Source: Clostridium sp.
GTDB lineage: Bacteria > Bacillota > Clostridia > Oscillospirales > Ruminococcaceae
Assembly: GCA_023664445.1 (NCBI GenBank)
Contig: JAMPFN010000004.1
Location: forward strand, 1 to 64,000
DNA: 64,000 nt
Direction: 5' to 3'
How positions within the stretch are numbered: position 1 is the first letter of the stretch; every line of letters begins with the position of its first letter. This document shows, piece after piece, positions 1-64,000 of this stretch. The position numbers and the translations under genes were made by a program. The notes below the pieces were generated by a model, which had not been told where the DNA came from, ran no database searches, and saw only the letters and a list, made by a program, of their open reading frames with translations.

Positions 1-2
1 AT

Positions 3-191
3 TATAGCGATACTTTTGATTTTATTGTTAATTCGCCGACAATAGAATCCGAACCTATGAGGCATGGCAAGTGGATTTCTAATGATTATAACCATTTCCA
101 TTGCTCTGAATGCCAACATGAACATGATAATCCTGAATATGTAACGCCCTACTGTCCAATCTGCGGGGCAAAGATGGAGGAAACTTGCTGA
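3..191 (+). CDS. C-terminal part of a zinc-ribbon phage protein (partial at window edge)
   Basis: The frame is open from the window edge to a TGA at 189-191, so the start lies upstream. The visible 62 residues contain HGKW followed by C-x2-C (CSEC) and, about 15 residues on, C-x2-C (CPICGAKM). This two-knuckle zinc ribbon ends many small Firmicutes phage proteins. The fold is visible, but the cellular role is not known. It sits 51 bases ahead of the GNAT-like gene in the same direction. Confidence 0.7.
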   Translation, partial: YSDTFDFIVNSPTIESEPMRHGKWISNDYNHFHCSECQHEHDNPEYVTPYCPICGAKMEETC

Positions 192-242
192 ATGTGAGGA
201 TTGTCCGTATTCAGGTAATTGTGATAAGGAGGTGACAAGGTA

Positions 243-728
243 ATGTTAGTACCTGCTATTTTATATAAGTCTGAGATCATTGCGAGATTTCAGCAAAAAT
301 TTTATACAGAAGATATGTTATTTGAAACTGCAAGTTTGCATAACTGGATACCAAATATTGCAGATGAACAGGATGAAAATGATTATCAATTTGCAATTAT
401 AGATGAAAATGAAAAGCTTATAGGATACTTAGGTTACTACATAGATTGGTACGGATCATGTGCTTCACAGTTCGGATTAATGTCTTTTGACAAAGGAAAT
501 CCTATTGTAGTAATAGATGTTTATAAGACAATTCGCAAATTGATTTATGAGTATAAATTACATAGAATTGAATGGAGAATGGTTGGCGGTAATCCTGTTG
601 AAAGACATTATGATAAAATATGCAACCGCTTCGGTGGAACAAAGCATATTCTAAGAGACGCTATAAAGGACCATAATGGCAATTATCATGATAATATTAT
701 TTATGAGATAATAATGAAAAATTCATAA
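243..728 (+). CDS. Putative GNAT-like N-acetyltransferase
   Basis: 161 residues. The ATG is preceded by a strong GGAGGTGA ribosome-binding site. The central part (IIDENEKLIGYLGYY) resembles the beta strands of the GNAT fold, and the C-terminal third (VYKTIRKLIYEYKLHRIEWRM, then a run ending in RFGG) resembles the helix-strand region that carries the acetyl-CoA pyrophosphate-binding turn. No substrate can be proposed. GNAT-like proteins are common in Clostridia phages. The assignment rests on fold-like pattern only, and a non-enzymatic relative is possible. Confidence 0.45.
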   Translation: MLVPAILYKSEIIARFQQKFYTEDMLFETASLHNWIPNIADEQDENDYQFAIIDENEKLIGYLGYYIDWYGSCASQFGLMSFDKGNPIVVIDVYKTIRKLIYEYKLHRIEWRMVGGNPVERHYDKICNRFGGTKHILRDAIKDHNGNYHDNIIYEIIMKNS

Positions 729-740
729 TTCAATCTGTAA

Positions 741-770
741 GGGTACTGTAAATTGCAGTACCTTTTTATT
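741..770 (+). terminator. Rho-independent terminator
   Basis: GGTACTG (742-748) pairs with CAGTACC (756-762) around a 7-base loop and is followed by TTTTTATT. It closes the GNAT-like gene transcript just before the promoter-like motif at 778. Confidence 0.85.
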
Positions 771-777
771 TAAGCAT

Positions 778-790
778 AATCGTTATTATA
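778..790 (+). promoter_or_regulatory. Early/middle promoter-like motif AATCGTTATTATA
   Basis: Exact copy of a motif found at nine intergenic sites in this window, always oriented toward the next gene. Here it follows a terminator and precedes the gene at 825; GTAGA follows three bases after it, as at the second copy (1701). The promoter function is inferred from position and recurrence. Confidence 0.55.
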
Positions 791-824
791 AATGTAGAAA
801 ACAATCTAAAAGAGGTGTTGTGAG

Positions 825-1013
825 ATGATTGAAGTTAATCATATATGTGATATGTGCGGTAATAAGATGTCACCAATTAAATCTGTAGATGATTTAGTCC
901 CTAAAAGTGCTACACAAGAATGGAACTTGCGTCTATTTGATATTTGTCCAATGTGTGCATTAAAACTTGATAATGAATTTCTCAAAATGAAATTACAACT
1001 TGTAAATGTATAA
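825..1013 (+). CDS. Small zinc-knuckle protein, unknown function
   Basis: 62 residues with two C-x2-C pairs (CDMCGNKM near the N terminus and CPMCALKL near residue 43), compatible with one bound zinc. RBS AGAGGTGTTGTG lies ahead of the ATG. It has its own terminator/promoter boundary on the left and is followed by the YopX gene. I do not recognise a more specific family. Confidence 0.65.
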   Translation: MIEVNHICDMCGNKMSPIKSVDDLVPKSATQEWNLRLFDICPMCALKLDNEFLKMKLQLVNV

Positions 1014-1099
1014 GCATGATGAGTCTGGAGACTATATTATGATCCAAAAGCTAAAGAACAAAACTGGTGGTGTTGCTAAAATGAAAGTAGTTGATAGAT

Positions 1100-1702
1100 A
1101 TGTCAGATAAAATAAGAATAGGTAAATGGAAATTTCACAAGGAACGTAATGGTGATATTACAAGTGGATATGATTATGATTACGGATACACTTGCTCAAA
1201 ATGTGGGTTTGAATTATCAAACAATTGGTATGGGTATGATGAGTTTAACAAATATCCAAGCATAAAATATTGTCCTGAGTGCGGTGCATATATGGGTGGT
1301 TCATATATCATGAATAATACTCCCATAAATTTATGCAGAGCAAAAACCTTATCTGATTTCGGTTGGATTGAAGGTCAATATGTGTATAGATATGCTAAAT
1401 CCGGTAACTTACATCATATTGTGCAAATGGTGGGGGAAGTTGCCATTGATATTAACACCTTATGCGAATTTACAGGTTTAGTAATAAACGGTACAAAAAT
1501 TTATACCGGAGATATATTGAGGTATGAATTGAATATGTATGAGGTTGTTAGGCAAGGTTATAAGTTTAACTTAAAAGGGTTTTATAAATCATCATATGAT
1601 ATTCCGTCTAATGCATTCTCAGAAGGGATTGATAAATTTGATTTAGTCGGTAACATATATGATGATGCTGAGCTGTTGGGAGATAGTTTCTTTATACATT
1701 AA
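1100..1702 (+). CDS. YopX-family phage protein with N-terminal zinc ribbon
   Basis: 200 residues from the ATG at 1100; a TTG three codons upstream (1091) is the alternative start. Residues about 30-65 carry CSKCGFEL and CPECGAYM, a zinc ribbon. The C-terminal half has the YopX signature: CEFTGLVINGTKIYTGDIL, then a beta-rich stretch ending in VGNIYDDAELL. YopX proteins are common in Gram-positive phages but biochemically unassigned. The fusion of a zinc ribbon to YopX is visible in one reading frame. The ribosome-binding site is weak. Confidence 0.7.
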   Translation: MSDKIRIGKWKFHKERNGDITSGYDYDYGYTCSKCGFELSNNWYGYDEFNKYPSIKYCPECGAYMGGSYIMNNTPINLCRAKTLSDFGWIEGQYVYRYAKSGNLHHIVQMVGEVAIDINTLCEFTGLVINGTKIYTGDILRYELNMYEVVRQGYKFNLKGFYKSSYDIPSNAFSEGIDKFDLVGNIYDDAELLGDSFFIH

Positions 1703-1713
1703 TCGTTATTATA
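1701..1713 (+). promoter_or_regulatory. Early/middle promoter-like motif AATCGTTATTATA
   Basis: Second exact copy, overlapping the stop codon of the YopX gene and 49 bases ahead of the gene at 1762. GTAGA again lies four bases downstream. Confidence 0.55.
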
Positions 1714-1761
1714 TACTGTAGATAATCTACATCAATAAACAATATATGGAGGATAATTAAT

Positions 1762-2073
1762 ATGTTTAGTGTAAAATTCAAAGGACTGTACAAGTACCTC
1801 AAGAACAACTGTACCTATTGTGTAGTAGGTTTTGCAAATTACAAGGTATCAGCTGATTCAAAAATTGAACGTATCGTAATTTTAAAGTATGTTAATGACG
1901 CAGAAGGTTTTCATGACAGCAGTATGACCGATGACGCAATTTTATTTCATGAGTTTGTATCAAGCGGTCACTTTATAGAGGTTGATGATCATGGTAATGA
2001 GATTAAAGAGGATGACGCTCCTAAATGTCGTGATGTTGTTGCACCGAATTACACAACATCTATCTGGGATTGA
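1762..2073 (+). CDS. Hypothetical phage protein (103 aa)
   Basis: Strong RBS (GGAGGATAATTAAT before ATG). The beginning (MFSVKFKGLYKYLKNNCTY) is beta-like and the C-terminal third is acidic (HFIEVDDHGNEIKEDDAP). There is no membrane segment or recognised motif. It is separated by four bases from the next gene, so the two are probably translated together. Confidence 0.6.
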   Translation: MFSVKFKGLYKYLKNNCTYCVVGFANYKVSADSKIERIVILKYVNDAEGFHDSSMTDDAILFHEFVSSGHFIEVDDHGNEIKEDDAPKCRDVVAPNYTTSIWD

Positions 2074-2077
2074 GCTT

Positions 2078-2305
2078 ATGGGACGAACATATAGGGTATG
2101 TCCTACATGTGGTATGGTTATTACAAATCCATACCACAAAAATCAAAGAAGATGTAACATCTGTATAATGAGCAGTCCGTATGACTTTACCTTTAAGCAA
2201 GGAAACTGTACAGTTCGGTTACATACAGAATTAATGTCAGATGCACAAATAACTAAGGCAATGCGTAAGTTAATGCCTTTGAGAAGAATAAAAAATTACA
2301 AATAA
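2078..2305 (+). CDS. Small zinc-ribbon protein (75 aa)
   Basis: ATG at 2078, four bases after the previous stop; a longer in-frame extension upstream overlaps the previous gene and is unlikely to be translated. Residues about 8-28 carry CPTCGMVI and a second pair CNIC, a zinc ribbon. The C terminus is basic (RKLMPLRRIKNYK), which would suit nucleic-acid binding. Function unknown. Confidence 0.6.
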   Translation: MGRTYRVCPTCGMVITNPYHKNQRRCNICIMSSPYDFTFKQGNCTVRLHTELMSDAQITKAMRKLMPLRRIKNYK

Positions 2306-2321
2306 TCGGAGATGATTTCAC

Positions 2322-3050
2322 ATGAGATTTATTGAACCAAGCTTTGAGATTCTTTCAGAGGATTTCACCAGAGAAAATGTTTTGAAAACCATTGAGCGTG
2401 CTGCAAGAACCTGTTACAAGTCGGAAGATAAGATTTGTGAAGGTTCAGCTGTAAAAATGCTCAATAACCTTATTAAGAGAGGTCATGAAGCAATGATCGA
2501 GCATGCGCCGAATCTGTCGGTAAGATTTATCTGTGACAGAGGCGTAACTCATGAACTTGTAAGACATAGATTATTTTCATTTGCTCAGGAATCTACACGG
2601 TATGTAAACTACAGCAATAAAGATATGCAGTTTATCATTCCGGAATGGGTAACAGGTAAAGACAGAGAATATATGCTGACCATTGAATTTGATGATTTGA
2701 CCGATTTATTTGAATTACTTACAGATAGCTGTAACAGAATATTTACTGATAGTTGCATTGATGCTGAAATTGTTTATTGTGATTTGGTTGAATGTGGTTG
2801 GAAACCTCAGCAAGCCAGAGCGGTTCTTCCAAATTGTATCAAAACAGAAATTGTTGTTACAGGTAATGTACGTGAATGGAGAAACGCATTCAAGCTTCGT
2901 ACAGACAAAGCGGCACATCCGCAGATGAGAGAGATCATGGTACCGCTGATACGCAAATTAAGTGAGGATATTCCTGAACTTTGGAATGACATCATAATCA
3001 AAAATGACTTATTGACATGGAAACCTGCGTATGAATTATGCAGTAATTAA
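2322..3050 (+). CDS. thyX: Flavin-dependent thymidylate synthase ThyX
   Basis: 242 residues. It methylates dUMP to dTMP using FAD, NADPH and methylene-tetrahydrofolate. The diagnostic RHRxxSxxxxSxRY motif is complete at residues 81-94. The C-terminal segment (TDKAAHPQMREIMVPL) matches the family's conserved substrate-binding helix. The length fits ThyX. It works with the dCMP deaminase on the minus strand at 17663-18136, which supplies dUMP, so the phage feeds its own dTTP pool. The ATG follows GGAGATGATTTCAC. Confidence 0.96.
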   Translation: MRFIEPSFEILSEDFTRENVLKTIERAARTCYKSEDKICEGSAVKMLNNLIKRGHEAMIEHAPNLSVRFICDRGVTHELVRHRLFSFAQESTRYVNYSNKDMQFIIPEWVTGKDREYMLTIEFDDLTDLFELLTDSCNRIFTDSCIDAEIVYCDLVECGWKPQQARAVLPNCIKTEIVVTGNVREWRNAFKLRTDKAAHPQMREIMVPLIRKLSEDIPELWNDIIIKNDLLTWKPAYELCSN

Positions 3051-3061
3051 ACAATAAAAAC

Positions 3062-3114
3062 AAGCCCATTCTTCTAACCTTATATAAGAATATAAAGGTA
3101 AGAAGGATGGGTTT
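3062..3114 (+). promoter_or_regulatory. Late-promoter-like ACCTTATATA nested in a long hairpin
   Basis: ACCTTATATA at 3077-3086 sits inside an imperfect hairpin. AAGCCCATTCTTCT (3062-3075) pairs fully, with two G-U wobbles, with 3101-3114, and an inner ACCTT/AAGGT extends it. The 3' arm contains the ribosome-binding site of the gene at 3118 and is followed by TTTATT. It can act as the thyX terminator for read-through RNA. A transcript starting just after the motif would lack the 5' arm and free the RBS. Confidence 0.6.
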
Positions 3115-3117
3115 ATT

Positions 3118-3348
3118 ATGGATAATTGTTTATGTTTATCATCACCTGATACGGATATATGTTTAAAACCCGGCAATCATGTAAAACTCGGACGATTTGA
3201 ACATGATAGGTGGTTAGTTTCATACGGTTGGTATACATGGGGCGGAAACCGTCCTGTATGTGGCTGGTATCTGGTAAGATGCGGAGATGACATAATAAAA
3301 CCGTTGCAATTACCGGATTTGGACGATATTTATATTATTGAAAATTGA
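3118..3348 (+). CDS. Small GWY-repeat protein, first of a tandem pair
   Basis: 76 residues, directly after the nested hairpin/promoter. Its body (RFEHDRWLVSYGWYTWGG, then GWYLVRCGDDIIKPLQLPDL and DDIYII) aligns with the N-terminal 70 residues of the next protein: the RF-x4-W-x-L/V-x3-GWY, then GWY, P-x-DL-x-DI-x-II pattern is shared. This indicates tandem domain duplication. It lies at the start of the tail-fibre region, so a virion or fibre-associated role is likely but unproven. Confidence 0.6.
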   Translation: MDNCLCLSSPDTDICLKPGNHVKLGRFEHDRWLVSYGWYTWGGNRPVCGWYLVRCGDDIIKPLQLPDLDDIYIIEN

Positions 3349-3360
3349 GAAGTGATTATA

Positions 3361-4125
3361 TTGAATTATATAACTATTCCATATACTTGTCAGCGTTTAT
3401 ATATAGGCAGTATAGTAATAATTGAAAGATTTCCTGATACTAAATGGGTATTACAGAATGGTTGGTATATGTATGAGAATCAGCAATATAATGGATGGTA
3501 TTTTTGTTCTGTACCGACTCGTACATCAATACCGGTTGAAGAAGATGATTTAGTAGATATTAAAATTATATCAGTGGGGCAAAGTAATAATGAATTTTGC
3601 ACACACAATCCATGTGCGTCTATACCTAATCATGTCCACCATTATAAATCTATTGAAAAATATTTACAAGGTGCTTCTTATGTATCAGGACAACTTGTTT
3701 ATTTAATACCTGGTAAACTATATCAAGTTGTTCATAAATTTCGATCAAGTTTAGGAATGTTTGTCGAAGATTGTTTAGATAAAGATGTGAAAAATGGAAA
3801 TTTAATACCAGTTGGACATGATGCTTCTGCTAAGTGCTATGGTCTGAATTTTAAGAGTGTATTTAATAGCGATATTCCAACTATTGAAATGACTAATGAA
3901 TATTTGAACAATATCGGAATAGAACCAACATCAGGTATAACTTTTATAAATACAGATGTTACATCGGTAACATATTTAGAAATATTTATATATACAACAG
4001 TAAATATAGATAATGAGTCTACACTTGTACTTACACAACCTATGAGCAAATATTATTCAAAAAATGAAATAGATGAAAAATTTATATATGCATCAGAAGA
4101 AGATGTCAGAAAGTTATTTGATTAA
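3361..4125 (+). CDS. Tail-fibre-region protein with N-terminal GWY domain
   Basis: 254 residues from a TTG at 3361, chosen because GAGAAGTGATTATA lies at the right distance; GTG at 3352 is the alternative. Residues 1-75 duplicate the preceding small protein. The remainder ends in YYSKNEIDEKFIYASEEDVRKLFD, the kind of C-terminal segment seen in fibre and baseplate accessory proteins of Clostridia phages, and the next protein ends with a similar YATEDEIAALWE. A structural role is inferred from this and from position. Confidence 0.55.
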   Translation: MNYITIPYTCQRLYIGSIVIIERFPDTKWVLQNGWYMYENQQYNGWYFCSVPTRTSIPVEEDDLVDIKIISVGQSNNEFCTHNPCASIPNHVHHYKSIEKYLQGASYVSGQLVYLIPGKLYQVVHKFRSSLGMFVEDCLDKDVKNGNLIPVGHDASAKCYGLNFKSVFNSDIPTIEMTNEYLNNIGIEPTSGITFINTDVTSVTYLEIFIYTTVNIDNESTLVLTQPMSKYYSKNEIDEKFIYASEEDVRKLFD

Positions 4126-4178
4126 TATGGTCTTTTGACTTTATTGATACATTTATTATTTTATAGGAGCTGATTATT

Positions 4179-4718
4179 ATGACAAACAAAATTATTACTC
4201 TTGAAACACTTCAGGCATTTCAGCAAGAAACAAAAGGTTATATTGACCGGCAAGATGGCATTGCAATTAAAGGCGCTAAATATGCTGACAATGTACTTTC
4301 ATTCTATAGGACCGAAGATATGACCGGAGATCCTGATATATCTCTAAATTTTCCTGAAGAAATGTTTCTTGATCAAGCTAAAACTAAACTTGTAAGCAAT
4401 TTTACATGGAGTGATACACTTTATCCGGGATCGACCGATCCAAGTTTGGAAGGTAAATCTGTCCTTATTCTTGCTGTTAAAGGTGATACGTCAGTTGAAT
4501 ATAGTTTTATATCTTTGGATACGCTTATATCCATTTATGTTGGAACTGATACCAATACTGCGACAACAACAGTTGATAACAATAAGATTTCAACTGTTGT
4601 TAAAATTTCAAAAGTAGAAGGGAATATTCTTGAGTCTAATGAAGATGGTTTATATGCAAAGGCAGTAGCTGATCTTACTTATGCGACAGAAGATGAAATA
4701 GCTGCACTTTGGGAATAA
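4179..4718 (+). CDS. Putative tail-fibre-associated structural protein
   Basis: 179 residues, RBS AGGAGCTGATTATT. It begins ITLETLQAFQQETKGYIDRQ, like N-terminal attachment segments of phage fibres. The middle is beta-rich with Thr-rich stretches (GTDTNTATTTVDNNK), and the end is LTYATEDEIAALWE. It is followed by a terminator and then the long fibre gene. No enzymatic motif is visible. Confidence 0.55.
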   Translation: MTNKIITLETLQAFQQETKGYIDRQDGIAIKGAKYADNVLSFYRTEDMTGDPDISLNFPEEMFLDQAKTKLVSNFTWSDTLYPGSTDPSLEGKSVLILAVKGDTSVEYSFISLDTLISIYVGTDTNTATTTVDNNKISTVVKISKVEGNILESNEDGLYAKAVADLTYATEDEIAALWE

Positions 4719-4725
4719 GGATTTT

Positions 4726-4760
4726 AGAGTATCTTCCATATTTGAAGATGCTCTATTTTA
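4726..4760 (+). terminator. Rho-independent terminator
   Basis: AGAGTATCTTC (4726-4736) pairs with GAAGATGCTCT (4744-4754), 11 bp with one G-U, followed by ATTTTAT. It separates the 179-residue protein from the fibre gene. Confidence 0.8.
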
Positions 4761-4780
4761 TAATTAGGAGTGATTATAAA

Positions 4781-6466
4781 TTGGATAAACCAATTTCTTT
4801 AAAAAACTTAATTGCTTACACAAAGGCATTAAAACAAAAAATAGACAAAAAGGTTGATAAAATTTCAGGTAGGGGACTTTCAACCAATGATTTTACAGAC
4901 GACGAAAAAAGCAAGCTTTCGGGAATAGAAGTGGAGGCACAGAAAAACAGTATTACCGGCGTAAAGGGCAATGCGGAAGGCTCATACAGAACAGGAAACG
5001 TTAATCTTACTCTGGCAAATATCGGTGCGGCTTCGGCTTCTCACACTCACAATTACGCAGGCTCTGCAAGCGCAGGAGGGGCGGCAAATTCAGCTGTTAA
5101 GTTAGACGCCTCGGCAGGAACGGCAACACAGCCTATATATTTCAGTGACGGAAAGCCTGCTGCGTGTACGTATACGTTATCTAAAAGCGTTCCGGCAGAT
5201 GCAAAATTTACTGATACTAATACAGTATACACCCACCCTACATCGTCAGGAAATAAGCATATTCCGTCAGGCGGTTCAAGCGGACAAATTTTAAGATGGA
5301 GTGCGGATGGTACAGCGGCATGGGGTGCGGACAATAACACCACATACTCAAACTTCGTTAAGTCAGGCACGGGCGCGAAATCGGGCTTAGTCCCTGCACC
5401 GTCGACTACGGCAGGCACAACGAAGTATCTACGCGAAGACGGGACGTGGCAAGTTCCACCCGATAATAATACTGACACTAAAGTAACAGAAACTAATACT
5501 ACCACGAGTGGGGCATATAGATTACTATTATCTGGTAATGCTAATGATACCACAGAAACAACTACAGCAAGAAAATCGACTAAATTTACAGCCAATCCCT
5601 CAACTGGGGAATTAACAACTTCCAAGATAACATCATCTCTACAATCCTCAACATATCTTGCTGCAAACCAAGGTACGGCAATAATTAATTCCACGGCAGC
5701 AAAAGGATTTAATATGCTTGCAAAAATGAATTCCACTAATGGAGTATTTACTCATGGTGTATATAATGAAGCATATCGGTTTTATTATACGCCAAAAACT
5801 ACAATAGATGCTGGAACAAATAGTGTTAGTAAAACAGTCACATTATTGAATGAGTCTGGGAATACGGAGTTTCCGGGAACAGTCACAGCTTCAACATTCT
5901 CGGGTTCATTATCTGGAAATGCGACCGGAATAAAGGATTATGCTGGATCTACAACAATTTCTATAGGATATTCAGGAGCATCAGCAACAGCCACACAAGC
6001 AACCTATCCAGCGGTTTATACAAGTCTTAGTGGAACTGCGATAAAGGATACGACATGGCCGAATTTTGCAGAAAAATTACAGTCAAGCGGCTATAGTGGT
6101 TTTAAACAAGAGGTTATTTATAGTATATATACAAGCGGACATAGCGCCATATCTTGGGGTAGCACATATAATGAAACGAAAATCACATTAAAAGCAACCA
6201 ACTGGAATGATATCCTGTGGGAATTCTCAATGGGTAATGGAGAGGCTTCATCATCACTACATTATGAATTTACTTGTACAATTCCGGTCAGAATGATAGC
6301 TAATGGGGCAGGTGCGGCTTATATGTATGGTAATGATATGGGTCATGGAATTGCAACTATACGTAAAGACGCCAATACATTAATAATACGCTGGAGCGAA
6401 AGTTATGGGTTATGGTTCAAAAATAACGACGCTTATTTAAGACTTGAGTTGACAAAATTATTATAA
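4781..6466 (+). CDS. Long tail fibre / receptor-binding protein
   Basis: 561 residues from a TTG start preceded by AGGAGTGATTATAAA; a longer in-frame reading from 4709 crosses the terminator and is rejected. Residues 1-35 form a helical attachment segment (LKNLIAYTKALKQKIDKKVDK). The middle has fibre signatures: GLSTNDFTDDEKSKL, HTHNYAG, GGSSGQILRWSADGTAAWG and REDGTWQVPP. The C-terminal ~120 residues (ending YLRLELTKLL) look like a unique receptor-binding head. Bases about 4900-5460 are clearly richer in G+C than the flanks, which suggests a mosaic domain swap. Confidence 0.85.
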   Translation: MDKPISLKNLIAYTKALKQKIDKKVDKISGRGLSTNDFTDDEKSKLSGIEVEAQKNSITGVKGNAEGSYRTGNVNLTLANIGAASASHTHNYAGSASAGGAANSAVKLDASAGTATQPIYFSDGKPAACTYTLSKSVPADAKFTDTNTVYTHPTSSGNKHIPSGGSSGQILRWSADGTAAWGADNNTTYSNFVKSGTGAKSGLVPAPSTTAGTTKYLREDGTWQVPPDNNTDTKVTETNTTTSGAYRLLLSGNANDTTETTTARKSTKFTANPSTGELTTSKITSSLQSSTYLAANQGTAIINSTAAKGFNMLAKMNSTNGVFTHGVYNEAYRFYYTPKTTIDAGTNSVSKTVTLLNESGNTEFPGTVTASTFSGSLSGNATGIKDYAGSTTISIGYSGASATATQATYPAVYTSLSGTAIKDTTWPNFAEKLQSSGYSGFKQEVIYSIYTSGHSAISWGSTYNETKITLKATNWNDILWEFSMGNGEASSSLHYEFTCTIPVRMIANGAGAAYMYGNDMGHGIATIRKDANTLIIRWSESYGLWFKNNDAYLRLELTKLL

Positions 6467-6479
6467 TCAGGAGGAAAAA

Positions 6480-7115
6480 ATGTTTATTAAATTAAACGAA
6501 GATAATTCGATCGATAGTATAATTACTGTTGGTTTACCAAATGAAGAGGACAAATATATCGAGGTCGGCGATATTACGGATGATATTAAAAAAAATATTT
6601 TTTGCTATAAATATATCAATGGGGAGTTCGTTCTTAAAGATAATGCTGATGAAATACAGCTCCGGCGTATTCGCAATGCAAAAATTAATGCGATGAGTAA
6701 CATTTGTCATAATATTATTATTCATGGATTCGATTTTGAAGACGGGCATCACTATTCGTTAAAAGAAAGCGATCAAAATTCATTGAATGTGCTATCTCTT
6801 AAAGCGGCGCAAGGTTTAAATACTGCGTGGCATTATGACGGTGGATATATTAGATTTTATACTCCGGAAGAAATGCTTAAATTGACCGGACATGCCTTTA
6901 GGTTCATCACCTATCATCAAACATATTTCAATCAGTTAAAAGCGATGATCAATAATATGGATAATCTTGATGATATTATTGCAGTACAATATGGCATCGA
7001 ACTTACCGGTGTTTATGCTGAAAACCTTGAAAGAATTACTGATGGTTTCAAGCCGCCTGTAGAATTAATACAAGATTTGATCGATTATGATAGATTATTA
7101 AATGGGTGGATTTGA
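6480..7115 (+). CDS. Putative tail-fibre assembly / DUF4376-like protein
   Basis: 211 residues, RBS GGAGGAAAAA, 13 bases after the fibre gene. The N-terminal 60 residues look like the short beta domain of fibre-assembly proteins. Residues about 62-130 (RRIRNAKINAMSNICHNIIIHGF, then YSLKESDQNSLNVLSLKA) match the pattern of DUF4376-type tail proteins, in which substrate residues alternate with a conserved helix. It probably acts with the upstream fibre. The family name is given from memory of the pattern. Confidence 0.5.
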   Translation: MFIKLNEDNSIDSIITVGLPNEEDKYIEVGDITDDIKKNIFCYKYINGEFVLKDNADEIQLRRIRNAKINAMSNICHNIIIHGFDFEDGHHYSLKESDQNSLNVLSLKAAQGLNTAWHYDGGYIRFYTPEEMLKLTGHAFRFITYHQTYFNQLKAMINNMDNLDDIIAVQYGIELTGVYAENLERITDGFKPPVELIQDLIDYDRLLNGWI

Positions 7116-7334
7116 GTGTGGCTGTAGTGTTATTCATTTATCTATGACGGTACTTGATTTTGAGATTTATCAAGTAGATCAACATATTTTATTTTTTAAC
7201 ACTATTTACTGTTATCACGTTGTTAATGAGTTTATAACTAAATTTATTATAGAAGTACTATCAAAATTAAGAATATAATGTGATTAAACAATCTAACCTT
7301 ATATAAGAGTATAAAGGTAGGAAGGTGTTTTTTG
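7116..7334 (+). promoter_or_regulatory. Intergenic region with late-promoter-like ACCTTATATA
   Basis: No gene is visible here. ACCTTATATA lies at 7296-7305 within an imperfect stem (7293-7303 against 7310-7320, ATA/TAT with ACCTT/AAGGT-like pairing) directly ahead of the gene at 7335. TACTTGAT/ATCAAGTA also forms a short stem near 7152-7177 without a T tract. The arrangement copies that at 3062-3118 almost base for base around the motif. Confidence 0.5.
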
Positions 7335-7952
7335 ATGAATCAATATTTAAATTTAGAGGGGTTTAATACCTTGGTTGATATTATAAAGTCATGTCTGAAA
7401 AAGAAATCTGATGTTGATCATACGCATAATGCATCCGATATCGGAGCGTTGACAGATATACAAATCGGAACTGTTAAAACCGGAGCATCTGGGAGTTCGG
7501 CATCAGTTTCTGCTACTACCAAAGGGTCAGTTTCTATACTTGATTTTACTATTCCGAAGGGAGATAAAGGAGTTAAAGGCGATAGAGGTAATGACGGAAC
7601 AAGTGTTACAATTACAAGTACATCTATAACATATGTGGCATCATCAAGTGGTACAATAATACCTACAACTGCTTGGTCATCTACAATCCCAATAGTGTCA
7701 TCAGGACAATACTTGTGGACAAAAACCGTTGTTAATTATTCAACGGGAGATTCTACAACGTCATATAGTGTATCAAAAAACGGCACAGACGGTAATACTG
7801 CTGATTTGGTAACTCATAGTAGAAATGGTTTAATGTATTCTGTTGATAAAATTAAACTTGATGGATTGCCGAATATAACATATGGTACAGATGATTTGAC
7901 CGCAGGAACTTCATCTCTTACTACTGGCGATATATATTTAGTATATGAATAG
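7335..7952 (+). CDS. Collagen-like tail protein
   Basis: 205 residues; the ATG at 7335 is used, preceded by GGAAGGTG. It contains VDHTHNASDIGA, a short Gly-x-Y stretch (PKGDKGVKGDRGNDG) and a segment typical of Firmicutes phage tail proteins (GTIIPTTAWSSTIP, GQYLWTKTVVNYSTGDSTTSYSVS). It ends MYSVDKIKLDGLPNITYGTDDLT. It is likely a fibre or adhesin-type structural component; the collagen run would trimerise it. Confidence 0.75.
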   Translation: MNQYLNLEGFNTLVDIIKSCLKKKSDVDHTHNASDIGALTDIQIGTVKTGASGSSASVSATTKGSVSILDFTIPKGDKGVKGDRGNDGTSVTITSTSITYVASSSGTIIPTTAWSSTIPIVSSGQYLWTKTVVNYSTGDSTTSYSVSKNGTDGNTADLVTHSRNGLMYSVDKIKLDGLPNITYGTDDLTAGTSSLTTGDIYLVYE

Positions 7953-7963
7953 GAGATGAACAT

Positions 7964-9169
7964 ATGCCAAAAAAAGTTTATGTTGGAATAGGAGATAAAG
8001 CAAAACAAGTTAAGAAGATTTATTTAGGAGTTGACGATAAAGCAAGAAATGTTAAAAAAGGATATGTTGGGGTAAATGGAATTGCAAGACAATTTTGGCC
8101 TAATGAAGATTTACCTATTAAAACTAATACTACTCTAACATTACAACAAGGAAGAGCTTGGATGGGTACTACAACGCTTGGAGAATATGCCGTCTTTGGA
8201 GGCGGTTTGGGTTTTTTTAATGAGTCATCAAATTCGTGGATCTTTGCTCCATCAACAAAAATTGATGCTTTTGATAAAAATTTTGCCCAATATAGTCTAA
8301 CAACAGAAACAGGTTCTGTACCTGCATTAATAAATATTAAGGATAATGCTCTAACAATAGGAGATTATGCTTTATTTGGTGCTAATGGCTCTTCTCATAC
8401 AAATCAAAGTAAACCTATAACAGTATATAATAATTCTCTTTCTCGTTTAAGTCCGATAGAGTTATCTTCACAAAGATATGATGTAGCTTCAACAACCATA
8501 GGAAATTATGCTTTGTTTGGAGGAGGAAATGGGTCGTCAGAAAGTTCAGGTGTAATATCAAATATAGTAGATGCCTATGATAAAAATCTTAGTCATTCAA
8601 CTCCTACTGCATTAGCACAAGAAAGATCGTATGCGGCAGCAACAACAATAGGGGATTATGCATTATTTGGCGGCGGTACTAACAACGGAGCTATAGATAC
8701 AGTAGAAGTTTATGATAAAAACTTAAACAGAACAACTCCTATTTCATCACTTGTTTCTCCATCTTGGGGAGGAGCAGCAACAACAATAGGGGGTTATGCA
8801 TTATTTGGTGGTGGAGTTAGTGATACGATTGGCATTAATGTAGTAACTGCATATGATAATAATTTAAATAGAATAACTCCGACTTATTTATCTGAAAACG
8901 CTTATATGCCTATGGCAACCAATACAAAAAATCATGCTATTTTTATTATAGGACAAAAAGCATCAGCCAATGTTTCTGCAAATTTTACAAATATAATAGA
9001 TCTTTATGATGAAACTCTACAACGTCATAGCTTGAAATCATCAATTAGTGCAGGAGGTATAAGTGGTATTACAATTAAAGATCATTTGCTAATTGGTGGA
9101 GGTTATTATCAAAATAGAGCAAATTCAACTCCTATTTATTATAATAAAATAGAAGTTTATGATATCTAA
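7964..9169 (+). CDS. Kelch-like beta-propeller tail protein
   Basis: 401 residues. The N terminus has three short repeats (KKVYVGIGDKAKQVKK / KIYLGVDDKARNVKK / GYVGVNGIARQFW), a known prefix of Firmicutes phage virion proteins. From about residue 60 onward, at least five repeats follow the pattern xATTIGxYALFGGGxxxxxxxxVxAYDKNLxxxTP, kelch-type blades that would fold as a beta-propeller. It probably binds carbohydrate or protein at the cell surface as part of the tail tip. RBS AGGAGATGAACAT. Confidence 0.75.
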   Translation: MPKKVYVGIGDKAKQVKKIYLGVDDKARNVKKGYVGVNGIARQFWPNEDLPIKTNTTLTLQQGRAWMGTTTLGEYAVFGGGLGFFNESSNSWIFAPSTKIDAFDKNFAQYSLTTETGSVPALINIKDNALTIGDYALFGANGSSHTNQSKPITVYNNSLSRLSPIELSSQRYDVASTTIGNYALFGGGNGSSESSGVISNIVDAYDKNLSHSTPTALAQERSYAAATTIGDYALFGGGTNNGAIDTVEVYDKNLNRTTPISSLVSPSWGGAATTIGGYALFGGGVSDTIGINVVTAYDNNLNRITPTYLSENAYMPMATNTKNHAIFIIGQKASANVSANFTNIIDLYDETLQRHSLKSSISAGGISGITIKDHLLIGGGYYQNRANSTPIYYNKIEVYDI

Positions 9170-9192
9170 CTATCAAAGGAGGAATTTTTAAT

Positions 9193-9537
9193 ATGAAAAT
9201 AATTGAAAAATATACTGGAGAAAAAACTTACATGTACCCTAATGGCACAATTGCAAGTAAAGAAGTTGTTCTTGAAAATACACCCGCAGCTCTTATTTTT
9301 ACACATATAGTAGAAACCGATGAAAACAGGGAAGTAATGTGGGCATTACAAAATCTTTCGGCAATGCGTACAATGTATGGAATAGATTCTGAACTTTCCG
9401 AAGAAGAAGCGATTCTTGCTATTCAAGAGTTTATCAATACTCCCCCAAAAATTGATGATTCTCCAACAGCAGAGGAAAGGATAGCAGCTGCACTTGAATA
9501 TCAAGTTATAGCATCAATGGCAGATATAGAAGAGTAA
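9193..9537 (+). CDS. Conserved tail-region hypothetical protein (114 aa)
   Basis: RBS AAAGGAGGAATTTTTAAT precedes the ATG. It is acidic and largely helical after a short N-terminal beta hairpin (KYTGEKTYMYPNGTIASKEVV). The position immediately before an XkdX-type gene is typical for Clostridia phages. No motif permits a function. Confidence 0.6.
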   Translation: MKIIEKYTGEKTYMYPNGTIASKEVVLENTPAALIFTHIVETDENREVMWALQNLSAMRTMYGIDSELSEEEAILAIQEFINTPPKIDDSPTAEERIAAALEYQVIASMADIEE

Positions 9538-9549
9538 GGAGGAGTTACT

Positions 9550-9678
9550 ATGAATTTTGAAACAATAAAAAAGAATTTTGAACATAATCTTTGGACAGCG
9601 CTTATGGTAAAGATGGCAGTTAAAAAAGGTATTATTTCTAAAGAACAGTATGAAGAAATCACAGGAAACAAGTATTGA
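9550..9678 (+). CDS. XkdX-family small tail protein
   Basis: 42 residues, too short for most gene callers. The product runs MNFETIKKNFEHNLWTALMV and ends KKGIISKEQYEEITGNKY. It fits the XkdX pattern of an N-terminal W/F-x-x-I-K-x-x-Y-x-x-x-L motif followed by G-x-I-[ST]-x-E-x-Y-E-x-I-T-G. The RBS is AAGGAGGAGTTACT. Its TGA overlaps the upstream sequence of the next gene's RBS. XkdX proteins are part of PBSX-like tail modules. Confidence 0.8.
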   Translation: MNFETIKKNFEHNLWTALMVKMAVKKGIISKEQYEEITGNKY

Positions 9679-9692
9679 CAGGAGGAATATTC

Positions 9693-11504
9693 ATGCCCAA
9701 AGAACTTTGGAATGAAGGCAGAGTAGTAGGATATTCAGCATATGAAATGTATGTAAGGCATGCATTAGCTGTTGACCCTGGACATAAACCGGCAAGCGAA
9801 AAAGAATGGCTTGCTTCTATGATGGCTATGGGTTCTTCAATGCTGCTGAAAGTCGGTAAAGACCCTGACGGGACGAGTTATGATACAGTTCATTATAGGG
9901 ATATACCGCTTCCGGCTGATTCAAGACTGTGTGCCGCCAATACTATTACAGCGTCATTATTTGTTGGCAAAAGTGATAAAGCAGATGATAACACTACATC
10001 TGAATGGTGTACAAAGGTGACTGATTATGGTCCGCTGATAAGTAATACATCATCATCTTCCCCTAACGGTACATTAGGATATAGAACTTCTGTTCCATCT
10101 AAGTCAATTAGCAGTAAAATTTTTGATGAATATAAGCAGTCTATCAGAGAGTATGCAAATATAATTGATGGAATTGTTATACAACCGGGAAAATGGGAAC
10201 CAAACCCTGATACGCCTCCTGCAAAGGATTTTGAACCATCATTGTCAGCTGCTCCAATGTTAAGAATTGCATTCCGAAGCCGTGTAACATCAACATTTTA
10301 TATACTGTTTACAGGCTTTACAAACCGTTCGGTAGTTGACGGTCAGACAGGATTCGGTTCAGCTGTGAACACGCCTTCACCGGCAGACGGTGATTTCTTG
10401 GGACCTTGGCAGTTTCCTTGGGCTAATAAAATTATTTTTACTGTACCTTCTGTACTTGCGGAACAATTCAAACCAAACATTGGTGTGAAACAAGGTTCGG
10501 ATGGTAAACCTTTAATCGCTTTTACAGAAGTTGATGATAAACATATCGATGCATTATCTATGGCTGATGAAGTTGGTACATTATATGCTCTGAATGGGAA
10601 TAGTGGTTCTGTTGATTTGGAACTTAAATACAAATCAACTGACAATTACATTTCAAGGTACGAAGGTTCATTTACATGGGAAACCCTTATCAATATGCTT
10701 CATTTTAATAAAAAATGCAGTATAAAATTGGAAATAAAATCGGTTGATCCAAATAATTTTACTGCTATTGATATAACGCCAGTTCTGCTAAACAGCTGTA
10801 CAGATGGTGTATCTGCGCTTTTCAAGTTTGGGAAGGATTCTAAAATAGCACGCCTTAAAATTCCTGATACTGGAGATGGTTGGGATAATTTAGATACTGT
10901 TAAATATGATGGATATTTCAGAATGATAATCAAACTTAACACTACAGAAGTGGGTACTACTTCTAAGTTTACAATAGAATTATGTGCTTTGTTAAAAAAA
11001 GCTATTACATTTATATCTACAGAATCTAATACACGCTGGGATTCAGGATTCTATTGGAGAGGAAATTTTAATAATGATGATATACGACCTATATTTGGTA
11101 CTGAACCTCCCGGATATCAGAGTAACTTAGGAACACCTATAACTAAGACCGGAGTTTGCGAAGGGATAAATAGAAAACTGCATAAAACATTCAAAGCAGA
11201 TTCTACAGGGATTAATTGGGGCTTAGATTTGACGTTTTCAGCTTCACCATTAAGTGGTGATAATAATGATCCTATAGTACTGATTGACAAGAGTTATAAT
11301 TATGGGGGAGATATTGAAAATCCAGGTAATTTATCTTTGATAGTCGGTGCTAATGTTAATAACATAGAATATACGTATAAATCGGCTAATGGAATATCAC
11401 TACGTCCAACTTTATCTGATAGATCCCTTTCACTTGATGAATATACTGAATTGATAGACAATTCTGCAGTTGTACGTAGTTGTAGTGGTGTTTATTCAAT
11501 ATAA
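9693..11504 (+). CDS. Large virion structural protein of the tail-fibre region
   Basis: 603 residues; the ATG at 9693 follows ACAGGAGGAATATTC, and an upstream in-frame TTG at 9675 is rejected. The N terminus (PKELWNEGRVVGYSAYEMYVRHAL, then KPASEKEWLASMMAMGSSMLLK) is a helical block I associate with structural proteins of Firmicutes phages. The rest is beta-rich with no enzyme motif (FYILFTGFTNRSVV, DGDFLGPWQFPWANKIIFTVP). It is a likely baseplate or fibre component by position and composition. Confidence 0.55.
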   Translation: MPKELWNEGRVVGYSAYEMYVRHALAVDPGHKPASEKEWLASMMAMGSSMLLKVGKDPDGTSYDTVHYRDIPLPADSRLCAANTITASLFVGKSDKADDNTTSEWCTKVTDYGPLISNTSSSSPNGTLGYRTSVPSKSISSKIFDEYKQSIREYANIIDGIVIQPGKWEPNPDTPPAKDFEPSLSAAPMLRIAFRSRVTSTFYILFTGFTNRSVVDGQTGFGSAVNTPSPADGDFLGPWQFPWANKIIFTVPSVLAEQFKPNIGVKQGSDGKPLIAFTEVDDKHIDALSMADEVGTLYALNGNSGSVDLELKYKSTDNYISRYEGSFTWETLINMLHFNKKCSIKLEIKSVDPNNFTAIDITPVLLNSCTDGVSALFKFGKDSKIARLKIPDTGDGWDNLDTVKYDGYFRMIIKLNTTEVGTTSKFTIELCALLKKAITFISTESNTRWDSGFYWRGNFNNDDIRPIFGTEPPGYQSNLGTPITKTGVCEGINRKLHKTFKADSTGINWGLDLTFSASPLSGDNNDPIVLIDKSYNYGGDIENPGNLSLIVGANVNNIEYTYKSANGISLRPTLSDRSLSLDEYTELIDNSAVVRSCSGVYSI

Positions 11505-11521
11505 ATATTGTGGAGGATAAT

Positions 11522-11923
11522 TTGAAAATATATATTAAATCTGCAACGCAAGGCAATATGTCTGCCAGTCAACAGGTCAACAGGTTAGGAAAATATCTGT
11601 ACAAGCATCTTGATGGAGCATATAAGTATATGAAATCCGGCAATATGTATGATGTTTACTGCACTTTGCTGTATCAGCTTAAACCAGAATGCGGCGGTAA
11701 AGTCAATGATGTTCAAGAAATGACGATCAATATCAATATTACTACATATCAGAACAAAATCAGAATAAACACAATTGAAATGACACCGGAAGAAAGAACT
11801 CTTGGTTATGACACAATGAAACCCGAAGAAATGAGCGATTTGAAACAGGCGATGGAAATTATCATCTGGAAGGTTGGCAATAAAATCAGGAAGGCTTATA
11901 AAGATTATCTGATCCTTTTCTGA
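11522..11923 (+). CDS. Hypothetical protein with KIYIKSA-type N terminus
   Basis: 133 residues from a TTG at 11522, placed by TGGAGGATAA; an in-frame GTG at 11510 would overlap the RBS. It begins KIYIKSATQGNMSAS, resembling the starts of the proteins at 26304 and 60339. The rest is mixed helix/strand with a basic C terminus (VGNKIRKAYKDYLILF). Function unknown. Confidence 0.55.
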   Translation: MKIYIKSATQGNMSASQQVNRLGKYLYKHLDGAYKYMKSGNMYDVYCTLLYQLKPECGGKVNDVQEMTININITTYQNKIRINTIEMTPEERTLGYDTMKPEEMSDLKQAMEIIIWKVGNKIRKAYKDYLILF

Positions 11924-11956
11924 TTTGAATTTCAAAATATGTGGAGGAATGAGTAA

Positions 11957-12559
11957 ATGGAGATTTCATTTTATCCCAGATGTCAGCTTGGTATGGAAAT
12001 ATATTTTTCTCCTGATTCTGATAAGTTTTCAATAATTAAGCTTGATGATAAGTATTATATCCGCATTAAAAATCCTGAACGGGAGTGGATATATCCTACA
12101 TGGAAAGAGAATAAATTCAGAACATTTGATGAAGCTCAAAGTTGGCTGAGTTTACATGATTGGGAAAGTGCAGATCATGACCATATTAAGTATGATGATT
12201 CTGTATTCATCAATATGGCGTTTACAGCACTTTCGGACAGACAATCTGTATTGGCTGCGATCAATACCAAAAATCTTGCCAATGACCTTGTAAGGGTACG
12301 TTCATCAAACGTCTGGGCATATGGATTGAATATCAAAAACCGAAAGGATAAAACAGGAGATTTATTGGTACAGTTTAAGAATAAAAACGGCGGTGCGGGT
12401 GATGTGTATATCTACTATGATGTTCCTGTTATGATATATCGCCGCTGGCAGTCTGCACCAAGTAAAGGGCATTACTTTTGGGTGTATATAAGAAACAATT
12501 TTAATTACAGCAAGCTGACCGGGGATAAACGCGGAAAGCTTGGAAATGCAGTTAATTAA
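11957..12559 (+). CDS. KTSC-domain protein
   Basis: 200 residues, RBS TGGAGGAATGAGTAA. Residues about 115-190 match the KTSC pattern: SSNVWAYGLNI, then GDLLVQFKNK, YIYYDVPVMIYRRWQSAPSKGHYFWVYIRNNF. The S-x-x-x-x-x-GY, L-x-V-x-F, Y-x-Y-x-x-V-P and A-x-SKG-x-[YF] elements are visible. KTSC is a small domain, often at the C terminus of phage and prophage proteins and suspected of binding a ligand or nucleic acid. The N-terminal half is unassigned. Confidence 0.7.
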   Translation: MEISFYPRCQLGMEIYFSPDSDKFSIIKLDDKYYIRIKNPEREWIYPTWKENKFRTFDEAQSWLSLHDWESADHDHIKYDDSVFINMAFTALSDRQSVLAAINTKNLANDLVRVRSSNVWAYGLNIKNRKDKTGDLLVQFKNKNGGAGDVYIYYDVPVMIYRRWQSAPSKGHYFWVYIRNNFNYSKLTGDKRGKLGNAVN

Positions 12560-12572
12560 GGAGATGGAGTAT

Positions 12573-13034
12573 ATGAAAGTTTATAAGCATAGAATAAGTG
12601 CAGCAACCAATTCCGCACAAGGATCAGGTACTACATATTATTTAGTAACATTCGATCAGATACAAAAATTTTTCAATGGTGAAGATTCTAATGTCTGGAT
12701 AGGAAAATCTTTTGAAGAACTCGGATGGGCCGCTATTGATTTTGACAACAATTTGTTCGGAAGTCAGATTATAGGCGATGACTTGTATATATGTGTTACT
12801 GACGGCAAAGATATTGAGGTTAATGGTGATTTAGTAAATCCGGAAGAAGCTTTGGAGATTTGTGCACCGGATGATCTTTCAGAATATATTAAATCTGCTT
12901 CTAATGGGATTATTCAAAGGTATATCACGGAATATGAAATTGTCATGCCTGATTTTGATAACTGGGCTGCCGACCTTCTTGAAGATAATATCAGCTTTTC
13001 AAGAATGGTATCGGATTTTCATGAATTTGATTAA
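12573..13034 (+). CDS. Hypothetical acidic protein with MKVYKHRISAA N terminus
   Basis: 153 residues; the ATG at 12573 follows AAGGAGATGGAGTAT. It is acidic (many D and E) with an internal SEYIKSASNG stretch resembling the N-terminal tag of its neighbours. It is the last gene before the strong terminator at 13038, so the fibre-region transcript ends here. Function unknown. Confidence 0.55.
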   Translation: MKVYKHRISAATNSAQGSGTTYYLVTFDQIQKFFNGEDSNVWIGKSFEELGWAAIDFDNNLFGSQIIGDDLYICVTDGKDIEVNGDLVNPEEALEICAPDDLSEYIKSASNGIIQRYITEYEIVMPDFDNWAADLLEDNISFSRMVSDFHEFD

Positions 13035-13037
13035 TAA

Positions 13038-13077
13038 AATAATAAGCAAGTCAATATCTACTGACTTGCTTATTATT
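13038..13077. terminator. Strong bidirectional terminator
   Basis: AATAATAAGCAAGTCA (13038-13053) pairs perfectly with TGACTTGCTTATTATT (13062-13077). It is the boundary between the tail-fibre region and the AT-rich accessory cassette. Confidence 0.9.
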
Positions 13078-13134
13078 TATCTCTATAATGTGATCTGCAC
13101 TGAACACTTTTATCATCTTAATTTACCTCATGAC

Positions 13135-13159
13135 ATAGCACAGCCTGTTTTTGTGCTAT
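13135..13159 (+). terminator. Weak terminator-like hairpin
   Basis: ATAGCACA (13135-13142) pairs with TGTGCTAT (13152-13159). The T tract lies within the loop side rather than after the stem, so termination is uncertain. It lies at the left edge of a 963-base stretch (13078-14040) without a protein-coding gene. Confidence 0.35.
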
Positions 13160-13271
13160 AGTAGATTAATAGTGAAAATAAAAAAGTGAATAAAATTAGA
13201 TATGTACCATATAAATTAAATGTGATACCAAACAGCAACTGAAAATTGTGCAAAACGTCTAAAACTCTAAC

Positions 13272-13300
13272 TTGACATATAATTTAAAATATGATATAAT
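13272..13300 (+). promoter_or_regulatory. Consensus sigma70/SigA-type promoter
   Basis: TTGACA (13272-13277), a 17-base spacer and TATAAT (13295-13300): both hexamers are perfect. It drives rightward RNA into the non-coding stretch upstream of the metallo-beta-lactamase-fold gene. Use of the host housekeeping sigma factor sets this cassette apart from the phage-type motifs elsewhere. Confidence 0.8.
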
Positions 13301-13333
13301 AAATAATTGCTTTTTTATATTTGTGTAAATTTG

Positions 13334-13403
13334 AGCTACCTTCGAGAAAATTAATTTTCTCTTGTTTCAATCTTCATGTAGCAAGCCTAATTGAAATTGT
13401 AGC
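13334..13403 (+). ncRNA. Possible pseudoknotted 5' RNA downstream of the consensus promoter
   Basis: About 34 bases after the promoter, GCTAC (13334-13338) can pair with GTAGC (13378-13382, or a second copy at 13399-13403), enclosing the stem-loop GAGAAAATTAATTTTCTC (13344-13361). TTTCAAT (13365-13371) can pair with ATTGAAA (13390-13396), which interleaves with the first stem as an H-type pseudoknot. The following stretch to 13660 is AT-rich and shows no open frame with a ribosome-binding site. RNA function is speculative. Confidence 0.3.
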
Positions 13404-13669
13404 AAAGAAACCCAATATTTTTCCATATCAAGTCGAAAGAAAAGACATAAAATAGCAATAACAATGTAACTATGGGGAATATTTATTAGTGAAATAGTTT
13501 TAATTGTAAGTGGATTTACTATACGTAATTTGTTAATCAATAACAATTAAAAACAGTATACTTTGCAAAAATACAGAAAAAGTACATAATTACTTTCTTG
13601 CTGAATTTTAAACACTTTTGTGCAACCTTACAATTTTTTCGATTTTTCAAGATTTTTTCTCTCAAATAC

Positions 13670-13698
13670 TTGACATTTCCTGAAAAAAGTGATAAGAT
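13670..13698 (+). promoter_or_regulatory. Second sigma70-type promoter
   Basis: TTGACA (13670-13675), 17-base spacer, TAAGAT (13693-13698). It would start the leader RNA that precedes the gene at 14041. Confidence 0.7.
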
Positions 13699-13820
13699 AA
13701 ATGAGTTGATAAGTTTACGCTGTTGTGTGATATAGACAAATTTCTCCTTTGAATTTGTTTATATGCAACAAAATTCAAAAATTAAATACAAATAAAAAGA
13801 ATATGTTAAGTGCATATAGT

Positions 13821-13970
13821 ACCTGAGAAAGCAGGTGGCATGTGAAGCCAGTCATAATATCCTGCCGAGGGAAGTTATAAAAATAAGACCGTTGTGAATG
13901 GATTGATTTCTATAGGGGAAGATGACTTTATTGACTTTTTCATAGAGATAGTTTGAACAACGGTTTTTAT
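13821..13970 (+). ncRNA. Structured leader with transcription attenuator
   Basis: ACCTG/CAGGT (13821-13825 with 13832-13836) competes with GCAGG/CCTGC (13831-13835 with 13861-13865), so two folds are mutually exclusive. TGGC/GCCA (13836-13839 with 13847-13850) forms a small hairpin between them. ACCGTTGT (13888-13895) then pairs with ACAACGGT (13957-13964), followed by TTTTTATT, a terminator ahead of the gene at 14041. The architecture is that of a riboswitch-like or protein-controlled attenuator, but it matches no riboswitch class I know. Confidence 0.5.
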
Positions 13971-14040
13971 TATATAGATTTTATCAAAAGTATTAATTAT
14001 CTGTGGAGTTGGAAAATAACCTAATAATGAAGGTATTGTT

Positions 14041-15471
14041 ATGAGAAGTTGTTTAGAAGGTTTGTGGAGAGAAATTGATCCGCTAATTTCAGAAGTATTG
14101 CATGATGGTAATAATTCAGATTTATGTGGGAAACATAATGATATGCTGAATTTTGTTGCAGAAAAAATTTCTGAAATAATAAATATTGTAAGATATGTAA
14201 ATGAAGGTGATGCAATAACCTTAGAGCATCTATTAGTATTTGCTAATATATTAAAAAACGATACAGATTTACCACTTCACAGATTAACAACAGCAGCAAA
14301 TGCTGCTGTAACCCTTTCGAAAAAATGTAATTTATGTGCTATTTGCCAAAATTGCTCATATAAAAAATATATGTTAATTTTAGAACATAAAATGAACGAA
14401 AGAGCGATTTCACATGGATTAAGCAACTATTTTTCAAAACCTCAGAGAATGTTTTATTATTTATCATTTTATGACAAACTGAAAATGGTAAACAGCTTAG
14501 AAAATAAGATTTTTTGCTTAAAAGGATTTTCTTCTTCAACGCCATTAATACATTCTGCCATTTTTAAGAATGTATGTTATGGAGGAGGAATTTATATTAA
14601 TTTTGGGGGTAAAGGTATTGTCATAGACCCTGGTGTGGATTTTGTGGATACTATGCATAGAATGGGGATATGTATTAGAGATATTGACGCAGTTATTATT
14701 ACACACGCTCACATGGATCATAATGCCGATGCTGATGCACTTTCTTCTCTCAATTATGATTATAATGCTTATATGACGAAATCCTTCTTTGTTGGCAAAT
14801 TACTGGAAAGAACCCAAATGGTGGGTCATGACATAAAATGGATAGTAGATGATTTGGATTGTAATCAATTAGAGAACAATGGAGTACAAAATATTGAGCT
14901 GTTAAGTGAATATAATGAACGTTGTATATTTACCGATAAAAAAAGTATTAAATTACAATTTGTGCAAACGAAGCATATGAAAAATGAAAAAACTTATGGA
15001 ATTAAATTGACATATGAAAATTTTAGTATCGGTTATACTTCTGATACAGCTTATTTAAATGAATTTAATGATTTTTTTGATGATTTAGATGTTTTGATTT
15101 TTAATATCAGTGATATTTATGAGAAAGATGTTATAGGAATAAAAAGCAAACACACACATTTGGGATATAATGGGAGCGTTAGTTTGTTAAAAAATATTCC
15201 TAAGTCACCAAAACTTTCAGTTGTTTCTGAATTTTGCTGTACAAATGGTGATATAAGAGAAAAAATAATCGCAAAAATGAAAGATGATTTGGGTGAGAAA
15301 TTTAAAGGCACTTTACTTCCAGGAGAAATCGGTTTAGTAATTTCAATTCCTGAATTAAAAGTTAGATGCGATATCTGTAGACAATATATTAACCCTGAAA
15401 ATACATACATACTTTCACCAGAACATGAATATGGAAAAATTTCTTTTGTATGTGGAAATTGTTTCAGATAA
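14041..15471 (+). CDS. Metallo-beta-lactamase-fold hydrolase with two zinc-finger extensions
   Basis: 476 residues. Residues about 170-420 form an MBL fold: THAHMDH at 221-227, His312 (TKHMKNEKTYG), Asp335 (YTSDTAY) and the HTH at 371-373. This complete metal-ligand set favours phosphodiesterase or RNase Z-like chemistry. The N-terminal ~150 residues are helical and end in C-x2-C-x2-C-x2-C (Cys96-105). The C terminus adds a second finger (Cys443, Cys446, Cys471, Cys474). MBL enzymes of this style occur in phage-bacteria conflict loci (for example Apyc1 degrades cyclic nucleotides), so a defence or counter-defence role is plausible. The substrate is unknown. It is preceded by an attenuator and followed by three small genes. 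Confidence 0.75.
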   Translation: MRSCLEGLWREIDPLISEVLHDGNNSDLCGKHNDMLNFVAEKISEIINIVRYVNEGDAITLEHLLVFANILKNDTDLPLHRLTTAANAAVTLSKKCNLCAICQNCSYKKYMLILEHKMNERAISHGLSNYFSKPQRMFYYLSFYDKLKMVNSLENKIFCLKGFSSSTPLIHSAIFKNVCYGGGIYINFGGKGIVIDPGVDFVDTMHRMGICIRDIDAVIITHAHMDHNADADALSSLNYDYNAYMTKSFFVGKLLERTQMVGHDIKWIVDDLDCNQLENNGVQNIELLSEYNERCIFTDKKSIKLQFVQTKHMKNEKTYGIKLTYENFSIGYTSDTAYLNEFNDFFDDLDVLIFNISDIYEKDVIGIKSKHTHLGYNGSVSLLKNIPKSPKLSVVSEFCCTNGDIREKIIAKMKDDLGEKFKGTLLPGEIGLVISIPELKVRCDICRQYINPENTYILSPEHEYGKISFVCGNCFR

Positions 15472-15549
15472 ATTTAAAATAGCATTGTTATTAAGTGTGC
15501 TGATAGAATTAAATTGTTTATAATAGAAATAAAACCGGGGTGACATAAA

Positions 15550-15954
15550 ATGGAAGAATATGAATTTATTTTAATCGTGCTTGAAGAGTATTTGTCACAC
15601 TATAATTCTATAGTGACTTGTTTGGAAAATTATGATGCAAAATCTTTTAAAAACGCATATGATGAATTTTTTGAACAATACTTGACGTACAAAGAACTTT
15701 ATGAGAATTTAACAAATGAAAGTGATATGAATGAGGATTGTGAAAGAAATCGATTTAGGTTTTTGCGAGAGAAAGATTTTAAAGGTTTTATTAAAAACTT
15801 AAAGCAACTGGTGCCAAACCATGATATTGAATCAATAATTCAATCTTTCTATTTAGAGGTTAATTCCCAGGATGTAATAAATTTAGAAACAGAGTTGGCC
15901 ATTTATCCATATCTATTAAAGCAAATTAGAAATCAGGAGGAAAATGCATTATGA
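15550..15954 (+). CDS. Small helical protein of the MBL cassette
   Basis: 134 residues, RBS CGGGGTGACATAAA. It is strongly acidic and predicted all-helical (EEYEFILIVLEEYLSHYNS, NLETELAIYPYLLKQIRNQEE). There is no recognised family. The stop overlaps the next ATG in an ATGA arrangement, so it is translationally coupled to the 60-residue gene. It may be a partner or regulator of the MBL enzyme. Confidence 0.6.
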   Translation: MEEYEFILIVLEEYLSHYNSIVTCLENYDAKSFKNAYDEFFEQYLTYKELYENLTNESDMNEDCERNRFRFLREKDFKGFIKNLKQLVPNHDIESIIQSFYLEVNSQDVINLETELAIYPYLLKQIRNQEENAL

Positions 15955-16133
15955 ACATGAAAATTTGGGAGGAACTTGCCTTAATTAGGGAAGCTTTTGA
16001 AAAACAGCCATTACAACGTCTGAAAGTTGAAGAAGACAGAGGTGGATATATTGATAATGAGGAAGAAAACGAAGAGTATAAAGGTAATCTAAAGGATGGT
16101 TTTTATGGTATGTACTGTAAAAGCAGAAAGTGA
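15951..16133 (+). CDS. Small acidic protein of the MBL cassette (60 aa)
   Basis: Starts at the ATG in the ATGA overlap with the previous gene; RBS AGGAGG nine bases upstream. The central acidic run (DNEEENEEYKGN) sits between a helical N terminus and a basic tail (CKSRK). No homologous family is recognised. Overlap and spacing argue for a real operon member. Confidence 0.5.
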   Translation: MNMKIWEELALIREAFEKQPLQRLKVEEDRGGYIDNEEENEEYKGNLKDGFYGMYCKSRK

Positions 16134-16145
16134 AATAAATAAAAT

Positions 16146-16694
16146 ATGGATGAACTTAAAATAATACATGAAACAGAGAAAAAACAATATTGTAAAAACA
16201 TCTATGAAATGTATATCGTAAAAACATCTAAAATTTTAAATGATTGTAAAACGATTGCACTATCTTATAACAGGAAACTACCTATTTCTTGTTATACTAA
16301 TTTCAGAGATGCATTATTTCACTTTAGAAAACTTTATTGTTCTGTTGAGGAAACAGCATTTTTTAATCAGGGGTTTGCCATTAAGGAACACCTAAATCGT
16401 TCAAAATCAGATGCATTGGGTGTGATTTATGGATTATTTTCATTGATTTCTGAGTTACTTGTTACTAATGGAAATTTAGAAAAAACAGATATACTCTTTT
16501 TTAGAAAATGGATGCATAGATTACGAACTGAAAGTCTTCACAAACGTTTGAATGGAATGATGATATTTGATGATTCGCTAAAATTATCAGATGAAACAGC
16601 AATGGCTATGCTTTTAGAATTTTCACATGAAATAATTGAAAGGAATCTGCAATTATTATGTGCAGAATTGTTGTCAAAATATACTCATAAATAA
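16146..16694 (+). CDS. Helical protein, last gene of the MBL cassette
   Basis: 182 residues, mostly helix, with amphipathic stretches (GVIYGLFSLISELLVTNGNLEK, AMAMLLEFSHEIIERNLQLLCAELL). No signal peptide, clear membrane segment or catalytic motif is visible. It lies 12 bases after the previous stop with a weak ribosome-binding site, consistent with coupled translation. It is AT-rich like the rest of the cassette. A short inverted repeat (ATATCAA...TTGATAT near 16696) follows. Confidence 0.55.
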   Translation: MDELKIIHETEKKQYCKNIYEMYIVKTSKILNDCKTIALSYNRKLPISCYTNFRDALFHFRKLYCSVEETAFFNQGFAIKEHLNRSKSDALGVIYGLFSLISELLVTNGNLEKTDILFFRKWMHRLRTESLHKRLNGMMIFDDSLKLSDETAMAMLLEFSHEIIERNLQLLCAELLSKYTHK

Positions 16695-16802
16695 AATATC
16701 AATTTCTCTTGATATATGGATAGATTTAAAAATATGAAAGTCATACATATTTCTAAAATATTGTCAATTTGATATAAATGTGATACTTTTATTAACTAAA
16801 GT

Positions 16803-17537
16803 TTATAAATTCTCCGTTAATCTCTTATGCAAAATTTTTAATGCTTTTGGTAGAGTAGATTTCAAGACATCATAATCGATGGTATATAAATCAGAAAGGT
16901 GACGTAAATCACGGTCTGAGAGCGGTGATTCCTGTTCTATCATTTCCTGAATCAATAATTCTTCAATCAAGTCATACATAGTAGTCTGATAATCTTCAAT
17001 ACTGTGATGGTTATTCGGCGCTTCAAGGTATAATTCAGCATCTGATATATCTGCCGGATAGCTTGCGCCAAGTATGGATTTCAGAGCGTTCATATCATTT
17101 GAAGAAAGCGTTACATTTGTTAAGTCATCATATGTCACAGCAGTCCAGTTTTTGCCGAGCTGTTCTGCTGCTTTCATACAGAGAGTCCGCCTTGATGTAT
17201 AGCTGACAGTACTCAGATTTCTGCGTATTTCTTCCGATAATCTTGGTTTGAAAAATACTGCAAAAGACAGGTCGGCACGGTATTTAGGGGTCCATTTGTA
17301 TTTCCACCACATTCCCATAAATGATAATAATGCTGTCTGAAACTTATCCTCATGCGTTGTATTTTCAACAAACGTTGAAGCTGCTACATAGCCGAAAAAT
17401 GTGTAATTTAATTCTATGATCTCATCACGTATAGATAAACACCTGATCCGTTCTTCCTTTTCATGTGGCAGAGAATCGTATAGTTCATTAGTCCGAGTTT
17501 TGATGTAATTACTGCTGTTTTTCTTGGAATTCGACAT
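16803..17537 (-). CDS. Putative phage sigma-like transcription factor
   Basis: 244 residues, RBS AGGAGGAATCAAA. Residues 33-100 resemble sigma region 2 (RDEIIELNYTFFGYVAASTF, then W-K-Y-K-W-T-P-K-Y-R-A-D-L and RLSEEIRRNLS). Residues 100-145 (SYTSRRTLCMKAAEQLGKNW, then VTYDDL) resemble a region 3-like helical segment. The C terminus is helical and could hold a region 4-like part. It is the only gene behind its own AATCGTTA motif. If correct, it would redirect host RNA polymerase to a phage promoter class. This is fold-pattern inference; a non-sigma helical DNA-binding protein remains possible. Confidence 0.45.
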   Translation of the reverse strand: MSNSKKNSSNYIKTRTNELYDSLPHEKEERIRCLSIRDEIIELNYTFFGYVAASTFVENTTHEDKFQTALLSFMGMWWKYKWTPKYRADLSFAVFFKPRLSEEIRRNLSTVSYTSRRTLCMKAAEQLGKNWTAVTYDDLTNVTLSSNDMNALKSILGASYPADISDAELYLEAPNNHHSIEDYQTTMYDLIEELLIQEMIEQESPLSDRDLRHLSDLYTIDYDVLKSTLPKALKILHKRLTENL

Positions 17538-17570
17538 TTTGATTCCTCCTCGTATAAAATTCCTCTAACT

Positions 17571-17583
17571 ATTTATAACGATT
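17571..17583 (-). promoter_or_regulatory. Early/middle promoter-like motif (AATCGTTATAAAT)
   Basis: Minus-strand copy of the recurrent motif, 34 bases upstream of the sigma-like gene. It lies just past the terminator of the upstream minus-strand operon. Confidence 0.55.
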
Positions 17584-17625
17584 CATGCAGAACAAGTATA
17601 TCAATATATAAAAGGTTATAAAATA

Positions 17626-17655
17626 CCCTCTCAATTATAATAGTGATTGAGAGGG
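17626..17655. terminator. Terminator of the minus-strand replication operon
   Basis: CCCTCTCAAT (17626-17635) pairs with ATTGAGAGGG (17646-17655). On the minus strand the stem is followed by TATTTTATAA. It lies just after the dCMP deaminase stop and ahead of the sigma-like gene's own promoter motif. Confidence 0.85.
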
Positions 17656-17662
17656 ATAGTTT

Positions 17663-18136
17663 TTATATTATCAAGGAAATATGCTTGTCAGGTATGCCAT
17701 ATTTTATAATTTCAACACCGGTAATATCAAACATATTCTTAGCAGCCTTCGTACTGTCTGAATCAGGATATTTATTTTCATAGTAAATAACGGTTGTAAT
17801 ACCGCTTTGTATAATAGCTTTAGCACACTCATTACATGGGTGCATGGTAACATATAATGTACAGCCTTTCAGAGATTTATGACTATTCAGTATAGCGTTC
17901 AATTCGGCATGACATACATATGGATATTTTGTGTCAAGATAATTTCCGTCTCTTGTCCACGGAAAACTGCTGTCATTACCATTCGGCATACCGTTATAGC
18001 CTACTCCGACAATAATATTATCAGAATCCGCAATACAAGCGCCAACCTGGGTATTTGGGTCTTTACTTCTTTGAGCGGCAATCATAGCTACGCTCATGAA
18101 AAATTCTCTCCATGATATGTAATCTTCTCGCTTCAT
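17663..18136 (-). CDS. dCMP deaminase (ComEB-like)
   Basis: 157 residues. Zinc-dependent cytidine/deoxycytidylate deaminase fold: the HAE motif (CHAELNAI) and PCxxC ([10 protein letters not shown]) supply the zinc ligands and the proton-shuttling glutamate. The N terminus ([28 protein letters not shown]) is the typical family opening. It converts dCMP to dUMP for ThyX (2322-3050). Last gene of the minus-strand operon, 13 bases after the primase stop. Confidence 0.93.
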
Positions 18137-18148
18137 GATATTTTCTCC

Positions 18149-19147
18149 TTACACCAATGTTAAAGCCTCAAATTCTTCTTTAGTCAAATCGTTTATGTCT
18201 TTACCGGCAGGTATTCCCTCAAATGACCATACGATAGCGGTATGTTTAAGCGATCTCTTTAACTTTTCAGTTGCTTTTCTTCCAGCATCGTCGGGGTCAA
18301 AGGCTAATATAAATTCATGTACTCCCAACTCCTTTAATTGCTGAATCTGATAAGAATTTCCCGTTCCTAATAAAGCGACAGCAGGCTTACCATATACCCA
18401 GCAAGTAAGGGCGTTGAAACAGCTTTCACATATAATTACAGATTTGCAGTTTTCAGGCAGTTCATATAAACCGTACACAGGTTTTGTAACCCCTGTCGGA
18501 TAATTGAAAAATTTCCCTTGAACAGAACGTCTGCATAAAAACAATGTTTTTCCATCTTTGTTTCTTACAGGAAATGTAATGCATGGAGTAGCCTTTTTTC
18601 TGCCCGGTGCGATCCAGTTTGCGTCATAACCTACATCAAACTTCTCAATAATCTCATCTGTAAGTTTACGTTCATACATATATGGAACTGTAAATCTGTA
18701 TGAAGCTAATTCTTCCTCGCTTACATATTGCTGTTTCGGTTTTGAGAGAGATTGGATATATGATATTGCATACTGCTCATTAAGAGTGTTTATCACGTCT
18801 GACGGTATCAGTAATTCAAAATCATTATCAGCCATTCCATCAAAATCGGGTATGTTTTCAATAAGCCAGTCCATACCTGATTTGCTGATATTTCGGATTT
18901 TAAGCAGATCAGTAATCATTTCAGGAAGTGAATTAGCATAAGAGCAGGTGAAGCAATGAGTCCAGCCTTGAGGGTATTTTCTGCCACCCCTAACTTCTTC
19001 ATGGAGCAGAACTCCGCATGACGGCTTGCGTTCCTTTCCGTCATTGTGAAAAGGGCAGTAAATCTGCATATAATTTCCCACACGTTTATGTGTTTTCAGA
19101 AACCCCAATGATTCAAGTTTCAGAAGTATTTCATATATATCAGCCAT
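18149..19147 (-). CDS. DnaG-like primase (CHC2 zinc finger + TOPRIM)
   Basis: 332 residues. Residues 31-65 form a CHC2-type zinc finger (C31-P-F-H34, a cysteine at about 45, then HCFTC). The TOPRIM part is near residues 230-290, with the acidic residue in VIICESCFNAL and FILAFDPDDAGRKA supplying the DxD metal site. The central RNA-polymerase-like subdomain lies between. It synthesises RNA primers for lagging-strand replication with the helicase encoded immediately upstream (15 bases apart). It is shorter than cellular DnaG because it lacks the helicase-interaction domain. Confidence 0.88.
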   Translation of the reverse strand: MADIYEILLKLESLGFLKTHKRVGNYMQIYCPFHNDGKERKPSCGVLLHEEVRGGRKYPQGWTHCFTCSYANSLPEMITDLLKIRNISKSGMDWLIENIPDFDGMADNDFELLIPSDVINTLNEQYAISYIQSLSKPKQQYVSEEELASYRFTVPYMYERKLTDEIIEKFDVGYDANWIAPGRKKATPCITFPVRNKDGKTLFLCRRSVQGKFFNYPTGVTKPVYGLYELPENCKSVIICESCFNALTCWVYGKPAVALLGTGNSYQIQQLKELGVHEFILAFDPDDAGRKATEKLKRSLKHTAIVWSFEGIPAGKDINDLTKEEFEALTLV

Positions 19148-19161
19148 AGCTTTACCTTTCT

Positions 19162-20505
19162 TTAAAATTCAACATCATCTTCGGTATCATCAAGTACAAT
19201 ATCATTTGTCTGAGAAACTGTTTTTTCAGTATCCAATCCGGGATTAATTACAGGTGTAACAGTACTTCCCGAATTTTCAGCATTGGGAAGAAACTGCATA
19301 TTACCGGTATCAACGTCCCATGAATAACTGAACTCAGGCTTCTGATTACTTGCATTTCTTGATTTTTCAAGACGTATGTCAAGGACGTGCTTATCAAAAA
19401 TCTGCCGCATAGCAAATACCTGTGTGGCAATTCTTGCAGGGTGATCTGAACCCTCAATATTATAAATATTCGGGAAAACTTCTCCCTTGTCATCTTTGTT
19501 ATTCTTGGATTCTCTGTTTGCCTGCATCATTACAACTACAGTACAGCCCATACTTTTACTCAGACGAAACAGATCGGCATTAAGATTTTTATATTTGATA
19601 GAATCGGAATCATTCATACGACCTCTGTAATCCTCCATATATGAAAGTCCGTCTATTACAAGCAGTTTTATACTATGCTTTTTGACTAACTGTTTCAGAT
19701 ATGGTACGGTAACTTTGCCGTCAGGTGCGTCTTTATCCTCTAATATATAAGCCGGCGTTTCTTCCTCTTTCAGACTTTTCAGATATTCATAATATTGTTC
19801 GTTGTATTTGCCTTGATGAAGCTGACTGTTTTTAAAATTTCCTCTCCATGTATCAAAACGCGTACCTAAAAAGCTTGCCTGCATTTCAGGTGAATAATAA
19901 AGAACCGGAAAGCCGTTTTTCTGAGCGGATTCCATCATTCTTGTACCGACCCATGATTTACCCGTATTTGTTCTGGCAACTATAATAACAAGTTCCTCAA
20001 CGGTAGAAAAACCTCCGTACATAACCTTGTCAATTTCGGGAAATCCTGTAGGAATCCTTCTTTGCTTACTGAATTCGATAACTTGTCGGCTTCGCTCTTG
20101 TGAATCCTTTATAAGGTCAAGCGGATCGGATGAATCAAGCATAGCGGCTTTTTCACACTGCCTACCAAGATATGCCCAAGCGTCTGTTACATCTTCCGAA
20201 CCAAGTTCTTTAAGCTTATTGAACGTTTCAAGCAGTATGATATGCTGCTTGTTTTTATTCATTTCTTCTTTCAGATAGACAAGAGGTTCACGTACCTTTA
20301 CAAGTGTAATTTCGGGAAAGCTTGCCTGAAATGTAAAGACATCAGGAACATCATTGTATTTTTCCCTGTGATTCAGTATAAACTGAATATGCGGTCTGAA
20401 TACGGAGTAGTACGAATCATCAAAACCGCACAATGTTTCTATTTCTTCGGGAGATTCAGAGGTGAGAATCTTTGATATGACCTGTAATTCTATTGATGTG
20501 ATCAT
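19162..20505 (-). CDS. DnaB-like replicative helicase
   Basis: 447 residues. RecA-fold ATPase: Walker A in IIVARTNTGKSW near residues 175-186, Walker B in LLVIDGLSYMED, and the later MQANRE and RLEKSRNA (arginine-finger/KxRxG-like) segments. The N-terminal 130 residues are helical as in DnaB. The C terminus is acidic (DDTEDDVEF). It unwinds the fork in partnership with the primase. It overlaps the upstream 195-residue gene by 4 bases (ATGA), so the two are translationally coupled. Confidence 0.87.
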   Translation of the reverse strand: MITSIELQVISKILTSESPEEIETLCGFDDSYYSVFRPHIQFILNHREKYNDVPDVFTFQASFPEITLVKVREPLVYLKEEMNKNKQHIILLETFNKLKELGSEDVTDAWAYLGRQCEKAAMLDSSDPLDLIKDSQERSRQVIEFSKQRRIPTGFPEIDKVMYGGFSTVEELVIIVARTNTGKSWVGTRMMESAQKNGFPVLYYSPEMQASFLGTRFDTWRGNFKNSQLHQGKYNEQYYEYLKSLKEEETPAYILEDKDAPDGKVTVPYLKQLVKKHSIKLLVIDGLSYMEDYRGRMNDSDSIKYKNLNADLFRLSKSMGCTVVVMMQANRESKNNKDDKGEVFPNIYNIEGSDHPARIATQVFAMRQIFDKHVLDIRLEKSRNASNQKPEFSYSWDVDTGNMQFLPNAENSGSTVTPVINPGLDTEKTVSQTNDIVLDDTEDDVEF

Positions 20506-21089
20506 CTGAGCACCGCCTCTCCCAGCATAGACAGCAGTCTTTGATAAAACATTCCGCTGCCTATCAGCGTAGTTAATTTCGGACAGACAATGATAGTAGT
20601 CAATCCCTTGTTCATTCTGTTATGAATGATATTGAGAAGCGTTTGTGCCTGAAAGTCCTTGAATTGAACAAAGTCAAGATTGGATATGATAAGAATTTTT
20701 GCAGCGGCAGTCCATATCTGTTCATATTCAAGCTGTTCGGGAATATCCTTTGCAGACCAGCTTTGCTGTATAGAATCAAGATGATTTGAAAATCTTAAAT
20801 GATATACATTACAGTGCAGACGGTTTCCCTGCCAGTTTTCACAAACCGCACAATATGTAAGCAGCGTTCCCGTTTTAATGGTATTATCGGAAATGACCGT
20901 ACATAGTTTGCCTGACGCTTTGCGGAGTATAGAAACAGTTTTTGCTTTTTCTTTACGAGAAGCACAAAATACTTGATTCTGCATAGAAATATCATTTCTT
21001 TCAAGCAGATATGATGTTTCTACCAATACCGGACATGATTTGTCACAAACCTCTTTAATGCAGCCTGAACCAAAAATACAGTTATTCAC
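20502..21089 (-). CDS. Degenerate helicase-loader-like protein
   Basis: 195 residues. Four cysteines open the protein (MNNCIFGSGCIKEVCDKSCP) and another pair follows (CAVCENW), so it may bind zinc or an iron-sulphur cluster. The C-terminal half has AAA+-like spacing: AAKILIISNLDFVQ (Walker B-like), then LLNIIHNRMNKGLTTIIVCP (sensor 1-like). No Walker A is present. Position directly before DnaB and the overlap suggest a loader or helicase adaptor that has lost ATP binding. This is inference. Confidence 0.45.
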   Translation of the reverse strand: MNNCIFGSGCIKEVCDKSCPVLVETSYLLERNDISMQNQVFCASRKEKAKTVSILRKASGKLCTVISDNTIKTGTLLTYCAVCENWQGNRLHCNVYHLRFSNHLDSIQQSWSAKDIPEQLEYEQIWTAAAKILIISNLDFVQFKDFQAQTLLNIIHNRMNKGLTTIIVCPKLTTLIGSGMFYQRLLSMLGEAVLR

Positions 21090-22198
21090 GGCAGGTCATA
21101 CACCTTTCTGATGATAGGATTTCTTGACTGTAAATATTGGATTCTTGAATTTACACAATGCCTTGCTATATTTTCTGTATCGGTAAATCCGAATTCAGCA
21201 TAGTCTGCCGCAGTTGTAAACAAGGTCACAAACGGTTCAAGCTTTCCGAAAAGAGGATATTTATGCCGGATTTTCAATATATCACGTTCCAGTAAATAAC
21301 GTCTTATAACGTATTCCTTTATAAATTCAGAGGTTTTGGGAATCAACTTACTCTCCGGCAATGTGTCCCATATTTCCAGAGTGTCATGAAGTACGCCGTC
21401 TATCTCAATACTTGAATAAAAACTCAGAAACTGACCGTCTATCTTTCTTTTAAGCCTGTAAAAATGAGGATATCTGATGATATTATCCCTGACCTGCTCT
21501 GCCGTAAATCCTTCTATCGGTATGATTACACCAAGCTTATCATCAAATTCAAGACCGTCAGTCTTTTCATACATTACCGCTGCTCTTGTTCTGACAAAGT
21601 TTCTGGGATATAGATTCATAAAATCGTTTCTTGTCATAAGATCGGCATTTGTTGTTACCGATATATCACGCTGTACTTCCGGAATAATCGGTAATGACGT
21701 GTAAATTGTATACTCCTCACCGTCTTTTACCGTGTCAAGCCAGGGTTTTGTTATGTCAAACGAAGGGATAACAGGTGGTTTAAGAGACAGATCTTCCGTT
21801 GTAGTTGGATAATCTTCTTTCTTGGAAACCTTTACTTCAATTTTGCGAGGCGTGTGCTGAGGTGTTTCAGATTCGGATTCTTCTATGTCCCATATGATAC
21901 TTTTATCATAAATAAATAATTCACCGAGCGCATTCAGCGCTGTTTCGACGTCGATAAATTCAATCTCATTAAATGGATTCAATGGTGTCCAGTTCATGGG
22001 AATCGTATCACCTGAAACAACAATAAAAGATATTGTGTTGAGTATAGAAATAACCTTAGATTTGTAATTTGCAGAATTATGAAAGTGCGCTATAACATAA
22101 TTAACGATTTCGGCATGTATTGTAGAGAGTTTCGCCTTGACTTTAGCAGGATACGGGAGTTTTGCTGTGATCTGTGTAAATGGTATTGAACTTAACAT
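21086..22198 (-). CDS. Replication-operon protein of unknown function (370 aa)
   Basis: RBS AGGAGGAATCATAA. Overlaps the next gene by 4 bases. Residues 120-150 are a charged, Ser/Thr-rich linker between two folded parts. The C-terminal part (ENIIRYPHFYRLKR-like basic stretches and FIKEYVIRRYLLERDILKIRHKYP) is helical and basic. No family is recognised. Tight coupling to helicase and loader-like genes argues for a replication or partitioning role. Confidence 0.55.
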   Translation of the reverse strand: MLSSIPFTQITAKLPYPAKVKAKLSTIHAEIVNYVIAHFHNSANYKSKVISILNTISFIVVSGDTIPMNWTPLNPFNEIEFIDVETALNALGELFIYDKSIIWDIEESESETPQHTPRKIEVKVSKKEDYPTTTEDLSLKPPVIPSFDITKPWLDTVKDGEEYTIYTSLPIIPEVQRDISVTTNADLMTRNDFMNLYPRNFVRTRAAVMYEKTDGLEFDDKLGVIIPIEGFTAEQVRDNIIRYPHFYRLKRKIDGQFLSFYSSIEIDGVLHDTLEIWDTLPESKLIPKTSEFIKEYVIRRYLLERDILKIRHKYPLFGKLEPFVTLFTTAADYAEFGFTDTENIARHCVNSRIQYLQSRNPIIRKVYDLP

Positions 22199-22211
22199 TT
22201 ATGATTCCTCC

Positions 22212-23273
22212 TTATGCAATACAAAGCGATGTTAATACGTCCGGATAAACACGATAATCAAGGTAATCATCAAGTACATTGATATTGAGCTTTTTTATCA
22301 TTTCCCAGACGCCGCATTCATGTAATTTAGCAGAGGGATTGAGGTTTACGTTCTGCAATTCAGAATAACTTTCGTCCCACAGCACGTCCCATAAAACAGC
22401 AGAAGTATTGTTAGCATATACTTTCATTTCTTCTTTCTTTTCTTCGCTTAAATCTTTTTTATTACGGTAAACGGTATTTACTTCATATGGAAGGGCAAAT
22501 TTATCAGCATATTCGCCCTCAACACTGACCTTTTCTATCCATTCATCAAAGGTGCTTATAAATTTTGTCAGAGAATTGTGTTCCATGTGATAGCCAAAAC
22601 ATACGACAATAGCATAGATATACTTGTTGAAATTGACAACAGAATAACGGAATTTGCCCCTTTTATGTAAAATACGGCTGTCAAACCATCTCCAGATAAG
22701 GTCTCTGCACAGGTTTACGGATTTAATATCCGAATGCTGTTCAGCGGATTTTTCCAGTACCTTTGCATAACTTCTCAGCACCGATTTTGCTGTCAGAGGT
22801 GAAATGTGCTCTGCCTTATTCTTGATTTCAGGGAGTACTTCGACCTGTTTAACTTCTTCGGTTTCATTAGATTCAGGTGGATTTTGTGCAGATTCTGATT
22901 CAGGTACAGAATCTTCTTTATCAGGCTTAGTATCTTTTTTTGATTTTTTGACCTTACCAAGCCTTTCGTCCAAAGCTTTACCAATTTTTTCGTCCAGAAC
23001 CTTACCAAGCTTCTCGTCCAAGACTTTATCAAGCTTTTCCTCCAATATTCTGCCGATGGTCTCCTCCAGTTCATTCTTAGTATTTTTAGGTTCTCCTCTG
23101 TTAGGAATAGAGTCAATATTATTTGTGATCATATCGCTTATATCACGTCCCAACTTAGCGATTTCAAGCAGCTGTTCTTTAGTATTTCCATACATTGAAA
23201 CCTTTGATTCCATGCGTTCCGTTACGAATTCCAATACCTTTTCCATGTGTTTTTTAGCTCCAGATGTAGTCAT
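22212..23273 (-). CDS. Protein with octad repeats and coiled coil (353 aa)
   Basis: RBS GGAGGAATTAAA. Residues about 71-103 hold four 8-residue repeats (EEKLDKVL / DEKLGKVL / DEKIGKAL / DERLGKVK), encoded by an imperfect 24-base tandem repeat near 22960-23060. They are followed by a Lys/Glu-rich low-complexity linker (about 105-150) and a folded, Trp-containing C-terminal domain (LCRDLIWRWFDSRILHKRGKFRYSV). It looks like an oligomeric protein with an elongated stalk. Function unknown. It overlaps the upstream gene by 4 bases. Confidence 0.55.
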   Translation of the reverse strand: MTTSGAKKHMEKVLEFVTERMESKVSMYGNTKEQLLEIAKLGRDISDMITNNIDSIPNRGEPKNTKNELEETIGRILEEKLDKVLDEKLGKVLDEKIGKALDERLGKVKKSKKDTKPDKEDSVPESESAQNPPESNETEEVKQVEVLPEIKNKAEHISPLTAKSVLRSYAKVLEKSAEQHSDIKSVNLCRDLIWRWFDSRILHKRGKFRYSVVNFNKYIYAIVVCFGYHMEHNSLTKFISTFDEWIEKVSVEGEYADKFALPYEVNTVYRNKKDLSEEKKEEMKVYANNTSAVLWDVLWDESYSELQNVNLNPSAKLHECGVWEMIKKLNINVLDDYLDYRVYPDVLTSLCIA

Positions 23274-23758
23274 TTTAATTCCTCCAATTTCTTTGATAAA
23301 CTTACATATATTTTATTGAATATTTCAGCCAGCTTAGGACCGGCAGGGAGTTTTTTTCCTGATGCTTTCTCCATTTTCTCAAGAGCGTCCCATATGATTT
23401 CCCTAAGATTCAGCATTTTCTGATATTCAGAGTAAAAGTCAAACAGGGTATTTCCGATTTCCGTCTTTTGGTTGTAACAAATTACCAATACGTTTTCCAG
23501 TGTGATGTGATAGACTTTTACAGGTTTCAGAGTTGCCGCCATAGTCTGCCACGAAGTGTAATAATCTCCTTCCTGCATACCGTCTTTTTTGAGAAAACGT
23601 ATCCATGCTTTGAACGGCTTTTTTATCTGCAGTTTCTCATGCAGCCATTCAGCGTCTACTACCCATGGCATTTCCGGACATATCTCATGGTCTAACCTCT
23701 CAACCTCCGGATAGATATGATCATAAGTAAATTTGGAAAGTTCTTCATATGTTCTCAT
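23270..23758 (-). CDS. First gene of the minus-strand replication operon (162 aa)
   Basis: Starts MRTYEELSKFTYDHIYPEVERLDHE; RBS AAAGGAGATTTTTATA. Mixed alpha/beta with a helical C terminus rich in Lys and Leu (EKMEKASGKKLPAGPKLAEIFNKIYVSL). No recognised family. It is preceded by two AATCGTTA-type motifs, so it is the promoter-proximal gene of the seven-gene run that ends at the dCMP deaminase. Confidence 0.55.
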   Translation of the reverse strand: MRTYEELSKFTYDHIYPEVERLDHEICPEMPWVVDAEWLHEKLQIKKPFKAWIRFLKKDGMQEGDYYTSWQTMAATLKPVKVYHITLENVLVICYNQKTEIGNTLFDFYSEYQKMLNLREIIWDALEKMEKASGKKLPAGPKLAEIFNKIYVSLSKKLEELK

Positions 23759-23804
23759 TATAAAAATCTCCTTTTGGAATTTTGATGTTTTTTGTCTGCT
23801 ACAA

Positions 23805-23887
23805 TATAATAACGATTTACTCTGTTTAAATCCTTAAATTGGCATTTTAAACTTGGATATAACAGGCCTGCATATACTATAACGATT
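23805..23887 (-). promoter_or_regulatory. Two tandem early/middle promoter-like motifs
   Basis: The minus strand reads AATCGTTATTATA at 23805-23817 (exact) and AATCGTTATAGTA at 23875-23887. They are the only doubled copies in the window, and both point into the replication operon. Confidence 0.55.
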
Positions 23888-24249
23888 CATTGTAATTTTA
23901 TTTTTTTGGTTTATAAAAAGATTTTTCAGAAAAAGTATATAGTATTTTATAATTATTTATTTTTTATTTTATATTATTTTGTATTTGTATTTTATATTAT
24001 ATATTATATATAGGCGAAAATCCTCATTTTTGAAGAAATTTAATGTTTAAAATTCTCCAAAAATGAGGTTTTTAATTTTGAATATTAAAATTTAATAATT
24101 TAAAATTATACAAAAGAATATTTTTTACTTCTGATAATGTGAAATATAATCATATGGAAAATTCAATTTGTATATTTTTATTTTGAAATGATCTAATTTT
24201 ACAAGTTTTAAAGTTTAAATCTTTATTTTTATGAAATTCTAATATAGAA
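23888..24249. other. AT-rich non-coding stretch with a long hairpin; candidate origin region
   Basis: No gene is visible between the replication operon and the next minus-strand gene. 23890-24015 is nearly pure A/T with runs of TTTTATATTATT-like sequence. CCTCATTTTTG (24022-24032) pairs perfectly with CAAAAATGAGG (24058-24068); flanking A and T runs extend the stem, which could be a bidirectional terminator. AT-richness beside primase/helicase genes fits a DNA-unwinding element, but no DnaA boxes or iterons were recognised. Confidence 0.35.
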
Positions 24250-24283
24250 AACCCGACTGAATCTTAATAAAATCAGTCGGGTT
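24250..24283. terminator. Bidirectional terminator
   Basis: AACCCGACTGA (24250-24260) pairs with TCAGTCGGGTT (24273-24283). The minus-strand exit is TTTTCTATATT. It ends the minus-strand gene at 24288. Confidence 0.88.
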
Positions 24284-24287
24284 GATT

Positions 24288-25051
24288 TTAGTTGTTATTA
24301 ATACCATAACCACATCTATATGGCTCACACGTCTTAAATATATCAATAGAAATCCTACACTTTGACATTATACCATCGTTGTATAGAAATTTACAATATG
24401 CAGGACATGAGAAATTAGCTTTATACTCTCTCATGGCACGTTTGCGTTCTTCTTCAGCTTTTTCTTGTTCTAATTTTTTATTGTATCTTTCTAAAACTTC
24501 TACCATATCTGTATCCGAGTCATTCATTATATTAATAATTTGACCTAATTGCTCGGGTTTAAAATTGTATTTATTGATTATAAATGGATTGCTGTTTTTT
24601 AACAAAACGTTCATTGTATTTTGTATATTTTCAAATTTTTCAACCACCTCCTTATGAGTAGTGGTCATTGATGAATCATATAAAAGTTTTCCATTAAATT
24701 CACTCCATAAATAAGTATAAATCATAGTATCATCATATGACATATTAATTTGTTGAGTTGCATAGTATTTTGTAAAACGTAAAAACGAATAACCCATCCA
24801 TATATATTTAGTTTTAGGAGCAATTCCATTAAAAATACTATTTGAAAAGGCTCTGATTATAGAACCAGTATTTTGGGAATAGTCAAATAATTCATATACT
24901 AAATATTGGACATTGGTATTTATTTTTGAAGTTATAGTTGGATCTGTTACTTCAGCTGTATATGTAATATAGAATCCGCAACTTTATTTCCACATTTGCT
25001 GCAGAATTTAGCACCTTCCGATAATTTATTACCACAATATGTGCAGAACAT
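24288..25051 (-). pseudogene. Zinc-ribbon protein gene interrupted by a frameshift
   Basis: A strong RBS (TTGGAGGAAGAATAATT) precedes an ATG at 25049-25051. It encodes MFCTYCGNKLSEGAKFCSKC..., a double C-x2-C zinc ribbon, but that frame stops after 34 residues. The reading continues in the -1 frame from about 24985: SCGFYITYTAEVTDPTIT..., open to 24288. The last 169 residues (from an internal ATG at 24797) include an acidic/basic coiled coil (KKLEQEKAEEERKRAMREYK) and a Cys-rich tail. A one-base indel near 24980 would restore a ~250-residue protein. No slippery heptamer is obvious, so mutation or sequencing error is more likely than programmed shifting. Confidence 0.6.
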
Positions 25052-25053
25052 AA

Positions 25054-26061
25054 TTATTCTTCCTCCAATTTAATAGGCATTTTCAGCAGTTTATCAAGTT
25101 CAAGAGAATTAATTGCTATGCCGTTGTTGCACGACATCATAATTTCCTGTCCCACTTCACTGCTGAGGTATTTTTTAATGTAATACGGGTCGGATTTTTC
25201 TTCATTGATCTCAAACACATAAAGTCTGCCGACAGCGATAACAGTTTTATTGTCGGGGATTTCCGCAACAGCAACTTTTAAAGGTCTGCCGATTTTGGAA
25301 ATTATAATATTATGATTTTTTACCTGATGATTCAGATAAGACTCCCTGCACTCCGACAGATACGGCAGATTCATATCAATTTCACCATTGATCATATGTC
25401 TGGCTTCAATATACTGATAGTCGGTAGGCATATCAGAGTGAAGTTTTTCTTTTTCCTCCGGTCTGAGCTGCAAGCCGCATATAACAGGCGGTTTAATTAG
25501 CGAACCGAACTCCACAGCATTTTCATAGCGTTTTAAAACTTTCAGATAGTATCTCGGACTCAAGTCATACTTTTCTTTCATAATCGTTTCACATGGAATT
25601 TTGCTGCTGAATTCCGATTCTTCGGAACTTAAAGAAACGATAGAATTAATATCTTCTTCCGTAAGAATATTCTTTGTTTTATCATCAGAGTGATATATCT
25701 GTGCGGCGTCTGTCATTTTTACCGACTGATTATCACAGCTGAAAACAAGCATTAAAAGCGGTATGCCTGTATCATCAAGCAGCTTCATTGGCAGAAGGAT
25801 AACTGATTCAAGCAGACCTTTGTCAATAATTGCTTTTCTGAGGGATTCACCTCTGATTTCATAAGAAAATCTCGGAAATACCGTTAAAACTTTCTTTTCA
25901 TCGGGCTTTAGTCCAAGCAGTTCCGACATACATTCATCAGTTTCATATACATGATCTGATTGGTTTGAATCTCCCCCTAACTTGTCAATAAGCTTAAGTA
26001 CAGATTCAGGAAGCATAATTTTTTCTTTGTGTTTTTTCGATAATGGTCTTTGGATTTCCAT
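25054..26061 (-). CDS. Truncated HsdM fused to an HsdS-like target-recognition domain
   Basis: 335 residues. Residues 60-115 match the distal part of type I methyltransferases (RFSYEIRGESLRKAIIDKGL, LESVILLPMKLLDDTGIPLLMLVFS). Residues 190-330 resemble a specificity-subunit TRD (EARHMINGEIDMNLPYLS, IIISKIGRPLKVAVAEI, YYIKKYLSSEVGQ, GIAINSLELDKLLKMPI). The SAM-binding motif I and the catalytic NPPY/NPPF motif are absent, so it should not methylate DNA alone. It may be a decoy, a regulator, or a subunit borrowing a host enzyme. It overlaps the RBS of the downstream frameshifted gene. Confidence 0.6.
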   Translation of the reverse strand: MEIQRPLSKKHKEKIMLPESVLKLIDKLGGDSNQSDHVYETDECMSELLGLKPDEKKVLTVFPRFSYEIRGESLRKAIIDKGLLESVILLPMKLLDDTGIPLLMLVFSCDNQSVKMTDAAQIYHSDDKTKNILTEEDINSIVSLSSEESEFSSKIPCETIMKEKYDLSPRYYLKVLKRYENAVEFGSLIKPPVICGLQLRPEEKEKLHSDMPTDYQYIEARHMINGEIDMNLPYLSECRESYLNHQVKNHNIIISKIGRPLKVAVAEIPDNKTVIAVGRLYVFEINEEKSDPYYIKKYLSSEVGQEIMMSCNNGIAINSLELDKLLKMPIKLEEE

Positions 26062-26084
26062 TTTTAACTCCTTAAATTTTGTGT

Positions 26085-26122
26085 ATAACGAACAAAAATA
26101 TATAACTGTTTTTGTTCGTTAT
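26085..26122. promoter_or_regulatory. Perfect inverted repeat upstream of the HsdM/HsdS-like gene
   Basis: ATAACGAACAAAAA (26085-26098) and TTTTTGTTCGTTAT (26109-26122) are 14-base perfect arms around a 10-base AT-rich spacer, centred about 40 bases ahead of the minus-strand start at 26061. Position and symmetry suggest an operator for autoregulation. A methylation or recognition site is an alternative. Confidence 0.5.
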
Positions 26123-26222
26123 TAAGTATAGCATATCTGGAAATAAAATGCAATCCGCATAACTTATAAATTTATTTAATGGTACTGTGTATATTTTCAA
26201 CAAATATAAATTTAACTCTTTC

Positions 26223-26281
26223 AATCGTTATAATAAGTGTAATCAAATAAACCTTATATATCATTGAGATCAAATTCTCAA
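26223..26281 (+). promoter_or_regulatory. Both phage motifs in tandem, with hairpin
   Basis: AATCGTTATAATA (26223-26235) is followed 15 bases later by ACCTTATATA (26251-26260) and then by the hairpin TTGAGA/TCTCAA (26264-26269 with 26276-26281). This is the only place where the two motif classes occur together; both point at the gene at 26304, suggesting expression in two phases. Confidence 0.55.
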
Positions 26282-26303
26282 AAAAACAGGAGTTGAATTA
26301 ATT

Positions 26304-26657
26304 ATGAAAATTTATGTAAGAGCGGCTAAAAGACCAGATTGGATGCCAAAAAACATGTTTACAGAAGCTGAACTTCAGCAAAATAAGTTGCACAGAAAGA
26401 TGTTGCACGAACTTGACCGCATACCAGACATTCTTGTGGGAGTTGCAGAAACTTCTGAGGAATGGTATGATTTAATTGGTGATATTGACCAAGAAACTGA
26501 TTACAATAAAATTCTTGCAATTGCTGAGGATGCTCTTGATGTTGACTATGAAATCTGGGAAGCTGATGACTTAATTAGATCCTATAATACACTGAAATTC
26601 ATTGTATCTGATGTATATGATCTGCTCGATGAATATAAAAATATGAATGATCTATAA
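26304..26657 (+). CDS. Small acidic protein with MKIYVRAA N terminus
   Basis: 117 residues, RBS AACAGGAGTTGAATTAATT. It starts MKIYVRAAKRPDWMPKN, the same type of opening as the proteins at 11522 and 60339. The remainder is acidic and helical (ETDYNKILAIAEDALDVDYEIWEADDL). It is a lone plus-strand gene inside a minus-strand island, with two promoter motifs and its own terminator. Function unknown. Confidence 0.6.
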   Translation: MKIYVRAAKRPDWMPKNMFTEAELQQNKLHRKMLHELDRIPDILVGVAETSEEWYDLIGDIDQETDYNKILAIAEDALDVDYEIWEADDLIRSYNTLKFIVSDVYDLLDEYKNMNDL

Positions 26658-26675
26658 AATTTCCTACTATATGAG

Positions 26676-26716
26676 AAAAATAACCTGCTGAATTTGATAC
26701 TCAGTAGGTTATTTTT
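26676..26716. terminator. Bidirectional terminator between convergent genes
   Basis: AAAAATAACCTGCTGA (26676-26691) pairs with TCAGTAGGTTATTTTT (26701-26716), 16 bp with one G-U wobble and A/T tracts on both sides. It serves the plus gene at 26304 and the minus mrr gene. Confidence 0.9.
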
Positions 26717-26724
26717 ACCTTATA

Positions 26725-27627
26725 TTATTCATAATTTTCAAAGTATTTTTTATCAACTGTATATACAATTTCTTTAGATACACCAATTTCATATTGAAGA
26801 ATCAAATCAATAAGCTTATCGCCATCAATGAGATTGATTTCTTTGTTTTGATCCTTGCTACTGGCTGCTTCTCTTGCCTCTTTTGTGAAATAGCTTGTTG
26901 TAATAAAAAGACCTCTATTGATGTTAATAGGAAGTGATCCCCTAAAAGCTTGAATTGCTTGAGATGTAATGCTTTTAGAACTTTTGTATTTTTTGCACTG
27001 GAAAGCAATTAAATCACTAAATATTTGAGGCTCATCTATAGATAGTCTGCATGTTCCATCAATACCATGATCCCGTGACTTAGATGTTAGCTCAATATTG
27101 ACAAGTCCACATTTTCTAAGAATATGTGCACATAAACTCTCAAATTTATAGGGATCCATGTTGACTAATGCCTCCCGTACCTGTTCTCGCCAAGGGGCGG
27201 CATCTGGAGCACTCATGATATAATCATTAACTATATCAGTATCTATAGCTACTGTATCTGCATTTTCTATTGATGAATAAGGCACTTGTTTTAATGACAT
27301 TGCAAGTTCAATAACATCATCTGTTAAATCAGAAAAGGAAATGTATTTACTGGTGATACTCCATGTTCTATTGCTTATATTGTTGATAACTTTTGCTTTT
27401 TTCAATGCTGTTCTTGCCCATGCAAGTCTATATTCAAGTTCAGTTTGATTATTTCTTATATGGGGAACTTCAGTTATTTCAGATGACAAGTTCATAATGC
27501 TGATAACCTTGTCACAAATCTCACTATTTGTAGCTACACCACCGAGAAATTTTAATGCTTTAAATGTTGGATTGATTAGACTTCTTATATCCGGAACATC
27601 AGCAAGTTCAGATTTCTTTTTTGCCAT
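26725..27627 (-). CDS. Mrr-family type IV restriction endonuclease
   Basis: 300 residues from the ATG at 27627, preceded by AAGAGGTGTGAC; an in-frame ATG 10 codons upstream has no RBS. The N-terminal ~110 residues form a winged-helix domain (LINPTFKALKFLGGVATNSE, ELEYRLAWARTALKKAKVI, NRTWSIT). The C-terminal Mrr nuclease domain has LCAHILRKCG, then DHGIDG and IAFQCKKYK, the D...QxK form of the PD-(D/E)XK site. Mrr proteins cut modified DNA. In a phage this would act against other phages or the host. It has a probable own promoter (TTATAAT about 30 bases upstream of the start). Confidence 0.85.
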   Translation of the reverse strand: MAKKKSELADVPDIRSLINPTFKALKFLGGVATNSEICDKVISIMNLSSEITEVPHIRNNQTELEYRLAWARTALKKAKVINNISNRTWSITSKYISFSDLTDDVIELAMSLKQVPYSSIENADTVAIDTDIVNDYIMSAPDAAPWREQVREALVNMDPYKFESLCAHILRKCGLVNIELTSKSRDHGIDGTCRLSIDEPQIFSDLIAFQCKKYKSSKSITSQAIQAFRGSLPININRGLFITTSYFTKEAREAASSKDQNKEINLIDGDKLIDLILQYEIGVSKEIVYTVDKKYFENYE

Positions 27628-27929
27628 GTCACACCTCTTAAAATATTTTTTGATCATTATAACTAAAATATCAGAGCAATTTTAGCTTATCTTGTATAAT
27701 TATATCAGATTCTGTATAAAATGTCTATTCGCATTATAGCTATAAAAATAATTATCTATTTAGTTGTATTTTACAAAATTAACTATGATATTTTATTCGT
27801 TAAGAACAAAAATTATCCTCTATGAGAATTAAATTAATTTCATGGAGGATATTTTTTAGTTTTATAGTAAGAATCACAATTCAAATTTCATATCAATCCT
27901 ATATATTGAGGAGTAAGGCTATGTCTCTT
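27628..27929. terminator. Non-coding gap with bidirectional terminator and mrr promoter region
   Basis: ATCCTCTATGA (27815-27825) pairs with TCATGGAGGAT (27840-27850), 11 bp with one G-U, and is followed by ATTTTTT on the plus side and AATTTTTG on the minus side. It ends the minus-strand rtcB transcript. Between it and mrr lie AT-rich sequence and a TATAAT-like element pointing at mrr. Nothing else was seen in this 302-base gap. Confidence 0.75.
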
Positions 27930-28100
27930 CTAATAATCATCAATCTCTGAACCTTTGTGTTTAGGATGCCTTTGGTAATCCTTAATACTCTTTTCCTTAC
28001 GTGTAACAGGGTTTACGTTTCCCCAATCACAGCGTTTTTGAGCGTTAAGCTTCTTTTGTTCCTTTTTACTCATTTTTTCATAGGGTATAAATTTTTCCAT
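27930..28100 (-). CDS. Small basic protein downstream of rtcB (56 aa)
   Basis: Begins MEKFIPYEKMSKKEQKKLNA and continues with CDWGNVNPVTRKEKSIKDYQ, ending KGSEIDDY. RBS AAAAGGTGAGAGAT. It starts five bases after the rtcB stop, so it is probably co-transcribed. I associate this type of short, Lys-rich protein with a WG-x-x-NPVTRK core with Lachnospiraceae and Oscillospiraceae genomes. Function unknown. Confidence 0.65.
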   Translation of the reverse strand: MEKFIPYEKMSKKEQKKLNAQKRCDWGNVNPVTRKEKSIKDYQRHPKHKGSEIDDY

Positions 28101-28105
28101 ATCTC

Positions 28106-29230
28106 TCACCTTTTCTTATGTGCAAATTCTCCGGCTTTAAAGTTGTAGATAGGCTTTATCACCTTATCAACGGTTACTGTGTCCACAATATTTTCCATGA
28201 TCTCATCCATAGATTTGTAGGTCATTGGGCATTCATCAAGTGTTTCAGCAGAAACAGTCGTAGAGAAAATGCCGTTCATTTCCTTTTTGAATTCCGATAC
28301 CGTAAACATATTTTTTGCCTCAGAACGGCTGTACCTTCTGCCAGCACCATGAGGCGCTGAACAATTCCAGTCGGTATTTCCAAGCCCTGTGCAGATAAGA
28401 CTTCCGTCGCGCATATTCATTGGTATCAGCAGCTTTTCACCTTTTTGAGCAGACACAGCGCCTTTCCTCAAAATCATATTTTTGATGTCAATGTAGTTGT
28501 GTATTGTCTCAAAGCTGTCCGTTTCATGCAGTTTCATACCGTCAAGAATAACTTCCTTGATGATCTGTCTGTTAAGAGCTGCGAACTGCTGCATGATCTC
28601 CATATCGTGCAGATAGTCAGCCATATTCTGTTCTGACAGCGGTGCAAGCTCATATGGTATCTCATTCTGAGAACGTCCGCCGATCGAATCATAAGCGATT
28701 TTTTGATAATATTCGGCAACCTGTTTTCCAAGATTACGGCTGCCTGTGTGGATAACAAGATAAAGCTGTTCACCGTCTGTGTCAACTTCAATAAAGTGAT
28801 TTCCACCGCCCAAACTGCCCAGACTTTGTTTCGCTCTGCGTGTATCGACCTGCTTATAGCATAGAATTTTTTCAATATCAATTGTTTCGTGGATACGGTG
28901 AGGCACTTCTCTGACATCTCTTCCATATGGAATATTTTTCTGGATAAAACTGTCGAGCTTAGGCAGATCGATCCGCTTTTCTTTCAGAAGAACCGTCAGC
29001 ATTCCGCAGCCTATATCAACGCCCACAAGATTTGGCACAACATGATCGCTGATAGTCATGGTCGTACCGATAGTGCATCCTGCTCCTGCATGGCAATCAG
29101 GCATAATGCGTATCTTGCTGCCCTTTGAATGCTCTTGATTACAGAGAGCTTCTATCTGACCGCTTGCAGACGGTTCAAGTTCATTTGTAAATACCCTTGC
29201 GGTATTGTATTTTCCGTTTATTTCAAACAT
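28106..29230 (-). CDS. rtcB: RtcB RNA ligase
   Basis: 374 residues. GTP- and Mn-dependent ligase joining 2',3'-cyclic phosphate or 3'-phosphate RNA ends to 5'-OH ends. All signature motifs are present: MPDCHAGAGCTIG (residues 43-55, metal-binding DCH), GVDIGCGM, GGGNHFIEV, HTGSRNLG, APHGAGRRYSR (the histidine that becomes guanylylated) and the terminal KPIYNFKAGE. It likely repairs tRNAs cut by host anticodon nucleases, by analogy with T4's repair enzymes. No archease gene is adjacent. Confidence 0.95.
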   Translation of the reverse strand: MFEINGKYNTARVFTNELEPSASGQIEALCNQEHSKGSKIRIMPDCHAGAGCTIGTTMTISDHVVPNLVGVDIGCGMLTVLLKEKRIDLPKLDSFIQKNIPYGRDVREVPHRIHETIDIEKILCYKQVDTRRAKQSLGSLGGGNHFIEVDTDGEQLYLVIHTGSRNLGKQVAEYYQKIAYDSIGGRSQNEIPYELAPLSEQNMADYLHDMEIMQQFAALNRQIIKEVILDGMKLHETDSFETIHNYIDIKNMILRKGAVSAQKGEKLLIPMNMRDGSLICTGLGNTDWNCSAPHGAGRRYSRSEAKNMFTVSEFKKEMNGIFSTTVSAETLDECPMTYKSMDEIMENIVDTVTVDKVIKPIYNFKAGEFAHKKR

Positions 29231-29274
29231 ATATCTGTCCTTTCAATCAGTAATTATTATATCAAAGCTTTATT

Positions 29275-29811
29275 TTAATGCTTATATTCGTCTTTTATCA
29301 AATCAAATAAAGAATGTTCGGTTTTCTTTATGTCTGATATTTTTCTATACTTTTTAATAGCGTTAATTAATTTCGGAAAGTCGTCAAAATATGCCCTTAC
29401 AAATTCATATGACTTTATATTTTTATACTTGAGGATACTTTTGCAAAATTCACTGGGTTTTATTTTTGACTTTTTATATTCATCATATCTGTTTTCATTG
29501 AAAATTATAAGCATTTCAATTTCAGGGGCCGTAATAATATTAACAACATTAACCTTATGTATGTATGCCTTACTGAGTTTGAAAGCTTCCTTCTTAGAAT
29601 CAAGTATTCGAAATACAGTAACCTTATCATCAAAGCCTTTGGATAAGTATTTCTTTTCAAAAGTATCTGCTTTACGGCATCTCAATACTTTTTCATCAAG
29701 AAGCTGCTCACGTTCAAAAATCAAGCAGTGATTATCCAGTAAAATATCAATCACTGCTGTTTCAGAATTACCTTCCGCTATACAGGCTATATAACCGCTT
29801 ATATCAAGCAT
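29275..29811 (-). CDS. Effector-like partner of the adjacent ABC ATPase (TOPRIM/RloB-like)
   Basis: 178 residues. The opening (SGYIACIAEGNSETAVIDILLD) resembles a TOPRIM-like acidic start with E in GNSE; HxDSR-like ILDSKKEAF and the NIITAPEIEMLIIFNE block follow, and SKIKPSEFCKSIL comes later. This pattern is shared by small proteins coded next to AAA_15/AAA_21 ATPases in Firmicutes abortive-infection loci (AbiL/RloB style). It overlaps the ATPase gene by 8 bases. The nuclease function is inferred. Confidence 0.5.
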   Translation of the reverse strand: MLDISGYIACIAEGNSETAVIDILLDNHCLIFEREQLLDEKVLRCRKADTFEKKYLSKGFDDKVTVFRILDSKKEAFKLSKAYIHKVNVVNIITAPEIEMLIIFNENRYDEYKKSKIKPSEFCKSILKYKNIKSYEFVRAYFDDFPKLINAIKKYRKISDIKKTEHSLFDLIKDEYKH

Positions 29812-30985
29812 ATCCTTTTTCCTCCTTGGATATGAGATCGGCGATATTCTTTTTTAAACATAAATACGCATTGTATGCCGGTGTTGTTCCCTCAAGATAA
29901 CCGCTGTTAAACACTTCGCTTTTCTTTATGTCATTTCTTTTTAAAATGTCCGAAAGATTTTCTATAAATATTCCATTCCTGTTTCTTGTAATAAAAATGC
30001 TGTCATTTCTGTCAAATTCATCAAGCAATTCGGAATAATGTGTAGAAAAAATCAGCATACTGCCTTTCTTGTTTAATGTGGTATCCATGAAAAATCGGAT
30101 CAGCGTTGCAACAATTTCTCTGTTGAAATGATTTTCTATTTCATCGATCACAAGATATCCTCCGTGTTCTAAGGTAAAGGCAGCAAGCGTAAAGGTGATT
30201 ATTCCTTTTATAGTTCCGGAAGATAAATATTGATTCAATTCCAATGGGTTTGACAGGATTATCTCATTTTTGTTTTTGAATTTGAGACGGATAATATTTT
30301 TTTCTTTATTGTTAGATATTGATAATTTTTCAATTGTCGGATCAAGAAATGTGATTATTTCCGGTGAGATATCCCCCGATAACGCAAGAATATTTAAATT
30401 TGTAAATGATAACAGATTTGATATATACAGATGATTATTGTTTTTCTTGTTATAAGCAATAATGATACTTATATCGTTAGGTAAATATTCTTCATTGTTA
30501 TTTCTTGTTGACATAAGATCACTATCTGTAAATTCAGTAAGGGAAGCTTTAGACGTTGTTTTAGAAACCGGTTTTATCCAAAGTTTTTCTGAGCTTATAT
30601 AATAATTCATACCAATTTCATTCTGTTGATCTGCGGTGATCACTGTTTCTAATTTTCCTATTTCATTATCAGAATAGAAAAATGTAGTTATCGTTGCTTC
30701 TTCACATTCCCTGAGAATATCATTGACGCCTATGTGGTTGATAGACCTGTTATCAAGAATATTTAACGCAAGGAGTATTACTTTTAAAGCAGAAGTTTTA
30801 CCGGAAGCATTTATACCAACAATCGCATTAGCGGGATTCATATAGAAGTTGTGCTTCTCATGTAATCTGTATAAATATTCCTTATCATATTCGTCTACAC
30901 GTTGTTTTGCATAAAAATCAAAGGAAACTTCTTTATCTGTTTGGAAAAGCGGAATACCTTTTACTGTTATTTTGAGTACTTTCAT
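29804..30985 (-). CDS. ABC/SMC-like AAA_15 ATPase of a two-gene abortive-infection-like system
   Basis: 393 residues. Walker A in AIVGINASGKTSALKVI (about residues 54-70), signature-like LSSGTIKGI, Walker B YLVIDEIENHFN and H-loop ISTHYSELL-type segment (LIFSTHYSELLDEF). The inserted central region replaces a long coiled coil. It is the sensor/ATPase half of OLD/RloA/AbiLi-type systems, in which the ATPase controls a toxic partner; here that is the overlapping downstream gene. An imperfectly spaced inverted repeat lies upstream. Confidence 0.7.
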   Translation of the reverse strand: MKVLKITVKGIPLFQTDKEVSFDFYAKQRVDEYDKEYLYRLHEKHNFYMNPANAIVGINASGKTSALKVILLALNILDNRSINHIGVNDILRECEEATITTFFYSDNEIGKLETVITADQQNEIGMNYYISSEKLWIKPVSKTTSKASLTEFTDSDLMSTRNNNEEYLPNDISIIIAYNKKNNNHLYISNLLSFTNLNILALSGDISPEIITFLDPTIEKLSISNNKEKNIIRLKFKNKNEIILSNPLELNQYLSSGTIKGIITFTLAAFTLEHGGYLVIDEIENHFNREIVATLIRFFMDTTLNKKGSMLIFSTHYSELLDEFDRNDSIFITRNRNGIFIENLSDILKRNDIKKSEVFNSGYLEGTTPAYNAYLCLKKNIADLISKEEKGYA

Positions 30986-31009
30986 AATGCACCTCGTTAA
31001 TTCATCAGC

Positions 31010-31034
31010 ATAAAAACGAATTTAACGTTTTTAT
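31010..31034. promoter_or_regulatory. Inverted repeat upstream of the ABC-ATPase gene
   Basis: ATAAAAACG (31010-31018) and CGTTTTTAT (31026-31034) are perfect 9-base arms, 25 bases ahead of the minus-strand start at 30985. It could be an operator or the terminator of the upstream operon (genes 31121-32289), since a T tract follows the second half on the minus strand only weakly. Confidence 0.4.
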
Positions 31035-31120
31035 CTACTCTATAATAATATTATATCATACTTTTTAATAAATATCAACTCGAATTTTGTTTTTATTAAC
31101 AATTTTTATAGATGATTTTT

Positions 31121-31624
31121 CTATATCATATCAGCATAAACAATACGCTCCTGATAACTCGGAACATAGCTTGGTTCAGCAAGATTTTCTTTTGTATCGT
31201 AGAAACCGTCAAAAAATGCTTCTATATTTGATTCATATTCATCAGGTGCATCAGTGATAAATAAAGCTTCAACGTTCCACAGGAAAATCATAAGTTCCCA
31301 GTTTGTATATTGAGAATACATTTTTGATTTTCTGGATAAAAAGCTATCTAATGCCTTAGCTTCTTGTTTACTTATATCCCAAAATTTAAATCCGTCCGAA
31401 TGTTTAATCACTTCAAATTTCTTGATTCCGAGACGTATTACTTTATCTGCTTTATTGTAACCGCTTGCATTGTAGAACTTAAAATATGGATTTCCCTTTC
31501 TACCTGAGTCTGGATTTACATAAACACAATATCCAAATTTATCCGTATCACGACTTCTGCCGATTTGTGCCATACTCATTATCGGTTCTTTGTAATCGGA
31601 CGGATACACAGTAAATTTTTTCAT
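31121..31624 (-). CDS. Third gene of an HTH-led operon (167 aa)
   Basis: Starts MKKFTVYPSDYKEPIMSMAQIGRSRD; RBS TGAGGTGATGTG. Residues 25-75 contain FGYCVYVNPDSGRKGNPYFKFYNA, a beta-rich core, and the C terminus is acidic and ends YQERIVYADMI. No catalytic motif is recognised. It follows the 142-residue gene by 11 bases and an HTH gene before that, an order common in toxin/defence-like cassettes, though no toxin family can be named. Confidence 0.5.
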   Translation of the reverse strand: MKKFTVYPSDYKEPIMSMAQIGRSRDTDKFGYCVYVNPDSGRKGNPYFKFYNASGYNKADKVIRLGIKKFEVIKHSDGFKFWDISKQEAKALDSFLSRKSKMYSQYTNWELMIFLWNVEALFITDAPDEYESNIEAFFDGFYDTKENLAEPSYVPSYQERIVYADMI

Positions 31625-31635
31625 ATCACATCACC

Positions 31636-32064
31636 TCAATATTCATCATTCAGAACAGCTTCAATAGCATCATCCATAGAATATTTTTTCTTGACTACTA
31701 AACGAATTATCATTGCTAAGTCAGATGAATCAATTTCTCCATTCCAGTGCATAAGTAGTGGTTCTTGAAATTCTTCAATAAATTCAACAGCTTCTTTTGA
31801 GTATTTGAATTTCTGGATTTTTCGTGAATCTGCATTGACTATTTCTGCTTTTCCGTTTGAATTAAGCATAATATCAAGCTGTATTCCGTTTGCTTTTGGT
31901 TTAAATCTCGGATTATTATGTCCTACATTTCTATCGCTGCCGATTTCATCTACCCATAATTCAAAAGGCTGTCCAATCTTATTAGGCTTAAGATTAGCCA
32001 TTCCATAGATTGAAGAAACGCCATTAATTACATCTTCTTCAATGTATCTTTTATAAATTTTCAT
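31636..32064 (-). CDS. Second gene of an HTH-led operon (142 aa)
   Basis: Begins MKIYKRYIEEDVINGVSSIYGMANLK; RBS TGAGGTGACATT. Central region FELWVDEIGSDRNVGHNNPRFK followed by GIQLDIMLNSNGKAEIV is beta-rich. The C terminus is helical (DLAMIIRLVVKKKYSMDDAIEAVLNDEY). I do not recognise the family. The N terminus resembles the MKIY-type openings seen at 11522, 26304 and 60339. Confidence 0.5.
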   Translation of the reverse strand: MKIYKRYIEEDVINGVSSIYGMANLKPNKIGQPFELWVDEIGSDRNVGHNNPRFKPKANGIQLDIMLNSNGKAEIVNADSRKIQKFKYSKEAVEFIEEFQEPLLMHWNGEIDSSDLAMIIRLVVKKKYSMDDAIEAVLNDEY

Positions 32065-32076
32065 AATGTCACCTCA

Positions 32077-32289
32077 TTAGTCTTTATCATCCTCAACATA
32101 TTCTAAAATGTCACCGGGCTGACATTTAAGGAATCTGCACAGCTTACCGATCGTACGGGTGTCAATGTGACCGCCGTTCTTTATACTTACCCATGACGCC
32201 TGACCTATAACTTTCTCTTTCCTCATTGTATTGGAATTGATATGCTTTTCATTGCAGATTTTCAGAAGTTTTGAATAGCTGATACCCAT
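32077..32289 (-). CDS. XRE/YozG-like HTH transcriptional regulator
   Basis: 70 residues from the ATG at 32289, placed by TGGAGGAATAATTATT; a longer frame from 32424 has no RBS. SYSKLLKICNEKHINSNTMR, then ASWVSIKNGGHIDTRTIGKL and CRFLKCQPGDILEYV give the five-helix Cro/CI layout, ending in the CQPGDILEY motif typical of YozG-type regulators. It heads the operon with the two genes to its left and probably represses it. Confidence 0.8.
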   Translation of the reverse strand: MGISYSKLLKICNEKHINSNTMRKEKVIGQASWVSIKNGGHIDTRTIGKLCRFLKCQPGDILEYVEDDKD

Positions 32290-32487
32290 AATAATTATTC
32301 CTCCATTTGACTTAACAACATAACTTGCATTTATATTATATCGTACCTGATTTAAAAATACAATCGACGCATTCACCAATATTTGATAATTATTTTTGGT
32401 CGTTTCGTCGATTGAAATTCGCATTTATTTACGATATTATAAAAACACAGCCAATCACCAACAATTGAGCGGCTGATAAATAAAACT

Positions 32488-32509
32488 GCTGACCTATCGG
32501 CAATACGGG
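32488..32509 (+). repeat. 22-base direct repeat, copy 1
   Basis: The sequence starts GCTGACCTATCGG and ends CAATACGGG. It matches 32942-32963 at 21 of 22 positions (C versus G at the sixth base). The two copies flank the nested palindrome and the small gene at 32760. Confidence 0.75.
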
Positions 32510-32542
32510 GAAATATTCCGCAGTACGTCTGAGATCAGATTA

Positions 32543-32660
32543 AAAGCGTACACATTTACCGGTAAATACAATTTTTAATATATGAATGGAACTCATTTAA
32601 TTGCTTAATGAGTCTTAAGTTCATGCAAACTTGTATTTTTAAAGTAAATGTGTACGCTTT
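32543..32660. repeat. Large nested palindrome at the strand-switch
   Basis: Outer arms AAAGCGTACACATTTAC (32543-32559) and its exact complement (32644-32660) are 17 bp. Inner arms AAATACAA/TTGTATTT (32564-32571 with 32631-32638) and ACTCATT/AATGAGT (32591-32597 with 32607-32613) continue the fold. It lies in the 470-base gap between the divergent HTH operon and the plus-strand genes, with ATTTTATTGTG after it. A replication-origin structure, long terminator or structured RNA are the options. Confidence 0.7.
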
Positions 32661-32703
32661 ATTTTATTGTGTTTTCACAAATTTTAGTGATTAAAATACA
32701 ATA

Positions 32704-32716
32704 AATCGTTATTAAA
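32704..32716 (+). promoter_or_regulatory. Early/middle promoter-like motif (AATCGTTATTAAA)
   Basis: Copy of the recurrent motif 44 bases after the palindrome and 44 bases ahead of the gene at 32760. It is the likely entry point for the plus-strand transcript 32760-33635. Confidence 0.5.
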
Positions 32717-32759
32717 CAGTAAGATAACCATATCAAAAATCCAAAAAGGAGAATGTCTG

Positions 32760-32933
32760 ATGAAAAGAACTGTGATTTACCGTGTTCCATGTCCGTATAA
32801 CAATAATAAGATCTTCCTCATCAAGAGATACCCTTGCGGTCACTACTATCTGAATCAAGAAGTTTGGGGACATGTTTTCAATCGCCGTTATGTAAGAACA
32901 TCAAGAAGATGGATAGAAGAAATGCTTAAATAG
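32760..32933 (+). CDS. Small basic protein (57 aa)
   Basis: Begins MKRTVIYRVPCPYNNNKIFL and ends RYVRTSRRWIEEMLK; RBS AAAAAGGAGAATGTCTG. The middle (YPCGHYYLNQEVWGHVFNRR) is rich in aromatic and basic residues. No family is recognised. The same CATATCAAAAA...AAAAGGAGAA leader type precedes this gene and those at 33012 and 33792. Confidence 0.65.
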   Translation: MKRTVIYRVPCPYNNNKIFLIKRYPCGHYYLNQEVWGHVFNRRYVRTSRRWIEEMLK

Positions 32934-32941
32934 CCCGATTT

Positions 32942-32963
32942 GCTGAGCTATCGGCAATACGGG
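32942..32963 (+). repeat. 22-base direct repeat, copy 2
   Basis: Same as 32488-32509 with one change. Here CCCG...CGGG and TTGC...GCAA allow a short hairpin followed by TAAAAAATAAT, in the gap before the gene at 33012. Confidence 0.75.
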
Positions 32964-33011
32964 TAAAAAATAATATCTAACATATCAAAAACCTAAAAAG
33001 GAGAAATTACC

Positions 33012-33635
33012 ATGAAAAATCAATTTAATGATACCCTTAACCTTTTCAAATCCGGTCTTACGGATTCGGCTTACAGCACCTATTGGGAATGGATGTTAAT
33101 TCCTGATAATTTGAAGGCAGCTGCTTTATACGTCAATTTCTATGATGAGATCACACTTGCATGGAGTAAGACCAGAAAGCCGTTTGTGGAAGAAGAAACT
33201 GCCGTTTCTACTCTGATGCAGTACATTATCAAGAATGTGGAGATCATCAAGGATAATAGGAAGAGATTTACACCTAACTATCTGTATAAAGTTGCATTCA
33301 ACGCCTTTTATCCGTTGGGTAGAATCAAGCGTGACATAGATATCTGGGAGAACCGCAGAAGTATGTATCGATCCGTTGAATTTGAAGATGTTGACGATCC
33401 TGACAATACCTATTATTCACATGAAAATTGTTTGGATAAAAGCTATACTGTTGATGATTACCATGAGGATAACAAACTGCTTTATGTGTGGGCTGTGATT
33501 GATTCCTGTGATGATGAAACCAAAAGGGTAATTGAATCTCTGATCGGAGGTAAGAAACTTGGTAAAAGACTTGCAGAAAAGTCACCTGAAATTATCTCAT
33601 TACTTAAAATTAAGCTTAGTAAAATCTTAAATTAG
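33012..33635 (+). CDS. Paralogous protein A (207 aa), possibly sigma-like
   Basis: Shares with the next gene the block LKAAALYVNFYDEITLAWSK, then VSTLMQYIIKNV, the YLYKVAFNAF segment and a C-terminal GGKKLGKRLAEKSPEIISLL. The helical arrangement around YVNFYDEITLAW and YLYKVAFNA is loosely like sigma region 2, but no region 4 is seen. The AAAAAGGAGAAATTACC RBS is shared with its paralog. It probably arose by tandem duplication. Function unknown. Confidence 0.55.
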   Translation: MKNQFNDTLNLFKSGLTDSAYSTYWEWMLIPDNLKAAALYVNFYDEITLAWSKTRKPFVEEETAVSTLMQYIIKNVEIIKDNRKRFTPNYLYKVAFNAFYPLGRIKRDIDIWENRRSMYRSVEFEDVDDPDNTYYSHENCLDKSYTVDDYHEDNKLLYVWAVIDSCDDETKRVIESLIGGKKLGKRLAEKSPEIISLLKIKLSKILN

Positions 33636-33709
33636 TGTCTTGAACAAATGTTTGTGTAAAGATGCATTCTAATACATGAATAATTGAACAAGTGAACACA
33701 AAATTATTG

Positions 33710-33720
33710 AATCGTTAATA
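33710..33720 (+). promoter_or_regulatory. Early/middle promoter-like motif (AATCGTTAATA)
   Basis: Copy of the recurrent motif, with GTAGA five bases downstream as at 778 and 1701, 72 bases ahead of the gene at 33792. Confidence 0.45.
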
Positions 33721-33791
33721 GTCATGTAGACTTTAATTATATATAAGTTTATCATATCAAAAACCATACATATCCAAAAGGAGAAATTATT

Positions 33792-34643
33792 ATGAATCAG
33801 TTTGTTGAAACCAGAAACCTGTTTGCAAATACATTGTGTGCCGTTTGTGTAGAATGTCCGATTACATATGACAAATGGCTTGCAATAGGAAATGACCTGA
33901 AAGCAGCCGCACTGTTTGTGAATTTCTATGATGAGATCACGCTTGCATGGTCAAAGGCTAAGAGCGAGTTTACTCCTGATGAAAACGGTGTGTCAACTGT
34001 AATGCAGTATCTTATCAAAAACGTTCCGATCATTATGTCCGACCCTAAAAAGTACGATCCTAAGTACATCTACAGAGTTGCATACAACAGTATGGGTTGT
34101 CTGAGACGTGTGCAGCGTGACGCAGATCATTACAATCTTACAATGAGCAACTATGTATCCTGTGATGAAAATGATGAATTCGACCTGTTTTCCACTATGA
34201 TAGGAGATGATTCAGATATGCTTGACACAACCTCCCGCAGAAGATATTCGGCGGAGATAGATATAATAATTGATAATCTTGACGATGACGCTAAAAAGTT
34301 TGTTGAATATCTTCTCGGCAGTAAAACACTTGGTAAACGTGTTGAAGCTAAACGTGAACAGATCATTTCCGAACTCCGTAATAAGTTTGGCAAATACAGA
34401 AATACATATTGTGGATCAAAACCTGATGATACGGTTCGTTTCGGAAGAATATTCAAACATGATGATGAAATTGAATCTGCTGTTGTGGAAATGACAGACG
34501 GTTCTAAGGCAACATATTACGGCGAAACAAGAGTTACCGCTAACGGCAATATCAAGATCGTTTTCTTCGGGGACAAGCAGGATTATATTGTCCCTCTGAA
34601 AATAGCAAGAAATCTTAAAGTGATCGATGTTGAGTGGTATTAA
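33792..34643 (+). CDS. Paralogous protein B (283 aa) with extra C-terminal domain
   Basis: Residues 1-195 match protein A (NDLKAAALFVNFYDEITLAW, VSTVMQYLIKNVPII, YIYRVAYNSM, LLGSKTLGKRVEAKREQII). The last ~85 residues (VRFGRIFKHDDEIESAVVEM, then ETRVTANGNIKIVFFG) add a beta-rich domain missing from A. RBS AAAAGGAGAAATTATT. The extra domain suggests that the two copies have diverged in function. No enzyme motif is visible. Confidence 0.55.
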   Translation: MNQFVETRNLFANTLCAVCVECPITYDKWLAIGNDLKAAALFVNFYDEITLAWSKAKSEFTPDENGVSTVMQYLIKNVPIIMSDPKKYDPKYIYRVAYNSMGCLRRVQRDADHYNLTMSNYVSCDENDEFDLFSTMIGDDSDMLDTTSRRRYSAEIDIIIDNLDDDAKKFVEYLLGSKTLGKRVEAKREQIISELRNKFGKYRNTYCGSKPDDTVRFGRIFKHDDEIESAVVEMTDGSKATYYGETRVTANGNIKIVFFGDKQDYIVPLKIARNLKVIDVEWY

Positions 34644-34747
34644 TGCGGACAAGCTTCCGCTCCATATAATCGATGACGTTGATGCAGAAGATAGGGTGTA
34701 ACGAAATGTGACACCTCCTGGCGGTAAACAATAAGGGAGTAAAGAAA

Positions 34748-35557
34748 ATGAATTTTGAGTTAAGTCCAATTGAAAGAAATGGTCAGAGGGTACTGACCAC
34801 AGCACAGCTTGCAGAGGCTTATGAAACTACCAACAGACGTATTTCAGAAAACTTCAATGCTAATAAGGAGAGGTACATAGAGGGTAAGCACTACTATTGC
34901 TTGACAGGTGATGATTTAAAAGAATTTTTGCAGTACGGAATTTCCGTATCACAAAATCCAAGTAAAATCCGTATTCTTTATCTTTGGACAGAAAAAGGAG
35001 CATTGCTCCACGCAAAAAGTCTTAATACCGATAAGGCGTGGGAAGTTTATGATTTTCTTGTTGAGAATTACTTCAATGGTAAAGCGACATCACAGATTAC
35101 AGATGAAGAATTTATAGCAGCTGCTGTTCTTAAAGCTCAGGCGTTGCTCGAGGTGAAGAATAAGAAGATTTCACAGCTTACTACCGAAAATGCAATACAG
35201 AAGCAACAGATTGCAGAGTTACAACCTAAAGCAAGCTATTATGACATAATTTTAAATTGTAAAGATTTAGTATCCGCAACAATTATTGCTAAAGATTATG
35301 GAAAATCAGCTCAGTGGTTAAATTCATATTTACATGATAAGAAGATTCAGTATAAGCAAGGCGGAATCTGGATTTTGTATCAAAAGTACGCAGAAAATGG
35401 TTACACTTGTACCAAAACGCATGATGTGATAGATATTATCGGTGAACATCACGCCCGAGTACATACGTATTGGACACAGAAAGGCAGATTATTCATCTAT
35501 GATCTGCTGAAAACAGATGATATATTTCCGATTATAGAAAGAACAAAAACAACATAG
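34748..35557 (+). CDS. Phage antirepressor (ORF6N-type N domain + ANT/KilAC C domain)
   Basis: 269 residues. The N-terminal ~100 residues (LSPIERNGQRVLTTAQLAEA, ISENFNANKERYIEGKHYY, LYLWTEKGALLHAKSLNT) are the ORF6N/KilA-N-like DNA-binding domain. A coiled-coil linker (VKNKKISQLTTENAIQKQQI) leads to the ANT domain (LQPKASYYDIILN, YGKSAQWLNSYLHDKKIQY, WTQKGRLFIYDLL). Such proteins inactivate phage or host repressors or act as regulators. Presence suggests temperate ancestry or competition with prophages. Confidence 0.88.
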   Translation: MNFELSPIERNGQRVLTTAQLAEAYETTNRRISENFNANKERYIEGKHYYCLTGDDLKEFLQYGISVSQNPSKIRILYLWTEKGALLHAKSLNTDKAWEVYDFLVENYFNGKATSQITDEEFIAAAVLKAQALLEVKNKKISQLTTENAIQKQQIAELQPKASYYDIILNCKDLVSATIIAKDYGKSAQWLNSYLHDKKIQYKQGGIWILYQKYAENGYTCTKTHDVIDIIGEHHARVHTYWTQKGRLFIYDLLKTDDIFPIIERTKTT

Positions 35558-35588
35558 CTACCCGATTATTCAGAATTACAACAGACCG

Positions 35589-35601
35589 AATCGTTATTAA
35601 C
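35589..35601 (+). promoter_or_regulatory. Early/middle promoter-like motif (AATCGTTATTAAC)
   Basis: Copy of the recurrent motif 87 bases ahead of the SSB-like gene. The transcript would begin in a short imperfect hairpin (TATAGGCAGT...ACTACCTATA, 35603-35637). Confidence 0.5.
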
Positions 35602-35675
35602 TATAGGCAGTAAGGAAACACTTCCCGACTACCTATAATATCAATACACATCAATATTCCAGGAGGTATATTATT

Positions 35676-36347
35676 ATGGCATTTAAAACAGTAGAACAGT
35701 ATCATGAGGAAAAGTACGGCGGAAAGTTCGTTCTTCAGAATGACGGCGATTTTGCAGACGTTATCTTTCTGTATCAGTCCACTAAGGACGTACTTATAGC
35801 AGATGTTCACTACATCAAGTCAGATGAATATTCCGGTTACGTTCACTGCAACGGCGGAGGCTGTCCGGCTTGTGCAAAGGGTATTCGTGTACAGAGCAAG
35901 CTTTTCATTCCTGTTTACAACATTCAGGCAGGCGAAATTCAGTTCTGGGACAGAACCACAAGATTTGAACCAAAGCTCCACGGAGATGTTTTTAAAAACT
36001 ATCCTAACCCTTCGGATTTTGTGTTCAGAATTACACGTCACGGCGCTGCTAATGACAGAAACACGACCTATCAGATAATTGCAGTCGGTAATAATAACGT
36101 GAAATCTTATGCCGATATTCTTACTGAGTTCAACGCAAAATTCCCCGATTACTATGAAAATGTATGCAGAGATGTTGACGCTTCCACGTTGTCAGTATGG
36201 GTAAACAATGCTAATTCCAACAGTACCGGTTCTTCTATGCCGGACTATGTGGCAACTCCCAGGATCACGCCTGATTATTCATCAGCTGAACTTCCCGATC
36301 CGATACTTTCAGATGAAGAAATTGACGGAGACGTTGATTTCAACTAA
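35676..36347 (+). CDS. gp32-like single-stranded DNA-binding protein
   Basis: 223 residues, RBS CAGGAGGTATATTATT. A zinc knuckle (VHCNGGGCPACAKGI) precedes an OB-fold-like segment (LFIPVYNIQAGEIQFWDRTT, FVFRITRHG, TYQIIAVG). The C terminus is a disordered linker ending in an acidic tail (PILSDEEIDGDVDFN), the feature used by SSBs to contact replication proteins. It stands directly before the polymerase. Assignment to the T4 gp32 type rests on the zinc knuckle, domain order and acidic tail. Confidence 0.7.
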   Translation: MAFKTVEQYHEEKYGGKFVLQNDGDFADVIFLYQSTKDVLIADVHYIKSDEYSGYVHCNGGGCPACAKGIRVQSKLFIPVYNIQAGEIQFWDRTTRFEPKLHGDVFKNYPNPSDFVFRITRHGAANDRNTTYQIIAVGNNNVKSYADILTEFNAKFPDYYENVCRDVDASTLSVWVNNANSNSTGSSMPDYVATPRITPDYSSAELPDPILSDEEIDGDVDFN

Positions 36348-36356
36348 AGTACTCAT

Positions 36357-36391
36357 ATCCTTGTCATATCAATAACAGGTATGACAAGGAT
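36357..36391 (+). terminator. Terminator-like hairpin between SSB and polymerase
   Basis: ATCCTTGTCATA (36357-36368) pairs perfectly with TATGACAAGGAT (36380-36391), followed by TTTTG. The short T tract suggests partial read-through, which would make SSB more abundant than polymerase. Confidence 0.65.
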
Positions 36392-36411
36392 TTTGTGAAA
36401 GGAGGTTTCTT

Positions 36412-38952
36412 ATGGGATTATTTAACAAAATGCAGTTGGAGAAAATAAATGCGGCTGCAAAGAAAAGTCAGCAGCTTGCAGAACCCAAAAAATCCGTTTC
36501 AAGAAAAACCATGAATAGCGAATTGAACCAGATTTCCGAAAGCGTAAAAGAGTATTTCAAGGATTCAAAAGCAGAGCTTATCACAACGGAGAAACAATTA
36601 CATGATTACATAACCCAAATGATAAAAGCCGGTATTGGCGGTATAGATACTGAAACAACAGGTCTTGACCGCCAGAAAGATCGTATTGTAGGCGTGTGTC
36701 TTTATTATCCCGGCGGTGTGGAAGTGTATATACCCAGCAAACATATTGTTCCACTGTTTGACGAGCCATATAAAAATCAGTTGGAATATGAAAAAATAGG
36801 GCATGAGCTGCAGAGACTTGTTGAAGCAAAAACAAAACTTGTATTTGCAAATGCCGACTTCGACCTTTCCTTTATATACAAAGATTTAAAGGTTGATCTG
36901 ATTGACAACTGTTTCTATGACGTTATTATCGCATGGCGGTGTCTTAAGGAAAATGAACGTGATAATTCCCTTAAAGGGTTATATAATAAGTATCCGCTGA
37001 AAGGTAAAGGAGACCCTATGAAATTCAAGGATTTCTTTTCGCCTGAGCTGTTTCCTTATTGTAAGCCTGATGTTGCAAAGCTTTATGCGGCAAACGACGC
37101 TAAAATCACATATGAACTTTTCTTGTGGCAGCTGCCGTATCTGAGAAAAGATAATCCTAAGTGTAAAAAACACAAGTTTGAAGCTATTGCCGATCTGGTA
37201 TGGGGCGTTGAGTTTCCTATGATCGGTATTTGTCAGCGTATGCACCGCAGAGGTATTTATCTTGAACAATCTGTAGCAGATATGCTTAAAAGAAAATATC
37301 TTCCGCAATGTGATGAAGAACATAAAAAGCTTCGTCATATGGTACAGGAATTAATGGAATCGCCTAAGCATTCGGCAACTGCTAAACCGCCGTTTTCAAG
37401 TGCGTCGGAGTTTAATCCTAATTCTGTACCGCACGTCAAATGGCTTTGCTATGACTTATTAAAGCTTGACGGCGGTAAAAAGGGTGGAACAGGTAAAGAA
37501 ATACTTGAAACGTTCAATCTGCCTGTTACAAAACAAATACTGAAATGCAGAAGTCTGGTTACTCTTATAGGTACTTTTGTTGAAAAACTGCCAAACAACG
37601 TTTCTGAAGACAGCAGAATACATTGTCAGTTCAAACAGATGGGAGCAGATTGTGTAGTTGGTGACACAATTATTGCAACAAATAAAGGATATAGAAAACT
37701 ATCTGAAATTTGTAAACCTGCGGAAAAATCTATAGGTAATCATATTGATGTAGGGGGAATTAAGGTTTGGAACTGCAATCAGGAACTTGAAGATGTCCAG
37801 AGCGTAATTACATTCAAGCAATATCCTACAATAAAAATTACTACTCAGTATGGATTTTCAATTGAAGGTACGTATAATCATCCGGTTATGATATCTAAAT
37901 ATACACAGGCTGATTATCTTCGTAACAGAAGTAATAAAGTAATACGAACATTTTGGGAAGGCAGATTCTTTAAGCAATTGTGTGATATAAATGTTGGCGA
38001 CATTATTGAAATTCCTTGCAATTATCAATGCAACGGAGAATATCAGCCTACTAATTTTGAGAATATCGATACAATAAATGCAAAGAAGAATATAGTTTGT
38101 CCGGATACATATACAGAGGAATTTGCTGAGTTTTTAGGAATGTATCATGCTGATGGAACTTCAAGATATAAAGACGGTACTTATGAGATTGCTATTCATA
38201 ATGATGATACTGATGTTATATCAAATGTTGACAGACTGGCTGAAAAACTTTTTCACAGCAAAACAAGTCATTATAAAGACAAACGGCCAAAGCACGGTGC
38301 ATCAACTTATATTCATGGAAAACAACTTTCCTGCATGGACAATGTATTGACACATGGCGCTTTAAATAAAAAAATTCCTGATGCAATATGGATATCCCCG
38401 GTATCTGTAATAAATTCCTACATTAAAGGAATGACATTAGATTCTACAGTCGCAAGACGTAAGAGTGGCGCAGTGACATTTGAAATAACAGTTATGGACA
38501 TGGTAGATTCACGATTAATTCAGATGCATTTAGCATCTCAGGGAATTTTATGCAGTATTCAGAATAAATTAAATCCTAAAACAGGTAATCATTTTCAAAG
38601 ATTGAAATTTGGTCCTTATGCTTATGATAAATTTAAGGAAACGATTGGATTCATAGAATCTAAGAAATATGTCAAGGATTCATACCCAAATAGTAAAAAC
38701 AGATCGAGAACAAAGCGAATTGATAATTCATTTTTTGTTGCAGTAAAAAAGATTGAGTATGGGACTAATGATGTATATGACCTTCACATTCCAGGCACTC
38801 ATTCATTTATCAGCAATGGGATTATCAGTCATAATACCGGCAGAATGTCGAGTGCCTCCCCAAATATGCAGAATATTCCAAGTCGTGCCAATGACATAAG
38901 GCATATGTTCAGAGCAACACCGGGATATGTTCTTTTATCCTCAGACTACAGT
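36412..38952 (+). CDS. polA: Family A DNA polymerase, exon 1 (contains an intein)
   Basis: 847 codons, RBS GAAAGGAGGTTTCTT. Residues 80-230 carry a 3'-5' exonuclease (GIDTETTGLD = Exo I, NADFDLSFI = Exo II, YAANDAKITYELF = Exo III). The polymerase palm starts after an in-frame intein (residues 414-808): GRMSSASPNMQNIPSR and LLSSDYS, the first half of motif A. The frame stops at once after DYS because a group I intron begins. Joined to 40161-40850 and 41209-41757 it gives 1259 residues, or 864 after intein removal, a normal size for phage Pol I. Confidence 0.93.
37651..38835 (+). mobile_element. Intein with LAGLIDADG homing endonuclease in the polymerase
   Basis: 395 residues. Starts with Cys in CVVGDTIIATNKGYRKLSEI (block A), has GTYNHPVM-type block B, and ends VYDLHIPGTHSFISNGIISHN followed by Thr as the +1 nucleophile. 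LGMYHADGTS and KGMTLDSTVA are the two LAGLIDADG-type helices, so it should be self-mobile. It is inserted between GAD and TGRMSS, the conserved TGR motif of family A polymerases. Confidence 0.93.
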
Positions 38953-39400
38953 TAATTGTTGGCGGTAGTCTATAATATAAACTCGGCTAAATCGGTGAAA
39001 GCCTTATAATTCGGTTCACTTATAAGGTCAATACCGAGCAAGTCATATGAATTTATGACATGTGTAGAGAGCATAGAAAGCTATATATTTTCCATTCAGA
39101 GAAATCTGTAAATACTGTTAATAAGCAAATTTACTTATATAAACGGCAGGGAAAGTTGAAAATAAGGTACTTTAATAAGTACACGAAGCAAGTATAGTAT
39201 AGCCCAAGTGGGTTAGCATATAGATGATATTAGTCTATAATAAGTCTATTAAATAGAAACACCGAGCTCAGTGTTGAAACGGTAACAGCTCTGCATTGAG
39301 AAGATGTGCTCCGATCCTCATGGTAACATGAGAAGTATTTAACGAATACGATCATATATCTTGTTGTAAGATACTTGCTGTAATCTATCCTGTTGATAAA

Positions 39401-39438
39401 ACCTTATATAAACTATGAGGTGATTCATATGATAGTTT
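39401..39438 (+). promoter_or_regulatory. Late-promoter-like motif in a hairpin covering the endonuclease RBS and start
   Basis: ACCTTATATA (39401-39410) runs straight into AAACTAT (39410-39416), which pairs with ATAGTTT (39432-39438). The stem encloses GAGGTGATT and the ATG at 39429. In long RNA the RBS is hidden; RNA starting just after the motif would lack the 5' arm. T4 intron endonuclease genes use exactly this logic. Confidence 0.6.
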
Positions 39439-40148
39439 ACACTATTACAAATAAAATAAACGGTATGAAATATGTAGGCTGTACTGAACGTTCAATAAAT
39501 CTTAGAATGGATGGACATAGAGCAGCATGCAAACGTGGAGTAAAATTTAAATTATATAACGCAATTCGTGAGTATGGGTGGGAGAATTTTGAAGTCAAAG
39601 TTATTGATTCTTCCGCTAAAAACAGAGATGAGTTGTACAAATTAGAATCTTATTATGTAGAGAAATTTGATTCAATTAATAATGGATATAATATGATACC
39701 TGGCGGAGATTATAATCCTATGGATAATAAAGAAGTAGCAGATAAGCATGATAAGATAATGAGATTAGAACGTGTCCGTTCAGAAATCTCTAACTCCATG
39801 ACAGCATACAGAAAAGAAAATCCATTTACATATGAGCATAGAATAGGACTTTCAAATCAAAAACGTGAATTCTATGCTTCTGAGAAAGGTAAAGCCTTAC
39901 TTGCAAAAATGGCAGCTGAACGTCAATCGAAAATAGATGCGGGTATAAAATTAAGACATTTTCAACCTGTACATTGTATTGATGAGCAAGGAAAGATAAT
40001 TGAATCATTTAAATCAATTACAGAAGCTGCAAATTGGTGGGCGAATAATTCAGATGTTTGTACTACACATGATGGATATACAACAAAGATAAGACGTTCA
40101 AATCAACAGAACCGTTATTATCACGGTTTAAAATGGATATATGATTAA
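39429..40148 (+). CDS. GIY-YIG homing endonuclease of intron 1
   Basis: 239 residues. The GIY-YIG module is at the N terminus: VYTITNKINGMKYVGCTERS (GIY...YIG equivalent: VYT-x10-KYVG), R-M-x-G-H helix, ESYYVEKF (the catalytic Glu) and NNGYNMIPGG. The C-terminal part has repeated DNA-binding modules (EHRIGLSNQKREFY, then VHCIDEQGKIIESFKSITEA NUMOD-like and LKWIYD). It would cut an intronless polymerase allele to promote intron homing. Confidence 0.92.
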   Translation: MIVYTITNKINGMKYVGCTERSINLRMDGHRAACKRGVKFKLYNAIREYGWENFEVKVIDSSAKNRDELYKLESYYVEKFDSINNGYNMIPGGDYNPMDNKEVADKHDKIMRLERVRSEISNSMTAYRKENPFTYEHRIGLSNQKREFYASEKGKALLAKMAAERQSKIDAGIKLRHFQPVHCIDEQGKIIESFKSITEAANWWANNSDVCTTHDGYTTKIRRSNQQNRYYHGLKWIYD

Positions 40149-40160
40149 AATATTTAACCG

Positions 40161-40850
40161 CAGCAAGAACCAAAATTAACCGCATATGTGTCACAAGACC
40201 CGAACATGATCAAGTCTTTTCAGGAAAATAAAGATATATACAGCTTTATTGCTGCTATAGCTTTTAATAAGACTTATGAAGAATGTAAGGAATTTACTCC
40301 AACGGGTGAATACAATCCGGAGGGTAAAGCAAGAAGAACAGAAGCAAAATCAGTGGTCCTTGGCATCCTTTACGGTCGTTCTATACCAAGTATAGCCGAT
40401 CAGTTATACAGTCGAGAGGACTGGTCAGATGAAAAGAAAGTCAAACAGGCACAATACGTGTATGATTCTGTACTGAACGCTTTTCCGGCTTTAAGAGAAT
40501 TTATGGTAAGTTCTCAGAGCTTTGCCAAAAAGCATGGGTATGTTGAAACGATTTTAGGCAGAAGAAGACATATTCCTGATATGATGCTGCCTGATTTTGA
40601 ATTTGTTCCTATGACAGGATACGTGAATCCCGATATTGACCCGCTTGATATAAATACTCTGAATGGTGGGAATGAGATTCCGAAACGAATTCAGGAAGCT
40701 CTTTACAAGGAATTGACTTCTTATAAATATTTCGGACAAGTTGCAAAGCGTATAAAACAGCTTGCGGAAAATGAACATATCAAGGTGATCAATAACAGAT
40801 TTAAAATTTCAGAAGCAACAAGACAGATTTGTAACTCGATCATACAGGGT
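40161..40850 (+). CDS. polA: Family A DNA polymerase, exon 2
   Basis: 230 codons. Opens QQEPKLTAYVSQDPNMIKSF, the second half of motif A. It contains the O-helix/motif B region (TEAKSVVLGILYGRSIPSIA, matching R-x3-K-x6-YG) and ends NSIIQG, where the motif before QGSAAD is cut by intron 2. The start follows directly from the intron boundary, so no ribosome-binding site is expected. Confidence 0.9.
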
Positions 40851-41208
40851 GAACCAAACCGGTTAAACTGCCCATTTGCTGTAAACTGCATTACTCACAG
40901 GTGTGTAGCTTAAAGCTATGCTAACGGTATCAGTTGAATAAGACCTCTGACCCAAGTGTTACAACAAGATGTCAGATGTTATCAAAGGACGAAGCCGCTG
41001 ACTAAGAGAACCTACGGTCCTGAAATATGGATAGCAGGTAATACCGTGTTACTTATTTAGAGAAAGTAGGACAGCTCTAAATAAAAATGTACAGACTAAT
41101 TCAATTAATGAATGTAGGACGGAAGATGAGTTACCGTCCGAATAGTGCAACTCAATGTAAATTGAGAAGAGATAGTCGGGAACTTATTGAAAAATAAGTG
41201 GCGGTCTG
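40851..41208 (+). mobile_element. Group I intron 2 in the polymerase gene (ORF-less)
   Basis: 358 bases. The exon ends CAG GGT (terminal T) and the intron ends in G before AGT GCC GCC GAT, restoring QG-SAAD. The core AGAAGAGATAGTCGGGAAC near 41163-41181 matches the group I S element (P7), and GGACGAAGCCGCTGACTAAG lies upstream. No endonuclease gene is present, so it is not self-mobile unless helped in trans. Confidence 0.88.
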
Positions 41209-41757
41209 AGTGCCGCCGATCTTACGAAACTTGCAATGCTCAAGGTCGAAAGCGATGAGGAATGGAAAAAATTAGGTGGGAGAATCCTTGTACCCGTTCA
41301 TGATGAACTTATTGCAGAAGTTCCGATCGAACATTGGAAAGAGGGCGGCGAAAGGCTGAGTCAGCTTATGTGCGAAGCCGCAAGCTTTTTACCGTTTTCA
41401 ATCAAGTGTGATGTAACCACTACTTACAGATGGTACGGATTGGAATATCCTTGTCCGTATAAACAGCCTGAAATCATCCACAACATAACAGATGAATCTG
41501 AGATCAACTGGATTCTCTATCATCTGTTTGAGGTTGGCTATGAGCTGCCTGTTTACAAGGGAGAAAACGGAGAGAAACCGGAAGGTGATGCTGCATTGGG
41601 TATCAGCGGAATCTTAAGTGAAACTGCATTATCCCACATTCAGGATTACTGCAATCGTTATAATATAACAGAGGATGAATTTATTCATCATATTCATACA
41701 AAGGTGCATACCGGTTCTGCACCGATAAGGAATTATACTTTAAAGAACTATAAATAA
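41209..41757 (+). CDS. polA: Family A DNA polymerase, exon 3
   Basis: 182 codons plus stop. Begins SAADLTKLAMLKVE and contains motif C as ILVPVHDELIAEVP (the catalytic VHDE). The last ~90 residues after the palm are an extension (NITDESEINWILYHLFEVGY, then VHTGSAPIRNYTLKNYK) beyond the usual end of Pol I, possibly for contact with a partner such as the clamp. Confidence 0.9.
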   Translation, partial: SAADLTKLAMLKVESDEEWKKLGGRILVPVHDELIAEVPIEHWKEGGERLSQLMCEAASFLPFSIKCDVTTTYRWYGLEYPCPYKQPEIIHNITDESEINWILYHLFEVGYELPVYKGENGEKPEGDAALGISGILSETALSHIQDYCNRYNITEDEFIHHIHTKVHTGSAPIRNYTLKNYK

Positions 41758-41768
41758 TGGAGGGTTTT

Positions 41769-41918
41769 ATGAAACTTTATTATCTTATGAAAAAACCGTT
41801 AGACGAGATACTTCACGAATGTGAAGTATTATCAATAAAACCAATTGCTGATGAAAAAGGCAATATCATTAAGATTATTGTAGAGTATGCTTCACCTGAT
41901 AATAAAAGTCAGCACTAA
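41769..41918 (+). CDS. Small protein between polymerase and clamp (49 aa)
   Basis: MKLYYLMKKPLDEILHECEV at the N terminus, KIIVEYASPDNKSQH at the end; RBS AATGGAGGGTTTT. It lies 12 bases after the polymerase stop and 28 bases before the clamp start. No recognisable domain; its conserved operon position suggests an accessory replication factor. Confidence 0.6.
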   Translation: MKLYYLMKKPLDEILHECEVLSIKPIADEKGNIIKIIVEYASPDNKSQH

Positions 41919-41945
41919 AATTCTAAATTAGGAGGTAGTTTATAT

Positions 41946-43052
41946 ATGAAATTCACAGTAAGTACAAAACCGTTGAAAAACGGCGTTAATCTTTGCATTA
42001 TTGACGCAAATGTAATGGAGCATTATACCAAAAGTAAGCTGGTTCAGATCACAGCGGACACTGAAACGCTGCGTATCAATCATGCGGCGAATTTAATTCT
42101 TTCAGAGGTGACTTTTAAGGGTATAGGCGAGGGCGAATCTGCTTCTATTATGGTTGATCCGCTTATGTTCAGAAAGCTCATATCAACATTCACTGCTCCG
42201 CAGGTCGAGTTTGAGTTTACAGGTAATGCTTTGATACTCCATGACGGCAAATCATCATTTTCCTTGCCTATGCGTGCCGATACGTCAGAAGCTCAGCTCC
42301 CTATGCCGAATGTTGTAACAGAAGACGACGTTTTGTCAGGCAGTGATATTTTAATATCGGAATGGAAATTCATCAAGGACTACCAGATGTATGCCAAAGG
42401 TAATTCTGATAAGAATGTGATCTATAATTATGTCTGGGTAAGCGAAAATGGTGATGTGCTTGTCGGCAACTTTGCAGAGAGTCTTTTTACACATTCGACG
42501 GTAAGCAAACTTGGTAAAACCTGTCTGTTGACAGATACGATCATTAATCTGTTCAACTCTCTGCCAGAAGGTGCAAAAATCATCAATAAAGGTTCTGCAT
42601 ATTCAATAGCCGTTTCTACAGACGGTTATAAATACATATCTGAGTTTACGCCTTTATATGAATCAGAGGAAAACGGCGATTACAATTCTGAGATCATTAT
42701 AGGTATGATGAATGCAGACGAAGCCAATATTTCCAAGGTAAACACTGCTGATTTTATCAAAATACTCAATCAGGCAGTTCTGCTTACTACGGAAAAAATA
42801 CCTATAATAAAATACACATTTGAAAAGAATCAGATAACATTTAAGGATTCAAAGGTAAATGCTGCAATTTCCGTAGAAGGCGGACCTGAAACTCCTTATA
42901 CGCTGGACTTTTCAGCAAAAACCTTGAAGTCAGTAATTTCCAATTGCCCTGATTCTACAATCAGCATCAGTCCTACTTTTAATGACGGTGAGGTTGTCGG
43001 AATCAATATTTCAAGCGGCAATCTTACATTAGTCCTTGCGGGTATGGAATAA
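41946..43052 (+). CDS. dnaN: Beta sliding clamp (DnaN-like)
   Basis: 368 residues, RBS AGGAGGTAGTTTATAT. DnaN-type layout of three repeated domains: FEFTGNALILHDGKSSFSLP in domain 1, NGDVLVGNFAESLF in domain 2 and VVGINISSGNLTLVLAGME at the C terminus, corresponding to the M-P-M-R/L end of bacterial clamps. The ring tethers the phage polymerase and possibly other clamp-bound factors. The ATGG of its last codons overlaps the next gene by one base. Confidence 0.85.
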   Translation: MKFTVSTKPLKNGVNLCIIDANVMEHYTKSKLVQITADTETLRINHAANLILSEVTFKGIGEGESASIMVDPLMFRKLISTFTAPQVEFEFTGNALILHDGKSSFSLPMRADTSEAQLPMPNVVTEDDVLSGSDILISEWKFIKDYQMYAKGNSDKNVIYNYVWVSENGDVLVGNFAESLFTHSTVSKLGKTCLLTDTIINLFNSLPEGAKIINKGSAYSIAVSTDGYKYISEFTPLYESEENGDYNSEIIIGMMNADEANISKVNTADFIKILNQAVLLTTEKIPIIKYTFEKNQITFKDSKVNAAISVEGGPETPYTLDFSAKTLKSVISNCPDSTISISPTFNDGEVVGINISSGNLTLVLAGME

Positions 43053-43822
43053 TGGGATTTCGTGAAGTTAATTTTGGTTCGCTCGCAAAATTCAATTCTG
43101 CGGTAAGCAGTCAGTTCATTTCATTCTATGAGGAAGCTGTAATAAAAAGAATACAGAATGAAAGTGTCGGTGTAAAAAACTGCACTTTCGCTCCCTCCTG
43201 CATGAGGTGCGACCGTAAATCATGGTTCAGACTTCGCGGAACAGAAACTGATTTTATTGATAAACCCGATATCGGACTTGATTTTCGTGCAAAAGTCGGT
43301 ACGGCAAGGCACATAGAGATACAAACTACTCTCAAAAATGCTTTGGGCAAGGATTGGCTTGATGTGGGCGAATATTTAAAGGATAATTCCATGCCGTATG
43401 AATATGAACTGACGCAAAACAATATGGAAACTCTTATACACATAAAAGAACCGCCTGTCCGGTTTGCCTGTGACGGAATACTGAGATTTTCCGATACTTT
43501 ATTCCTTTTAGAAATAAAAACTGCCGATTACAGCAGCTGGTCTGAACTTATGAATCCGAAAGATGTTCACATGGATCAGATAAAATGCTATGCTGCACTG
43601 CTTAATATTCATGATGTTCTTGTTCTTTATGAGGACAGGCAGAACGGCAGTTTAAAGTGCTATCAAATAAATATAACAGATGAAGATTTTCAAGCTGTTT
43701 TCAGTAAATTTGATTATGTGCAGAAAATGGTCAAAGCAAATTTAGCTCCGGAACGTCTGCCGAACGGTGACTATTTATGCAAAAATTGTGAGTATAAAGA
43801 AAAATGTAAGGAGTGGGGTTAA
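43052..43822 (+). CDS. Cas4/RecB-like PD-(D/E)XK exonuclease
   Basis: 256 residues. Nuclease motifs: VGTARHIEIQ (G-x-x-x-H), CDGILRF (D), LLEIKTA (E-x-K) and QIKCYAALL (Q-x3-Y). Cysteines at CMRC near the N terminus and CKNCEYKEKC at the C terminus match the Fe-S cluster of Cas4/AddB-type nucleases. It probably resects DNA ends during recombination-dependent replication, next to RecA and the clamp. Nothing near it suggests CRISPR adaptation. Confidence 0.8.
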   Translation: MGFREVNFGSLAKFNSAVSSQFISFYEEAVIKRIQNESVGVKNCTFAPSCMRCDRKSWFRLRGTETDFIDKPDIGLDFRAKVGTARHIEIQTTLKNALGKDWLDVGEYLKDNSMPYEYELTQNNMETLIHIKEPPVRFACDGILRFSDTLFLLEIKTADYSSWSELMNPKDVHMDQIKCYAALLNIHDVLVLYEDRQNGSLKCYQINITDEDFQAVFSKFDYVQKMVKANLAPERLPNGDYLCKNCEYKEKCKEWG

Positions 43823-43825
43823 TCT

Positions 43826-45781
43826 ATGACTCTTGCAAATAAATATCGTCCAAAATCCTTTGAAGATGTTTGCGAACAGGGATTAGTAACAAATATCCTC
43901 AGCAATATGTGCAGATCAGAACTGGCTAACAGAAATTTTCTGCTTATAGGTCCTGCGGGTACAGGAAAAACAACACTTGCCAGAATCATTGGCAATACGC
44001 TAAATGAAGGCGAATGTGAACCAATTGAAATTGACGCCGCTTCAAACAGCGGTGTTGACGCTATGCGTGACATTGTGGGTGAAGCCCGGTCATATCCTAT
44101 CGGGAATAAGTTTAAAATCTTTATAATAGACGAATGTATGACAGGTGATACTGAAATACTTACAAATTTTGGGTACAAGAGAATGGACAATCTGAATGAA
44201 TCAGATTTAATTGCTCAATACACAGATAATGGAAATATTGAGTTTGTGAAACCAATTAGATTGATAAAAAAACATTTTGAGGGAGATTTGGTTTGTTGGC
44301 AGCCAATACAAGGACATACTATAAAAATGACACCACATCATGTACAACCCTTGCATTTTGTAAAGTCTAATTCTATAAAAGAATCTTATATTAAAGATGT
44401 TAAGTTTAATCAGGCGAACGAACTTATTGTTGCAGGAAATGGTATAGGAAATTCATCTGAACTGTCCCCAATGGACAGATTGGCCATTGCGAGTCAAGCT
44501 GACGGATGTATTCAGTTTGAGAGCAGTACATATAATATGTGGTTAATCTCTTTGAAAAAGCAAAGAAAAATAGAAAGAATACTTAATTTGTTTAAGGAAG
44601 CAAATGTTGAATACAATGAAATTTCTTCGATACGTCCGGATGTTAGAAGATTTACATATAAAATGCCTAAGACGGTTTCAAAGAAGCTTTCTTCTTACTT
44701 CTCTTTAGATTTTAACTATGATAGAGCAAGACAATTTATTGAAGAAGTACAAAAATGGGATGGATATGTATCTCTGAACTATATCGAATACTTATCTATC
44801 GTAAAAGAAAATACAGATTTTGTATCAGCAGTTGCTACGTTAGGAGGCTATTCTTGCAAACAGGTTGTGGTACATGATAGCCGAAAAGAAACATATAAGG
44901 ATACGCATAAGGTCTTTATGTATGATACCGTATATAGAGGATGTCAACGTATACAAAAAACCATTACTAAAGAATATTTTAATGGAAATGTTTATTGTGT
45001 TGAAGTTCCATCACATAAAATTATTGTACGTGCAGAAGGATTTACTTTTGTTACTGGTAATTGTCATGCGCTTAGCTCTGCTGCGTGGCAGAGCTTGCTG
45101 AAAGTGCTTGAGGAATCTCCGGCACGAAGTGTGTTCATCTTCTGCACGACCAATCCTGAGAAAATTCCCAATACTATTATATCTCGTGTGCAGACATTTC
45201 AGCTTTCAAAAATCAGCCTGAACGGAATTTACAACCGGCTTATTCATGTGCTGAAAAACGAAAATACATCGGGACGTAATATAATTTATTCGGATGACGG
45301 AGTTATGTTTATTGCAAAGCTTGCAAACGGCGGTATGCGTGACGCTTTGACTTTGCTTGATAAAGTTCTTGTCTATTCAAATGACATCAATTCTAAAACT
45401 GTAACAGAAGCGCTGAACTTGCCGAATTATGATAATTATTTTGATTTGCTCAGTGCAGTCGCCAAGAAAGATAATACCGTAATTTCGTCTGTAATTCATG
45501 ATGTGTATAATTCCGGCGTTAATTTTGTTAAGTGGTTTGAGGATTTTCATTCTTTTGTAATGAATATTGTGAAATATATTTTCTTACAGGATATCAATAA
45601 AACCATGATACCGGTACATTATCAGGATAAGATAAGTAAGTACGGTTCTTCTCATTCGACGGTTTGTCTGAGACTTGCAAATAAACTGCTGAATCTTAAT
45701 CAGGAACTCCGTACCACAAATTATCAGCAGGAAATAGCATTGACATATTTATGTTCTGCTCCCACACAAAAGAAACAGTAG
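43826..45781 (+). CDS. dnaX: Clamp-loader gamma/tau subunit (contains an intein)
   Basis: 651 residues as read. AAA+ motifs: YRPKSFEDVCEQ, Walker A GPAGTGKTT (42-50), Walker B FIIDE interrupted after residue 103 by a 309-residue intein, then CHALSSAAWQSLLKVLEESP, sensor 1 FIFCTTNPEKI and SRVQTFQLSKI. Without the intein the protein is 342 residues, a gamma-length DnaX without tau extension. It works with delta (48025) and delta-prime (48942) to load the clamp. Confidence 0.92.
   Translation: MTLANKYRPKSFEDVCEQGLVTNILSNMCRSELANRNFLLIGPAGTGKTTLARIIGNTLNEGECEPIEIDAASNSGVDAMRDIVGEARSYPIGNKFKIFIIDECMTGDTEILTNFGYKRMDNLNESDLIAQYTDNGNIEFVKPIRLIKKHFEGDLVCWQPIQGHTIKMTPHHVQPLHFVKSNSIKESYIKDVKFNQANELIVAGNGIGNSSELSPMDRLAIASQADGCIQFESSTYNMWLISLKKQRKIERILNLFKEANVEYNEISSIRPDVRRFTYKMPKTVSKKLSSYFSLDFNYDRARQFIEEVQKWDGYVSLNYIEYLSIVKENTDFVSAVATLGGYSCKQVVVHDSRKETYKDTHKVFMYDTVYRGCQRIQKTITKEYFNGNVYCVEVPSHKIIVRAEGFTFVTGNCHALSSAAWQSLLKVLEESPARSVFIFCTTNPEKIPNTIISRVQTFQLSKISLNGIYNRLIHVLKNENTSGRNIIYSDDGVMFIAKLANGGMRDALTLLDKVLVYSNDINSKTVTEALNLPNYDNYFDLLSAVAKKDNTVISSVIHDVYNSGVNFVKWFEDFHSFVMNIVKYIFLQDINKTMIPVHYQDKISKYGSSHSTVCLRLANKLLNLNQELRTTNYQQEIALTYLCSAPTQKKQ
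44135..45061 (+). mobile_element. Intein inside the clamp-loader Walker B motif
   Basis: 309 residues from Cys104 (CMTGDTEILTNFGYKRMDNL, block A) to Asn412 (FTFVTGN) with Cys as the +1 residue. Block B-like PHHVQPLHF and LAGLIDADG-type LAIASQADGCIQF and EVQKWDGYVSL are present. The penultimate residue is Gly rather than His before Asn. It splits the DE of Walker B from CHAL, the most conserved part of the ATPase. Confidence 0.92.
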
Positions 45782-45790
45782 GTGAAAACT

Positions 45791-46351
45791 ATGATAAATA
45801 TAAATGAAGCATTTGAATCCTCTAAGGAAGATATAGAGGCAGTATCAGAGTGGTGTGAAAAGGTATATCATAATAATTTTGAAAGTCATTTCACAGAATC
45901 ACGCTGCTTATTTGAAAGGCTCAAATCCAAAACTCATCCGATTACTGACGAAGAACTCAGCTGGATTTTGATTACACTTCCTATTGATCTGTTTGAAGCG
46001 TCTGAATCATTGAACAGACTGAAAATAAATCAGGAAGTGGCAAAGCTGAAGTATAAGCAGAATGAAGCTGAGTTTATGAAAAAATCTACAGCAAAATCAG
46101 TGACTCAGAAAAGGGACGAAGCGGCAGTTCAAATGCTTGATGATAAACTGCTGATATTGGCATACGACTCTGTTATATCAAGAGTTGAAAGTGAGATTTC
46201 TTTATCAAGAGAACTGATCATGGGCGCTAAGAAAATATGGGACGCAAGAAGAAAAACCGACAGTGTTATGCCTGTTGGCGAAGTGAATACGCCCGACGCT
46301 CCATTACCTGATTATCAAAATAAAAAGTACATTCACGGAGGTACATATTAA
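45791..46351 (+). CDS. Putative recombination mediator (UvsY-like by position)
   Basis: 186 residues from the ATG at 45791, preceded by TAGGTGAAAACT; GTG at 45782 is an alternative. All-helical, with LNRLKINQEVAKLKYKQNEAEF and YDSVISRVESEISLSRELIMGAKKIWDARR. Charge pattern, size and position immediately before recA (stop and start overlap by one base) recall T4 UvsY, which loads the recombinase on SSB-coated DNA. No sequence match to UvsY itself is claimed. Confidence 0.45.
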   Translation: MININEAFESSKEDIEAVSEWCEKVYHNNFESHFTESRCLFERLKSKTHPITDEELSWILITLPIDLFEASESLNRLKINQEVAKLKYKQNEAEFMKKSTAKSVTQKRDEAAVQMLDDKLLILAYDSVISRVESEISLSRELIMGAKKIWDARRKTDSVMPVGEVNTPDAPLPDYQNKKYIHGGTY

Positions 46352-47550
46352 TGTCTTCATATGCTGATATTATCAAGAAAAAGTCGAAAGAATGGGAATG
46401 CCCCGGACTTATGGACGCTGCAAGGGCTGTAAGGGGTGATAAGATACCCTTTTCATCTCCATTAATGAACTGGTGTACATATGGCGGTATTCCAAGATAT
46501 AAGATCACTGAGTTTTTTGGTGAGCCGGGCGGGGGTAAGACGACAACCGCTGTTGATATTTGTAAAAATGCAATTGAGATTTTTCATAATGAGTATAATG
46601 CTGAAATTGATAGATTGCGTGAGGAAATTTCAAAAGGTTCTAAAACTGCCGATGGAGAACTTGAAGATTTGACGGAAATAGGACCTAAAAAAGTTCTTTA
46701 TATTGATTTGGAGCACGCCTTTGATGGAAAGTGGGCTGAAACGCTGGGTATATCAAAATCCGATATGGATATAATGCAGCCGCCAAATGTGGTTGCTGAA
46801 GATATTTTGCAGACATTACAAGAAATTGTAGAAACAGGTGAGGTCGGATTAGTTGTTCTTGATTCTATACCGTCACTTGTAACACAAAAAGAACTTGAAA
46901 AGAAATATGGTGGAAAAAATGTTGCACCGCTTGCCGGATTGCTTACCATTTTTTTCAGAAAGATCATTTCCTTACTGACAAGATATAAGTGTACATTACT
47001 TATGATCAATCAGATAAGAGATAATTTAAATAATCCATATGTTGTAAGTACTCCTGGCGGAAGAGCACCTAAGTTTTATGCTTCTCTCCGTATACAGTTC
47101 CGTATAGGTAAGCCTGTTGATTTTCTTGGAAACGAACTTCCCATGAATACCGAAAATCCGGCTGGCTATCTGGTTGTCGCTTCACTGGTAAAACAAAAAT
47201 CAGCGCCTTGGGACAGGAAACAAGGCACATATTACCTTATGTGTCAAAGTGGGATCAGACCGGATTTTGACTATGCTCTGCTTGCAATCAATAAATACAA
47301 TATTATCCAAAAATCCGGCGCATGGTTTACCGTATGCGACCCTTATACCGGCGAGGTGCTTATGGACAATACATTGGACAAGCCTAAACCGATCAAATTG
47401 AACGGTCTTGCAAAAGTGTATGATTTTCTGAACAGTCATCAGGAATATTATCAAAAGGTTCAGAAGTTTATCCTTGACGATATAAACGGTAAAACGGATA
47501 TAAATGAACCGGCGGAGGGCTCGGACTATGAGTACAATGAAACCGACTAA
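46351..47550 (+). CDS. recA: RecA/UvsX-type recombinase
   Basis: 399 residues, RBS ACGGAGGTACATATTA. Walker A GEPGGGKTT (57-65), Walker B LVVLDSIPSLV, L1/L2-like VAPLAGLLTIFFRK and LLMINQIRDNL, then STPGGRAPKFYASLRIQ. It pairs homologous strands during recombination-dependent replication. An inserted segment (about residues 90-120, NAEIDRLREEISKGSKTADG) follows Walker A. The acidic C-terminal tail matches RecA regulation by its tail. Confidence 0.93.
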   Translation: MSSYADIIKKKSKEWECPGLMDAARAVRGDKIPFSSPLMNWCTYGGIPRYKITEFFGEPGGGKTTTAVDICKNAIEIFHNEYNAEIDRLREEISKGSKTADGELEDLTEIGPKKVLYIDLEHAFDGKWAETLGISKSDMDIMQPPNVVAEDILQTLQEIVETGEVGLVVLDSIPSLVTQKELEKKYGGKNVAPLAGLLTIFFRKIISLLTRYKCTLLMINQIRDNLNNPYVVSTPGGRAPKFYASLRIQFRIGKPVDFLGNELPMNTENPAGYLVVASLVKQKSAPWDRKQGTYYLMCQSGIRPDFDYALLAINKYNIIQKSGAWFTVCDPYTGEVLMDNTLDKPKPIKLNGLAKVYDFLNSHQEYYQKVQKFILDDINGKTDINEPAEGSDYEYNETD

Positions 47551-48013
47551 ATATTACAGCAATAAACAGGAACATATGATAGCCGACTGCCTTGGGTGGT
47601 CGGTTGTTGCTGCGAGCGGCGCAAGACGCTTTGAACCGGGTGACATTCGTTCTGATGATTATTTAGGAGAGTGCAAAACACACATGTCGGAACAGTCCGA
47701 TATTGTGATATATAAAGATGTATGGAGAAAAATTTCGTCAGAAGCCGTATCTGTAATGAAACGTCCTGTTTTGTTTGTGGATAACGGTACACAAAAAATA
47801 AAGAATACATGGTGTGTGACTCCGGAACGGTTTTTACCGGATAAACGTCATATTCAATGTGATATTATGATGAGGGAATCTGAAACAAAGCTTTCATTTC
47901 CGCATGAAAAATGGAATGGTATACTCGACAACGGCTGCGCTTCATTTAAGATAAACGGCGAATCGTTATTATTAATGAAGTTGGAAACCTTCAAAAATTT
48001 ATTTCAGGAATAG
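47528..48013 (+). CDS. PD-(D/E)XK Holliday-junction-resolvase-like nuclease
   Basis: 161 residues; the ATG at 47528 follows CGGAGGG inside the recA end, and the longer frame from 47504 lacks an RBS. Catalytic residues: E15 (NKQEHMIADCLGW), D39 (EPGDIRSDDY) and E48-x-K50 (LGECKTH). The compact size and GAR-x-x-E-x-GD pattern resemble archaeal Hjc and phage resolvases. It would trim recombination or packaging intermediates. Overlap with recA (23 bases) suggests coupling. Confidence 0.75.
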   Translation: MSTMKPTKYYSNKQEHMIADCLGWSVVAASGARRFEPGDIRSDDYLGECKTHMSEQSDIVIYKDVWRKISSEAVSVMKRPVLFVDNGTQKIKNTWCVTPERFLPDKRHIQCDIMMRESETKLSFPHEKWNGILDNGCASFKINGESLLLMKLETFKNLFQE

Positions 48014-48024
48014 AGGTGACATAG

Positions 48025-48945
48025 TTGCTTAGTATTCAAGAGGTCGGGCAGCAGGTGCTTACAGGCAAGCCCAAAAGCTTTTATATCTTTATAGGAGAAG
48101 AATACGGGATAAAAGAAAAGTATCTTGACAATCTGAAAAATCATTATCAGGATTCGTCTGAAATCAGTAAAGTATCTGAATTATTTGAGATCATGAACCA
48201 TAAGCGGATAATTCCGTTGCAGCCAAAACTGTATATTGCAAGATATGACGAAGAATTTATTCAGAATATGGATAAGAACACTGCTGCTGTTATTTCAAAA
48301 ATGGAATCCAAGATAATAGGTACTCTCGTATGCGTCTATGAGCTGCCGAAACACGTCAATAAGTGTTTAAAATATCTTCCCGATCATACTGTTTCATTTG
48401 ACGGCATAAACAGCAATTTCATAAAAAAGTATCTTACAGTGGATTTTCCTTCTCTGGAAAGCAGTCTGATAGATTTTTCAGTTCAGCTGCATAAGGACTA
48501 TAAAAGCGCTTATAATGCCTGTATCAGTTTAAGTAATGCCGATACAGATGTGCTGACAAAATATAACGGTACTGAGCTTTCAAAGGCATTAGGTACAAGT
48601 TTTTCAGCGTCGGAGAGTCAGTTCAGGCAAGGTATAGCCTCAAGGAATTTCGGATATTGTCTTTCGGTGGTAGATAATTATAACGGCGATCTTAATTTGC
48701 TGATATATACGTTTCTTTCAACCATGATAGACTTAGAAAAATTGCTGAGTAATCCGAAACAGCAGTCGGATCTAAGCAAATACAATAAGTGTTGGAATAT
48801 TGCAGATGTATATAATATGTTTATGAATGTGTATAACGAACTGGAAAAGTCCAGATCGATTTCGACATATGATGTTTACACAAGACTTGTTTATCTGATA
48901 AGCATACTGCAATTTTCACCCGTACCGGAGGTCGATGCTATATGA
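48025..48945 (+). CDS. Clamp-loader delta subunit (HolA-like)
   Basis: 306 residues from a TTG start with AGAGGTGACATAG upstream. The N-terminal SFYIFIGEEYGIKEKYLDNL, the strand LYIARYDEEF and the helical C-terminal collar (ALGTSFSASESQFRQGIASR, LLIYTFLSTMIDLEKLL) match HolA architecture, a degenerate AAA+ without Walker motifs. It opens the clamp. It overlaps the delta-prime gene by 4 bases. Confidence 0.65.
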   Translation: MLSIQEVGQQVLTGKPKSFYIFIGEEYGIKEKYLDNLKNHYQDSSEISKVSELFEIMNHKRIIPLQPKLYIARYDEEFIQNMDKNTAAVISKMESKIIGTLVCVYELPKHVNKCLKYLPDHTVSFDGINSNFIKKYLTVDFPSLESSLIDFSVQLHKDYKSAYNACISLSNADTDVLTKYNGTELSKALGTSFSASESQFRQGIASRNFGYCLSVVDNYNGDLNLLIYTFLSTMIDLEKLLSNPKQQSDLSKYNKCWNIADVYNMFMNVYNELEKSRSISTYDVYTRLVYLISILQFSPVPEVDAI

Positions 48946-49724
48946 ATCTTATAAATCAGCAGAAAGTTATTCCCGAACTTGCCAAATTAGCCGAAAGCAG
49001 ACGGCATAATGTTCTGATTTCCGGAACAGAGGGCTGCGGTAAAACTTATCTTGCAAGGCTTTATGCAAAACAGTTGGGCATAGAGGATTTTATAATTGCA
49101 GAATCAAAGGTGTCATCTGTAAAGGAAGCGATAGATACTTGTATGAATCTGCATACTCCGATCGTTCTTTGTATCGAAAACCTCGATTTAGGAGTAAATG
49201 CCGTTTCCTATGCTATTTTGAAATTTCTGGAAGAACCTTCTGAAAACGTATATATTGTTGTTACATGCAGAAATGTAAAGGGTATTCCGGACACTATTTT
49301 GAGCCGGTGCGTATCTCTGACATTATCTCCTATGGCAAAGACGGATATTTTGCTGTATGCTAAGGAGCAGAATGCAGTACAGTTCGCTCAGGTATATAAA
49401 GATAGGGTGCTTTGGGAATGTGTAAAATCTATCGGCGACGCAGATAAAGTACTTGGTCTGACCGCTTTACAGATAAGTTATTTTAAAAATTTACAGAGCC
49501 TTTTAAATGGTAAAAGTACAGTATCTGATATAATTTGGAAACTGCAAAAATTTCCTGATGGTACGGCAGCTCCGATTGAAATTACAATAAGATACCTGAT
49601 GTACAGCATAAAGTCAAGCGTTGTATTTACAGCTTGTCATAAATGCTTAACAGCGCTTTCAAACGGAAAAATAGGAACACATGCAATTCTTGCAAGGTTT
49701 GTCTTTGAATTAAAATATACATAA
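48942..49724 (+). CDS. Clamp-loader delta-prime subunit (HolB-like)
   Basis: 260 residues. Walker A-like SGTEGCGKTYLARLYA (residues about 27-42), Walker B-like VLCIENLDL (D-E to E-N), sensor 1 YIVVTCRNVKGIP and the SRC motif ILSRCVSLTLSP, whose Arg is the arginine finger. Walker B lacks the canonical DE, consistent with the weak ATPase of delta-prime. Together with 43826 and 48025 the phage has a complete loader. Confidence 0.8.
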   Translation: MNLINQQKVIPELAKLAESRRHNVLISGTEGCGKTYLARLYAKQLGIEDFIIAESKVSSVKEAIDTCMNLHTPIVLCIENLDLGVNAVSYAILKFLEEPSENVYIVVTCRNVKGIPDTILSRCVSLTLSPMAKTDILLYAKEQNAVQFAQVYKDRVLWECVKSIGDADKVLGLTALQISYFKNLQSLLNGKSTVSDIIWKLQKFPDGTAAPIEITIRYLMYSIKSSVVFTACHKCLTALSNGKIGTHAILARFVFELKYT

Positions 49725-49738
49725 AGGAGTCATAAAAA

Positions 49739-50884
49739 ATGAATAAGAAAGAAGTATCAGAACTCAGAAGAAATTTTTCACCCGAACAGGGTCTGCTTGT
49801 TATGAACCGTGTGCTTACAGTTGTTGTAAATCCCAATTCCGATTCCGGCAAGGTATGCTACCATAATGTAAGTTCAGGCGTCACAATGAGCGAGTATGAA
49901 AGGGACGTTTACTTTGAAACGCTGAAAAATGTTCTGAGCACAAAGGTAGGCAAAAAGCTTGTTGAGTATAAATTCCCGAATACCGCTTACGGCGAAGGTG
50001 AACCTCAGAATATTCTGTATAACATCATTCAGTCCGGCTTTACTGACGCTAAAGATACGGAAAGCTTTATTGATCAGATAGTTGATAATATCGATAGTAT
50101 GCAGCCGTACACTATTATATCATCACACTGTACATATACGGTATTTAACAAAAACAAGGCTGATGAAACTGAGAAATATTCCTCTGAGGAATACAAGTTT
50201 ATTATCACGGCTATTTGCCCGATAAAAAGCGGTGACAATACATTTGCATATAATTTTGCAAATAATGAGTTTATCAGCAGCAAAGAAAATAAGCTTGTCA
50301 TAAACAAAACGCCTGCGGACGGTTTTATTTTCCCCGCTTTTAATGACCGAAGCTCTGATGTAAACAGCGTTATGTATTACTGCAATAAACCCAAAGAGCC
50401 GAATGTATCTGTTATAGAAGGCGTTCTTGGATGTGATTTCAGATTTTCTCCGGATACTGAAATGGAATACTATAAGACTATTCTGAAAACATTCTTTGAA
50501 AATAAGCTTTCATATGAGATCATTCTTGCTATGGAGAATGAGATTAAAATGTTTATTGAAAGAAATGACGGTTCGACAGAAATTCCTATGATTTATCAAA
50601 GAGATTTTCGCAATATGCTGGAAAGCGTATATGAGCAGTTTGATCTTGATGAAGATAAGCTTACATCATTCGATGAATTTTATCATGAGCTTGTCGGTGA
50701 AAGAGTACCGCTGACCGCCGCTAATCTTATAGATAATAAGATTCTGATCGAAGCAAACGGAGTTACCTTGAATATTAAGGATTCTGACGCTTGCCGAATT
50801 GAGTCTGCCGATTCATCAACCGGAAGAATAATTATTAATATCACAGAACCGACTTATGAGATCAACGGCATGACTATCAAATGA
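49739..50884 (+). CDS. DUF4317-family protein
   Basis: 381 residues, RBS AAAGGAGTCATAAAAA. Starts MNKKEVSELRRNFSPEQGLL, the recognisable DUF4317 opening, and keeps its pattern (EYERDVYFETLKNVLSTKVGKKL; CPIKSGDNTFAYNFANNEF; EGVLGCDFRFSPDTEMEYYK). DUF4317 proteins occur in Clostridia genomes and phages without known function. It ends with a strong terminator and so closes the replication/recombination transcript. Confidence 0.8.
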   Translation: MNKKEVSELRRNFSPEQGLLVMNRVLTVVVNPNSDSGKVCYHNVSSGVTMSEYERDVYFETLKNVLSTKVGKKLVEYKFPNTAYGEGEPQNILYNIIQSGFTDAKDTESFIDQIVDNIDSMQPYTIISSHCTYTVFNKNKADETEKYSSEEYKFIITAICPIKSGDNTFAYNFANNEFISSKENKLVINKTPADGFIFPAFNDRSSDVNSVMYYCNKPKEPNVSVIEGVLGCDFRFSPDTEMEYYKTILKTFFENKLSYEIILAMENEIKMFIERNDGSTEIPMIYQRDFRNMLESVYEQFDLDEDKLTSFDEFYHELVGERVPLTAANLIDNKILIEANGVTLNIKDSDACRIESADSSTGRIIINITEPTYEINGMTIK

Positions 50885-50897
50885 TAGTGGTAATCAG

Positions 50898-50931
50898 AAT
50901 AACGGTGCAGTCTTACAGCTGTACCGTTATT
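50898..50931. terminator. Terminator after the DUF4317 gene
   Basis: AATAACGGTGCAG (50898-50910) pairs with CTGTACCGTTATT (50919-50931), one mismatch, followed by TTTTA. It separates replication from head genes. Confidence 0.85.
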
Positions 50932-50940
50932 TTTATAAAA

Positions 50941-51025
50941 ACCTTATATATAGTAAACGACAAAGTCTTTTGGCGTTTACTATTTGCCGATTTGCACGAA
51001 GCGAACGGAGTGAGCGAATGTGCAA
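50941..51025 (+). promoter_or_regulatory. Late-promoter-like motif followed by two hairpins
   Basis: ACCTTATATA (50941-50950) abuts TAGTAAACG (50951-50959), which pairs perfectly with CGTTTACTA (50974-50982). A second stem TTGCAC/GTGCAA (50992-50997 with 51020-51025) encloses GAAGCGAACGGAGTGAGCGA. It is the promoter-like site at the head of the structural module. Confidence 0.6.
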
Positions 51026-51075
51026 GGCATTTTAAATAATTGTTTTATAGTAACTTATGTATGGAAGTGATAAAA

Positions 51076-51477
51076 ATGAATTATGACAATCATTTCAAAC
51101 TCTATCCGTATGATGAAGCGTTGACTCATTCCGTAGTCATCAACAGCAATCAGCTTGATTTTTATATGTGGTTTGAAATGCCGCATCATCTTGCAAAGTA
51201 CTTGTCTTTGTTTGATATTACTGAAATGAAATCAGATTCGGAATCAGTCAAAATCGATTTTGTCAGAAAGGTAAAACGTGAGCACAAAAAGCCCTGGATA
51301 TCTGCTGAAACAGAATTATTCAACACCAAACCGGGTTATCACATATATAAATTTTCGTTTTATGATACTGAAATGAATACCACATTATCGCTTTATTTTT
51401 CATATCATATCCAAACGGACGATCCGGATAAATCTTCATATATCTACATGAAAAGAGAGGAGAACAGCAATGGGTAA
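51076..51477 (+). CDS. First gene of the head module, unknown function (133 aa)
   Basis: ATG at 51076, RBS GGAAGTGATAAAA; in-frame ATG/TTG codons upstream are less well placed. Beta-rich (HFKLYPYDEALTHSVVINSN, KYLSLFDITEM, YHIYKFSFYDTEMNTTLSLYFSYHI). It overlaps the next gene by 8 bases. No family recognised; likely a head or DNA-packaging accessory. Confidence 0.55.
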   Translation: MNYDNHFKLYPYDEALTHSVVINSNQLDFYMWFEMPHHLAKYLSLFDITEMKSDSESVKIDFVRKVKREHKKPWISAETELFNTKPGYHIYKFSFYDTEMNTTLSLYFSYHIQTDDPDKSSYIYMKREENSNG

Positions 51478-52231
51478 AGCTTACATTTCCGGAAGTTGTA
51501 AACCGGCAATTTACAGTTCAAAATTATTCAGATCAAGCAGCCGGAAAGAAAAAATCAGAGCGTCTTTAGAAAGTCCTGTAAATGCCGAACTGATAAAACA
51601 GCTTGACGAATATATAGGCGATGAATATAAACCAAAAAATACACCTGAAAAGGCTGATAAGTCAGCGGAAGATGAATTTTTTGAAAACGATCAGGGCAAT
51701 AATGACAGTTCTTCTGAAACATCTGAATCTGCTTCACATGGTGGAAGTAATTTCGGTTTATCTGAAAAATATGGAGACGATCTTGACGCCGAGGGCGCTG
51801 CCGCATTTGATGATACTCAAGTTTCAGAATCAGATGAATCCGAAGAAACTGACGATTCGGATAGTTCGACGGAAGCTTCTGTTAATATCAATAAGCCGTA
51901 TATTCAGGCTGATACTATCGTAACAAAGCCTTTTGTTGAAAATCATGTAACACTCAGCGGTCTTGCAGGTGAATTAAAAGGAACTCTTAATGCAAGAGCG
52001 GATACGTCAGGTGTTGTACGTGTTTCCGTAAAAAATGACGAAGTTTGGATTTACTACAATGATAATACCAATCTTAACAATGTTATGTCGCCTGTTATTG
52101 AGATCATAAATGCCGCAAATTATCAGTATTTAATATTCAACCGTCTTGCGAGGACTGATAATGCAATTGTATTTACAATAAACTGCAACGACACTTTAAA
52201 TTTGGTGGAGTCGGTAAATAATGAAGAATAA
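51470..52231 (+). CDS. Head-module protein with acidic Ser/Asp/Glu-rich linker (253 aa)
   Basis: RBS GAGGAGAACAGCA. Residues 1-45 are basic, residues 50-145 are low-complexity and highly acidic (SESDESEETDDSDSSTEAS), and 150-253 form a beta-rich domain (VTLSGLAGELKGTLNARADT, VWIYYNDNTNLN, AIVFTINCNDTLNLV). The acidic linker would be disordered. No family recognised; scaffold-like or regulatory roles are possible. Confidence 0.5.
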   Translation: MGKAYISGSCKPAIYSSKLFRSSSRKEKIRASLESPVNAELIKQLDEYIGDEYKPKNTPEKADKSAEDEFFENDQGNNDSSSETSESASHGGSNFGLSEKYGDDLDAEGAAAFDDTQVSESDESEETDDSDSSTEASVNINKPYIQADTIVTKPFVENHVTLSGLAGELKGTLNARADTSGVVRVSVKNDEVWIYYNDNTNLNNVMSPVIEIINAANYQYLIFNRLARTDNAIVFTINCNDTLNLVESVNNEE

Positions 52232-52547
52232 GCTGCCTGTTACAGAAGAACTTGATTTTCATTATCTTTTAAGCTTAATGCCGCCATTGAAAGGCGTACC
52301 GGAATTTCAGTGGCTGCCCGAATTATTTTCTATTGTTGGATATGAAAGTCTGATAACATTATGTAAATTTGCGGGCGGTGAAACAATTAAAATTCCTACT
52401 ATAGAGGAACTTTCTGATTGTATTGAAGCTTTGCAGTGCTTTTATGATTTGCATATAAAGCATATAATTACAGAATCTGTGATACCGTTAAATCTTAAGG
52501 CATTGGTTGATAAAATCAAAGAGGTGTATGATGCTGACAACAGTTAA
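52221..52547 (+). CDS. Hypothetical head-module protein (108 aa)
   Basis: Overlaps the previous gene by 11 bases. MKNKLPVTEELDFHYLLSLM start, helical (EFQWLPELFSIVGYESLITL, ELSDCIEALQCFYDLHIKHI). No motif. One of five short, overlapping genes leading to the terminase, the position in which small-terminase and head accessory genes are usually found. Confidence 0.55.
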   Translation: MKNKLPVTEELDFHYLLSLMPPLKGVPEFQWLPELFSIVGYESLITLCKFAGGETIKIPTIEELSDCIEALQCFYDLHIKHIITESVIPLNLKALVDKIKEVYDADNS

Positions 52548-52788
52548 GAAAGCATTGAAAGATATTCCTGATATTGATTTCAAAGAGTATTTTCAGCGGT
52601 TTATATTTTCAGTACAGGATTCAAATATAGAAGCTGAGCTGCACTTCCTTTTAAAATATAATCAGTTAAATACTAATATGATGCAGAATTTAATACAAAA
52701 TACATATGAAAGGTTGGAGTTCTTACATGATAAAAACAGCGTCGGTATTGCAGAGGGCTTACAACAGACTTTATGCGGAATTCCGTAA
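52531..52788 (+). CDS. Hypothetical head-module protein (85 aa)
   Basis: Start taken at ATG 52531 (MLTTVKKALKDIPDIDFKEY), with GAGGTG about 5 bases upstream. The end overlaps the next gene by 62 bases in another frame, an unusually long overlap. Helical (YFQRFIFSVQDSNIEAELHF, NMMQNLIQNTYERLEFLHDK). Function unknown. Confidence 0.5.
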   Translation: MLTTVKKALKDIPDIDFKEYFQRFIFSVQDSNIEAELHFLLKYNQLNTNMMQNLIQNTYERLEFLHDKNSVGIAEGLQQTLCGIP

Positions 52789-53047
52789 CTATATATGGAA
52801 TTTCAGCGATATTGAAGCTTTAGCCGATTTAGAAACAGAAGTTTATCAGATATTTCCGGACATGGATAAAATGAAAGCAAAATTCAAAAAACTTAAACGT
52901 CAGATCTCTTCTGCAAACGTGTATCGTGAAGATGAAGATCTGAAAAATTCATTTGAAGAGTTTGAAGAAGAAATGGACAGTGTTCAGGATATTTATGCAA
53001 ATATCAAATCATTCAAAGAGGTGGTTTTAAATGAAAATGACGATTAA
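52727..53047 (+). CDS. Helical head-module protein (106 aa)
   Basis: ATG at 52727 (MIKTASVLQRAYNRLYAEFR), RBS GGTTGGAGTTCTTAC inside the preceding gene. Coiled-coil-like throughout (PDMDKMKAKFKKLKRQISSA, LKNSFEEFEEEMDSVQDIYA). Overlaps the next gene by 17 bases. Function unknown. Confidence 0.5.
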   Translation: MIKTASVLQRAYNRLYAEFRNYIWNFSDIEALADLETEVYQIFPDMDKMKAKFKKLKRQISSANVYREDEDLKNSFEEFEEEMDSVQDIYANIKSFKEVVLNENDD

Positions 53048-53237
53048 AAAGAATGTACATAATACTTCTAAACCAAAAGGTATCAGAGCAGCTTCACAAG
53101 CTAAAAGTGATTATGAGGAAGCTGCTGAGTATATTCAGTGTGCGATATCAGTCTTAGGTAAAGCGGCACGCAGGTCTGATGTGCTTGCAAGCGAATCCAT
53201 TGCTAATCTGAGCGTTGTGCTGATGGATCTGAAATAA
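53031..53237 (+). CDS. Hypothetical small protein (68 aa)
   Basis: RBS AAGAGGTGGTTTTAA. N terminus basic (MKMTIKKNVHNTSKPKGIRA), remainder helical (YEEAAEYIQCAISVLGKAAR). No recognised family. Part of the overlapping run before the terminase. Confidence 0.5.
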   Translation: MKMTIKKNVHNTSKPKGIRAASQAKSDYEEAAEYIQCAISVLGKAARRSDVLASESIANLSVVLMDLK

Positions 53238-53252
53238 CCGGAGGTGTGTCAG

Positions 53253-53774
53253 ATGAACGTCAAAACTTTTGATAGTTCAGATAATACTGTATATGATAAT
53301 TTATATCAGCGACAGAAAGAAAACGCATCAAAAATGCGTACCGCTATGCTTGCATTATCAAGCGAAAACGGAGTAACGACACGTCAGGCTATTCAGGAAA
53401 TAACAAGCATGAGGATATATCATCAGCTTGTCAGGATAATCCGATATACGGAGCTTATGGATAAACTTGAAAATAAGCTGTATGAATCCATAGAATATTC
53501 AATTGACAATGCAAACAGTTCCGACCCGTCAACATGGGCGGCTCTGCTTTCAATTCAAGAGAAATTACAGAAGTCTATGATCGAATCGCATAAGCTTCTT
53601 CAGCCGTATCTTGATATACAAGACCTTGCAGTTGTAGACCTGGCAAGCACAAAGGTTGATACATCTTCCGTATCGCCTATAATGAATCCGGAAGACAGAG
53701 ATAAGTTAAGGTCAAACGCACAGGCAGTTCTTAAACAGCTTCAATTATCAGGCGGTGACGCTGATGGTCAATGA
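53253..53774 (+). CDS. Candidate small terminase subunit by position
   Basis: 173 residues from ATG 53253, RBS CCGGAGGTGTGTCAG. All-helical (NLYQRQKENASKMRTAMLAL; TRQAIQEITSMRIYHQLVRI; MDKLENKLYESIEYSID) and ends 11 bases inside the large terminase gene. A helical oligomer directly before terL is the usual TerS profile, but no DNA-binding HTH is clearly visible, so this is inference from context. Confidence 0.4.
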   Translation: MNVKTFDSSDNTVYDNLYQRQKENASKMRTAMLALSSENGVTTRQAIQEITSMRIYHQLVRIIRYTELMDKLENKLYESIEYSIDNANSSDPSTWAALLSIQEKLQKSMIESHKLLQPYLDIQDLAVVDLASTKVDTSSVSPIMNPEDRDKLRSNAQAVLKQLQLSGGDADGQ

Positions 53775-55683
53775 AAAAACTTATGATGAGCTTCCGGAAA
53801 GGATAGGCAACATTTTTGAATCATGCACCAAAGAAGAACAAAAGATACTTCTTGAAATACTGTCTGAACTTAGTACGACAGGCGAATCAGAAACATACAA
53901 TAAGCTGTGGCTTGCCGATTACAAGGAAATACCGGTTGACATCGATACGTTTCTTAATGCAGACGCTTATCTTGGGCGTACAAACCGTAACGGACAGGCA
54001 GTATATCCATTCTGGCGGAAAGAATTGAGAAATGTTTTCGGCGCAGGTAATAAATATCATGAATGGATTCTGACCGGCGCTACACGTATAGGCAAAACGT
54101 CAACTGCTATTGCCGCAACCGCATATATGCTGTACAGGCTTATGTGTCTGCGTGACCCTCAGAAATTCTTTGGTAAGAAAGATATCTCAAAATTCTCTAT
54201 ATTGTTTTTCAATATCACCAAAGACCTTGCTAAAGGCGTTGCATTCAGAGAGTTTAATGATACTCTGAAAGAAAGTCCATGGTTTAATGCGCATGGCACA
54301 TTTTCAAAAAGCGAAAGGGATTTTTATTACATACCGGAAGGCGGTAAGATATCTATCGACTATGGCTCTGACAGCTCACATGGACTTGGAAAGCAGGTAT
54401 TTTGTGCCGTAATGGACGAATGTAATTTTAGCCAGGCAGGTATAAAAGATGTGCAGAAAGCTAAAGCTCATATGAAAGAAACCTATAATACCGTTTCTGC
54501 GCGTATTAAAGGTACTTTTAAGCATGGCGGTGAAGTATTTGGAAAAATCTTTGCAGTAAGTTCAAAACGCAGCGACAGTGATTTCATGGAAGCTTATGTC
54601 AAAGAACAGCTTGATGCAGGCGCAGGCGAACATATGTACATATCAGATGCTCCGCAGTGGGAAGTACTGCCGCCTGAAACATTTTCAACTGAAAGATTTT
54701 CTATTGCAGTCGGAGGACGGAATCAGAAAAGCTTTGTTATACCTGATAATCAGAACTTTCCGGAAGCGATAGCTGATTTGAAGTCACAGGGATATATGAT
54801 ACTGAGTCCGCCAATGGACATGAAATCTGATTTTCTTGCTGATTTTAACGTTGCTCTCAGAGATTTAGCCGGGATAGCGGTAGTGGGAGCTATGTCATTT
54901 ATTACACAGGAATCGTTAAATAAGTGTATAAGCAGATCAAGAAGAAATCCCTTTTATTCGGATATTCTCCAGATCGGCATACAAAGCAGTTATACCATTG
55001 AAGAATACTTCCATGTGGAGGAAGTACCGGAAGTATTTAAAAGAACTCCGATATTCATTCACCTTGACTTGTCGCTTGTGACCGACAGAACCGGTATTTC
55101 AGGCGGAGGAATAACAGGACGTAAGGATATATTGGGTGAGGACGGAAAAAAGGTTTCTCAGCCGTTTTTAAGTCATATGTTTTCAGTTGCCCTTGAAGCT
55201 CCGAGAGGTGATAAAATCCCATATTCCAAGATAGTGGCTTTTATATGCTGGCTAAGGAGACAAGGATTCAATATAGCCGGAATAAGCCGCGATCAGTTTC
55301 AGAGCGAGTATTTGGCACAGCAGCTTGAAGCAGAAGGATTTACGGTAGACAAGCTGTCGCTTGACCGTACGCCTGACGGATATATAGCGTTGCGTTCTGT
55401 AACATTGGAAGAACGTATAGATATGCTTGACAGTAAGCTTTTACAAGATGAGCTGATCCATCTGCAAAGAGACGCTGTGACAGGCAAGGTGGATCATCCG
55501 GTTGGCGGCAGCAAAGATTTGGCGGATTCATATGCGGGCTGGGTGTGGAATGCCTTACAGCACAATCTGGGAATTATCATTCCGGCTAAAACAAAAATAT
55601 CGGCTATCAAAGCAGTTAATGGAAAACGCAGACCGGCAGGCTCTGATCTGCCGAGTATGTTTTCAAATTTATATAAAAGATGA
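53764..55683 (+). CDS. terL: Terminase large subunit
   Basis: 639 residues from ATG 53764 (RBS GGCGGTGACG). ATPase: Walker A TGATRIGKT (104-112), Walker B CAVMDE with Asp218-Glu219. Nuclease domain in the C-terminal half: HLDLSLVTDRTGISGGG (first acidic residue), GISRDQFQSEYLAQQLEA and a late DHPVGGSKDLADSYAG with the last Asp residues. It cuts and pumps DNA into proheads. Size is typical of myovirus terminases. Confidence 0.93.
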   Translation: MVNEKTYDELPERIGNIFESCTKEEQKILLEILSELSTTGESETYNKLWLADYKEIPVDIDTFLNADAYLGRTNRNGQAVYPFWRKELRNVFGAGNKYHEWILTGATRIGKTSTAIAATAYMLYRLMCLRDPQKFFGKKDISKFSILFFNITKDLAKGVAFREFNDTLKESPWFNAHGTFSKSERDFYYIPEGGKISIDYGSDSSHGLGKQVFCAVMDECNFSQAGIKDVQKAKAHMKETYNTVSARIKGTFKHGGEVFGKIFAVSSKRSDSDFMEAYVKEQLDAGAGEHMYISDAPQWEVLPPETFSTERFSIAVGGRNQKSFVIPDNQNFPEAIADLKSQGYMILSPPMDMKSDFLADFNVALRDLAGIAVVGAMSFITQESLNKCISRSRRNPFYSDILQIGIQSSYTIEEYFHVEEVPEVFKRTPIFIHLDLSLVTDRTGISGGGITGRKDILGEDGKKVSQPFLSHMFSVALEAPRGDKIPYSKIVAFICWLRRQGFNIAGISRDQFQSEYLAQQLEAEGFTVDKLSLDRTPDGYIALRSVTLEERIDMLDSKLLQDELIHLQRDAVTGKVDHPVGGSKDLADSYAGWVWNALQHNLGIIIPAKTKISAIKAVNGKRRPAGSDLPSMFSNLYKR

Positions 55684-55698
55684 AAGGTAGGATTTTTT

Positions 55699-57258
55699 AT
55701 GAACATGAGAAACCTTCTCAAACCTGGAGATTTTGCATTGTTGATACCAAACGGTATTCAGTTGACATTACAGTACAATGTATCGGGTAATTTAGAAAAG
55801 GTATATACAGGTTTTTTATCAGACAGAACTGATAAAACAGGTGAATTGATTGAAGTGCTTATTAATAATAATGTGCTCCCCTGTAAGATACATATAACCA
55901 AAGGAACAAGCTGGATAAGAGGCGTATTTTATACCGATAAGCAGTTTTCTTCATCAGGCGTTCTGCCGAAAGCTGTTGAATGCGAAATGATAAAGGAATT
56001 TACTAAAAATCCCGCTTTATTCAAGTTTTATGCTGCGACAATCGAAAGTACAGCGCTTTCATTCAGAGGTTCAACGCCTGTACGTCAATGCCTCTCAATG
56101 GCAAAGTTTGATATTCTTCCCGGTTGGCTTGTACCCTATAACATATCCGAAAAAACAGTGAAAGACTGGATAAGCACGCCTCAATACATATTCAGTCCGA
56201 TAGTTACCGATTATATTGTTTTCCATGATGATGTTGTCTACGTATTATCAACAGGGCTTAAACAATGTAAGATAGAAAGTGTGGAGAATTATGTTGACTA
56301 TAACGGTTATTTAAAATCAAAGATCAATGTTATGTCTCCTCAAAAGACTGTATATACGGATTATTCAGATGTTGTAAGAATGAATATCCGCAAAAATTCT
56401 GTTGTGATATTTGATAATGAGGATGAAATAGTTTCATGCAGAAATGAGAGCAGAACAAGGTCATACAGTAAAACTATCACATGCCCGTACTGCGGTAAAG
56501 TATATAACGTTCCGGACAGCGGATATACAGCTTGTCCCGATATACATTGCCCGTCAAAGCTTTTGAGAAATATCAAACAGTTTATCAGCATACTTAAACT
56601 GCCTGAATATGACAATAATGTTATATCGGCATGGCTGAAAAATCATGATGTGACTTGTATTCCCGACTTGCTCCTTCTCGACGAATATAAGGATATAAAA
56701 ATTGAGATTTCAATATCTGATTTATTACGAGCATTAGTCCCTACATCTATTATTCCTGATGAAGATGTGTTTATAACATTTGCAGTCGCCTGTTCAAACA
56801 CAGAATCTACATTCAGGTACTACATTGAAAATTCTGATAAAATATCCGCTGATCTGGGTGTACAGCACAAAGATCTTGATAAGCTTGTTATGTGGTTGTC
56901 CGACAACTGCAATATTTCAGATATCATTACCGTTATGGGATCACCGCAGATAAGCCTTACAACGTCTAAAAAGAAGTTTGAGGGAGCGCCTGTTTTCCGC
57001 AATAAGACCATTTATCTTACTGGTACGTTTATCAGAGGTTCGGTAGGTGAGATCGCTTCAATACTCCAAAGCTATTCGGCAAGCGTAACGACTCAGTTTT
57101 CAAATATCGTGGACTGCGTTATTGTCGGAGGTACAAGGGAAAATATAGACGGCAAGTCGATCCGTTCTGCCCAAACGCTCAACAAGCCGATCATAGATGA
57201 AGATGATTTCTTTACCCAATATGAAATCGATGAAGATTTACGTAATAACCTTGTATAA
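55699..57258 (+). CDS. NAD+-ligase-derived protein lacking the catalytic lysine (Zn finger + BRCT)
   Basis: 519 residues. The C terminus follows bacterial LigA order: four-Cys zinc finger (CPYCGKVY...CPDIHCPSKL, residues about 260-290), HhH-like segment, and BRCT domain (FRNKTIYLTGTFIRGSVGEI, VDCVIVGGTRENIDGKS, about 430-505). The N-terminal ~150 residues (IQLTLQYNVSGNLEKVYTGF, NNNVLPCKIHI, WIRGVFYTD) keep the shape of an adenylation domain but begin after the KxDG motif, which is absent. It cannot self-adenylate as seen. It lies between terL and portal, a packaging position; a nick- or end-sensing role in packaging is possible. Confidence 0.75.
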   Translation: MNMRNLLKPGDFALLIPNGIQLTLQYNVSGNLEKVYTGFLSDRTDKTGELIEVLINNNVLPCKIHITKGTSWIRGVFYTDKQFSSSGVLPKAVECEMIKEFTKNPALFKFYAATIESTALSFRGSTPVRQCLSMAKFDILPGWLVPYNISEKTVKDWISTPQYIFSPIVTDYIVFHDDVVYVLSTGLKQCKIESVENYVDYNGYLKSKINVMSPQKTVYTDYSDVVRMNIRKNSVVIFDNEDEIVSCRNESRTRSYSKTITCPYCGKVYNVPDSGYTACPDIHCPSKLLRNIKQFISILKLPEYDNNVISAWLKNHDVTCIPDLLLLDEYKDIKIEISISDLLRALVPTSIIPDEDVFITFAVACSNTESTFRYYIENSDKISADLGVQHKDLDKLVMWLSDNCNISDIITVMGSPQISLTTSKKKFEGAPVFRNKTIYLTGTFIRGSVGEIASILQSYSASVTTQFSNIVDCVIVGGTRENIDGKSIRSAQTLNKPIIDEDDFFTQYEIDEDLRNNLV

Positions 57259-57276
57259 TAACAGGCGGTGAAAATT

Positions 57277-58770
57277 ATGAGAAGTCATTTAATAAGTAAA
57301 CTTTGGTCATTTACAAAGAAACCTAAAGCAAGACCATCATTTTTAAGATACATTGCTTCCGGTTCTTTTGTAAAAATGTCCGATCTGAGAAATAATTCAG
57401 GTGTTTCAGATATAAGGACAAAAATAGAAACAATGCGTTCTCTGGCAGAAGATGCCCAGATCAAAACCGCTTTATCATATTATGCAACAGATTCTACGAC
57501 TACCAATACAGCCGGACAGATAATATGGGCAACATCTGATAATGAGGAAATTGCCAATATAATCAATGCTCTTTTCAAGAAGTGGAATATCGATCTGTAC
57601 GTCCGTGACCATATACTTGAGCTTGCAACGATAGGAAATCTGTATATACCTACTACGGAAATGTACAGGGATTTTTCCAAAAATACAATTAAATACGGAG
57701 TGGCATTGGATAATAATACTATCCCTGATGATGATTTTGATATTGTTCCGTCATATAAAATTCCGCCGGAGGATATTATCCATATATGGTTTCAGGGTGA
57801 ACCAAAGGGTTATATTTATCAGACTGATGAAAAGATACAGGATTACATTACATATCCAGAATCAGCGGTAATACATTTTTCATTGGGTGGTCTGCTGGGT
57901 GATTATACAATTGATACTATCGATACAAACGGAAATCCTCAGACCTTTGATATTCAATTTGCAGAACCGCTTCTTGACGGCGCTGTTTCCCCTACGACTA
58001 CTTTGAATCTGCTTGAAGACGCAACGCTTCTGTCATCATTTATCCGCGTCATAAAGTTTGTAAATGTAGACTGTGATGATGTTGAAGATGAAACAGAGAT
58101 ACAGAATATTCTTCAGCAGTTTAAAGACGCTATCGAACAGCAGTTGAGTATAAATACGGCAACAGGCGATATTCAGAGCTTTTTAAATCCTCAGAGTCCG
58201 AATAATTTTATATACATTCCGAAAGTAAAAGGGCAGGACGCAATATCCATTACTGATCTGAATATGACTGAAAATACAGATGCCGATAACAAGCTGCTTG
58301 ATTATTTTCAGAATAAAAAGCTTTCGGTATTGGGTATTCCGAAGGAAGCTTTGAACTTTACGGCAACCGAGGGACTTGGTAATGCAGGTACTGTTATGTC
58401 GCAGCGTTCGGCTTTATACGCAAATATCCTTGAAAGGCTTATGACTGCATATAAGAATGGGTGGACTCAGGCATTGAATATATATTTCAAGGAACATAAC
58501 ATGAGCGGTTTCATTGATAAGTTTGAGCTGCACATGAATCCTATTGTCACAACTCAATTGACTGTTCAGTTTGAAAAACGCGACGCTGCAATAAATCAGG
58601 CTTCAACATTGCTGCAGCTTATGAAAGACGCAGGCGTTACCGACAGTAAACCTATTCTCAAAGCATTTACAGAAATTCTCTCTGAGGTATTTCCGCAAAT
58701 GGGCGCTGAAGCTGTAAACTGGGATATAAATGTTGACGACAGTTCCGGAGGTGATTCAAGTGAATTCTGA
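57277..58770 (+). CDS. Portal protein (T4 gp20-like)
   Basis: 497 residues from ATG 57277 (RBS AGGCGGTGAAAATT). LRNNSGVSDIRTKIETMRSL, then LFKKWNIDLYVRDHILELAT, GNLYIPTTEMYRD, YPESAVIHFSLGGLLGD and KLLDYFQNKKLSVLGIPKEAL (AGLGNAGTVMSQRSALYANI) match T4-type portals. The dodecamer forms the DNA entry vertex and docks the terminase and tail. It overlaps the next gene. Confidence 0.88.
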   Translation: MRSHLISKLWSFTKKPKARPSFLRYIASGSFVKMSDLRNNSGVSDIRTKIETMRSLAEDAQIKTALSYYATDSTTTNTAGQIIWATSDNEEIANIINALFKKWNIDLYVRDHILELATIGNLYIPTTEMYRDFSKNTIKYGVALDNNTIPDDDFDIVPSYKIPPEDIIHIWFQGEPKGYIYQTDEKIQDYITYPESAVIHFSLGGLLGDYTIDTIDTNGNPQTFDIQFAEPLLDGAVSPTTTLNLLEDATLLSSFIRVIKFVNVDCDDVEDETEIQNILQQFKDAIEQQLSINTATGDIQSFLNPQSPNNFIYIPKVKGQDAISITDLNMTENTDADNKLLDYFQNKKLSVLGIPKEALNFTATEGLGNAGTVMSQRSALYANILERLMTAYKNGWTQALNIYFKEHNMSGFIDKFELHMNPIVTTQLTVQFEKRDAAINQASTLLQLMKDAGVTDSKPILKAFTEILSEVFPQMGAEAVNWDINVDDSSGGDSSEF

Positions 58771-59116
58771 TAGATCGGTTTCTCTCGCGAATACTTTTTT
58801 CAGTGAGCTGAAGCAGTATAACAGCACCAATTTCAAGGCTTTGCATACCGCCAAGCTCGATGTTAATGATCCGGGAGTTATAAAGGCTTTCAGCAGTGTG
58901 ATAACGCGTTTTTTCATATTTTGTGAAAAGCATCCGGAACTGTCGGACATTGACAAAAGAATCCTGTACTTTCAGCTTAAAATCGATATGATCGCAAGAT
59001 TCTTTGCAAAATATCCTGACACCAATACTGATGATCTGGTAGCTTTTCAGACAGAACTTCGCTATTATGTAAAAGAAAGCGGTGATGATAATGAACAGAA
59101 TGCCGCTCCGGTATAA
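58760..59116 (+). CDS. Small head/neck-region protein (118 aa)
   Basis: GTG start at 58760, strongly supported by CCGGAGGTGATTCAA; overlaps portal by 11 bases. Helical (VSLANTFFSELKQYNSTNFK, VIKAFSSVITRFFIFCEKHP, RILYFQLKIDMIARFFAKYP). No family recognised. Confidence 0.55.
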   Translation: MNSDRSVSLANTFFSELKQYNSTNFKALHTAKLDVNDPGVIKAFSSVITRFFIFCEKHPELSDIDKRILYFQLKIDMIARFFAKYPDTNTDDLVAFQTELRYYVKESGDDNEQNAAPV

Positions 59117-59702
59117 AATTTCAGACTGGCATCAGCTGACAGAGATCAAATCCAACAACAGCCGTGATTTATTTATATCCGTTGCTGATTTTATTCAGGA
59201 CAACAGGTTAAATGGGATGTGTATACAAGTCAATCACAAAGCTTTTGGCGTTCTCTTTGCCTGTCTTGTCAATGCACATGGCACAATGATCTCAGAACTC
59301 GGCGAAAATCTTGTTTATGAACTGACTCCAAAGCAAATAGTTTTGCAGCTGAAAACATTCGGTTTCATTGTTACATATGAACCTAATAAGCATATTTCCG
59401 GAAGTCAGCTTGCCTTTCTTATGCAGTTACAGGGATTGGGATATGATAAACTGAGAATACTGAATGTCCGGCGTACTGAAAATGGAGTAAAAGTATTTAA
59501 ATGGCGTGTGGTTGCTTTTAATATCAAAGAAAATCCGGAATGGATAAACAATGGCTACTCCCCTTCTGAAAAAGAATATGAAACAGCATTAAAAAATGGA
59601 AGTTGTTTCAATGTTTCGGCTTTATGTAAAGAAAAAAATTGGTCATGGTCTTGGCTTGACTATGTTGCTAATATTTCTGATATATTGGAGGATAATGCAT
59701 GA
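59091..59702 (+). CDS. Structural-module protein (203 aa)
   Basis: ATG at 59091 (MNRMPLRYKISDWHQLTEIK), RBS GCGGTGATGATA, overlapping the previous gene by 26 bases. Alpha/beta with conserved-looking FGVLFACLVNAHG and NPEWINNGYSPSEKEYETAL; the C terminus has WSWSWLDYVANISDILED. Probably neck, tail or baseplate related by position; function unknown. Confidence 0.5.
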   Translation: MNRMPLRYKISDWHQLTEIKSNNSRDLFISVADFIQDNRLNGMCIQVNHKAFGVLFACLVNAHGTMISELGENLVYELTPKQIVLQLKTFGFIVTYEPNKHISGSQLAFLMQLQGLGYDKLRILNVRRTENGVKVFKWRVVAFNIKENPEWINNGYSPSEKEYETALKNGSCFNVSALCKEKNWSWSWLDYVANISDILEDNA

Positions 59703-60235
59703 GTGTAAATTTAATCGGACCTGATATACAGTTAATGCGTAAGCGTTATGACGAGGCGCTGCAGATGCAGGGGATCACCTGTAAATATCAGTTTCCGAAT
59801 CTTCCCGATACTAATGCACAGGGCGAAGCTGTTATTGACAGTTATTCAGAAATGATTGAAACCCAGATATTCTTTGAAAGCGCTCCTAAGCTGAAAACTT
59901 ACAAGCGTTTAGGCTGGGTAGTTGAGAATGATAAAGATTTACCGTTTTTGATCCACTGCAGTTTTCATCTGCCGAATTTGCAGAAAGATTCTCTTTTTCA
60001 TATTTCAGGGCAATATACAGGTATGCCCGATAGAATATTCCGTGTCACGGAACTTACATGCGATATGCAGGCGCCCGATCATATGATTGCGCAGGTAGTG
60101 CCTGTTTATGACAAACAGACTGTGGGCAGAACAAAGAAGGAAATCGAGAAAACATTTAGTAAATCGAATTATTTCCTGCAATCGCCTACAGATTACCGTG
60201 GAAATTATATCAGTGAACAGGACGGAGAAAGATGA
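59699..60235 (+). CDS. Putative neck/head-completion protein (178 aa)
   Basis: Overlaps the previous gene by 4 bases (ATGA). LIGPDIQLMRKRYDEALQMQ opening, then beta-rich (IETQIFFESAPKLKTYKRLG, FLIHCSFHLPNLQ, FHISGQYTGMPDRIFRVTEL). The order portal - small genes - this - sheath suggests a connector protein. No motif proves it. Confidence 0.45.
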   Translation: MSVNLIGPDIQLMRKRYDEALQMQGITCKYQFPNLPDTNAQGEAVIDSYSEMIETQIFFESAPKLKTYKRLGWVVENDKDLPFLIHCSFHLPNLQKDSLFHISGQYTGMPDRIFRVTELTCDMQAPDHMIAQVVPVYDKQTVGRTKKEIEKTFSKSNYFLQSPTDYRGNYISEQDGER

Positions 60236-60259
60236 TATACGAAATATTTGTGAAAATTC

Positions 60260-60288
60260 TTTACAAATATTCAGGTTTACGATATAAT
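60260..60288 (+). promoter_or_regulatory. Sigma70-type promoter
   Basis: TTTACA (60260-60265), 17-base spacer, TATAAT (60283-60288), 50 bases ahead of the gene at 60339. It gives this gene expression independent of the structural operon. Confidence 0.7.
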
Positions 60289-60338
60289 GATAATATCAAA
60301 GAAGTTTTAAACCACAAAATCTATCAGGGAGGTCATAA

Positions 60339-60893
60339 ATGAAAATATATATCAGAAGTTCTGAACAAATGGGAGAATTAGCAAATGAATATGTCGTTGA
60401 TGTTTACTATGACGTGCCTGATGAATCCGTATGGTCTGTAATATCAGCCGGAATTACTCCTGTTGCTTGGGGAGATAACAGAGTTGATGAGCAGGCATTA
60501 GCAGATTATGACGCTTTTGTCGATAATGTTTATGCGGCGCTTTGCGCATTTTTTGATGTAGTAGATATTGAAGAAAGCAATAGGAGCGATACATCTTGGT
60601 ACTTCTGGCTATATGCTAAAAACAACGATGGTGATGTTGCAACAAAATTTATTATCAGATTACGTCTTTCAGATCATGAATATCCTGCACGTCACAGAGT
60701 GCAAGACGAAAAAGCATATGTTGAAAAGAAAGCACAAACATATAAACGGCCTGCTGAAAAGAAGTTTCAAGAATGGAAAATAAAAAATATAACTGTGAAT
60801 GGGAAAAAATATTCAAGTTATGATGAAGCAGAAGACGCCATTTATGATGAATTAGAAGCCTACAGTAAAAAGATGTATAACAAAGGAAACTGA
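60339..60893 (+). CDS. Protein with MKIYIRSS N terminus inside the structural module (184 aa)
   Basis: RBS AGGGAGGTCATAA. Begins MKIYIRSSEQMGELANEYVV, like the proteins at 11522 and 26304. Middle: VWSVISAGITPVAWGDNRVD, SWYFWLYAKNNDGDVATKFI and a positively charged KKAQTYKRPAEKKFQEWKIK stretch; acidic, helical end. It has its own housekeeping promoter and is followed by a late motif and terminator hairpin, so it looks like an inserted moron gene. Confidence 0.6.
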   Translation: MKIYIRSSEQMGELANEYVVDVYYDVPDESVWSVISAGITPVAWGDNRVDEQALADYDAFVDNVYAALCAFFDVVDIEESNRSDTSWYFWLYAKNNDGDVATKFIIRLRLSDHEYPARHRVQDEKAYVEKKAQTYKRPAEKKFQEWKIKNITVNGKKYSSYDEAEDAIYDELEAYSKKMYNKGN

Positions 60894-60897
60894 TAAA

Positions 60898-60946
60898 ACC
60901 TTATATAACAGTGATAGCCTGAAAACAGGTTGTCACTGTTATTTTT
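60898..60946 (+). promoter_or_regulatory. Late-promoter-like motif overlapping a terminator hairpin
   Basis: ACCTTATATA (60898-60907) runs into AACAGTGATAGCCTG (60907-60921), which pairs over 15 bp (two G-U) with 60926-60940 across an AAAA loop, followed by ATTTTTA. RNA from upstream terminates here; RNA starting after the motif would lose the 5' arm and read into the gene at 60961. Confidence 0.65.
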
Positions 60947-60960
60947 ATAGTAATTGGCAG

Positions 60961-61587
60961 GTGATAATTATTTTATACCTATATGATAATGCGGTATGTG
61001 AAGATTTAAGAAACAGCTTTAATCCCGAACACGTTGATGATCCTGTTGTAAAGGTAGCCGCACCGGAACAGGTCATAGGTCTTGCGGCACAGATACACAA
61101 TGATGAAATAAAATTTCCTATAGTGGCGCTTACAAGGAAAGAGGATATTCAGATCGACAACAGCAGAATGAATTTTACATGGACACATAAAGGAATCCAA
61201 TCTGTATTAGACCCTAAGACCAATAACTTATATTATGAAAAAGTCATACCTATCAAGCTGGCATATTCTCTGACAGTTCTTACAACTAATACTGCCGATA
61301 TGGACGAGCTTATAAGAGAATTGCTGTTCAAATATATTGATATGTATTTTCTTACAATAAAGCTTCCTTATGAATGTGAAAGAAAAGTCAGATTTGGTAT
61401 CAGCATAAGGTCTGAATCCGATATTGAACGTTCTTCCGGAAATCTTGAATATATAGAAAGCGGTAAACTGTATCAGTCAATAATACCTTTGGATTGTGAA
61501 GGCTGCGTCTATGTAAGCTATACTCCCGCACATTTAAAGCGGTCGGTATATGAGATAGAAGCTGTTCTGCCGCATCAAAACAAATAA
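60961..61587 (+). CDS. Putative tail-terminator/neck protein (208 aa)
   Basis: Begins GTG ATA ATT ATT TTA TAC; the AGGTGATAATTAT upstream of TTA makes the exact start uncertain (GTG 60961, or a rare ATT). Alpha/beta: EKVIPIKLAYSLTVLTTNTA, MDELIRELLFKYIDMYFLTI, KVRFGISIRSESDIERSSGN. It lies just before the sheath gene, where tail-terminator genes of myoviruses often sit. Role inferred from that. Confidence 0.5.
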   Translation: MIIILYLYDNAVCEDLRNSFNPEHVDDPVVKVAAPEQVIGLAAQIHNDEIKFPIVALTRKEDIQIDNSRMNFTWTHKGIQSVLDPKTNNLYYEKVIPIKLAYSLTVLTTNTADMDELIRELLFKYIDMYFLTIKLPYECERKVRFGISIRSESDIERSSGNLEYIESGKLYQSIIPLDCEGCVYVSYTPAHLKRSVYEIEAVLPHQNK

Positions 61588-61624
61588 ACCTTATATATAA
61601 ATATAAATCCTGCGAGGTGATATT
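61588..61624 (+). promoter_or_regulatory. Late-promoter-like ACCTTATATA before the sheath operon
   Basis: ACCTTATATA at 61588-61597; AATAT/ATATT (61600-61604 with 61620-61624) can enclose the GCGAGGTGAT ribosome-binding site of the gene at 61628. The hairpin is the weakest of the seven. Confidence 0.5.
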
Positions 61625-61627
61625 ATT

Positions 61628-61855
61628 ATGATCTACAAAAATGTATCTCACGCCACAAAAACCTTTCATGGCGTTGAATTTAATCCCAGTGATGTAAAAG
61701 AAGTTGACGGATATATAAACTATCCGGGTTTTATACGCAGTTCAAAAAGCGAACTTAATGAATTTAACAAGCCGACAGCTTCAGCCAAGAAATCATCAAA
61801 GACTACAGCGGTTAAAGAGGAGGTAAAATCTGATGGCACAAATAGTGATAAATGA
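61628..61855 (+). CDS. Small protein preceding the tail sheath (75 aa)
   Basis: MIYKNVSHATKTFHGVEFNP start, RBS GCGAGGTGATATTATT. The first ~50 residues form a small beta-like unit (KEVDGYINYPGFIRSSKS). The C terminus is a low-complexity Lys/Ser/Thr tail (ASAKKSSKTTAVKEEVKSDG). It overlaps the sheath gene by 23 bases. Function unknown. Confidence 0.6.
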   Translation: MIYKNVSHATKTFHGVEFNPSDVKEVDGYINYPGFIRSSKSELNEFNKPTASAKKSSKTTAVKEEVKSDGTNSDK

Positions 61856-63938
61856 GATCAGCCAGAACTATACATATAACACCGGAAATAATTCATTTGC
61901 AACGGTAGCCTTGCCTATTACAGCAATGTGGGGTCCGGGATATACCGAACCCACCGATTCAGGAATGACTATTGATGAAATGCTGGAAGTTACAAAGTGG
62001 ACGCATTTTCCGGCAACACAAGCAGGTCTTGAATCGTTTGTATCGACCTATAGAGGACCTTCCTCAAATTACAAACTTGCAAATGACTATTCATATCAGA
62101 TGGCAATGACGCTTTTGACTGCCGGTTATGATGTTCTTACATGCAGAGTTTGTCCCGGTACGTATGCTGAGGCTGCATTGAACCTATCAAAAAAATCGGA
62201 TCAAGGTTCCCACTTTACAATTCAGGCAAAATATCCCGGAACTTTCGGAAACAAGCTTAAAGTAAAGCTGACAAGAGCAAAAAATGGGACATATTGGAAT
62301 CTTGTAACTTATGTTATGGATACATCCGGAATACAGACAGCGGTAGAAAATCTCGTGTTTGTTTTTGATATAAATAATTCTACTGATTCAATTCCGCATA
62401 TTGATGAAATAGATTCAAAATTTCTGAGGATAATAACCGATATAACTACTGATGACTTTGACGATAATACAGCTAAGGTAGACTTTATGTTGGGTGATTT
62501 AAACCTGAATAAAGAACTTGATGCTGACGATTTACGTATATTAAAAGATTATTTAATCGGGAAGTCTACATTAAGCGGTGTTCAATGGGATATTGCTGAC
62601 ATTCATAAAGATGGCAGCCTAAATGTTTTTGACAGTATGGCATTGGATCATCATATAAAAGAAGGTATAGATCCTGGCGTTGTTGGTACAGGTTCAATAG
62701 GTGATATTTCAGTAATGCTTACCGGCGGCACCGATTTTAATTTATCTGATGCTAAAACTGTGGAAAAAGCATGGGAAAAAGCTAAAGAATATGCTGAACA
62801 GAGATATACAGGAAGTAAAATCGGCGATACAAACGTTGGCGTAGGTTATTCAAATAACTGTCAATATCTGAATGGGTTTAATATAAAAACTTCTACTATT
62901 GATATAGTTACAGCACAAACTCAGATGTATAAAGAGTGGATATATAATGCCGCATTTATAGTGTATGATCTGCTTCAGGATAAACTCAATTACAATCCGC
63001 AAAGAATTATAAGTCCGGGTTGGGACGATCAGGATATATGCAGCTTGACGCATACTTCCGATTCAGTAAAAATTACGGATATATCACCGCTTCATGTAAA
63101 AATAATGGAAACAGCATACTACAGCAGATGTGCGACCGGTATGATCGATATTCCTAAATCTGAAAAGCGTTCATGCATACATAATGAAGATGATACTGAC
63201 GATCCGGGATATGCACAAATGCTTGCAAGAATTGCTTCTGACTGGATGAGTAATGATATAAACGGTCCTCTCTACACATCACATTCCGCATTGTTTGCAC
63301 CGTGGGGACAGTATAAATATGTCGGTACGGGCAAGCAGAATGCGGCGTCGCCTTCATTTCTGGCTCTTATGATACAGAGAGCACAGATACTTAATCAGCC
63401 TTTGCAGTATGAATGGGCATTGCCTACTAACAGACGGCATAATCTGAAAGTCGGTAAAATGGATTATGAAGTTCCTAAGAAGCTGCTTGATAAATGGCAG
63501 AAGCTTGACGGCGTAGGCGTGAACGTCATAACGGTAATACCGGAATTGGGATTGAATATATGGGGTAATTCAACATTGTTTGAAGTGCCTCCGGCTACAT
63601 ATCAGGCTCTTGCAAACTTATCAACACGCTACCTTGTAAATGCCGTTGAAAACATTGCTTACATATGCGGTTTATCCATTACATTCCAGTATAACAATGT
63701 TCAGGCATACAATAAGTTCTATGCCGGAGTAACACCGCTGCTCGATACAATGAAGAATGTGGGAGCAATTGATGATTACTATGTCAAAATGGCAGCTGAC
63801 ATCAATGGTCTTGATCAGGTAAATGCAAATACGGTTATCGGTAAGATATATCTTGTAATAAACGGCGTGATCAATGATATTTACATTGACCTTATCGCAT
63901 TGCCGCCTGGAGTTGACCTTGATCAGTATAAATCTTAA
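61833..63938 (+). CDS. Tail sheath protein carrying a dockerin-like insertion
   Basis: 701 residues, RBS AGAGGAGGTAAAATCTG. Residues 1-210 and 290-701 match contractile-tail sheath proteins: TYRGPSSNYKLANDYSYQMAM, the CRVCPGTYAEAAL core, and the C-terminal STRYLVNAVENIAYICGLSI, FQYNNVQAYNKFYAGVTPLL. Inserted at about residues 219-281 is a dockerin-type duplication: loop 1 GDLNLNKELDADDL (D222, N224, N226, D230, D233) and loop 2 ADIHKDGSLNVFDS (D256, D260, N264, D267), each followed by a helix. It implies calcium-dependent binding to a cohesin. Confidence 0.9.
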   Translation: MAQIVINEISQNYTYNTGNNSFATVALPITAMWGPGYTEPTDSGMTIDEMLEVTKWTHFPATQAGLESFVSTYRGPSSNYKLANDYSYQMAMTLLTAGYDVLTCRVCPGTYAEAALNLSKKSDQGSHFTIQAKYPGTFGNKLKVKLTRAKNGTYWNLVTYVMDTSGIQTAVENLVFVFDINNSTDSIPHIDEIDSKFLRIITDITTDDFDDNTAKVDFMLGDLNLNKELDADDLRILKDYLIGKSTLSGVQWDIADIHKDGSLNVFDSMALDHHIKEGIDPGVVGTGSIGDISVMLTGGTDFNLSDAKTVEKAWEKAKEYAEQRYTGSKIGDTNVGVGYSNNCQYLNGFNIKTSTIDIVTAQTQMYKEWIYNAAFIVYDLLQDKLNYNPQRIISPGWDDQDICSLTHTSDSVKITDISPLHVKIMETAYYSRCATGMIDIPKSEKRSCIHNEDDTDDPGYAQMLARIASDWMSNDINGPLYTSHSALFAPWGQYKYVGTGKQNAASPSFLALMIQRAQILNQPLQYEWALPTNRRHNLKVGKMDYEVPKKLLDKWQKLDGVGVNVITVIPELGLNIWGNSTLFEVPPATYQALANLSTRYLVNAVENIAYICGLSITFQYNNVQAYNKFYAGVTPLLDTMKNVGAIDDYYVKMAADINGLDQVNANTVIGKIYLVINGVINDIYIDLIALPPGVDLDQYKS

Positions 63939-63953
63939 TGAAATACAAACAAT

Positions 63954-63995
63954 AAAAGGAAGTCATCTATTACTACAAATAGATGACTTCCTTTT
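63954..63995. terminator. Terminator after the tail sheath gene
   Basis: AAAAGGAAGTCATCTATT (63954-63971) pairs perfectly with AATAGATGACTTCCTTTT (63978-63995) around a 6-base loop. It acts in both directions. A strong stop directly after the sheath gene suggests that the tube gene, if adjacent, is transcribed separately. Confidence 0.92.
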
Positions 63996-64000
63996 AAGTT

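Follow-up and report, generated by a model that had tools for sequence, protein, structure and literature searches.

A type I dockerin inserted in the contractile tail sheath protein of a phage from a Ruminococcaceae genome bin

Phages of cellulosome-forming gut bacteria are poorly represented among characterised phages, and their receptors are largely unknown. The locus described here raises the question of why a phage tail sheath should contain a dockerin, and whether such a module could help the virion to stay at the surface of its host. The window, that is, the whole stretch of 64,000 nucleotides that was analysed, makes up nearly all of a contig of 68,180 bases (C102). The contig belongs to a bin of 157 contigs that is 99.95% complete and represents a Ruminococcaceae genome. 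The features discussed below are listed in Table 1.

Table 1. Position of the sheath gene, its parts and neighbouring features in the window (residue numbers refer to the sheath protein)
Feature	Position	Strand	Basis
Terminase large subunit, upstream in the same module as the sheath	53755..55683	+	PHROG terminase
Portal protein	57268..58770	+	PHROG portal
Contractile tail sheath with dockerin insertion, 701 aa	61833..63938	+	ORF, Pfam, PHROG, predicted fold
Outer beta-domain of sheath, interrupted by the dockerin (residues ~108-301)	62154..62735	+	DSSP of model
Dockerin module (residues 220-278)	62490..62666	+	Pfam, bin-dockerin profile, PDB phmmer
Calcium loop 1, D222-D233 (DLNLNKELDADD)	62496..62531	+	Direct sequence
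Calcium loop 2, D256-D267 (DIHKDGSLNVFD)	62598..62633	+	Direct sequence
44-bp inverted repeat, terminator-like, just after the sheath gene	63953..63996	.	Opposite-strand self match, 91%

Identity of the sheath and of the dockerin module

The sheath ORF (61833-63938) is intact and codes for 701 residues, which rules out a misread frame or a broken gene. Tail sheath families of PHROG match residues 20-169 and 378-694 of the protein (phrog_23, E 2.9e-8; phrog_279, E 1.9e-6), and two Pfam sheath models also match, both below cut-off. A structure model built from 40 related sheaths (mean pLDDT 76.7) is matched by the solved sheaths of T4, P1 and phage KP1 and by those of contractile injection systems: Foldseek gives an E value of 2.3e-16 against the T4 sheath, and VIA-align gives Z scores of 24.6 against the KP1 sheath and 22.5 against T4 gp18. 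By its sequence and predicted fold the protein is a contractile tail sheath, as the preliminary description of this DNA had recognised.

The evidence for the dockerin comes from three kinds of search. Pfam Dockerin_1 matches residues 220-275 at 24.2 bits (E 3.8e-5), which exceeds its gathering cut-off of 22.9, and the Pfam scan of the ORF reports no EF-hand family. In a phmmer search of PDB sequences with the 67-aa segment, crystallised dockerins come out on top (E 3e-6 to 4e-5), and the closest of them are type I dockerins of clostridia. When a profile is built exclusively on dockerins found in the bin, the sheath dockerin scores 45.5 bits (E 3e-11 for 100,000 sequences), with a mild circularity in that the profile was seeded with the window's own matches. 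Among approximately 5,200 six-frame ORFs of the window and its phage relatives, this profile finds nothing else at E<10 except a second copy of the sheath ORF. Together, the searches rule out a chance match as well as a generic EF-hand, one of the outcomes that the preliminary description had named as refuting its proposal. On the sequence evidence, the segment from residue 220 to residue 275 is a true dockerin of type I.

The two calcium loops claimed at the outset have the right position and spacing, with an unusual histidine in loop 2. In the 12-residue loops of type I dockerins, D or N is expected at positions 1, 3, 5 and 12. The loop 1 residues D222, N224, N226 and D233 are each seen among the 50 host dockerins that were compared. 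Loop 2 presents D256, H258, D260 and D267; H258 stands at calcium position 3 in place of the usual Asn or Asp, and a histidine is found there in 0 of the 50. The linker of the sheath dockerin is 22 residues long, and repeat 2 carries an NVFD motif. The nearest bin dockerin found lies on contig C84 (G000:C84) and scores 44 bits, a moderate similarity. Model confidence for the dockerin part is low, both within the full sheath model and when it is modelled alone, and the helices after the calcium loops are modelled at low confidence only.

The phage genome and its host

The bin contains 82 Dockerin_1 matches and 8 cohesin matches; the latter include a protein with both a cohesin and a dockerin (ScaC-like) and a short cell-wall-anchor-like protein (ScaE-like). 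A scaffoldin cluster on contig C95 comprises this ScaC-like cohesin-dockerin protein (cohesin at G000:C95:8636-8998), a larger scaffoldin-like protein and the short ScaE-like protein, the end of which resembles a sortase substrate, as in ScaE. Further cohesins of the bin lie on contigs C91, C69, C66 and C100. The scaffoldin-like and ScaE-like assignments on C95 come from sequence and gene order; these two proteins show no Pfam cohesin at one threshold, and a six-frame cohesin search did match them. The 82 dockerins and the scaffoldin cluster bear out the earlier suggestion of a Ruminococcus-like host. The phage lysins, with CHAP, NlpC/P60 and Amidase_2 domains plus CW_7 domains, fit a Gram-positive host. 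In addition, a repeat of about 110 bases lies between phage genes (window 50944-51053) and has many copies, mostly 75-92% identical, in the bin's other contigs and in congeners, which supports residence of the phage in this genus. CRISPR spacers of the genus gave no clear match to a 20-kb stretch of the window, most matches being to the dispersed repeat. The window appears to derive from a large gut phage that infects a cellulose-degrading Ruminococcus.

The order of terminase, portal and sheath is the same in a prophage of Ruminococcus callidus ATCC 27760 (L075), where the tube gene follows directly after the sheath. Here, the tube gene is found on another contig (C146:63006-63548), is 83% identical to that of the R. 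callidus prophage, and begins 162 bases from the contig end. C146 also carries tape measure, baseplate, prohead protease and cell-wall hydrolases. Misassembly of the C102 end, where no tube gene follows the sheath, is therefore not supported, since the tube and the remaining tail genes are on C146; the two contigs probably belong to a single phage genome of 132 kb or more. With the contigs joined in this way, the sheath and tube genes would be separated by a cargo island on C102 that measures at least 4.2 kb. The R. callidus contig begins with chromosomal genes, two of them with dockerins, and then runs into phage genes, so that this relative looks integrated.

Several other features of these genomes were observed. 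The cargo-like island on C102 beyond the window (L080:1-4180) encodes a Fic/DOC family protein as well as small ORFs that start with MKIYK, and C146 has a comparable piece close to its far end. The terminase gene of the R. callidus prophage is interrupted by an intein-like or homing-endonuclease-like insertion (L075:557-4007). The window itself encodes a metallo-beta-lactamase-fold protein (14041-15471), whose match to the anti-Pycsar protein Apyc1 is under cut-off, and a Kelch-like repeat protein (7964-9169), whose matches are under curated cut-offs.

The insertion loop and its variation among related sheaths

DSSP assigns seven predicted strands to the outer beta-domain of the sheath model (residues 113-119, 125-132, 142-148, 155-162, 168-177, 198-202 and 291-295), and Pfam Phage_sheath_domII matches weakly at residues 110-152, under its curated cut-off. 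From the fold match and what is known of the P1 sheath (PMC10304247), this domain would correspond to P1 sheath domain III. The dockerin falls between the modelled strands 198-202 and 291-295. In an alignment of 40 sheaths most core segments are constant in length and three segments vary strongly: query residues 109-133 (18-197 residues), 195-324 (41-217 residues) and 324-369 (31-196 residues). The dockerin occupies the second of these.

The matching seven-stranded domain of the P1 sheath extends outside the sheath (PMC10304247). Because the dockerin sits in a variable loop of a domain that is external in P1, it is most likely displayed in hundreds of copies, and by this analogy its outward display in the assembled sheath is likely. 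According to a survey of sheaths, extra domains point away from the tube and may aid adhesion; stabilisation by such domains is also proposed there (PMC9230969).

A dockerin common to this group of phages is ruled out. None was found anywhere in 50 related viral contigs, some of which are fragments, or in the other 39 of the 40 aligned sheaths, and no relative turned up when the dockerin segment was searched directly against viral contigs. The sheath relatives without a dockerin include the prophage in R. callidus. Other inserts do occur. Two related sheaths (L059:3001-5349 and L061:3001-5331) have CBM5/12 repeats in the loop that corresponds to window sheath residues 109-133, the match being above the Pfam cut-off in one of the two; sheaths of this group do, therefore, carry binding modules. 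The loop that holds the dockerin is filled by a Ser/Thr-Asp repeat (SDSESDTDTESDTDTDTD) in L049:3001-5268 and by a long Ala/Glu/Lys-rich insert in L037, and loop inserts in the sheath ORFs of L036, L040, L047 and L066 repeat motifs of Trp and paired Tyr (e.g. PADWSTNWKSYYSKSGDTYTPL).

With inserts so varied, the sheaths of the group look like a display platform with changing modules. A broader reading builds on this: the plug-and-socket of the cellulosome would have been turned into an adsorption device, the sheath being a platform for exchangeable inserts (dockerin, CBM5/12 and others) that hold virions to fibre-degrading cells and their substrate. We put this forward tentatively, at less than an even chance. 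The combination of dockerin and sheath is itself secure. It is also new as far as the searched papers and sequence collections show, where no described sheath with a dockerin was found, in line with the statement first made for this locus.

Possible functions and comparison with known systems

In type I dockerins, positions 10, 11, 17 and 18 matter for contact with the cohesin. This is in keeping with a mutational study of group 1 dockerins at positions 11 and 15 (PMC5429695). V265 and F266, at positions 10 and 11 of repeat 2 of the sheath dockerin, are kept and are also common in host dockerins. The residues at positions 17 and 18 of both repeats (K238 and D239; D272 and H273) occur in 0 of the 50 host dockerins, where Q/K and K/R predominate at these positions. 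As a result, it cannot be assumed that the sheath dockerin binds the same cohesins as the host enzymes: its partner may differ, or cohesin binding may have been lost.

The group 3 and group 6 dockerins of R. flavefaciens FD-1, which are type I-like, bind no cohesin but that of ScaC, with a Ka of about 1e8 per M (PMC5301203), and group 1 dockerins of R. flavefaciens have linkers of 37-45 residues (PMC2930009). The 22-residue linker of the sheath dockerin and its resemblance to the short-linker dockerins of the bin, taken with the behaviour of groups 3 and 6, point to a ScaC-like partner. Our best guess at the function is calcium-dependent, multivalent attachment to host cellulosome cohesins, most like that of the group 3/6-type ScaC binders.

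How this attachment might work can be outlined from what the sequences show, namely the identities of dockerin and sheath, an insertion point in a loop of variable length, and the abundance of dockerins and cohesins in the host bin. The phage would have acquired a bacterial type I dockerin by in-frame insertion in an outward-facing loop of the sheath, and, with one dockerin per subunit, a tail would carry on the order of hundreds. Since dockerins depend on calcium for folding, the sheath could be built in the cytoplasm, where calcium is low, and turn adhesive only once outside the cell. Once the virion is freed into calcium-containing gut fluid, the dockerins would fold and bind cohesins of surface-attached scaffoldins on Ruminococcus cells, or of scaffoldins left on fibre. 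The virion would be kept near the cell scaffoldins by a large number of contacts along its tail, each of them weak or moderate. Attachment would be reversible yet strongly multivalent, and infection would benefit in that the virion stays at the surface until the baseplate finds the true receptor. An adhesive tail would also have costs, namely sticking to debris and competition with host enzymes.

We consider it an evenly balanced proposition that the sheath dockerins attach the virion to host scaffoldin cohesins. Against it stand the residues at positions 17 and 18 and H258, the single case among about 50 relatives, the competition of host enzymes for the same cohesins, and the low model confidence of the dockerin part, on which its fold and exposure depend. 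Some of the same evidence leads to a different reading, in which the module is a dockerin by descent that has lost cohesin binding and now, as a small surface domain with bound calcium, gives the sheath stability or padding, a role that the Ig-like extra domains of other sheaths may have. In its favour, the calcium loops and hydrophobic core are kept while positions 17 and 18 of both repeats hold residues foreign to the 50 host dockerins; such a reading also suits a loop that tolerates many unrelated inserts, and the stabilising role proposed in the sheath survey. However, V265 and F266 are retained, other known docking specificities differ at positions 17 and 18 too, and a solvent-exposed single domain seems a poor stabiliser. 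We regard a purely structural role as rather unlikely.

It is improbable, in our estimate, that the dockerins serve to capture not cells but scaffoldins in soluble or shed form, or cellulosomes bound to fibre, so that virions are held on the plant fibre on which hosts grow or are coated with host protein. The CBM5/12 repeats of the two related sheaths would likewise hold virions on polysaccharide, but nothing separates cell-bound from fibre-bound scaffoldins, and no cohesin was found in the phage contigs C102 and C146. Least probable is a recent, near-neutral and functionless capture of the domain in a tolerant loop, for although the occurrence is single and the loop hypervariable, the core residues and all typical calcium positions but one are intact. 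Given the moderate similarity to the nearest host dockerin, this intactness suggests that the module is old and kept, or that it came from an unsampled source.

Attachment through sheath dockerins is a testable hypothesis in which phages also attach to the cellulosome, the key machine for degrading fibre at the cell surface. Were this the case, pressure from phages could influence how diverse cohesin-dockerin specificities are, and dockerin sheaths would offer natural nanotubes on which enzymes could be displayed through a docking module that is already in place.

A dockerin is likewise encoded in the record of Ruminococcus phage NatCom_28274 (PV036439.1). That dockerin is C-terminal in a protein with a signal-like N-terminus (L220:538-1626) near the end of the record, and the gene is not evidently a virion structural gene. 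Two other apparent precedents were set aside. Dockerin matches occur in Mexican faecal 'Bacteriophage sp.' records, of which the three whose ORFs were read look like pieces of bacterial chromosome; the 'dockerin carbohydrate binding module' of an E. coli phage tailspike (PMC5967307) is the carbohydrate-binding module structure PDB 2wz8 and not a dockerin. With sheaths that have extra surface domains (T4 gp18, P1 gp22, phage 812; types 2 and 3 of PMC9230969), the present protein has in common the sheath fold and an outward beta-domain. The extra domains of those sheaths are mostly Ig-like or helical, and none is described as a dockerin in the passages of the survey that were consulted (PMC9230969). 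In contrast to cellulosomal type I dockerins, which are found in secreted enzymes, the sheath dockerin lies inside a phage structural protein with no evident signal peptide, and in both repeats its residues at positions 17 and 18 set it apart from all 50 host dockerins. With type I dockerins (PF00404; R. flavefaciens groups 3 and 6) it shares the short linker, the NVFD motif and, probably, the two loop-helix repeats.
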